In this document: one piece after another, positions 1-29,651 of the stretch
Layout of the letters: every line of letters begins with the position of its first letter
Numbering within the stretch: position 1 is the first letter of the stretch
Origin: a virus
DNA length: 29,651 bases
Direction: 5' to 3' (one strand)
IMG/VR virus record: IMGVR_UViG_3300046474_000317
Location: 1-29,651 of that record
Notes under the pieces: model-generated
The model's input: the letters and a program-made list of their open reading frames with translations, nothing else
What the model was told of the DNA's origin: nothing
The model's database searches: none
Made by a program: the position numbers and the translations under genes

Positions 1-96
1 CTGTTCGAGCATCGCTCTGCCGCCGTGAAGTTCGGCGGCCTGATGTGGCCGAGCACTTTCGAAGTAATCGACATCACCACAGGAGAGAAGGCATGA
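1..96 (+). CDS. C-terminal end of an unidentified phage protein (partial)
   Basis: An open frame runs from the first base of the window and stops at the TGA at 94-96. It encodes the last 31 residues of a protein that begins outside the window (it starts LFEHRSAAVKFGGLMWPS and ends TTGEKA). The stop overlaps the start of the next gene in an ATGA arrangement, and a GGAGAG ribosome-binding site for that gene lies inside the coding sequence at 82-87. This is the tight packing expected in a phage early/middle operon. I do not recognise the family from the tail alone. Confidence 0.6.
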   Translation: MFEHRSAAVKFGGLMWPSTFEVIDITTGEKA

Positions 97-212
97 ACGA
101 CATGCTGCTTCATCTGTACATCGCTTTCATGACGGTCGTCGCCGTCGGCCTTTGGTGGGGCATCCGCCGTCTCGAACGCCGTGCCCGAATCGCGCGAGGT
201 AATCGCGAATGA
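93..212 (+). CDS. Small single-pass membrane protein, 39 aa, unknown function
   Basis: This short frame starts at ATG 93, behind GGAGAG with about 5 bases of spacing, and overlaps the previous stop as ATGA. It also ends in an ATGA overlap with the nuclease gene downstream. Residues 6-24 are hydrophobic (the stretch around FMTVVAVGLWWG) and are followed by a strongly basic tail rich in arginine, which predicts one membrane helix with the C-terminus in the cytoplasm. The overlaps on both sides and the good ribosome-binding site make it a credible gene despite its size. Its function is unknown. Confidence 0.6.
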   Translation: MNDMLLHLYIAFMTVVAVGLWWGIRRLERRARIARGNRE

Positions 213-640
213 CGCCGGTTGCCATGAAGCAGTTCAAGCCGAAGTCGACGCGCGCCAAGCCAGTCGACCGTGAAGGCCTGGAGCAAGCGGCATTGATGGC
301 TGAGCTTCGTGCCCGCATGCCGGAAGTCGCCGACCTGATCTTTCATGTCCCGAACGGAGGTCATCGCGTCAAGGCGGTCGCCGCGAAGTTGAAGGCCCAG
401 GGCGTAAAGGCCGGCATCCCCGATCTAGTCCTGCCAATGGCTCGTGGCGGGTTCTTTGGCCTGTACATCGAATTCAAGGCGACACCGCCTAACGACGCCG
501 CGATTTCGTCCAGCCAGCATGAACGCATTCGCAAGCTCAATGACCAGGGTTATCTGGCGGTAGTGTGTCGCGGGCACTTCGACACGGTAGAGCAGATCCG
601 CGCCTACCTCCGCATGGCTCCTACCGTGGTGGCCGCATGA
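209..640 (+). CDS. VRR-NUC domain nuclease
   Basis: The 143-residue protein matches the VRR-NUC branch of the PD-(D/E)XK nucleases. Visible motifs are an early Glu at position 25 (GLEQAAL), GIPDLVLP at 69-76 supplying the catalytic Asp, and YIEFK at 86-90 supplying the E-x-K pair. A conserved Gln follows at 103 in SSQHERI. Free-standing phage VRR-NUC proteins of this size are generally viewed as structure-specific DNA nucleases working in replication, recombination or Holliday-junction processing, and they often take the place of RusA. The start at 209 overlaps the preceding TGA; ATG 224 is an alternative. The stop overlaps the recombinase start. The substrate here is inferred from the family. 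Confidence 0.88.
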   Translation: MTPVAMKQFKPKSTRAKPVDREGLEQAALMAELRARMPEVADLIFHVPNGGHRVKAVAAKLKAQGVKAGIPDLVLPMARGGFFGLYIEFKATPPNDAAISSSQHERIRKLNDQGYLAVVCRGHFDTVEQIRAYLRMAPTVVAA

Positions 641-1917
641 CCAGTGCTGCCGTGAAGATCAGCGATGCCGAAATCAAACGGCAGGCTGCCGGCGATGTCC
701 GGGACCTGCGCGACATCGAGAATCGCGGCCTGTACCTGCGCTTCAATCGTGATCGCGCCCGCGCTTCGTGGTACCTGGTGCGGAAGGGGGAGTGGAATCG
801 TATCGGCACCTTTCCGGATCTCAATGCGAAGCAGGTCGTCGCGGCATTGCCGGCGATCCGCCTGCGCCTGGAGGCCGGGACCGGTTCGAATCTGTCGAAG
901 TGGGTCACCACACGCGAGTTGCTGGACTGGTACGCCGAGCGCATGTCCCGTGACCGCAGTCTTTCGACCAAGCGCAAGAAGACCGGTGCATCGCTGATTA
1001 AGTGCCACCTGATCCCGTGCCTAGGCAGTGTGCCAATCACTGACATCATCAAGGCCACCCTCGACACTGAGCTCATGTGGCCGCTGCAGGAAAAAATCGG
1101 CATTGACTACGTGCGCTCGGCGTTTCAACTGCTGGCGCTGGCATTCCGCCAAGCGTTCAAATTAGGGCACATCTCAGCCAACCCAATGGCGGAGGTGAAA
1201 TTCAAGGATTTCTCCAAGGCGAAGGTAGGGATCAAGCCGTCTCGCCTGCGTGGCGTTCAACTGCAAGCCCTGCTGGTGCAGCTGGCCGAGGTCACCAAGT
1301 CCGATCCCTTGGACGCCATGCTCGCGCTGATGATGCTCTGCCACGGCTCGCGCATCGGTGAAACCCGTCAGGCGCGCTGGTCGCATATCAGCCTGGCCGA
1401 ACGTGAGTGGTTCATCCCGGCAGAGCACACCAAGACCGGTGTCGAGCATCACCTGCCGCTGACCGAACAGGCGTGCGAGCTGCTGATCCAGTACCGCGAA
1501 GGTCAATACGCGCGAGGCTACGACGGCCAGTTTCTCTTTCCTTCACGCAATGGGAAGGCGTTGAGCGAAGGGCAGGCCAGTGCCGTGTTCACTCGGTTGG
1601 GGCAGGGCGAGTGGACCAGTCACGACCTGCGCAAGGTTGCCCGGACCACGTGGGCAGACATCGGCATCGACCACCTAATCGGCGAGATGCTGATCAACCA
1701 CGCCATGGGCCACAACGTGCTGGTGTACATCCAGTCCGACGTGATGAACCGCAAGCGTGATGCATTGGAACAGTGGCACGCGCATCTAGACCAGAAGGGT
1801 TTTGCCCTGATTCACGGATTGACCGGCTTTAGATTCGGAGATTCTGGGAATTCTCCAGAGGCCACGGAATACAAGGCTTGCGAGCCTTTTCAAGAATCAA
1901 CCATAGGCGAGGTTTAA
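637..1917 (+). CDS. Tyrosine recombinase/integrase (P4-like)
   Basis: This is a complete 426-residue tyrosine recombinase. The first 80 residues resemble the arm-binding domain of P4-type integrases (GLYLRFNRDRARASWYLVR). Residues 90-190 are the helical core-binding domain, and the catalytic domain follows. The active site looks intact: R239 (GSRIGE), K266 (HTKTG), H329 and R332 (SHDLRK), H355 (NHAMGH) and Y364 (VLVYIQ), nine residues after the His as usual. The start at 637 is chosen because it forms an ATGA overlap with the VRR-NUC stop; the open frame extends upstream to 565, but only inside the nuclease gene. The gene sits inside the early/middle operon, just before the Q region, rather than beside the attachment site near 29.4 kb. 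It may be the prophage integrase or a second recombinase. Confidence 0.88.
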   Translation: MTSAAVKISDAEIKRQAAGDVRDLRDIENRGLYLRFNRDRARASWYLVRKGEWNRIGTFPDLNAKQVVAALPAIRLRLEAGTGSNLSKWVTTRELLDWYAERMSRDRSLSTKRKKTGASLIKCHLIPCLGSVPITDIIKATLDTELMWPLQEKIGIDYVRSAFQLLALAFRQAFKLGHISANPMAEVKFKDFSKAKVGIKPSRLRGVQLQALLVQLAEVTKSDPLDAMLALMMLCHGSRIGETRQARWSHISLAEREWFIPAEHTKTGVEHHLPLTEQACELLIQYREGQYARGYDGQFLFPSRNGKALSEGQASAVFTRLGQGEWTSHDLRKVARTTWADIGIDHLIGEMLINHAMGHNVLVYIQSDVMNRKRDALEQWHAHLDQKGFALIHGLTGFRFGDSGNSPEATEYKACEPFQESTIGEV

Positions 1918-1919
1918 AA

Positions 1920-2234
1920 ATGATGAAAAAGCAGCATGGCCCCGCCCTTGTGCGTTGCCTGATCCCACTCACCGACTGCCCGTCGTGCGCCGGAAAGGGA
2001 ATCATCCAAGGCGTGTTTCATCAGCTGGATTGCATCGGTTGTCACGCCTCCGGCCAGGTGCACGCCATGACGCTGGAGCCATTGCCAGTGGAGGAGTTGG
2101 TGGTGCAGTTGGGCATGCTGCTGCGCCGGGAGCGGCACCTCGCAACCTTGGCTCCGACGGCGAACGATATTGTCGAGCAATACCAGCGGAGCAACAGTCG
2201 CGGCGTTGGCCGCTCGTCTTTTAAGGGGGATTGA
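1920..2234 (+). CDS. Small zinc-finger protein, unknown function
   Basis: The 104-residue protein has two CxxC pairs, CPSCAGKG near residue 20 and CIGCHASG near residue 38. The spacing and following glycines resemble the zinc-binding repeats of DnaJ. The C-terminal half is helical and charged (LRRERHLATLAPT). AGGCGAGG lies about 7 bases before ATG 1920; a second ATG follows at once. The gene lies between the recombinase and the Q antiterminator with only 3 bases to the latter. Small proteins with DnaJ-like fingers are common just before Q in Pseudomonas phages, but their role is not known to me. A nucleic-acid or protein binding role is inference. Confidence 0.75.
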   Translation: MMKKQHGPALVRCLIPLTDCPSCAGKGIIQGVFHQLDCIGCHASGQVHAMTLEPLPVEELVVQLGMLLRRERHLATLAPTANDIVEQYQRSNSRGVGRSSFKGD

Positions 2235-2237
2235 ATT

Positions 2238-2591
2238 GTGGCGAGAACAAAAAGCTTCACCGAGCGCACTTCGGAAGACCTACTGGAGCATTGGGGCCGC
2301 TGGGTGGTGCTGGGCTCAGGCGTGTCTTGTTGCGCATCCCGCGAAAACACACTGCACACGCCAATGATCACTGACGATGACGCGTTGATGATCGATGGCT
2401 TGATGGGGCGGCTGCTCAAGCGCTATCCCGAATGCGGCAACGTGCTGATGAAGTACTACACCGCTCGCGATAAGGCCCTGGTCGACGTGGGCAAGAAATT
2501 GGGTTACGGCGGAGAGAAGACCAGGCAGCTTTGGAAGGCCGGCATCGCATGGATTGATGGGGCTTTGGATATTCGTCGAGAGGCTGCTTGA
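2238..2591 (+). CDS. Phage antitermination protein Q (late gene regulator)
   Basis: The 117-residue protein resembles the short phage-82-type Q family. It has W-x2-W followed by GSGVSCCAS, then ITDDDALMIDGLMGRLL, a YYTARD segment, and a helix-turn-helix-like C-terminus (VDVGKKLGYGGEKTRQLWKAGIAWIDGAL). Q proteins bind DNA at the late promoter, join RNA polymerase paused just downstream, and make it resistant to terminators so that lysis, head and tail genes are transcribed. The start is GTG at 2238; the frame in front ends at 2234, and AAGGGGG lies just upstream. The following sequence carries a candidate promoter that overlaps the Q stop codon, the same order as lambda Q-pR'. Confidence 0.82.
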   Translation: MARTKSFTERTSEDLLEHWGRWVVLGSGVSCCASRENTLHTPMITDDDALMIDGLMGRLLKRYPECGNVLMKYYTARDKALVDVGKKLGYGGEKTRQLWKAGIAWIDGALDIRREAA

Positions 2592-2616
2592 CAGGGCCGG
2601 GGCTGATATATAGATT
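2588..2616 (+). promoter_or_regulatory. Candidate late (pR'-like) promoter after Q
   Basis: A perfect -35 hexamer TTGACA at 2588-2593 overlaps the last bases and stop codon of the Q gene. Seventeen bases later is TAGATT (2611-2616), matching four of six positions of the -10 consensus. Position and order resemble the Q-dependent late promoters of lambdoid phages, where Q binds DNA within or next to the promoter. It could instead be a private promoter of the gene at 2720. Assignment is by eye. Confidence 0.5.
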
Positions 2617-2719
2617 TCAGTTACTTTGGGGTTTTTACGCGAGCAAAGCCAAAACATAGAATTAGGCTTTTAATTGCTTGGGGAGCTCGGCATTTTAATT
2701 TCACTGCAAGGATCGACAG

Positions 2720-3241
2720 TTGACTAGCCTTGAATTCATTGCTGCTCTAAGTGGGAATATTTCATGGCCATTTGTGGCACTTGTGGTTTTATTGGTCATG
2801 TATCGACCATTGATAAGAATAATCAATAATATTCGATCCATAAAACACGGTGACACGGAAGTCACTTTGGGTGAAATGTCGCTATCAGCTTGGCATCGTG
2901 CAAAAAATCCGAAAAATGATCCTCCGGTTGACTCCGCAACAAATAAAAAGCGAGATGCTACCAAAATAGAACCCATTCTTGAGTCTGGTGAGAATGCTAC
3001 TGGCTCGTACAAGCTTTACAGGAACGGCGTTATCATTCAGAAGCTTTCTGCAACTATTCCAGCGGGGCACGGTGAAAAAAGCCTGACGCTCCCAATGTTT
3101 ATGGTTAACGAAATTACTAATATTCAGTTCATTGGTGATATAGACGCCCGAGTGATGGAAATGAATCAGAGGGGTTTTTCTTTCTTGTTTACTCCTTCTG
3201 CTCACGAACGAAAAATTAAAATGATAATTTCAGGCGTTTAG
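2720..3241 (+). CDS. Membrane-anchored cargo (moron) protein, unknown function
   Basis: This 173-residue protein begins at TTG 2720, behind AAGGA with 7 bases of spacing; no ATG alternative is as well placed. Residues 10-30 form one membrane helix (NISWPFVALVVLLVMYRPL). A basic and polar linker follows (NPKNDPPVDSATNKKRD), then a soluble domain of about 80 residues with alternating beta-like segments (GVIIQKLSATIP, FMVNEITNIQFIGDI). The DNA is clearly richer in A and T than the neighbours. It has a promoter candidate in front and a terminator behind, the usual anatomy of a moron. I recognise no family; the layout suggests a phage-borne inner-membrane effector, possibly an exclusion or conversion factor, but that is inference. 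Confidence 0.75.
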   Translation: MTSLEFIAALSGNISWPFVALVVLLVMYRPLIRIINNIRSIKHGDTEVTLGEMSLSAWHRAKNPKNDPPVDSATNKKRDATKIEPILESGENATGSYKLYRNGVIIQKLSATIPAGHGEKSLTLPMFMVNEITNIQFIGDIDARVMEMNQRGFSFLFTPSAHERKIKMIISGV

Positions 3242-3263
3242 CCCGCATACTTTTAGTGCATTG

Positions 3264-3290
3264 AGAGCCCGCAATTGCGGGCTCTTTCAT
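3264..3290. terminator. Bidirectional rho-independent terminator
   Basis: A perfect 9-bp stem AGAGCCCGC/GCGGGCTCT (3264-3272 and 3277-3285) with an AATT loop is followed by TTCATTTC. It lies between two convergent genes (2720-3241 on plus, 3306-3539 on minus) and can serve both. Confidence 0.85.
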
Positions 3291-3305
3291 TTCTGAGTCA
3301 TTAAC

Positions 3306-3539
3306 TCAGATACGGATCGCGATTTCTCCGGTGGCGACAATTTCGTACTCTGTGCTGCTTTTTCTGTTTGCGTTACCACCACCAGCTACCCTGTATTGCT
3401 TCATTCCATCGGCCCAACCATTGTCAGCAGGGTTCAAGAATTCTTGGTAGATCTGGTGTGTGAACTCAGCTATGCCGTAGATCTTTCCCGAATCGGTTTG
3501 GACTTTGAAAGCGTCTGTTTGCTGTTGCCGTTGTTTCAT
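3306..3539 (-). CDS. Small minus-strand cargo protein, 77 aa, unknown function
   Basis: This gene opposes the late transcript. Its ATG at 3539 has a good ribosome-binding site (AAGGAAG, about 5 bases of spacing). The protein begins MKQRQQQTDAFKVQTDSGK, has a central IYGIAEFTHQIYQEF segment, a glycine turn (VAGGGNAN), and ends in a hydrophobic strand EIVATGEIAIRI. It looks like a small globular domain without membrane segments. It converges on the gene at 2720-3241 and shares its terminator, so the two could form a cargo cassette placed between Q and the lysis genes. I do not recognise the family. Confidence 0.7.
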   Translation of the reverse strand: MKQRQQQTDAFKVQTDSGKIYGIAEFTHQIYQEFLNPADNGWADGMKQYRVAGGGNANRKSSTEYEIVATGEIAIRI

Positions 3540-3629
3540 AGCTTCTTCCTTGCGGGTTGAGAATGAGAGGCGACGATATCACGTAGCCAAGGCGCGCCAT
3601 GCGCGAGCTTTTTGCTTTAAAAATCATAC

Positions 3630-3660
3630 AGCCTCGGCGTTCGCCGGGGCTTTTTCGTTT
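3630..3660 (+). terminator. Rho-independent terminator before the lysis genes
   Basis: AGCCTCGGCG and CGCCGGGGCT (3630-3639 and 3642-3651) form a stem with one G-T pair and a tight GTTC loop, followed by a T-rich run with one C. A strong terminator just ahead of the lysis and head genes is where lambdoid phages place the terminator that Q overrides (tR'). Confidence 0.82.
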
Positions 3661-3743
3661 TCGGCTCCACCACACCCATTGCTCCGAGCTGGGAGTGCTG
3701 TTGGGGCCGATTCAAACCCTGTCATGCAGTCGGAGTCGAGCGC

Positions 3744-4073
3744 ATGGATCTTCTGCACCGCCTGTTCGACAAAGCTGAATGGCTTATCGCTGGCTTGATT
3801 GGTGCCATCGTCGCGAGTTGGTGGCACAAGGACGACCTCACTGATTGGCGAGCCTGGGCAATATTCCTGGTCACTGGAGTGGCTTGCTCTCTGTACCTGA
3901 CAGGCATGGTCAGCGCATACCTCGGTGTGACTGAGCCGAGCATCGTCGCCGGCATCGGTTTTTTACTTGGCACCTTCGGCGGCTCCCTTCTGGCAGCGAT
4001 AAATCGCGCCATCAAAGCCGCGGATCTCTGGGCGATCATCCGCCAGAGGTTCGGCGGAGGTAATCCACCATGA
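3744..4073 (+). CDS. Holin-like membrane protein
   Basis: The 109-residue protein has a short amphipathic start (MDLLHRLFDKAEWL) and three hydrophobic segments at about 13-27, 38-58 and 66-86, ending in a basic tail. Size and layout fit a phage holin, which accumulates in the inner membrane and opens holes at a set time so that the endolysin reaches the cell wall. It is the first gene after the terminator at 3630, the usual place for lysis genes in late operons. GGAG lies 8 bases before ATG 3744. The next membrane-protein gene overlaps it as ATGA. The assignment rests on topology and context, since holins share little sequence. Confidence 0.62.
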   Translation: MDLLHRLFDKAEWLIAGLIGAIVASWWHKDDLTDWRAWAIFLVTGVACSLYLTGMVSAYLGVTEPSIVAGIGFLLGTFGGSLLAAINRAIKAADLWAIIRQRFGGGNPP

Positions 4074-4414
4074 ACTACGAATTGATCAGTTCCATTGCCT
4101 GCGGACTGATAGCGCTGTGGGCAACCTGGTGTGTGCTGAGCGGAAAGGTCAGGGATGGCATCGTTGGGAAGCTGATCTACTCCGCGATCGCCATCAGCGG
4201 TTTCGTGGTTATGACGCGCACTCAGAACATTTTTATTGGCCCGACCACTGCTGGTTTGACGCTGCATGTGTCGCTAGCATTGGCGGGGGTTCGGCACGTA
4301 TTCATGGTCATCTGGTGGCAGCGGGTCAAAGCCTGGCTCTGCCGAACGCTTCATTGCGAACACTGCTTGGGCTGCCATAAGGGGCATGCGCCTGACGACC
4401 ACCATAAAGGCTAA
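4070..4414 (+). CDS. Second lysis-region membrane protein with Cys/His-rich tail
   Basis: The 114-residue protein overlaps the holin-like gene by the ATGA at 4070. Three hydrophobic stretches are visible (about residues 5-24, 33-49 and 62-83). The last 24 residues are dense in Cys and His: C91, C96, C99, C102, H103, then HAPDDHHKG. It includes a CLGCH sequence that has the CxxCH form of a c-type haem site, although a zinc or other metal site is more likely in a phage protein. Paired small membrane proteins at this position often act as holin and antiholin. I cannot tell which of the two plays which role. Confidence 0.6.
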   Translation: MNYELISSIACGLIALWATWCVLSGKVRDGIVGKLIYSAIAISGFVVMTRTQNIFIGPTTAGLTLHVSLALAGVRHVFMVIWWQRVKAWLCRTLHCEHCLGCHKGHAPDDHHKG

Positions 4415-4429
4415 TGGATGAGGTGAAGC

Positions 4430-5173
4430 GTGGTCAGAATCGACGCCCGGGCCAACGTGGAGGAGCTTTCGAAGGCCTTGCGTACATTGGGTAGCAAACA
4501 TCTTCCGTTCGCATTGGCGCTCATGGCTACACGATTGGCCATGCTGGTGAAGCAAGGCGAGCTTGCTGTGATGCGGGAGCGGTTGGATAGACCGACCGCG
4601 ACCACCATGAATAGCCTTTATGTGAAGGTCGCCAAGAAGGGCAACCCTGAGGCACGTGCGTTCTTCAAGGATGCGTGGACATCAGGCGTTCCCGCCGATA
4701 CGTATCTTCAGCAGCCGGTGAAGGGTGGTCGCCGACCCCATAAGCGGTTCGAGAAAGCGCTTATTGCTCGCGGTATCATGAAACCGGGGCAGTACGCGAT
4801 CCCGGCAGAGTCTGCACTCAATCAGTTTGGTAACGTCCCTCGCGGCACGATCATGAAGATTCTGTCGGGGCTGAGTGCGGCCGAGACGGTGAGTGGTGTG
4901 CAGGCCAACGCCACGAACAGCAAGCGAAGTAAGCGCAAGGGCAATGCCGAAAGGTATTTCGCAGGTGATGTCGACGGAACCCAAGGCATCTGGGAGAGGA
5001 AGAAGTCCGCGTTCGGTGATGCCGTTCGCCCTGTCTTCATCTTCAGTGATGGCGAGCCTGGGTATCGGGTAATCGTTCCGTTCTACAAGATCGCAGACAA
5101 CATCGTTAAGGCGAATCGAGCAAGGGAATTCGCCAGCGCGATGGATCAGGCACTGTCCACAGCCCGGGGCTGA
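4430..5173 (+). CDS. Putative gpZ-like tail completion / minor tail protein
   Basis: The 247-residue protein starts at GTG 4430 behind GAGGTGA. Its profile resembles lambda gpZ: a short N-terminal helix pair (VEELSKALRTLG, ALALMATRLAMLV), a stretch of early basic residues, a long central insert with KRSKRKGN, then a strand-rich domain (RPVFIFSDGEPGYRVIVPF) and a C-terminal helix FYKIADNIVKANRAREFASAM that matches the gpZ ending pattern. gpZ acts where the tail is joined to the head. In lambda it follows the head genes; here it precedes the terminase, as in some Pseudomonas and Burkholderia prophages. The similarity is in pattern rather than clear identity, so the function is tentative. Confidence 0.5.
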   Translation: MVRIDARANVEELSKALRTLGSKHLPFALALMATRLAMLVKQGELAVMRERLDRPTATTMNSLYVKVAKKGNPEARAFFKDAWTSGVPADTYLQQPVKGGRRPHKRFEKALIARGIMKPGQYAIPAESALNQFGNVPRGTIMKILSGLSAAETVSGVQANATNSKRSKRKGNAERYFAGDVDGTQGIWERKKSAFGDAVRPVFIFSDGEPGYRVIVPFYKIADNIVKANRAREFASAMDQALSTARG

Positions 5174-5296
5174 CGGTCAGGGCAGGGGGTACCCCCCCTT
5201 TGGGTCCTTCCCGGGCCCCCAGCCCCTTGCGGGTAATTCGGGCCCCGCCCATCAAATATGTATGACCTTTTTTCAGAGGTTGGTTGTTGTTTAATC
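5174..5296 (+). other. Candidate cos / terminase-binding region
   Basis: The 123 bases between the gpZ-like gene and the likely start of the small terminase gene are non-coding and compositionally odd. They hold runs of G and C (GGGGGTACCCCCC, GGGTCC, CCCGGGCCCCC), then TTGCGGGTAATTCGGGCC, then an AT-rich segment. In lambda the cos site lies just upstream of nu1 and has a GC-rich nick region followed by an AT-rich stretch. Nu1- and GpA-type terminases normally cut such a site. No nick position can be assigned from sequence alone. Confidence 0.4.
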
Positions 5297-5842
5297 ATGG
5301 CCAAAAACGAAACAACCAAACAGCGCGGGTGGTTGAACAAATCCGAGATGGCTTCGAGCCTCGGGATTTCCCCGCAAGCCTTTGACAAATGGGGAGTTGC
5401 GCCTGTCGCACGCATCGGTCGAGAGGCGTTCTACACCGTGCAGAACGTGGTGGAAAACCGCGTTGACCACTCGCAACGGAAACAACAACCGGCGGGTGAG
5501 GGAGCCGAAGGTGTCGATCCGATGATCGAGTACAAGCTGCTCGAAGAGCGTCGAGGTCTCACCGCCGCCCAACGGATCGCCCAGGAGAGGAAGAACCTGG
5601 TGCTGGATAAGCAACTGGTGCCGGTCCCATTCGCCACGTTTGCACTAGCCAAAATCGCCGCACAGATCGGCTCGAAACTGGACACCGTCGGCAAGACCGT
5701 TACTCGGCGTCACCCGGAGGTTGATCCTCGGATCATCGAGTCGGTGGAGCGGGAGATTGCGCTTGCTCGAAATATTGCTGCCAGCTTTGGTGAGCAACTT
5801 CCGGAATTATTAGATGAGTACGTTGAGTCCATGGCTGAATGA
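5297..5842 (+). CDS. Terminase small subunit (gpNu1-like)
   Basis: The N-terminus (WLNKSEMASSLGISPQAFDKWGVAPVARIGREAFY) is the winged helix-turn-helix of Nu1-type small terminases, which bind cos and recruit the large subunit. A charged helical region follows (EYKLLEERRGLTAAQRIAQERKNLVLD) with a C-terminal helical segment that would contact GpA. I prefer ATG 5297 (181 residues), because the protein then begins right before the DNA-binding domain as in Nu1. The frame is open back to ATG 5258, which would add 13 hydrophobic residues inside the GC-rich spacer; neither start has a good ribosome-binding site. The gene overlaps the large subunit by 29 bases, suggesting coupled translation. Confidence 0.82.
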   Translation: MAKNETTKQRGWLNKSEMASSLGISPQAFDKWGVAPVARIGREAFYTVQNVVENRVDHSQRKQQPAGEGAEGVDPMIEYKLLEERRGLTAAQRIAQERKNLVLDKQLVPVPFATFALAKIAAQIGSKLDTVGKTVTRRHPEVDPRIIESVEREIALARNIAASFGEQLPELLDEYVESMAE

Positions 5843-7760
5843 TCTGCGTAAGTCGATCAAGCTAGGACTCCAGGCGCTCTACAAAGAACCACCGCAAACC
5901 GCCGTCGAATGGGCGGATGCAAATTTCTACATGTCCGCCGAATCCTCCTACAACGAAGGCAAGTGGACGACCGAGCCGTTTCAGGTTGCGATCCTGAACA
6001 GCATGGGCAACGACCTGATCAACGTCGTCAACTTCATCAAGTCGGCACGGATCGGTTACACCAAGCTGTTGATGGCGAACATCGGCTACAAGATCCAGCA
6101 CAAGCGCCGCAACGTCATGATGTGGAGCCCGACCGACCCGGACGCCGAGGACATCAGCAAAAGCCACGTCAATGGCATGATCCGTGACGTTCCTGTGCTG
6201 GGCGACCTGGCTCCTTGGTTCGGCCGCAAGCACAGCGACAACACCCTGGATCAGAAGATATTCGCCAACCGGCGAACCCTCTGGATTCGGGGTGGCAAGG
6301 CTTCCCGCAACTATCGTGAGAAATCCGCTGACGAAGTGATCTACGACGAGCTCTCGAACTTTGACGAAAGTGTTGAAGGCGAGGGCGCGCCGATCACGCT
6401 GGGCGACAAGAGACTCAACGGTGCGATCTACCCGAAGTCGATTCGTGGCTCTACGCCAAAACGTGTCGGCTCCTGCCAGATCACCAAGGCCGTCGAAGAG
6501 TCACCGTACCTGCTCAAATTTCACATTGACTGCCCGCACTGCCGACAAGAGCAAACGCTCAAGTGGGGCGGCAAGGATTGCGAGTTCGGCCTGAAGTGGG
6601 AAAAGAACGCGCTGGGTGAGGCCGAGAAAGCCTGGTACGTGTGCGAACACGCGGCTTGCATCATCTGGCACAACGAAATGGTCGAGGCGTCCAAGACGGG
6701 TCGGTGGATCTGCGAGCACACCGGTATCTGGACCCGCGACGGCATGGACTGGTTTGGCGCGGATGACGAAATCATCCGCACGCCACGCTCGGTCAGCTTC
6801 AGTATCTGGGCGATCTACAGCACCTGGAGTACCTGGCTCAGCCTGGCCGAGGAGTGGCTGAAGATCAAAGGCGATGTGTCGAAGCTCATCACCTTCATCA
6901 ACACGACCCGCGGCGAAACGTGGGACGACGACCAGGGCGAGAAGCTTGACTCGGAAGTTCTGTACGGCCGCCGCGAAGTTTTCCCACAGGTACCGGCCCT
7001 CGGTCTGGTCCTGGTCGGCGGTATCGATACGCAGGACGACCGTTTCGAGGGTCGCGTATGGGCGTTCGGTCCCGGCGAGGAAGCCTGGTTGGTCCATCGT
7101 TTCATCTTGATGGGCGACCCGGCCAGCGAAGAGCTGCGCCGCAAGGTTGGCCTTGAGTTGCACCGGCAGTTCACCCGCGTGGACGGCACCATCATGAAGG
7201 TGGAGCGCTGGACATGGGACGCCGGCGGTCACTATGCGGATGAGGTCTATGCCGAAAGCCGCAAGCACGGCGTGCACTGGGTTGTTCCAATCCGTGGCGC
7301 GACTGTCTACGGCAAGCCGATCGCGAACTTCCCGCGCACAAAGAACAAGGTGCACAAGGTCTTCCTCACCGAGGTCGGTACCGACAACGCCAAAGAGCTG
7401 CTCTACAGCCGGATGGGACTTCCCATTAATACAGCTGCCTCCCAGGCGTGCGTATCTCAGCCCGGGGTAGTTCACCTTCCGGCCGACGACAAAATCTGCG
7501 ACGAGTCGGAAGTGAAGCAACTCACCTCCGAAAAGAAGAAAGCAGCCATATCAAAAGGCAAGCGCGTGATGCGCTGGGACAGTGGCGGCCGCCGAAACGA
7601 GGCGCTCGATTGCTTCGTGTACGCGCTCGCCGCGCTGCGCATCTGCCAGCAGCGGTTCGGTCTTGATCTCGATCTGCTGGTTGCTGCTGTCACTGGCGGC
7701 AATGAGCCGGACGCTGAAGAACGGCCGCGGAAGAAATCCTCTCACTGGAATAAAAACTGA
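5814..7760 (+). CDS. Terminase large subunit (GpA family)
   Basis: The 648-residue protein is a lambda GpA-family packaging ATPase and nuclease. Residues 76-84 (KSARIGYTK) are the atypical Walker A of this family, and VIYDEL at 175-180 with SNFDE is Walker B. A CPHC pair near residue 240 with CEHAAC further on suggests the zinc site seen in relatives. The C-terminal nuclease domain is marked by GGIDTQDDRFEGRVWAF, DAGGHYADEVY and the closing ALDCFVYALAALR. Length is near lambda GpA (641). It pumps DNA into the prohead and cuts at cos. It starts within the small-subunit gene and its TGA overlaps the gpW start. Confidence 0.96.
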   Translation: MSTLSPWLNDLRKSIKLGLQALYKEPPQTAVEWADANFYMSAESSYNEGKWTTEPFQVAILNSMGNDLINVVNFIKSARIGYTKLLMANIGYKIQHKRRNVMMWSPTDPDAEDISKSHVNGMIRDVPVLGDLAPWFGRKHSDNTLDQKIFANRRTLWIRGGKASRNYREKSADEVIYDELSNFDESVEGEGAPITLGDKRLNGAIYPKSIRGSTPKRVGSCQITKAVEESPYLLKFHIDCPHCRQEQTLKWGGKDCEFGLKWEKNALGEAEKAWYVCEHAACIIWHNEMVEASKTGRWICEHTGIWTRDGMDWFGADDEIIRTPRSVSFSIWAIYSTWSTWLSLAEEWLKIKGDVSKLITFINTTRGETWDDDQGEKLDSEVLYGRREVFPQVPALGLVLVGGIDTQDDRFEGRVWAFGPGEEAWLVHRFILMGDPASEELRRKVGLELHRQFTRVDGTIMKVERWTWDAGGHYADEVYAESRKHGVHWVVPIRGATVYGKPIANFPRTKNKVHKVFLTEVGTDNAKELLYSRMGLPINTAASQACVSQPGVVHLPADDKICDESEVKQLTSEKKKAAISKGKRVMRWDSGGRRNEALDCFVYALAALRICQQRFGLDLDLLVAAVTGGNEPDAEERPRKKSSHWNKN

Positions 7761-7963
7761 TGGCCTACACGATCGAGCAATACAACGCCCTGCAGGCGGC
7801 CATCGCCGAAGGGGCGTTGTCGGTCCGCTATGCCGACAAGAGCGTCACCTACCGGTCACTCGACGAGATGATGCGGATCCTCAAGCTGATGGCCACCGAG
7901 CTTGGACTGAATGCCTGCAACGACGGCGGCCGTCGGTACGCCTCGTTCTCCAAGGGGTACTGA
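7760..7963 (+). CDS. Head-tail joining protein (gpW-like)
   Basis: The 67-residue protein has the gpW pattern: YTIEQYNALQAAIAEGALSVRYADKSVTYRSLDEMMRIL. A helix, a beta hairpin with alternating Val/Thr/Tyr, and a second helix match the alpha-beta fold of lambda gpW (68 residues), which plugs the portal after packaging and builds the surface for tail joining. The order terminase, gpW, portal is the same as in lambda. The start overlaps the terminase stop, and one base separates its stop from the portal ATG at 7965. Confidence 0.88.
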   Translation: MAYTIEQYNALQAAIAEGALSVRYADKSVTYRSLDEMMRILKLMATELGLNACNDGGRRYASFSKGY

Positions 7964-7964
7964 C

Positions 7965-9485
7965 ATGGGGATGATTGATGATCTTTTCCCCGGTTTCGCT
8001 GCCAAGCGTTCAGAACAGCGGTTGAAGAAAGCGCGTACCGAGTTGGCGCTGGACATGATCAAGCGCCGTTTTGAAGGCGCCGCTGGTGGTCGCCGTAATG
8101 ATGGTTGGCGTGCTACGGGTGCTGACGCCAACGTTGAGAACGCTCCAGCACTGGCCAAGCTTCGCAACCGGGCCCGCGATCAGCGCCGCAACAATCCGTT
8201 CGGTGAGCGTGGCATCACCGGGATTGCCGACAACGCTGTCGGGGCCGGCATCGTTCCACTGCCGTTGGCGAAACGCGATCGTGATGGATTGAGGTTGATG
8301 GATCTGTGGAAGGCCTGGGCAGAGACAACCGATTGTGATGCCGACGGTCTGGATAATTTCTACGGCCTGCAGCACATGATCATGGAGGCAGTCGCCGAGA
8401 GCGGTGAGTGCCTGGTTCGCCGGCGTCGGCGCTTCAGCTCCGACGGTCTTCCCGTCCCAGTACAGCTTCAGGTGTTGGAGGCCGACTTCCTCGACGAGTC
8501 GAAGGCGGACATCGTCGGGCTCAACCGAATCATTCAGGGCGTTGAGTTCGACGCTCTTGGTCGTCGGGTTGCGTATTGGTTGTTCGATGAGCACCCGGGC
8601 GCGAACGCCGTCTGGGGTTCTCTGCAGTCGCGCAGGGTCCCGGCCGAAGATGTGATTCACGTCTTCCTGCGCAAGCGTCCGGGGCAGGCGCGCGGTTACA
8701 GCTGGCTGGCACCAGTCATCCAGCGCATGCGCAACTTCGATGAAATGGAAGATGCGGTGATGGAGCAGGCCAAGATTGCCTCTTGCTTCGCAGCGTTCGT
8801 CACCAAGGACGAAAACAGCGGTACGCCGGGCGGTAAAAAGCCGGCGCTTATTGATCGTGTTGAGCCTGGAATCGTTCAGGAGCTCGGCTTTGGCGAAAGC
8901 GTCAGCTTCGGCACACCGCCGACATTCAACGGCTACACGACCTACTCCTGGCAACAGCTGCACGCGATGGCAGTCGGCTTGGGCGTTCCATACGAATTAC
9001 TTACTGGCGACCTCAAGGGCGTCAACTTTTCGAGCGGGCGAATGGGTTGGCTGAACTTCGCTCGCCGGGTGGACGTTTGGCAGTGGCGGATGTTGATTCC
9101 CCAACTGTGCGATCAGGTCTGGCGCTGGTTCATGGAAGCTCAAGTACTCCTGCCTGGTGGTGTGACTGACGACGTCAAGGCCTATTGGGTACCGCCGCGC
9201 CGCGACATGGTCGACCCAAAAGCAGAAACGGAAAACGTCATCACCCGCGTGCGCAACGGTTTGACCACCTGGCCCGACGCTTTGCGCGAGCTCGGCATCA
9301 CGGACCCAAAACGCCACGCCGAGCAAATCCAGAAAGCAAACGAAATGATCGACGAGTACGGGTTGGTGCTGGATTGCGACCCGCGCCGAGTTGCGGCCGC
9401 CGGTTCTCCGAGCCAGCCACCTGCCACAGAAGAGAAACCAGACGATGCCAACTCCGAATCAGGCGACGACGAACAAGACGCATGA
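7965..9485 (+). CDS. Portal protein (lambda gpB family)
   Basis: The 506-residue protein matches the lambda-type portal family. Typical elements are the N-terminal basic region with ARTELALDMIKRRFEGA, the ARDQRRNNPFGERGITGIADNAVGAGI block, the HMIMEAVAESGECLVRRR segment, HVFLRKRPGQARGYSWLAPV, and the tunnel/stem region with ELLTGDLKGVNFSSGRMGW and FARRVDVWQWRMLIPQL. Twelve copies form the DNA channel at one head vertex. ATG 7965 was chosen, behind AAGGGG; the open frame extends to 7911 but only inside gpW. The acidic tail (ATEEKPDDANSESGDDEQDA) is overlapped by the start of the capsid fusion gene. Confidence 0.95.
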   Translation: MGMIDDLFPGFAAKRSEQRLKKARTELALDMIKRRFEGAAGGRRNDGWRATGADANVENAPALAKLRNRARDQRRNNPFGERGITGIADNAVGAGIVPLPLAKRDRDGLRLMDLWKAWAETTDCDADGLDNFYGLQHMIMEAVAESGECLVRRRRRFSSDGLPVPVQLQVLEADFLDESKADIVGLNRIIQGVEFDALGRRVAYWLFDEHPGANAVWGSLQSRRVPAEDVIHVFLRKRPGQARGYSWLAPVIQRMRNFDEMEDAVMEQAKIASCFAAFVTKDENSGTPGGKKPALIDRVEPGIVQELGFGESVSFGTPPTFNGYTTYSWQQLHAMAVGLGVPYELLTGDLKGVNFSSGRMGWLNFARRVDVWQWRMLIPQLCDQVWRWFMEAQVLLPGGVTDDVKAYWVPPRRDMVDPKAETENVITRVRNGLTTWPDALRELGITDPKRHAEQIQKANEMIDEYGLVLDCDPRRVAAAGSPSQPPATEEKPDDANSESGDDEQDA

Positions 9486-11475
9486 AACACCAATGCTCAG
9501 CCTGCGCGCCGCCGTGCGTGCGGGATCGGTAGACGTTGACGCGCGGACTGTCGAGCTGACCTGGACCACTGGCGCAAAGGGGCGCCGTTGGTCTTGGGAT
9601 GTCGGCAGTTACATGGAAGAACTGGAGGTCAGCGAGGACGCGGTCCGGCTGGATCGCCTCAACAACGGCGCCCCATTCCTTAACGCTCATAACTCCTACG
9701 AACTCGACGACGTGATTGGCGTCGTGGAGAAGGCCTGGATCGATGGGGCAGAGGGCCGTGCCCTGGTCCGATTCAGTAAGCGCGATGACGTCGAGAAAAT
9801 CTTCAGCGACGTTCAGGACGGGATCCTTCGCAACATCAGCGTCGGCTATGCGGTGCACCGATACGAGGTGACCGAAAGCGCCGACGACAAGCTGCCGACC
9901 TATCGCGCCGTCGATTGGGAGCCCATGGAGCTTTCACTGGTTCCGATCGGCTTCGACGACGGCGGCAAGTTCCGCAGCGCCAAGACTGCCGACGAATACA
10001 AAGGGCAGCGCTTCAACACCATTTTTGAAGTTCGGGAGGCAAACCAGCCAACCGGAACAACGGCCGCCGTGCCTACGACCCAAGAGGAAGATGCAATGAC
10101 CGAAGAAGAGAAGCGCGCGGCGGAAGAAGCGAAACGCGCGGCCGACGAAACCCTGCGCCGTGAATCTGCTGAGGCTGAGCGTAAACGCAGTTTGAGCATC
10201 CGCACCATGGCTCGCAAGGTGAGTCTCAATGACGAAGCCTTTGTCGATGACTTGATCGAGCGCGGCGTGTCGGTTGCCGATGCCAGTTCTGCGCTGATCG
10301 ACAAGCTCGCTGAGCGCCAGGCAAAGGATCAGCCGAACACCCGCAACAGCCAGCAAACTGTGGTGACTGGCGGACAAGACCAGACCGTTCTGACGGCGAA
10401 ACGCGAAGCCATGCAGAACGCTCTGCTGCACCGTTGCGATGCCAAAATCAAACTCGAAGATGCCGGCCGGGAGTTCCGTGGCATGCGCCTGGTGGACATG
10501 GCTCGTGAGTTCGTCGAGATGTCCGGTGGTAATGCCCGTGGCATGACCCCGCAGGAACTGGCTCGCGCAGCCTTGGGTTGCGACCGCCAGGCTGTTCGCG
10601 CGGCCGGCATGCACTCCACCAGCGACTTCCCTCTGCTGCTGGGCAGCACCGTCAATCGTACCCTGCGTGATGCCTACACCAACGCGCCACAGACCTGGCG
10701 TCCGCTGGGCCGCCAGACCACTGTGCCGGACTTCCGTGCCGTGACTCGCGCCGCGCTGGGCGACATCGCTGCGCTGGAGCAGGTCAAGGAACACGGCGAG
10801 TACAAGTACGGCACGCTGTCGGAAGACGGGGCTCCGATCAAGGTTGCCAAGTTCGGTAAGATTATCGCCATCACCTGGGAAACCATTGTGAACGATGACC
10901 TCGGAGCGCTCACTCGCATCCCGGCTGCATTGGGCAATGCGGCTGCTGCGACTGAGTCCAACGTGGTCTGGGCACTTCTGCTCGGTAACCCCAACTTCAC
11001 TGACGGTACTCCGTTCTTCGACGCGGCCCATGGCAACGTTGCAGGGAGCGGCGGCGCCATCAATACCACCACCCTGGCTGCGGCTCGCGCTGCGATGCGC
11101 AAGCAGAAGAGCAAGGCGGGCGAGTTTCTCAACCTGGCCCCCGAGTTTCTGGTTGTCGGGCCAGACAAGGAGCTGGAGGCATACCAGTTCACCAGCTCCA
11201 ACTACGTGCCAGCGAAGAACGCCGACATCAACGATGTCCGCAACGCCTCGCTGACCGTGATTGTGGATGCTCGCATCAACGGTAACCAGTGGTACCTGTA
11301 TGCCGCTCCGGGGGCGGTCGACACCTTTGAATACGCCTACCTCGAAGGCGAGCAGGGTGTGTTCACCGAAACCCGCGAAGGTTTCGAAGTCGACGGCATG
11401 GAAATCAAGGCCCGTCTGGTGTTCGGCGCCGGCTGGATCGATTACCGCGGCGCGTACAAGAACCCAGGCGCATAA
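9445..11475 (+). CDS. Prohead protease / major capsid protein fusion
   Basis: One 676-residue frame joins three parts. Residues 20-200 are a HK97-type (S78-like) prohead protease with likely catalytic H82 (FLNAHNSY) and S132 (LRNISVGYAV). Residues 218-300 are a charged coiled coil (MTEEEKRAAEEAKRAADETL) that resembles a scaffold or delta domain. Residues from about 370 are a Mu gpT-like major capsid domain (SDFPLLLGSTVNRTL, DGTPFFDAAHGN, FLVVGPDKELEA). Such fusions are known in phages with this capsid type. A strong internal ribosome-binding site lies before the in-frame ATG 10096, which would give a 459-residue scaffold-capsid product. The start is uncertain: ATG 9445 overlaps the portal gene by 41 bases; ATG 9493 is the alternative. 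Confidence 0.9.
   Translation: MPTPNQATTNKTHETPMLSLRAAVRAGSVDVDARTVELTWTTGAKGRRWSWDVGSYMEELEVSEDAVRLDRLNNGAPFLNAHNSYELDDVIGVVEKAWIDGAEGRALVRFSKRDDVEKIFSDVQDGILRNISVGYAVHRYEVTESADDKLPTYRAVDWEPMELSLVPIGFDDGGKFRSAKTADEYKGQRFNTIFEVREANQPTGTTAAVPTTQEEDAMTEEEKRAAEEAKRAADETLRRESAEAERKRSLSIRTMARKVSLNDEAFVDDLIERGVSVADASSALIDKLAERQAKDQPNTRNSQQTVVTGGQDQTVLTAKREAMQNALLHRCDAKIKLEDAGREFRGMRLVDMAREFVEMSGGNARGMTPQELARAALGCDRQAVRAAGMHSTSDFPLLLGSTVNRTLRDAYTNAPQTWRPLGRQTTVPDFRAVTRAALGDIAALEQVKEHGEYKYGTLSEDGAPIKVAKFGKIIAITWETIVNDDLGALTRIPAALGNAAAATESNVVWALLLGNPNFTDGTPFFDAAHGNVAGSGGAINTTTLAAARAAMRKQKSKAGEFLNLAPEFLVVGPDKELEAYQFTSSNYVPAKNADINDVRNASLTVIVDARINGNQWYLYAAPGAVDTFEYAYLEGEQGVFTETREGFEVDGMEIKARLVFGAGWIDYRGAYKNPGA
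10084..10098 (+). promoter_or_regulatory. Internal ribosome-binding site and start in the capsid fusion gene
   Basis: AGAGGAAG, with GAGG at 10084-10087 about 8 bases before ATG 10096-10098, lies in the reading frame of the protease-capsid fusion. Initiation here would make the coiled-coil scaffold plus capsid part without the protease. This is stronger than the signals in front of either upstream start. Confidence 0.55.
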
Positions 11476-11498
11476 ACGTCCAGTTCGACCTGAACCCC

Positions 11499-11530
11499 AA
11501 AGGGCGCCGCGTGGCGCCTTTTTCGTTTTC
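11499..11530 (+). terminator. Rho-independent terminator/attenuator after the capsid gene
   Basis: AAAGGGCGCC (11499-11508) pairs with GGCGCCTTTT (11513-11522) around a GCGT loop, with one G-T pair. Its T-run continues as TTTTTCGTTTTC. It lies between the capsid fusion and the DUF2190 gene, inside the late operon. It could lower downstream expression, be read through with Q, or stabilise the capsid mRNA. Confidence 0.75.
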
Positions 11531-11558
11531 CAGTTTCAGTCTCTGAAGGGGACCTTGC

Positions 11559-11909
11559 ATGAAGACTTTCATCCAGCACGGTGACTGCATCACCGTTCCT
11601 GCACCGGCCGGCGGCACCACCTCGGGCGAGCTCTACAAAGTCGGCGCCATTATCGGTGTGGCTGCCACTACCGAAGTTGCCGGCGCTCCTGTGGTGCTCA
11701 AGCTCGACGGCGTGTTTGGCCTGAACAAGACCAGCGCACAAGCCTGGGCAGTGGGCGACCTGCTGTTCATGAACACCAGCACCCGAGCGCTGACCAACGT
11801 GTCTGCCACCGGCCTGGTGCTGGTCGGCATGGCCACCGAGATAGCGGCCAACCCGAGCGCGACCGGTGCCTGCCGACTCAACGGTGTATCTGCTCCGGCG
11901 CCTGTGTAA
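11559..11909 (+). CDS. DUF2190-family capsid decoration (cement) protein
   Basis: The 116-residue protein is strand-rich, with the DUF2190 pattern: MKTFIQHGDCITVPAPAGGTTSGELYKVGAIIGVA at the start, then a GVFGLNKTSAQAWAVGDLLFM core and a TGLVLVGMATEIAA end. Proteins of this family follow the major capsid gene in many phages and are considered head decoration proteins that stabilise the expanded shell, in the position of lambda gpD. AAGGGG lies about 8 bases before ATG 11559. It is separated from the capsid gene by a terminator-like hairpin, which could tune copy number. Decoration function is from family and position. Confidence 0.8.
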   Translation: MKTFIQHGDCITVPAPAGGTTSGELYKVGAIIGVAATTEVAGAPVVLKLDGVFGLNKTSAQAWAVGDLLFMNTSTRALTNVSATGLVLVGMATEIAANPSATGACRLNGVSAPAPV

Positions 11910-12257
11910 ATGGGCTGGGCCTCAATGGCCCAGCGCATGCTCGGCGTTTCGATCCGCACCTTCAGCGAGCCGTCAGCGACCCTCGATCCTGAGGGCGCTG
12001 TGTACTGGTTGACCGATGGAGCCGCGCCCGGTGTGCCTCTGGCCCAAGCCGTGTTTGATACCGCTCATGTCTCCGTTGACCCGGAAACAGGTGCGCCGGT
12101 ATCGAGCAACAACCCGATCCTCGGCGTTCGCCTGATCGACTTGCCCAACAAACCAACGAGTCGGGACCGCATCCAGGCTCGGGGCGTTCTGTACACCATC
12201 AACGACGTGCAAGCCGATGGTGTTGCAGGCGTGACGCTCTTTCTCCGTAAGGCTTAA
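11910..12257 (+). CDS. Head-tail connector (gpFII-like)
   Basis: The 115-residue protein begins at the ATG directly behind the DUF2190 stop. Its second half (NPILGVRLIDLPNKPTSRDRIQARGVLYTINDVQADGVAGVTLFLRKA) follows the pattern of lambda gpFII and related connector proteins: a strand, a charged turn with R-D-x-I, then strand, turn and strand. FII-type proteins attach to gpW under the portal and form the site to which the tail docks. The N-terminal helix is shorter than usual, and MAQRMLG could hold an alternative start (ATG 11925). Position between head and tail genes agrees. Confidence 0.7.
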   Translation: MGWASMAQRMLGVSIRTFSEPSATLDPEGAVYWLTDGAAPGVPLAQAVFDTAHVSVDPETGAPVSSNNPILGVRLIDLPNKPTSRDRIQARGVLYTINDVQADGVAGVTLFLRKA

Positions 12258-12259
12258 AC

Positions 12260-12814
12260 ATGGCCCACCCACGAGAACTGATCCGCAAGCAGGCCGTTGC
12301 GGTCTTGCTGGGCGCCACCAATGCCGGGGCTAGCGTTTATGCCAGCCGCGTGGCGCCGTTGATTTCCAATGAATGGCAGAGCGAGCTCCCCGCAATCATC
12401 GTTTACACGATGGACGAGTCGGGCGAGATCTTTAATCAGGCGCCTCGCGAGTATCGGCGCCGCGTTGAGTTGGTGGTCGAGATCCACGCCGAAGGCAACG
12501 ATGCGCTGGATGACACTCTCGATACGCTGGCCCGGCAGGTCGAGCGCTTGTTGCTCATGGACGACACCCTTGGCGACACCGCGAACGACCTGCAATACGT
12601 GCGTTCTCGCATGGTCCTGCTCGATCAGTCGGAGCAACTCACCGGCGCCTGCCGCCTGATCTTCGAGGCCGAATACTTCGATCGTCACCCTGATGACCTG
12701 TTTAACCAGAGCTTGCCGGACCTGAACACGGTCACGACCGAGTACAGCCTGACTAACGCGCAACCCAATCCGGCGGATCGTGCCAAAACGATCATCGAGG
12801 ACCTGAACCCATGA
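12260..12814 (+). CDS. Tail terminator-like protein (gpU-like)
   Basis: The 184-residue protein has an N-terminal helix (RELIRKQAVAVLLGAT), then a strand, a PAIIVYTMDESGEIFN segment, and a RRVELVVEIHAEGND strand with a helix LDTLARQVERLLLMD. This helix-strand layout matches the lambda gpU/tail terminator fold, in which a hexamer caps the tail tube and fixes tail length. In Mu-type tails a protein at this place, just before DUF2635 and the sheath, plays the same role. The C-terminal 40 residues are an extension without clear features. It begins 2 bases after the connector stop and overlaps the next gene by 4 bases. Confidence 0.6.
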   Translation: MAHPRELIRKQAVAVLLGATNAGASVYASRVAPLISNEWQSELPAIIVYTMDESGEIFNQAPREYRRRVELVVEIHAEGNDALDDTLDTLARQVERLLLMDDTLGDTANDLQYVRSRMVLLDQSEQLTGACRLIFEAEYFDRHPDDLFNQSLPDLNTVTTEYSLTNAQPNPADRAKTIIEDLNP

Positions 12815-13002
12815 CAACGCAACAGCACGTTAAACCCGCCGTCGGCTGCCTGGTGCGCGACCCGGTGACTTATGAGGCCCTGCCCGAGGAAGGCAAGCTG
12901 GTTGAAATGAACAGTTACTGGGTCCGCAAAGAAGCGGCCGGTGACATTGAAATCGTCGAGCCTGCCGTGCAGGACCTGAAACTCAAGGGTGACAAACAAT
13001 GA
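12811..13002 (+). CDS. DUF2635 family protein (Mu gp38-like)
   Basis: The 63-residue protein has the DUF2635 signature: VKPAVGCLVRDPVTYEALPEEGKLVEMNSYWVRKEAAGDIEIV. Small proteins of this type come immediately before the sheath gene in Mu and related phages. Their role is not established to my knowledge; the position suggests tail assembly. It overlaps both neighbours by 4 bases, so translation is probably coupled to the tail terminator and the sheath. Confidence 0.85.
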   Translation: MTTQQHVKPAVGCLVRDPVTYEALPEEGKLVEMNSYWVRKEAAGDIEIVEPAVQDLKLKGDKQ

Positions 13003-14471
13003 GCATCGGATTTAACACAATCCCGGGCCCCGGCGCCCTGCGCAAGCCAGGCGTGTACAGCGAGATTGATAACAGCCAGGCAGTGAGCGGCCCCCAGGCC
13101 GTGACTTATCGGCGTCTGCTAATCGGGCAAAAGCTCGTTGCCGGCCTCGCGCCTGCGGGCGCTTTGATCCGTATCACCAGCGCTGCACAAGCCGACACCC
13201 AGTTCGGTGCGGGTTCGATGCTGGCCGGCATGGTCCGTGCGGCCTTGGCCGTTGATAGCTACACCGAGCTGCAAGTCATGCCATTGGTCGATAATGCCGC
13301 CGGCGTTGCGGCGACCGGTACCCTGGTATTCACCGGTACCGCCACCGCGTCGGGCACCATTGAACTGATGATCGCTGGCCGGCGTGTCTCCGTTGGCGTG
13401 ATCAGCGGCAACACTGCCGCGATCATTGCCACTGCCGTCGCCGCGGCAATCACGGCTGCCGCTGACATGCCGGTTACCGCTGCGGCCGCTACCGGCACGG
13501 TCACGCTCACCTGCCGTCATAAAGGCGAAGCTGGCAACAGCATCAACGCACGGGTGAATTACTACTCCGGTCAGGCTCTCCCTGCGGGGGTGACGCTTGT
13601 CATTACCGGGCTTGCCGGCGGCACCAGCAACCCTTCGCTGGCCACGGCACTCGCTGCTATCGGTGATGAGTGGTTCCACGCCTGGGGCGTCGCGTATTCC
13701 GATGCCGCAACGTTGGCCGAGCTCAAGGTAGAACTGGATAGTCGCTTTGCCTGGGGCCGTGAAATTGAGGCGCATGCCTTTACGGCCGCACGCGGTACGC
13801 AGGGTACGCTCAGTGCTCTGGGGCGAACCCACAACAATGAGCACCTGGTCATTGCGATGGCCAACGACGAGCCGATGCCGACTTACGAAAAAGCTGCTGA
13901 AACGATGGCGATCGCTGCGTATTACGCGGCCATTGATCCAGCTCGTCCGATTCAGAACCTGCCTTACGTGTGGTGCCTGCCACCGGCAGCTGCCAATCGG
14001 CTGACCAACCAGGAGCGCAACCTGCTGTTGTTCGACGGCATCGCGACCACGAAGGTGAGCTCCGATGGCGTGATGCTCGTCGAGCGCTTGATCACCACCT
14101 ACAAAACCAACGCAGCTGGCGCATCGGATATCAGCTACCTGGACAGCGAAACGTTGTTCACCCTGATGTACATCCGCCACGACTGGCGCGACTACATCCT
14201 GCGCAAGTACCCGCGGCACAAACTCGCCGACGACGGCACCCGTTACGGCATTGGTCAGGCAGTAGTCACCCCGGTCGTGATGAAGGCGGAAGCCATCGCC
14301 AAGTTCCGCGAGTGGGAGGATTTGGGCCTGGTCGAGAACATCGACGGCTTCAAGGCCAACCTCATTGCCGAGCGCAATGCCAGCGACCCGAACCGGATGG
14401 ATGTGCTCTTGCCGCCGGACCTGGTCAATCAACTGCGGATCGTCGCCAACAAAATTCAGTTCCGCCTGTAA
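12999..14471 (+). CDS. Contractile tail sheath protein (Mu gpL-like)
   Basis: The 490-residue protein has sheath landmarks: RKPGVYSEIDNSQAV near the start, a variable Ala/Thr-rich surface domain at about 100-200 (TGTATASGTIELMIAGRR), the central WFHAWGVAYSD segment, and a C-terminal core with YKTNAAGASDISYLDSETLF, HKLADDGTRYGIGQAVVTP and the last strand LRIVANKIQFRL. The core strands lace neighbouring subunits together around the tube and drive contraction. This gene is the clearest evidence that the virion is a myovirus. Start ATG 12999 overlaps the DUF2635 stop as ATGA. Confidence 0.96.
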   Translation: MSIGFNTIPGPGALRKPGVYSEIDNSQAVSGPQAVTYRRLLIGQKLVAGLAPAGALIRITSAAQADTQFGAGSMLAGMVRAALAVDSYTELQVMPLVDNAAGVAATGTLVFTGTATASGTIELMIAGRRVSVGVISGNTAAIIATAVAAAITAAADMPVTAAAATGTVTLTCRHKGEAGNSINARVNYYSGQALPAGVTLVITGLAGGTSNPSLATALAAIGDEWFHAWGVAYSDAATLAELKVELDSRFAWGREIEAHAFTAARGTQGTLSALGRTHNNEHLVIAMANDEPMPTYEKAAETMAIAAYYAAIDPARPIQNLPYVWCLPPAAANRLTNQERNLLLFDGIATTKVSSDGVMLVERLITTYKTNAAGASDISYLDSETLFTLMYIRHDWRDYILRKYPRHKLADDGTRYGIGQAVVTPVVMKAEAIAKFREWEDLGLVENIDGFKANLIAERNASDPNRMDVLLPPDLVNQLRIVANKIQFRL

Positions 14472-14496
14472 CGGCGGCGGCCAGGAGAGATAAGAC

Positions 14497-14865
14497 ATGG
14501 CAGGCAAAAACCGCGTCGGTGGGCTCATCGCCTTGAAGATCAACGGCGACATGTATTTCGCCAAGGGCAACTTCACCTACAACCTTGGCAAGCCGAAGAA
14601 AGAAGCCGTGATCGGCAGTGATCGCGTTCACGGCTACAAGGAAGTGCCGCAGGTGCCTTTCATCGAGGGCGAGATCACCGACCGCAATGAGTTGAATCTC
14701 GAGGACCTGATCACGCTCGATGACGCCACCGTCACGCTGGAGCTGGCGAACGGCAAGGTCATCATGTTGCGTGAAGGCTGGTACGCCGGTGAAGGCACCG
14801 GCAACACCGAAGAGGGCAACATTGCTCTTCGCATCGAAGGCATTTCGGCTGAGGAAGTTCGCTGA
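14497..14865 (+). CDS. Tail tube protein (Mu gpM-like)
   Basis: The 122-residue protein follows the Mu tail tube pattern: MAGKNRVGGLIALKINGDMYFAKGNFTYNLG, then KEAVIGSDRVHGYKEVPQVPFIEGEITD and a closing VTLELANGKVIMLREGWYAGEG with a hydrophilic end. Rings of this protein stack into the rigid tube inside the sheath. It follows the sheath gene as in all Mu-like tails. CAGGAGAG lies about 9 bases before ATG 14497. Its stop overlaps the start of the chaperone gene. Confidence 0.93.
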   Translation: MAGKNRVGGLIALKINGDMYFAKGNFTYNLGKPKKEAVIGSDRVHGYKEVPQVPFIEGEITDRNELNLEDLITLDDATVTLELANGKVIMLREGWYAGEGTGNTEEGNIALRIEGISAEEVR

Positions 14866-15167
14866 TGGCAAAGGAAAAAGTAATCCCGTTGATCGAACCG
14901 GCTGAGTTCGGCAAGCAAACGTTCACCGAGGTCACCATCACCCGGAAGTTGAAATACCTGCGTGGTCACGCGCTACGCATTACCTCCGACGGGAAGGGCA
15001 GCGGTGGCGTCGACATGGACTTCGCCACCCTGATTGACCTGGCGGCCAAGATGGTTGGCCAGCCACCCGCGATGATCGAAGAGCTCAGCGAGGATGATCA
15101 GGCGGTCCTGATTCAGGAAGCCCGAGATTTTTTACTGAAGCACCTCGGGGGTGGGAGTCAGGAGTGA
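14865..15167 (+). CDS. Tail assembly chaperone, first frame (Mu gp41-like)
   Basis: The 100-residue protein resembles the E/41/14 family of tail assembly chaperones. It has VIPLIEPAEFGKQTFTEVTITRKLKYLRGHALRI and a helical end with MDFATLIDLAAKMVGQPPAMIEELSEDDQAVLIQEARDFLLKHL. It coats the tape measure while the tube forms and is absent from the finished tail. Near the 3' end, T TTT TTA (15128-15134) lies in the right register for a -1 ribosomal frameshift. That would fuse the first 90 residues to 52 residues of the next frame, ending at 15292. The start overlaps the tube stop. Confidence 0.9.
   Translation: MAKEKVIPLIEPAEFGKQTFTEVTITRKLKYLRGHALRITSDGKGSGGVDMDFATLIDLAAKMVGQPPAMIEELSEDDQAVLIQEARDFLLKHLGGGSQE
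15128..15134 (+). promoter_or_regulatory. Programmed -1 frameshift slippery site
   Basis: The heptamer TTTTTTA is in the X XXY YYZ register of the gp41-like frame (codons TTT at 15129 and TTA at 15132). A -1 shift moves translation into a frame that has no stop until 15290-15292, giving a 142-residue fusion. The same frame contains the small GpE-like ORF at 15164. Known tail chaperone genes use this mechanism; P2 uses the closely related T TTT TTG. Confidence 0.8.
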
Positions 15168-15292
15168 CTGTCGTCGTCAAGGTGATGGGCGTTCAGCCCA
15201 CGGAAGTCATGGAAATGGATTTCGAACAGCTGGATTGGTGGCTTGAACGCACTGAGGAATGGGTCGGATGGCAAACAAAGGATACTCCCTAG
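15164..15292 (+). CDS. Tail assembly chaperone, second frame (GpE-like, 42 aa)
   Basis: This small frame can be read alone from GTG 15164, whose GTGA overlaps the stop of the first chaperone; it is behind GGGAGTCAGGA. It encodes 42 residues with a GpE-like centre ([21 protein letters not shown]). In the frame it is open upstream to the slippery heptamer, so its main product is probably the C-terminal part of the frameshift fusion. Its 3' end overlaps the tape measure start by 25 bases. In related phages the longer chaperone form binds the tape measure and recruits tube subunits. Confidence 0.75.
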
Positions 15293-17235
15293 ACGTCGTC
15301 ATCAAGGCTGTCGACAAGCTCACCGCCCCATTGCGCGGCATTTTCTCCAAGGTTAAGCAGGCCAGTGCCGGTGTGTCCGGCGCACTTGATCGTACTGGCC
15401 TGCCAGTGTTCGCGAACAGTCTAAAGGGTGTTGGTGGAGCTATTGGCGGAATAGGCACTGCCGTCAGTTCGAGTGCGAAGAGAATCTTGGGGTTGGGCGC
15501 GACACTAGGCATCACCGGTGCCGCCTTGAATCTGTTCTTCCAGGGGTTCGCTGATGCCACTGGCGCGATCGGCGACACCGCCGAGCGCACGGGCATCAGC
15601 CGTGAGCGGTTCCAGGAGCTGAGCTTTGCGGCGAAGCTGACCGGTTCCTCTGCCGAAACCTTGGGCGGTGCCCTACAGAAAATGCAGATCAACGTCGGTA
15701 AGGCAACGGCAGGCTCGAAAGACCTGAAGGATATGTTCAAAGGATTGGGCATCAGCATTAAAGATTCGTCCGGCAAACTGAAAAGTACCGATGCCTTGTT
15801 CGATACGTTCGTTGACCGAATCTCCAAGATCAAAGACCCGTCTTTGCAGGCGGAGGCGGCGGTGAAGATTTTCGGTAAAAGCGCTACCGAGTTGCTGCCA
15901 CTGATCCGTGGCGGTGGCGCGGGCATCAAGGACATGGCGGACGAAGCTCGTCGCCTGGGTATCGTCATCTCCGATAGCGCTGTGCGTGAGGGCGAGACCT
16001 TTGGTGACACACTGGACACGCTTCACGCCGCTCTGAGTGGGGTTGGCAATTCAATCGGCAGCTCGCTGGTGCCGCAGCTGAACATTCTTGGCTCGAAGTT
16101 GATCGACAACATCGTCAAATATCGACCGCAGATCGAGGCATTCGCGACCAGCTTTGCTGAAAACCTGCCCGGCAACATTGAAAAGGTCACGGGTTTCATC
16201 GGTGATCTGTACGGTGGAATCAAGCCACTGATCAATCTTGTCGGCGATCTGAGCGACGCGTTCGGTGGTGCGAGTCTGATTTTCGCGGCGATCGGTTTGT
16301 ACATCGGCGGCGGGCTGGTGATGAGTGTTCTGAACCTGGCACTCGCCTTGAAGGGCCTGGGCGTAGCAATTGCGCTCACTCCGGTCGGCTGGTTCCTCGG
16401 CGCGGTTGTCGCGATCGGTGCCGCGGCGTTTGTCATCTACCGAAATTGGGGCAGCATCGTCTCGTTCTTCACTGAGAAGTGGGCTGGCGTAAAAGCAGCG
16501 TTCAGCGACGGCATCATCAACGGCATTGTGAAGCTTTGGCTTGAGTACAACCCGGTCACCTTGATGATGGAGGCTTTCAACGGGCTGGTCCAATACCTGA
16601 CCGGCTGGGACCTCGGCGCAATCATTGGGGCCAAGCTCAGCGCCATTGTGAAGGTTTGGAGCGAATACAACCCGGTCACTTTGATGCAGGAGGCGTTCAA
16701 TGGGCTGGTCCAATACCTGACCGACTGGGACCTAAGCGCAATCCTTGGAACCAAGTTCGGTGCCATCGTGAAGGTTTGGCTCGAGTACAACCCGGTCAAG
16801 TTGATGATGGAGTCCTTCGGAGGCCTGATTAAATATCTGACCGGGTGGGACCTGGGGGCAATCCTCGGCTCGAAAATCTCGGAAGCCGTTGCGGCGTTAA
16901 AAAATGGTCTGCCCGATTGGGCGAAGAAACTGCTGGGTATCGACGGTGCCTCGATGGGTGACGTTACGGGCAATGAGCCCGGATCCTCCAACGTCACCGC
17001 GGCCTTGGCCGCGGATCCAAACGCAGCACTTGGGCCTCGCCGTTCAGTCAGTGAGTTGGGCCAGCGCGCAGCTCAGGTTGGTCAAACCGCGGCGCAGGCA
17101 GTCGAACAGCCAGCGCAGAAAGTGCTGGTTCAAGTCGACATGAACAACCTGCCGCCAGGCACCAAGGTGAAAACCGAGGGTAGCCAGGGCGCGACGTTCG
17201 ACACGGACCTCGGTTACTCAATGATGGCCCCCTAA
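15268..17235 (+). CDS. Tail tape measure protein with 40-residue tandem repeats
   Basis: The 655-residue protein starts with the usual tape measure N-terminus ([22 protein letters not shown]), is rich in Gly/Ala and Lys, and holds hydrophobic segments at about 335-390. Residues 420-539 are three consecutive 40-residue repeats ([20 protein letters not shown], then WDLGAI), encoded by exact 120-bp units. The tape measure spans the tail lumen and sets tail length, and part of it enters the host membrane during infection. I chose ATG 15268, which has GAGGA 9 bases upstream; ATG 15259 is too close to that site. The last 80 residues are a low-complexity Ala/Gln region. Confidence 0.92.
16525..16884 (+). 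repeat. Three tandem 120-bp in-frame repeats
   Basis: Units begin at 16525, 16645 and 16765 with a period of exactly 120 bases. At protein level units one and two share 31 of 40 residues, counted by eye. W-x-EYNPV, LM-x-E-x-F and YLT-x-WDL are kept in all three, while many third codon positions differ. The repeats lie in the second half of the tape measure gene. Confidence 0.95.
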
Positions 17236-17247
17236 CCGGAGTTTTCC

Positions 17248-18564
17248 ATGACTTGGCGAGACACCTACCGCGCCGCGACTTTTCGCGGCGTGGCCTTTTT
17301 TGTGGAAAGTGCGGACAGCAGCCACGGTCGGCGTCAGGCCGTACACGAAACCGCGCAACGCGACACTCCGTACACCGAAGACCTGGGTCGAAAATCCCGC
17401 GAGTTTTCGGTCATCGGTTATCTGCTCGGCAAGGACTACCACCTTAACCGGGACGAATTGATCAATGCCTGCGAGGTCGCGGGCCCGGGTGCTTTGGTGC
17501 ACCCGTATCGCGGGGAAATGAACGTTGTTTGTCGCGGACTGAACATCAGCGAGACCGCGGCTGAAGGCGGAAAGTGCATGATCGCCCTCACATTTTTGGA
17601 GGCAGGGGAGGCGGCCTACCCATCGGCGAACGTTGATAGCGTCAATGCGATCAGCGCCAAGGGCAACACCGTCACCGCTGCGGCGGAAAAAAGCTTTGTG
17701 TCTGACTTCCTAACCACAGGATTTCCCGCCTACGTGGCGGAATCTGCTGCGTCCGGGCTGGCAGCCCTTGGTGAGTACATGGCGGCGCCTGGCTTGAGCT
17801 TCTCCGGTGACTTGAAGGCAGCATCTGACTTTTACCTGCAAGCGCGCGGGCTTGCATCCGACGCTTCAGGTTTGGTCCAGAAGCCACTGAATATGGTCAG
17901 CCGTATCACGGGTTTGATCGGCTCGGTCCGTTCAGCTTTTGGTACAAACGCTTTCAGCATGCTGACCAGTTTGTTTGACCGTTCGCCGACGACTTATACG
18001 GGCAGTACCGCAACGCCAAGTCGCCAGCAGCAGGCCACCAATGCAATTGCGATGAATGCACTGGTGCGCCAGGTGGCTGTAGCCGAGGCCGCCAAGGCTG
18101 CGGTCGTCACGCAAACCCCGGTGGTTACGACGGCGAACTCCACGCAGGCGGCGACGGGGGCGGCGGGGGCGGCGCCGGCAACGACAGGAGCAACTCAAAC
18201 AGCGCCTGGTGTTACCCAAACACTCCCAGTTCCAACCGTTTACGACAGCTACCAGGCAGCAATCAAGGTCCGTGAGGATCTGGTCGACCGTATAGACGCC
18301 GAAAGCGAAGTCACTCCGAACGATGAGGTGTACATCGCACTGTCTGATTTGCGTACCAGTGTGGTTCAGTCCGTGCCGAATCCTGAGCAAAACCTTGCTC
18401 GGATCGTTCAATACGTACCGCGAGAAACGCTGCCTTCTCTGCTGGTGGCTTATCAGATCTACGGCGACGCCGGACGCGCCGATGACATTGCTACGCGCAA
18501 TTCAACGCGACACCCAGGGTTTTTAATGGGCGGACAACAGCTCGAGGTACTCGCAGATGGATGA
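17248..18564 (+). CDS. Mu gpN-like tail/DNA circularisation protein
   Basis: The 438-residue protein has the DNA_circ_N domain in its first 100 residues: WRDTYRAATFRGVAFFVESADSSHGRRQAVHE, DLGRKSREFSVIGYLLGKDYH and ALVHPYRGEMNV. In Mu the homologue (gpN, gene 43) is a baseplate/tail protein needed for infection; the family name comes from a proposed role in circularising injected DNA. The middle is helical, and residues near 300-330 are a low-complexity Ala/Thr/Pro linker (TGAAGAAPATTGATQTAPG). The C-terminal domain is also helical. GGAG lies 8 bases before ATG 17248. It overlaps the next gene by 8 bases. Confidence 0.9.
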   Translation: MTWRDTYRAATFRGVAFFVESADSSHGRRQAVHETAQRDTPYTEDLGRKSREFSVIGYLLGKDYHLNRDELINACEVAGPGALVHPYRGEMNVVCRGLNISETAAEGGKCMIALTFLEAGEAAYPSANVDSVNAISAKGNTVTAAAEKSFVSDFLTTGFPAYVAESAASGLAALGEYMAAPGLSFSGDLKAASDFYLQARGLASDASGLVQKPLNMVSRITGLIGSVRSAFGTNAFSMLTSLFDRSPTTYTGSTATPSRQQQATNAIAMNALVRQVAVAEAAKAAVVTQTPVVTTANSTQAATGAAGAAPATTGATQTAPGVTQTLPVPTVYDSYQAAIKVREDLVDRIDAESEVTPNDEVYIALSDLRTSVVQSVPNPEQNLARIVQYVPRETLPSLLVAYQIYGDAGRADDIATRNSTRHPGFLMGGQQLEVLADG

Positions 18565-19681
18565 CTTGGAGCTGCTGGTCAACGGTATGAAATACGCCGG
18601 CTGGACTTCTCTTGGCGTCACCCGTGCGATCGATGCGGCAACCACGGCCTTCACGGCAACGCTCACCGAAAAATGGGAGGCGGGCAATAGATCGCTGGCA
18701 CAAGTAGAACCTTGGCCGATTCTCCCGGGTGATGCGTGCGAGGTCAGGTTAGCCGGCTTTCCGATGGTGATCGGCTACGTTGATATTTTCAAACCGTCCT
18801 ACAGCGCGAACGACCACACGATCAACGTGCAGGGCCGGGATAAGGTTGCCGACCTGGTGGATTGCAGCGCCGTGCACGCGCCGGATGAATGGAAAAACAT
18901 CGACCTGCTCAAGTTTGCGCAGATCCTCGCGGCTCCGTTCGGCGTGACGGTAAAGACGGATATAGCCGTTGGTGAGCCGTTTCAGGTCTGCAAGCTTCAA
19001 CAGGGCGAAACAGGCTTCAAAGCGATCGAGCGCTACGCCCGGCAGCGCAAGGCGCTGTTAATGCCTGACGGTGCTGGCGGGTTGTTGATTACCCGTGCTG
19101 GCGTTCGACGCGCCACAACCGCACTGGTCCAGGGCGAAAACATCCTCAGTGCCAGCGGCACCATTGATCACAGCCAGCGGTTCAGCAACTACCAGGTGAA
19201 AGGTCAGGCAAGTTACAGCCCCGACAGCACTGGAGAAACCGAGGCCCACATCGAAGGCAGCGTTACCGACAGCGGCATTAAACGTTATCGACCGATGCTA
19301 CTGGTCGCCGAGATCGGCGGCACAACAGCAAGCCTGCAGGATCGCGCCACATGGGAGGCGAACAGCCGAATTGGCAAGTCTGCGGCTGCCAGCGTTTCAG
19401 TCTATGGGTGGCGGCAAAGCCCGGGCGGAGCGCTGTGGGAACCCGGCATGCTGGTCTACGTCCGTTCGTCATGGCTGCGCATGGACGGGTGGATGCTGAT
19501 TCGCCAGGTCACCTACGAGCGCGGCGAAGGCGGAACCACGGCCAAGCTTGAGATCGTCAGCCCGCAAGCCTTCGACCCTGAGCCGCCAGATGGGAAGAAA
19601 GCGACAAAAACGAAGACCGGTAAAAAAGGCCAGCGCAACATTTGGGCCGAGGCCATTGGGGAAGAGGATTCGCCGAAATGA
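18557..19681 (+). CDS. Baseplate hub protein (Mu gpP-like)
   Basis: The 374-residue protein matches the gpP/gp27-like hub proteins. The N-terminal domain (TSLGVTRAIDAATTAFTATLTEKW, ILPGDACEVRLAGFPMVIGYVD) and the second domain (INVQGRDKVADLVDCSAVHAPDEWKNIDLLKFAQILAAPFGV) have the typical order. Residues 130-330 continue the ring fold with ILSASGTIDHSQRFSNYQVKGQ and WEPGMLVYVRSSWLRMDGWMLIRQVTYE. Three copies sit in the baseplate centre and hold the spike. The end is lysine-rich (GKKATKTKTGKKGQ). The start overlaps gpN and the TGA overlaps the gp45 start. Confidence 0.92.
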   Translation: MDDLELLVNGMKYAGWTSLGVTRAIDAATTAFTATLTEKWEAGNRSLAQVEPWPILPGDACEVRLAGFPMVIGYVDIFKPSYSANDHTINVQGRDKVADLVDCSAVHAPDEWKNIDLLKFAQILAAPFGVTVKTDIAVGEPFQVCKLQQGETGFKAIERYARQRKALLMPDGAGGLLITRAGVRRATTALVQGENILSASGTIDHSQRFSNYQVKGQASYSPDSTGETEAHIEGSVTDSGIKRYRPMLLVAEIGGTTASLQDRATWEANSRIGKSAAASVSVYGWRQSPGGALWEPGMLVYVRSSWLRMDGWMLIRQVTYERGEGGTTAKLEIVSPQAFDPEPPDGKKATKTKTGKKGQRNIWAEAIGEEDSPK

Positions 19682-20193
19682 AGGAAGCGATCCGCGAGAT
19701 CAGCAGCCGCGTAATGATGATGTTCTCCCGTGGCGTGCTTCGGGGCGTGAATGATTCCGGCCCCAGGCAACAGGTGCAGGTTGAGCTGCTCAAGGACGAA
19801 CTCCGCGATGGCCTTGAGCACATGCAGAACTACGGCTTCACCAGTCACCCGAAAGGCGGTGATGTTGCGGTCGCTTTTCTGGGTGGCAACCGGGAGCAGG
19901 GGATTGTCCTGGTTGTCGATGACCGCCGGTACCGCATCCCTCTGCTCGCCGGTGAGGTGGCCATCTACGACGACTTGGGCAACAAGATCGAGTTGTTGCG
20001 CGAGATGGTGAAGGTGACGGCGGTTCAGCACCTGGAAGCGGTGGCGCCGACGATCAAGCTGGTGGGCGACCTCGAAGTGATCGGCAACATCACCAGCACC
20101 GGTACCATAAAGAACAACGGTAAGGACATCGGTAGCACCCATAAGCACGGTGGGGTCACTGCCGGTAGTGGAAATTCAGGAGTGCCGATCTGA
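19678..20193 (+). CDS. Baseplate spike protein (Mu gp45-like, iron-binding tip)
   Basis: The 171-residue protein has the gp45 pattern: an OB-fold (RVMMMFSRGVLRGVNDSGPRQQVQVELL), then GGDVAVAFLGGNREQGIVLVVDD, then a beta-helix and the tip IGSTHKHGGVTAGSGNSGVPI. H155 and H157 correspond to the H-x-H that binds an iron ion at the tip of P2 gpV spikes. A trimer forms the needle that pierces the outer membrane. ATG 19678 is preferred to the upstream ATG 19642, because it has AGAGGA 8 bases before it and overlaps the hub stop. Confidence 0.93.
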   Translation: MKEAIREISSRVMMMFSRGVLRGVNDSGPRQQVQVELLKDELRDGLEHMQNYGFTSHPKGGDVAVAFLGGNREQGIVLVVDDRRYRIPLLAGEVAIYDDLGNKIELLREMVKVTAVQHLEAVAPTIKLVGDLEVIGNITSTGTIKNNGKDIGSTHKHGGVTAGSGNSGVPI

Positions 20194-20660
20194 TGGCCGA
20201 TGCCGCAATGGTAATGACCGAAAACGGCGGAGAGCTTGTGTTGTCGGGCTTCGATTTGGCGCGAGATGACGGCCTGGAGACGGCAGTCATCATCAGTCTC
20301 TTCACCGATCGCCGGGCCAGCGCCGAACAGCTTCCCGTGGAGCTGCCGCAGGATGATCTGCGTGGCTACTGGGGTGACATCAGCAATGCGACGCCGTCGG
20401 ACCAGACCGGGTCGCTGCTCTGGCTGCTGGCACGAGAAAAGCAACTTCCGCAGATCCTTGGGCGCGCTCAGCAGTATTGCCGGGAGGCATTGGCCTGGAT
20501 GGTGGATGACCTGGTAGCGACTCGTATTGAGGTGACAGCAGAGTTCATTGCCCAAGGCTGGATGCTGATTCTCGTCGATATTTTCCGGCCGACCGGTTCG
20601 CCGGTTCGCTATCGCTTCAATTACGAATGGGCGGCTCAAGCCGCGAAGAGGCCTTCCTGA
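20193..20660 (+). CDS. Baseplate wedge protein (Mu gp46-like)
   Basis: The 155-residue protein resembles the Mu gp46 family: LARDDGLETAVIISLFTDRRA, GYWGDISNATPSDQTGSLLWLLAREKQLPQILGRAQQYCREALAWMVDDLVA and VTAEFIAQGWMLILVDIFRPTGSPVRYRFNYEW. These proteins correspond to the T4 gp25-like parts of the baseplate that join the wedges to the hub and start sheath polymerisation. It overlaps both neighbours by one base each (TGATG arrangements). Confidence 0.93.
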   Translation: MADAAMVMTENGGELVLSGFDLARDDGLETAVIISLFTDRRASAEQLPVELPQDDLRGYWGDISNATPSDQTGSLLWLLAREKQLPQILGRAQQYCREALAWMVDDLVATRIEVTAEFIAQGWMLILVDIFRPTGSPVRYRFNYEWAAQAAKRPS

Positions 20661-21718
20661 TGCCATTTGCTCGACCAACACTCACCGAGCTCATCGACCG
20701 TGTGATCACCGACATCAGCAGTCGGGTGACCGGCGTCGACAGTGCGGTGCTTCGGCGATCGCTGCTCGGGGTCATCGGCCATTCCGAAGCTGGCGCTGTG
20801 CATATGCTGTACGGCCATCTGGACTGGATCGCCAAACAATCGGTGATCGACACCGCTGATACGGAATATCTCGAACGCTGGGCTGCCATCTGGAAAGTCG
20901 TTCGGAAGACTGCCGGTTTTGCCAGTGGGCAGGTTTCCTATTCCGGTGCTGCCGGCTCCACCATTCTCGATGGGACCATTGTGCAGCGCCAAGACGGCGT
21001 CCAGTACAAGGTGCTCGGTGACGCCGTATTCGGCAGCGGGCCATTGGTGGTCCCGGTCCTGGCGCTGGAGGCGGGTGAAGCCGGTAATTTTGGCTCAGGG
21101 TTGCCGATTTTCCTGTTGTCGCCGATCGCTGGCGTCCAGTCGACAGGGACAACAGCAACCGAGATCGAGGGCGGTGTCGACACGGAGTCGGATCAACGAC
21201 TCTTGGCCAGGCTGCTGGCGCGAATTCAGCAGCCACCGCACGGCGGTGCAGATTTTGATTACCAGATGTGGGCTTTGGAAGTGGTCGGCGTCACGCGGGT
21301 CTGGGTGTATCCACGTCAGATGGGGGCCGGCACTGTAACGGTTCTGTTCGTCTGTGATGACCTCCCGGACATCATTCCAACACCGGCCAAGGTGGCCGAG
21401 GTACAGGCGTATATCAACGCCCGTGCGCCGGTGACGGCTGAGGTCTTTGTCGCAGCGCCAGTCGCTGATTCCCTGAACCTGACGATCAAGCTCGCCCCGA
21501 ACACTACAACCGTTCAAAACGCCGTCCGCGCGGAATTGGCGGATCTGATCGACCGCGACTCCGCACCTGGTGGGACGATCCTTATCAGCCGCCTACGCGA
21601 AGCCGTGTCGCTGGCCGCTGGCGAGAACAACAACCAGATCGTGACACCCACTGCTGACGTGGCGCACGCCACCGGCCACATGCCAGTTCTGGGCACCCTT
21701 ACTTTCTCCAGCTTCTAG
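20660..21718 (+). CDS. Baseplate J-like wedge protein (Mu gp47-like)
   Basis: The 352-residue protein is a baseplate J/gp47 protein: PTLTELIDRVITDISSR, LRRSLLGVIGHSEAGAVHMLYGHLDWIAKQ, DTADTEYLERWAAIWKVVRK, then VQSTGTTATEIEGGVDTESDQRLLARLLARIQQPPHGGADFDYQMWALEVVGVTRVWVYP. The last 100 residues contain the AEVQAYINARAPVTAEVFVAAP segment. It builds the outer baseplate wedges to which tail fibres attach. Start ATG 20660 overlaps the gp46 stop and has AGAGG about 9 bases before it; the frame extends to 20627 only inside gp46. The stop TAG is part of the next ribosome-binding site. Confidence 0.95.
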   Translation: MPFARPTLTELIDRVITDISSRVTGVDSAVLRRSLLGVIGHSEAGAVHMLYGHLDWIAKQSVIDTADTEYLERWAAIWKVVRKTAGFASGQVSYSGAAGSTILDGTIVQRQDGVQYKVLGDAVFGSGPLVVPVLALEAGEAGNFGSGLPIFLLSPIAGVQSTGTTATEIEGGVDTESDQRLLARLLARIQQPPHGGADFDYQMWALEVVGVTRVWVYPRQMGAGTVTVLFVCDDLPDIIPTPAKVAEVQAYINARAPVTAEVFVAAPVADSLNLTIKLAPNTTTVQNAVRAELADLIDRDSAPGGTILISRLREAVSLAAGENNNQIVTPTADVAHATGHMPVLGTLTFSSF

Positions 21719-21726
21719 GAGGCGCA

Positions 21727-23529
21727 ATGTCGACAGCTGCTGAATACAGGGAGCAGCTAAAAGCGCTGCTTCCACCTGGACAGGCATTCCCCCGCGACCC
21801 TGGTACCACACTGCATGATCTTCTTGATGGGATGTCGATCGAGCTTGCGCGTGTCGATGATCGGGCCAGTGCACTACCGCAAGAGGTGAATCCGAATACG
21901 ACCCTGGAGTTGCTCCCTGACTGGGAGCGTGTGGCAGGTCTTCCCGACAAATGTGCGGGCACCCTTGAGGAAACGTTGCAGGGGCGGCGCAACGCGTTGC
22001 TGGCAAAACTTACCAGCACCGGCGGCCAATCGGCGGATTACTTCATTCAGCTTGCAGCATCCCTTGGATACGCCGTGACTATCGAAGTGTTCCGCCCATT
22101 TCGCGCGGGCAGATCCGCCGCAGGCGATGTATTGAGCAACGGCGATTGGGCCTTCGCCTGGCGCATTCACGCTCCGGATGTGACGGTGATTCCCTTTCGG
22201 GCCGGCCTGTCTGTGGCCGGTGAGCGTCTGCGTGTTTGGGGCAGCGACACGCTCGAGTGCAAGATCCGCCAGCTGGCGCCGGCGCATACCATCCCGATTT
22301 TCGCCTATGGCGATGCCACGCTCGACCTCAACTTCGTGCTGGACACCTATCGGTCAGGCGCGAATAACACGACTTTCGCTGGCCTAATCACGTTCACGCG
22401 TAGCAGCACGGGCACCTACTTTGATGCGGCTGGGGTGCTGCAGATGGCCGCCATCAATGGGCCTCGGTTTGATCACCACCCGGTCACCAAGGCGCCGCTT
22501 GGGCTGCTGATCGAGGGGGCGAGTACCAACCTGCTCAATTACAGCGCGCAGCTTGATAACGCGGCTTGGGGAAAAGTAGGTTCGACAGTAAGTGCTGACG
22601 CGATAACGTCACCGGACGGCTCGTTATCTGGCGATATGGTCGTAGAGTCGGTGACGTTAAACAATCACCACGTACAGATGCCAGCTACGTTCGTGGCGGG
22701 GGATACTTACGCAATCAGCATGTTTGCAAAGGCAGGATCGCGCTCTGTATTGCAAATAACTGTGGGCAGTGCAGCATTCCCTACGCTACCTACCGCAAAT
22801 TTTGATTTGTCGAGCGGGACTGTTTCTGTTGTGTCTGGCGGGGCTGTTGCTGCAATAACCAACCTAGGTGGCGGTTGGTACCGTTGCTCTATATCAGCCG
22901 TTGCGGGGATTTCGGCCTCGACCGTGGCAACATTCATGATGCAAATTTCTCCTACCGCGGGAAGGTACGCTTCGTACACCGGAGATGGCGTATCTGGGCT
23001 TTATATGTGGGGTGCCCAACTCGAAGGTGGTCAGCTATCCAGCTATATCCCCACCACCTCTGCCGCTGTAACTCGAGCTGCCGATGTTGCCGCGGTGAAC
23101 ACGCTGACGCCGTGGTTCAGCCCCGCACGCGGCACCCTCTATGCAGAGGCGACGAACCTTGGTACGTCCGGATCTACCATTGCTCAAATAGGTACTCTTG
23201 CTGATCGCAACTATGTAGCCGTGGCCCCCGTGGGATTACCTGGCACAGGTGGCGGCACTGTTGTTGGTGGCGTTGGTCAGGCAGGTTTGCAAGCAGCACT
23301 AGGTGCTCAATGGCAAAAGGTTGCTTATGCCTATTCCACGAATGACTTCGCCTGCGCTGTAAATGGAGCTTTGACAGGTGCTGATGCTTCTGGGGCCCTA
23401 CCTACACCATCATCAATGTTGCTCGGCAGTTATGCAGCCGGGGGAATAACCAACTGCTACATCCGCCAGATCACCTACTCACCGAAACGGCTCAGCAACG
23501 AGCGCCTGCAGGCCATGACTGCGCCTTGA
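21727..23529 (+). CDS. Mu gp48-like baseplate protein with a long adhesin extension
   Basis: The first 200 residues are a gp48/DUF2313 baseplate protein (YREQLKALLPPGQAFPRD, ELLPDWERVAGLPDKC, RRNALLAKLTSTGGQSADYFIQLAASLGY). Mu-type gp48 proteins stop near this length, but here the frame continues to 600 residues. The extension begins with ITFTRSSTGTYFDAAGVLQM and GPRFDHHPVTKAPLGLLIEG, a motif seen in many phage tail and head-fibre proteins. It is followed by a beta-sandwich-like domain and a second one with a YSPKRLSNERLQAM ending typical of lectin-like folds. This suggests glycan binding. A near-ideal TAGGAGG lies in front of ATG 21727. DNA from about 22560 is less GC-rich than before. Confidence 0.88.
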   Translation: MSTAAEYREQLKALLPPGQAFPRDPGTTLHDLLDGMSIELARVDDRASALPQEVNPNTTLELLPDWERVAGLPDKCAGTLEETLQGRRNALLAKLTSTGGQSADYFIQLAASLGYAVTIEVFRPFRAGRSAAGDVLSNGDWAFAWRIHAPDVTVIPFRAGLSVAGERLRVWGSDTLECKIRQLAPAHTIPIFAYGDATLDLNFVLDTYRSGANNTTFAGLITFTRSSTGTYFDAAGVLQMAAINGPRFDHHPVTKAPLGLLIEGASTNLLNYSAQLDNAAWGKVGSTVSADAITSPDGSLSGDMVVESVTLNNHHVQMPATFVAGDTYAISMFAKAGSRSVLQITVGSAAFPTLPTANFDLSSGTVSVVSGGAVAAITNLGGGWYRCSISAVAGISASTVATFMMQISPTAGRYASYTGDGVSGLYMWGAQLEGGQLSSYIPTTSAAVTRAADVAAVNTLTPWFSPARGTLYAEATNLGTSGSTIAQIGTLADRNYVAVAPVGLPGTGGGTVVGGVGQAGLQAALGAQWQKVAYAYSTNDFACAVNGALTGADASGALPTPSSMLLGSYAAGGITNCYIRQITYSPKRLSNERLQAMTAP

Positions 23530-23551
23530 TCATCCACTACGGAGAATAAGC

Positions 23552-24412
23552 ATGCATCGTATCGACGGCCCAGGGGCCACGGTAGATAAAAAGTTCACAG
23601 AGGGTGACCCCGCTGGAGGGGTGCAAGCCACGGTCGTGACGGACGATTGGCTGAATGACATTCAAGAAAACCTTATGAGGGTTCTGGTGGCGGCCGGTAT
23701 CACGCCTGTCAAAGGCCGCGATCAAGACCTGCTCGACGCCCTGCTAGGGGTGAAGAACATCGCCCGCTTTACTGCGAGCGGCAGCTTTACCGTGCCTGCG
23801 GGGGTTACGCGTATTTGGGCTTCCGGTTGCGCTGGCGGTTCCGGTGGCGGTGGCGGAGGAGGGGCCACCAATAGTGCGGGGACAGGCGCTGGTGGCGCTG
23901 GTGGATCTGCTGGTCAATCTATTATTAGGTCCCCGTTCACTGTAACGCCGGGACAGATCATCGCAATTACAATTGGCGCTGGTGGCACTGCAGGAACGCA
24001 AGGCCTCCCTGCAACGCCAGGAGGGAGCGGTGGTGCGGGCGGTAATAGTGTCATCGGCTCGCTTGTCACTCTTTCCGGTGCACAATCCAGCGCGGGCGGC
24101 CTTAGCTGGACTGGCGCAGGGACTCCCGCAGGCGGGATCACAAGCACTGGCTATCCTTCGGGCAGTAGTGGGTCTGATGGTGCTGCTGCGCTCTCAATTG
24201 GAGTTGGTAGCGGTGGTGCAGGGGCTTCGTCTCCATTCGGCGGCGGCGGCGGTTCCGGTCGCTCAGGAGCCTCGGGCGTATCTGGGGCGCCAGCTGTTGG
24301 TTTCGGCGGTGGCGGTGGTGGCGGTGGTGGAAGTTACGGCTCTGGCGCTGGCGGATCAAATGGCGGCGGTGGTGGTGTGGGTGCTCCAGGTATTGTTATT
24401 TTTGAATGGTGA
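23552..24412 (+). CDS. Glycine-rich tail fibre / adhesin
   Basis: The first 70 residues ([43 protein letters not shown]) are a conserved attachment region seen in Pseudomonas phage tail fibres. Residues 70-286 are about one third glycine, in runs such as [10 protein letters not shown] and [14 protein letters not shown], separated by short variable loops and ending [10 protein letters not shown]. This resembles the polyglycine-helix tip adhesins known from T-even-like phages such as S16 gp38, where loops contact the receptor. GGAG lies 8 bases before ATG 23552. The gene follows the baseplate genes and precedes the fibre chaperone. Confidence 0.82.
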
Positions 24413-24417
24413 TCAAT

Positions 24418-24813
24418 ATGAATTACGCAGTCATAAACGAAGAAACCGGGCTCGTGGAGAATGTAATTTTGTGGGATGGCGAGACTGAATGGGCGCCCTC
24501 GGAAGGGCTTGCCGCTATCCAGTCTAATATCGCGCAGATCGGCTGGACTTACGGCAATGGTGAGTTCGTTGCGCCGGAGCCTCCTGCGCCAATACCGCCA
24601 ACACCCGAGGAAGTCCTCGCTACCAACGCCGCCAAGCGAGATGCACTATTGGCACAGGCGACTCTGGCCATCGCTCCATTGCAGGATGCGGTTGATCTGG
24701 AGAACGCGACGTCTGATGAGGTTGCGCTGCTCAAGAAGTGGAAGCAGTACCGGGTCGCCGTGAATCGCGTCGACCTCACTCAAGACAGTCCGGTCTGGCC
24801 GACGCAGCCCTGA
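24418..24813 (+). CDS. Tail fibre assembly chaperone
   Basis: The 131-residue protein belongs to the phage tail fibre assembly family. It begins [21 protein letters not shown] and has a Pro-rich linker ([14 protein letters not shown]), then a helical part with [17 protein letters not shown] and the typical ending [26 protein letters not shown]. Such proteins help fibres fold and trimerise. ATG 24418 was preferred, after the fibre stop at 24412; ATG 24406 overlaps the stop and would add four residues. No clear Shine-Dalgarno sequence precedes either, so translation is probably coupled to the fibre gene. Confidence 0.88.
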
Positions 24814-24819
24814 TCCGAA

Positions 24820-25926
24820 TTACTGCACGGGGAGTCCCTTCATTTCTGAGCGCTTTCGAAACGCCGAACGAATGGCGCGCTGCGCAGGAACTTCAAACAG
24901 CCGGTGACTCGCAAAACTCAACGCGATCAAAATCGCCATAAATAATGCGAGCATCCAAGAATTATAAAAAATGTCTCGGTCATAACCTAGATGGTCAACT
25001 GTCATTGCAAAGCATAGTTGCAGAGGGAAGTGCAGCAGATATGACGAATAGCTGATATCGCCAATAGCCGCGAAGGGCTTCATAAAGTTTGTATATTCGA
25101 ATCCTATTGCGGCGAACGTCATAACCGATAGCGGGTAGGCTATCCCCATAAGGAAATAGATGTTCATAGTTGGTGACTGCCAAATATACGCCCAAGCTGC
25201 TATCGTGAACACCAGTGCAGTGAAGGCAATAGATTTCATGCTGACGTACCTGGCCATGTAGTCCAGAACGAAATAGGCAGCACCTCCGCAAAAAAATGTG
25301 AATATGCCGCTACCAAGTTTGTACTGGCTCGGATAAATGTAAGCCCCCAGGGCTATCAGGCAAGGGATCAGTAGGTAGCGCAGGTTGCGGGTCAAGCAGA
25401 CAACGAAGAAGGCGCCATAAAGCAGGGCTTCTACCGACACGGACCAGACCGGCGCGTTGAATGACCAGCCCTTCTCAAAGCCCCAAGCAGGCATCAGGAA
25501 GAGGTTCAGGACGGCATGATAGAGGTCATTCGTTTGGTACACAAAAAACGAGTCATGATGACGAGTGAACAGATACTGGAGCAATGCCACCATTAAGAAC
25601 GTTGCTATATGAAGTGGGTACAGTCGACTAACTCGGTCAATGAAAAAACGAGATGGTGTAATGGTGCGGGCAGCAATTTGTTTAGAGAAAAGCCAGGTAA
25701 ACACAAAGCCGGATATGCAAAAGAAAAGCTCAACAGCAAGCGAGCCATGCATATAGAAAAATGAAAGCGCACTGAATACTGGTTGCTTCCAAATTGTGAA
25801 GTTATGTGGTTGGCCACCCACATAAAAAAAGTGTTGCCAGTGCCAGAATACGACCGACAGTGCGGCCACTCCACGTAGTACGTCAAGTGAGTAAATTCTA
25901 TCCGCCGCAACGGGTTGTTTGCTCAT
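24820..25926 (-). CDS. Acyltransferase-3 family membrane O-acyltransferase (probable lysogenic conversion gene)
   Basis: The 368-residue protein has about ten membrane helices and acyltransferase-3 landmarks. These are IYSLDVLRGVAALSVVFWH (R18 and H29 of the active-site helices), GSLAVELFFCISGFVFTW, and RVSRLYPLH. Phage-encoded members often add acetyl groups to O-antigen or other surface sugars, changing serotype and blocking superinfection. The actual substrate here is unknown. The gene runs against the late operon, starts at ATG 25926 with a weak GGA signal, and its DNA is much less GC-rich than the tail genes. It stops 7 bases from the chaperone stop with no strong terminator between. It is flanked on its upstream side by an endolysin remnant. 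Confidence 0.88.
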   Translation of the reverse strand: MSKQPVAADRIYSLDVLRGVAALSVVFWHWQHFFYVGGQPHNFTIWKQPVFSALSFFYMHGSLAVELFFCISGFVFTWLFSKQIAARTITPSRFFIDRVSRLYPLHIATFLMVALLQYLFTRHHDSFFVYQTNDLYHAVLNLFLMPAWGFEKGWSFNAPVWSVSVEALLYGAFFVVCLTRNLRYLLIPCLIALGAYIYPSQYKLGSGIFTFFCGGAAYFVLDYMARYVSMKSIAFTALVFTIAAWAYIWQSPTMNIYFLMGIAYPLSVMTFAAIGFEYTNFMKPFAAIGDISYSSYLLHFPLQLCFAMTVDHLGYDRDIFYNSWMLALFMAILIALSFASHRLFEVPAQRAIRSAFRKRSEMKGLPVQ

Positions 25927-26017
25927 TTTTATCCAAACTTAAATTTATTCATATTGGTGCGATCCCGCATTCTACCGAAGGCAGTGGAATCGCGGGATAT
26001 TTCCTGTGGCGGCGCCC

Positions 26018-26160
26018 ATGCCCATTACCCAGCAGCAACTGCTGTAGATCCTCCCGATCGCCGGCAAACAAGCCCGCGTTTTTGCGCCTGCGCTGAACCT
26101 TGCCATGGATGGCTACCCGCTAACCAAGTGCACAGGCAGCGCTAGCCAGGGTCATGCCAG
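26018..26160 (+). pseudogene. Decayed duplicate of the endolysin 5' end
   Basis: From ATG 26018 about 100 bases align with the start of the intact endolysin gene at 26716, with about 12 differences counted by eye. The copy reads MPITQQQLL, then has TAG in place of a CAG codon as codon 10, followed by ILPIAGKQARVFAPALNLAMDG in the same frame. Similarity fades after about 26120 and is lost near 26160. No ribosome-binding site precedes it, while the intact gene has GGAGAG. It cannot encode a lysin. It marks an old rearrangement at the edge of the acyltransferase insert. Confidence 0.85.
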
Positions 26161-26192
26161 CGTTCTTTCTGCACCAAACAAAAATCTCAACG

Positions 26193-26528
26193 CTAATAGG
26201 CATGCTCCTTTGCCGCCTCTTCCTTGGCAAGGGTCTCTATCTCGGCAATTGTTAGGGCGGAGATAGGTGTGCCTGGGGAAATCCATATCTGAGTAGCGGT
26301 ACCGGTGGATGCTTTCCTCAAAGCTACAAGCAAGCGCCCGTCAGCTGAAATCCCAATGCTAGTAATGCTGAATGACATCTCGTCCCCCCAGATCATAAAC
26401 GCGCCGAAATTGGCGCAATCACAGCCCATAGGCTCGCACGCAGAGTACTGGAAACTCATTGCAGGCAGAAGGCTACTATTAAGAAGGCAAGAATAGTTAC
26501 TGGGGATTCGTACAGGTGTTGAAATCAA
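26193..26528 (-). CDS. Small minus-strand protein, unknown function
   Basis: The open frame gives up to 111 residues from TTG 26528, or 88 from ATG 26459 (MSFQYSACEP). The latter start looks more natural, but neither has a clear ribosome-binding site. The protein has Cys residues near the start (ACEPMGCDCANFGAF), a beta-rich middle (MSFSITSIGISADGRLLVALRKA, TQIWISP) and a charged C-terminal helix (AEIETLAKEEAAKEHAY). No membrane segment or known motif is visible. It lies in the AT-richer block between the acyltransferase and the endolysin, on the same strand as the former. It may be a second cargo gene or a decaying one. Confidence 0.5.
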   Translation of the reverse strand: MISTPVRIPSNYSCLLNSSLLPAMSFQYSACEPMGCDCANFGAFMIWGDEMSFSITSIGISADGRLLVALRKASTGTATQIWISPGTPISALTIAEIETLAKEEAAKEHAY

Positions 26529-26671
26529 TCAGCAATCCGTCGATGGGGGAAATACTGCATAAAAACTGCTGAAGGTAGTTCCGTAAAGCTTTATCAGTGG
26601 ATGGCTTGGCAGCGGTTTGGGCGGGCGGGCTTGAGGAGCTCACTTAATAACTGCCCTTAATCTTTAATAGT

Positions 26672-26700
26672 TGAAGCCCGCCTCGTTGCGGAATTTTTTT
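26672..26700 (+). terminator. Weak terminator-like hairpin before the endolysin
   Basis: CCGC and GCGG (26678-26681 and 26688-26691) form a short stem with a CTCGTT loop, followed by AATTTTTTT. The left side AAGCCCGC would pair perfectly with GCGGGCTT, but the right arm now reads GCGGAATT, so this may be an eroded terminator. It would act as an attenuator at most. Confidence 0.35.
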
Positions 26701-26715
26701 CGCCTGGAGAGAAGT

Positions 26716-27267
26716 ATGCCGATCACTCAGCAGCAACTGCTGCAGATTCTCCCGAACGCCGGCAAACAAGCCGGCGTTTTTGCGTCTGCGCTGAACCTGG
26801 CCATGGACCGGTACCAGATCAACACCCGGTCGCGCATGGCCGCTTTCATCGCCCAGGTTGGTCATGAGTCGGGTCAGTTCCGTTACGTGCGGGAGCTCGG
26901 CGGTGACCAATATCTGAGCAAGTACGACACCGGCCCGCTGGCCAAGCGGTTGGGCAACACACCCGAGGCTGATGGCGACGGGCAGAAGTACCGCGGGCGC
27001 GGCCTGATCCAGATTACTGGGCGCGACAATTATCTGGCCTGCAGCAAGGCGCTGTTCGGCGATGACCGATTGCTCCGCACGCCTGAACTGATCGAGCGGG
27101 CCGAGTGGGCAGCGAAGTCTGCAGCGTGGTTCTGGAATTCGCGCAACCTCAACGCTCTGTCCGATGCCGGCGACTTCATAGGCATAACCCGGCGCATCAA
27201 CGGCGGCACGAATGGCTTGGCCGAGCGCCAAGCGTTCTACAGCACCGCGTTGAAGGTGCTGGCATGA
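26716..27267 (+). CDS. Endolysin, glycoside hydrolase family 19
   Basis: The 183-residue protein is a compact GH19 (chitinase-fold) lysin that cleaves the glycan strands of peptidoglycan. Likely catalytic acids are E51 (GHESGQF) and E60 (YVRELGG). The family signature YRGRGLIQITGRDNY lies at 92-106, and SAAWFWNSRNLN with ITRRINGGTNGLAERQAFY closes the fold. There is no signal peptide, so it depends on a holin to reach the wall. GGAGAG lies 7 bases before ATG 26716. The gene is about 22 kb from the holin candidates and overlaps the Rz gene by 4 bases. Confidence 0.93.
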   Translation: MPITQQQLLQILPNAGKQAGVFASALNLAMDRYQINTRSRMAAFIAQVGHESGQFRYVRELGGDQYLSKYDTGPLAKRLGNTPEADGDGQKYRGRGLIQITGRDNYLACSKALFGDDRLLRTPELIERAEWAAKSAAWFWNSRNLNALSDAGDFIGITRRINGGTNGLAERQAFYSTALKVLA

Positions 27268-27779
27268 CGTCGATCTGGATGAGGGTTCTTCCTTATATAG
27301 CTGCCGTGCTCGTGGCGGCGGCCGTGCTGTTTGGCGCCTATCACCACGGCGTGACCGTCACGGACGAAAAGTGGCAGTCCGAGTGGAACAACCGCGACAC
27401 TCGGGACGTAAAGGCGAGGGCGCTCAATGAGGCAGCTGCACGCACCAAAGAGCAGGCCTACCATCAATCAATCAACAAGGCGGTACAAGATGGCCGGCGC
27501 ATTATCGATCAAGCGACGGCTGATGCTACCGCCGCTCGCGCTTCTGCTGACAGCCTGCGCGGGGCAGCAGACGCCCTTGCCGCTCAGCTCACAGCCAGTG
27601 AAGCCAGCGGCAATTCCTGCACTGCCGCCGCAAGCAAGGCAGCTGCCCGCGCCACAGTGGTGCTTGCCGACGTGCTCAAGCGCGTTGACCAGCGAGCGGG
27701 TGACTTGGCTGCGATTGCTGACCAAGCCCGAGCCCGGGGACTGACTTGCGAGCAGGCTTATGACGGGCTCGGGCGTTAG
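27264..27779 (+). CDS. Rz: Rz-like inner-membrane spanin
   Basis: The 171-residue protein has an N-terminal signal-anchor (residues 9-27, LPYIAAVLVAAAVLFGAYHHG). A periplasmic domain rich in Ala, Gln and charged residues, probably coiled coil, follows (RALNEAAARTKEQAYHQSINKAVQDGRR). Two Cys residues lie in the C-terminal half. The size, layout, position directly after the endolysin and a nested lipoprotein frame are diagnostic of Rz. With Rz1 it fuses inner and outer membranes in the last step of lysis. The ATG overlaps the endolysin stop; the open frame extends further upstream only inside the endolysin. Confidence 0.9.
   Translation: MTSIWMRVLPYIAAVLVAAAVLFGAYHHGVTVTDEKWQSEWNNRDTRDVKARALNEAAARTKEQAYHQSINKAVQDGRRIIDQATADATAARASADSLRGAADALAAQLTASEASGNSCTAAASKAAARATVVLADVLKRVDQRAGDLAAIADQARARGLTCEQAYDGLGR
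27490..27744 (+). CDS. Rz1: Rz1-like outer-membrane lipoprotein spanin, nested in Rz
   Basis: This 84-residue frame lies wholly inside Rz in the +1 register. It begins MAGALSIKRRLMLPPLALLLTAC, a short basic start and hydrophobic signal ending in an LTAC lipobox, so C23 would be lipidated. The mature part opens with a Pro-rich stretch (QQTPLPLSSQPVKPAAIPALPP) as in lambda Rz1. AAGGCGG lies about 7 bases before ATG 27490. An upstream ATG at 27427 gives a longer frame but would place the signal internally. The lipobox, proline content and nesting together make this call secure. It has 62 residues after processing, in the range of known Rz1 proteins. Confidence 0.88.
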   Translation: MAGALSIKRRLMLPPLALLLTACAGQQTPLPLSSQPVKPAAIPALPPQARQLPAPQWCLPTCSSALTSERVTWLRLLTKPEPGD

Positions 27780-27790
27780 CCGTCCGGATT

Positions 27791-28117
27791 TTATGGGGCA
27801 CGCTTATCCAGCTCCGCCTGCAATTGCCGGCGCAGCGTTTCATTTTGGGACTGGACCAGTCTAAGGCTGCTGAGCTCACGCAATTGCTCAGTCGTTTCCG
27901 CTTCGAGGTTCGCCATCCATACCCGCTTCTTTTGGAGTTCGGCTGACAGCTGGTCGTTCATTTCGACAAGGGTGGAAATGTTTTCCTTCGCAGCTTGCAG
28001 CTGCCGCCTCAACTCCTCGATGTCCACCTCGAGCATATGGGCGTAATGCTTGACGGTTTCCAGCCTGGTCGGACTGTCGAGCCAGTCGCTGGTGTCTTCG
28101 ATTTCGTAGGGGTCCAC
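27791..28117 (-). CDS. LexA-controlled coiled-coil protein, unknown function
   Basis: The 108-residue protein starts at GTG 28117, with AAGGCG about 7 bases upstream. After an acidic start (MDPYEIEDTSDWLDSP), residues 20-108 are almost entirely charged and leucine-rich helix (LEVDIEELRRQLQAAKENISTLVEMNDQLSAELQKK), predicting a coiled coil and self-association. A perfect LexA box lies 18-37 bases before the start, so the gene should be induced by DNA damage together with the prophage. It converges on Rz with 11 bases between them. Function is unknown; its position at the prophage edge and SOS control hint at a role in excision, host take-over or cell division, which is inference. Confidence 0.72.
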   Translation of the reverse strand: MDPYEIEDTSDWLDSPTRLETVKHYAHMLEVDIEELRRQLQAAKENISTLVEMNDQLSAELQKKRVWMANLEAETTEQLRELSSLRLVQSQNETLRRQLQAELDKRAP

Positions 28118-28133
28118 GGTTGCGCCTTACGGA

Positions 28134-28153
28134 TACTGTTTGGATATACAGTA
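28134..28153. promoter_or_regulatory. LexA (SOS) operator
   Basis: TACTGTTTGGATATACAGTA contains CTGT-N8-ACAG (28136-28151) and the outer TA/TA pairs of the extended consensus. It is a near-perfect match to the LexA site of gamma-proteobacteria. It lies just upstream of the GTG start of the minus-strand gene at 28117, where LexA would overlap the promoter. No plus-strand gene begins nearby. Confidence 0.85.
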
Positions 28154-28458
28154 AACGAGGCTTCGGATTTTCGCGAGGGTATTGCGACGAGGCGACTTTG
28201 ATTTGGGGATTTCGAGTGGCAGAACGCCAAAGAGGGCTGGGCCAATTCTTGGGCCAATTTATTGGGGAATGGCGGAGGGCCGCGGGGAATTCCTGAGGCT
28301 GGATCCTAGGATTCAGTGGTCGGAATCCCCGCTCAACCCCGTGTCGACGTCATAATTAAATGTCGCGTCTATCCACTTGCATGGATGCAGCCGGCTCATT
28401 TCAGCCGCTCGCAGGTGGCCTGAACCGGCCATGAGGGGGTATGCCTCTGCGATTCTCG
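28154..28458. other. Non-coding stretch at the right end of the prophage
   Basis: No credible gene is seen in these 305 bases. They hold a directly repeated TGGGCCAATT (28238-28247 and 28250-28259, 12-base period), a GGATCCTAGGATTC near-palindrome around 28301, and an inexact inverted pair GGGGAATTCC (28284) and GGAATCCCC (28322). Short direct repeats of this kind near a phage attachment site can be recombinase arm-binding sites, but there is no direct evidence. Confidence 0.4.
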
Positions 28459-28833
28459 TCACGGTTCGTGCCATTCGGTGACAGTGCGGCTCTTGGCATC
28501 AAAATGCACCCGCCCGCTGTCCGAATCGCCGTAGTGCCAAATCGTAAAGGTGCCGAACGCATCTACTTTCGTAGGGCTACCGAGCAACCTTTCCACCTCT
28601 GCCTCCGATAGCCCCTTTTGAAGCCTTCGCCAGTTAACCTTGTCTGGTGAAATGGAGGGCGCAGCATTTCGCTGGCGTAGTTGATCTTCAAGTGTGGCCA
28701 CACGGCGCTCCAAGATTCGAACGGTTTCCTCAAGTTTATCCATTCGAGATTCGGCGCTCGACTGCGCAAAGACCTGTCCGTTGGAAGTGAAGAGCAAGAC
28801 GGAAAGTGCAAAAAGATAACGATATGCAATCAC
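28459..28833 (-). CDS. Exported coiled-coil protein with BamE/OmlA-like domain
   Basis: The 124-residue protein starts at GTG 28833, behind AGGAG with 6 bases of spacing. Residues 1-23 form a signal peptide (YLFALSVLLFTSNGQVFA, probable cut before Q24). Residues 28-56 are a coiled coil (MDKLEETVRILERRVATLEDQL). The C-terminal part (WRRLQKGLSEAEVERLLGSP, then WHYGDSDSGRVHFD) follows the SmpA/OmlA pattern: a helix with G-L/M-S-E-x-E-V, LLG-x-P, and short strands. There is no lipobox, so it should be periplasmic. The host BamE is a lipoprotein of the outer membrane assembly complex; here the role is unknown. It is probably a cargo gene expressed in the lysogen. Confidence 0.75.
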   Translation of the reverse strand: MIAYRYLFALSVLLFTSNGQVFAQSSAESRMDKLEETVRILERRVATLEDQLRQRNAAPSISPDKVNWRRLQKGLSEAEVERLLGSPTKVDAFGTFTIWHYGDSDSGRVHFDAKSRTVTEWHEP

Positions 28834-28927
28834 ATACTTCTCCTAGTGTGGTTTCTGCGATATCGCATCCCGATGCCTGACGACTATGGCCGAATGTTGC
28901 CGATGGCGAAGGGCAGGTCGATTGCCG

Positions 28928-29137
28928 TCACTCCGGCGTCATCAGCACCGCGAGCGTCAGCTTGATAAATTCTTCGTTCTTATCGATGGTGTCCAGGGCG
29001 CCACGCACGTTGTCGGCGACGTCGGCCGCACCGCGCTGCTCGACCCAGTTTGAAAGCTCCAGGATGGCGGCTTCGAGGGCGAGCTGATTTTCATTGATCT
29101 TGAACAGCAGGGAAGGGAGCAGGTCTGAGTTGGGCAT
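28928..29137 (-). CDS. Small helical protein near the prophage end, unknown function
   Basis: The 69-residue protein starts at ATG 29137, behind AGAGGA with 7-8 bases of spacing. The frame is open upstream to 29329, but that part has no matching start signal. It reads MPNSDLLPSLLFKINENQ, then a helix LALEAAILELSNWVEQRG, and a second amphipathic part with DVADNVRGALDTIDKNEEF and ends LAVLMTPE. It appears to be a compact all-helical protein without membrane segment or Cys. It is the last gene before the attachment site. Small proteins of this sort recur at the ends of Pseudomonas prophages, but I know of no assigned function. Confidence 0.7.
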   Translation of the reverse strand: MPNSDLLPSLLFKINENQLALEAAILELSNWVEQRGAADVADNVRGALDTIDKNEEFIKLTLAVLMTPE

Positions 29138-29354
29138 TGCGAATCCTCTGTGAGAATTCAGCGTAGCAGTCGGGGAAGTTGTGGGCATAGGGGAAGGGTA
29201 GCGGTCGACAGAATGCTGGGGAGATTTTGCGCAAAACCTCCTCTGGAGGCCGCGTATTTTCGTTTGCATGAACACAAAAAATCGGGTTTTTTGCCACCGC
29301 TGGAAGGGGCTATATTCTTTTGAAAACAATAGGTTAGGCCGCTACAGCCCCCAA

Positions 29355-29400
29355 CATGGGGTGCTAGGGGTCGAGTGTTCGAATCACTCCGTCCCGACCA
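29355..29400 (+). tRNA. 3' fragment of tRNA-Pro(GGG) = prophage attachment site
   Basis: From the anticodon loop (CATGGGGTG, anticodon GGG) to the encoded CCA end these 46 bases are the 3' part of a proline tRNA. The GCTAGGG side of the anticodon stem, the T-arm GAGTG-TTCGAAT-CACTC and the acceptor strand CGTCCCG followed by ACCA are all present. The sequence before 29355 does not contain the acceptor 5' strand CGGGACG, a D-arm, or the left half of the anticodon stem. This is therefore a partial copy, as left at one end when a phage integrates into a tRNA gene. The intact gene is expected at the other prophage end. Confidence 0.85.
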
Positions 29401-29408
29401 TATAATTC

Positions 29409-29450
29409 AAGGGGTTGCGAGATTTTATCTCGCGACCCCTTTTTATTTTT
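29409..29450 (+). terminator. Strong rho-independent terminator of the host tRNA locus
   Basis: A 15-bp stem with one G-T pair (29409-29423 with 29427-29441), a TTT loop and a following TTTTATTTTT form a strong terminator directly after the tRNA fragment. It most likely belonged to the host tRNA-Pro transcription unit and now caps the prophage edge. Confidence 0.9.
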
Positions 29451-29651
29451 CAGCGTTTTCACTTCTATAAAATGACTGGCTCTGGGTGGAACCCTCATCT
29501 CTTTCGGAGGAGATGGGTCTCTAGGCCGAGTATTACCTTGACGAAAGACAGCAATCGACCTCAAGCCACTCTAATTCGGTCCCGCCGTGGATCGACGCGT
29601 GGTAAGTGTCAGCGATCGAGAAACTAGACGGTTCTGACTGCCAACGCTTTT
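29451..29651. other. Host DNA beyond the attachment site, no gene seen
   Basis: These 201 bases lie outside the prophage. They contain no credible reading frame with a ribosome-binding site. An inverted repeat with a two-base bulge (ACCCTCATCTC at 29491 and GAGATGGGT at 29510) is present but is not followed by a T-run. Confidence 0.5.

Follow-up and report, generated by a model that had tools for sequence, protein, structure and literature searches.

A conserved SOS locus of Pseudomonas prophages with an undescribed coiled-coil gene under predicted host LexA control

Introduction

Prophages usually sense DNA damage through their own repressor, and the SOS response itself can be tuned by modulators such as DinI, which act by RecA/LexA binding. 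Several prophage genes are described as standing directly under host LexA. The Gifsy antirepressors and Tum of coliphage 186 are small, lie away from the immunity region and target repressors that are not cleaved (Gifsy layout, PMC3121763). In the Pseudomonas putida KT2440 prophage gene PP3901, a LexA box, TACTGTCTATGCATACAGTA, stands 17 nt before a GTG start; the gene is reported to be regulated by LexA1 and LexA2, DNA-damage inducible and required for the induction of other prophage genes (PMC4595014). SRAP proteins (YedK/HMCES) form a further point of comparison. They are tied to SOS repair, have also been noted in prophages, and are described in the excerpted source with UmuCD, ImuAB-DnaE2 or DinB partners (PMC3765255), while YedK acts at abasic sites (PMC9436759).

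Here we compare with these systems a locus in a viral contig of 29,651 nucleotides (IMG/VR record IMGVR_UViG_3300046474_000317, positions 1 to 29,651; hereafter the window). The left part of the prophage and its own repressor gene lie off the contig. A sequence-only reading had pointed to a near-perfect LexA box at the prophage edge, directly upstream of the GTG start of a 108-residue coiled-coil gene (27791–28117), for which we use the label LXG, and had proposed that host LexA controls this gene directly.

Results and discussion

The prophage end carrying LXG comprises the following features.

About 29356–29400, no strand given: 3′ end of a tRNA-Pro, presumed core of the attachment site at this prophage end
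28928–29137, minus strand: 69-aa phrog_12397 protein, in relatives usually adjacent to LXG on its upstream side
28459–28833, minus strand: 124-aa protein with a weak BamE-like domain and a likely signal peptide, between phrog_12397 and LXG, with a relative in locus L029
28134–28153, minus strand: LexA (SOS) box, perfect TACTGT-N8-ACAGTA, reading TACTGTATATCCAAACAGTA on the gene strand, conserved in relatives
28118–28133, minus strand: short 5′ leader from box to start codon, with the ribosome-binding site AAGGCG
27791–28117, minus strand: LXG, 108-aa coiled-coil protein with the acidic conserved N-terminal peptide MDPYEIEDTSDWL, GTG start
27264–27779, plus strand: Rz-like spanin (DUF2514) closing the late operon, convergent with LXG across an 11-nt gap
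26716–27267, plus strand: endolysin (GH19)

ARAGORN detected no complete tRNA in the window, and the tRNA-Pro is represented by its 3′ part. With LXG on the minus strand, transcription leads away from the attachment site, as had been claimed. The window integrase (565–1917, from 640 by family match) is an early-region gene flanked by a VRR-NUC gene (209–640) and an antiterminator Q-like gene (2238–2591). It is thus distant from the tRNA-Pro end, unlike in relatives such as L018, in which an integrase is found just upstream of LXG. Within the tail/lysis region, an inverted gene on the minus strand (24820–25926) encodes an acyltransferase similar to phage O-acetyltransferases, likely a surface-modifying gene of lysogenic conversion.

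The box proved to be perfect: TACTGTTTGGATATACAGTA at 28134–28153 matches TACTGT-N8-ACAGTA at 12 of 12 positions, and 16 nt separate it from the GTG at 28117, which places it directly upstream of the gene as described. A scan of the whole 29.6-kb window revealed no second site with fewer than three mismatches. We considered that the box might be a chance palindrome, or an operator of the phage repressor instead of LexA's, as LexA binding is here predicted from the sequence. This is hardly credible, because base composition gives an expectation of ~0.001 perfect sites per 29.6 kb, the box is kept across more than 100 loci, and it is of the same type as the boxes of lexA, recA, yebG and umuD within the genus.

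Conservation was assessed in a first set of 45 relatives from viral contigs and genomes, with a readable upstream region in 44. All 44 carried the box ~15–20 nt before the start codon, with CTGT and ACAG both intact in 42, and further Pseudomonas loci obtained by profile search showed it in 29 of 30 cases (degenerate in the thirtieth); these counts are drawn from related viruses and do not represent independent events. The profile search, which replaced a protein-guided scan of genome contigs that needs exact peptides and gave only 3 loci, detected the LXG family in 125 of 398 Pseudomonas species (one genome per species) and in none of the 368 other Gammaproteobacteria among the sampled genomes.

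Host SOS genes provided a second line of evidence. A P. putida genome with an LXG relative contains just two perfect 12/12 sites in ~7 Mb, one belonging to LXG and the other to a radical-SAM gene resembling PA0069, a known LexA target in P. aeruginosa. In this genome a slightly looser motif, CTGTAT-N6-ACAG, precedes lexA, recA, yebG and umuD (names assigned from translations) as well as three DUF1654 genes. LXG therefore combines CTGT-N8-ACAG near the start codon, retention of the box in orthologues and a box type shared with known SOS genes of the genus (in this one P. putida genome), the three marks by which membership of the SOS regulon was judged. The host-type motif at the P. putida SOS genes is the strongest available sign, below the level of direct binding, that the LXG site is recognized by LexA. 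With the box kept in relatives and the same motif at host SOS genes, the proposed control of LXG by host LexA is strongly supported and, as a prediction from sequence, near certain. LXG would consequently respond before, or independently of, loss of the phage repressor.

In one P. putida genome, each of three DUF1654 genes (L090, L093 and L094) lies close behind a LexA-type box, an arrangement suggesting that DUF1654 may be a general SOS family in Pseudomonas. PP3901, a prophage gene with a LexA box and in this respect like LXG, was considered as an orthologue and rejected: mapping its published primers to a prophage contig of P. putida showed that it encodes a DUF1654 (PF07867) protein. The PF07867 domain is absent from LXG, and no LXG gene occurs in the PP3901 stretch examined.

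The gene order around LXG recurs among relatives, typically as phrog_12397, LexA box, LXG, optional SRAP and then lysis genes on the opposite strand. By its sequence features this appears to be a conserved SOS locus of Pseudomonas prophages, with the attachment side on one flank and the lysis genes on the other. Classification of the downstream gene in 139 non-identical LXG loci placed SRAP directly 3′ of LXG in 46, commonly within ~60 nt, whereas lysis genes follow directly in 65; the window is of the latter type, with LXG running into Rz and no SRAP downstream, unlike SRAP operons. SRAP stands further out in 2 other loci, is fragmented in 4 and occurs as a short divergent version in 4. Its presence changes at least 24 times on a tree with poor resolution. 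Given these changes and the many loci in which SRAP is not adjacent, SRAP is an optional partner on which LXG does not depend. The locus thus resembles published SRAP operons in joining an SOS box to SRAP, also in prophages and often as the second gene behind LXG, and differs from them in its partners, as neither LXG nor phrog_19595 (see below) is among the contexts given in the excerpted source (PMC3765255). SRAP remnants 3′ of LXG in L015, L022 and L025 indicate loss of SRAP or its replacement by other genes. One contig (L012, 1723–6929) carries two LXG genes ~4.9 kb apart with an endolysin between them, perhaps reflecting adjoining prophages or a duplicated locus.

The tail-to-tail arrangement raises the alternative that the transcript is the working product and delays lysis when SOS transcription runs into Rz and the endolysin. 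The frequency of directly downstream, opposite-strand lysis genes speaks for such a role, as does the short gap in the window, where the sole terminator-like site is weak and oriented along the plus strand. Nevertheless, SRAP or other genes stand between LXG and the lysis genes in many relatives, and constraint at the protein level is strong. Compared with relatives at 72–83% identity, LXG shows dN of ~0.11–0.19 against dS of ~0.4–2. This makes a working transcript very unlikely; it also identifies the reading frame as a real gene, since dN is well below dS, and places the protein under purifying selection.

LXG is thus conserved, with recurring gene neighbours, and its sequence divides into two parts. 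The near-invariant start MDPYEIEDTSDWLGSPT.LE is common to relatives, and the coiled-coil remainder is variable. An AlphaFold model shows a single helix over residues 18–106 with a less ordered N-terminus. Hydrophobic residues occupy 64% of the a/d heptad positions versus 17% elsewhere, and both features agree with the coiled coil that had been read from the sequence. The protein also proved undescribed, as supposed: no curated family in Pfam, PHROGs or NCBIfam covers it, and the searches gave weak coiled-coil matches only. A search of solved structures returned a single weak match, CP12, and neither fold nor family matches indicated a biochemical activity. From the constraint on the N-terminus, we infer a dimeric rod with a docking peptide formed by the first 25 residues.

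Column conservation among relatives uncovered a second element upstream of the box, CGTCGC-N4..9-TCGC, together with a CCTCGAT stretch. Their counterparts in the window are:

28154–28160, minus strand: CCTCGTT, the window's version of the CCTCGAT stretch, directly adjacent to the box (by column conservation)
28173–28177, minus strand: inner part of the second element, CTCGC
28184–28189, minus strand: outer part of the second element, CGTCGC

CGTCGC was present in 55 of 74 upstream flanks and the complete two-part element in 49, whereas neither occurred in any of 74 control stretches taken from further upstream. We scanned viral contigs with the second element and the TACTGT half-box as the only query, which yielded at least 119 sites. 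Among the matches listed, all 119 contained the complete CTG-N10-CAG; 89 of these 119 precede LXG (two of them with a truncated or disrupted frame and a third with an unusual start) and 30 precede phrog_19595. The phrog_19595 protein is unrelated to LXG (241 aa, with a C-terminal CxxC...CxxC four-cysteine motif) yet occupies the same locus behind the same promoter, usually with SRAP downstream. It was detected in 38 of 398 Pseudomonas species. It serves as alternative first gene in L098–L216 (e.g. L099, 3333–4055, minus strand), and a LexA box likewise accompanies its distant members in two phages of P. aeruginosa. A fold search with phrog_19595 gave no significant match.

The second element is absent near nine box sites of host genomes, including those of lexA, recA, yebG, umuD and DUF1654 genes. 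A standard sigma-70 promoter scan gave no match on the LXG strand, where TATAT inside the box is a candidate −10 only. Possible roles of the element are those of an activator site, a stand-in for the missing −35, or a Rho-type insulator against read-through, the last being considered because it is C-rich and G-poor. As a tentative extension, CGTCGC/TCGC and the LexA box might together act as a portable promoter module for SOS expression, driving a dedicated locus of Pseudomonas phages in which unrelated families can take the place of the first gene. LXG would then be a founding member of a new class of factors that are active in the SOS phase and use the acidic N-terminal peptide to dock onto a conserved Pseudomonas protein, and the second element would be bound by a further regulator or act as an insulator. 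We regard this combination as possible rather than probable.

What LXG does once derepressed was approached by comparison with known SOS-controlled phage factors. A LexA-controlled antirepressor of the Tum or Gifsy type would induce this or other resident prophages by binding their repressors. LXG has the corresponding layout, being small, LexA-controlled and outside the immunity region (PMC3121763), and induction of other prophages is reported to require the LexA-controlled P. putida prophage gene PP3901 (PMC4595014). However, PP3901 is a DUF1654 gene, and we found no sequence relation of LXG to the Gifsy antirepressors or Tum. The Gifsy antirepressors act on non-cleaved repressors, whereas the repressors of VW-6S and PseuP_222, both of which carry LXG, contain an S24 self-cleavage domain (the window's repressor is off contig). 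Moreover, the N-terminal peptide is near-invariant across phages with quite different repressors. We consider an antirepressor quite unlikely; the S24-type repressors of the two LXG phages examined make an accessory factor the likelier of the two.

Alternatively, LXG could bind RecA or LexA and thereby tune the SOS response itself, in the manner of DinI or of gp7 of GIL01, setting the speed of prophage commitment. LexA control and small size fit such a modulator, the conserved acidic segment would suit binding to a conserved host protein, and phage modulators of LexA exist, gp7 among them (PMC4551915). Against it, none of the libraries searched revealed a resemblance of LXG to DinI, PsiB or gp7, in sequence or in structure, and we view a modulator as unlikely.

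We hypothesize instead that LXG is an SOS-phase accessory factor. In the lysogen, host LexA would occupy the box overlapping the LXG promoter and keep the gene off. Upon DNA damage, activated RecA would lead to LexA cleavage, and LXG would be transcribed as part of the earliest SOS wave, alongside phage-repressor cleavage but not by way of it; in about one third of relatives, SRAP would be co-transcribed downstream. The dimeric coiled coil, likely contacting a conserved partner through its acidic N-terminal peptide (residues 1–25), would help the phage to cope with a damaged host and template as induction starts, and SRAP would contribute by shielding abasic sites in single-stranded DNA. Dimerization and the conserved partner are deduced from the protein sequence and model. 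The DNA-damage role, taken as a separate claim, is plausible, at somewhat less than even confidence, and the explanation as a whole, an SOS locus under host LexA with LXG as its accessory factor, is the one we cautiously favour.

Conclusions

LexA regulation of prophage genes of this kind is already known; the LXG and phrog_19595 families and their SOS locus are new. A locus found in about one third of Pseudomonas species would tap host LexA directly, and in phages whose repressor is apparently self-cleaving, this direct tap implies an advantage of early action, or of action in cells that never proceed to lysis. It connects both the undescribed LXG family and a second, unrelated family with SRAP, and thus with the handling of abasic sites, and offers a clean, directly testable promoter with a second conserved element.
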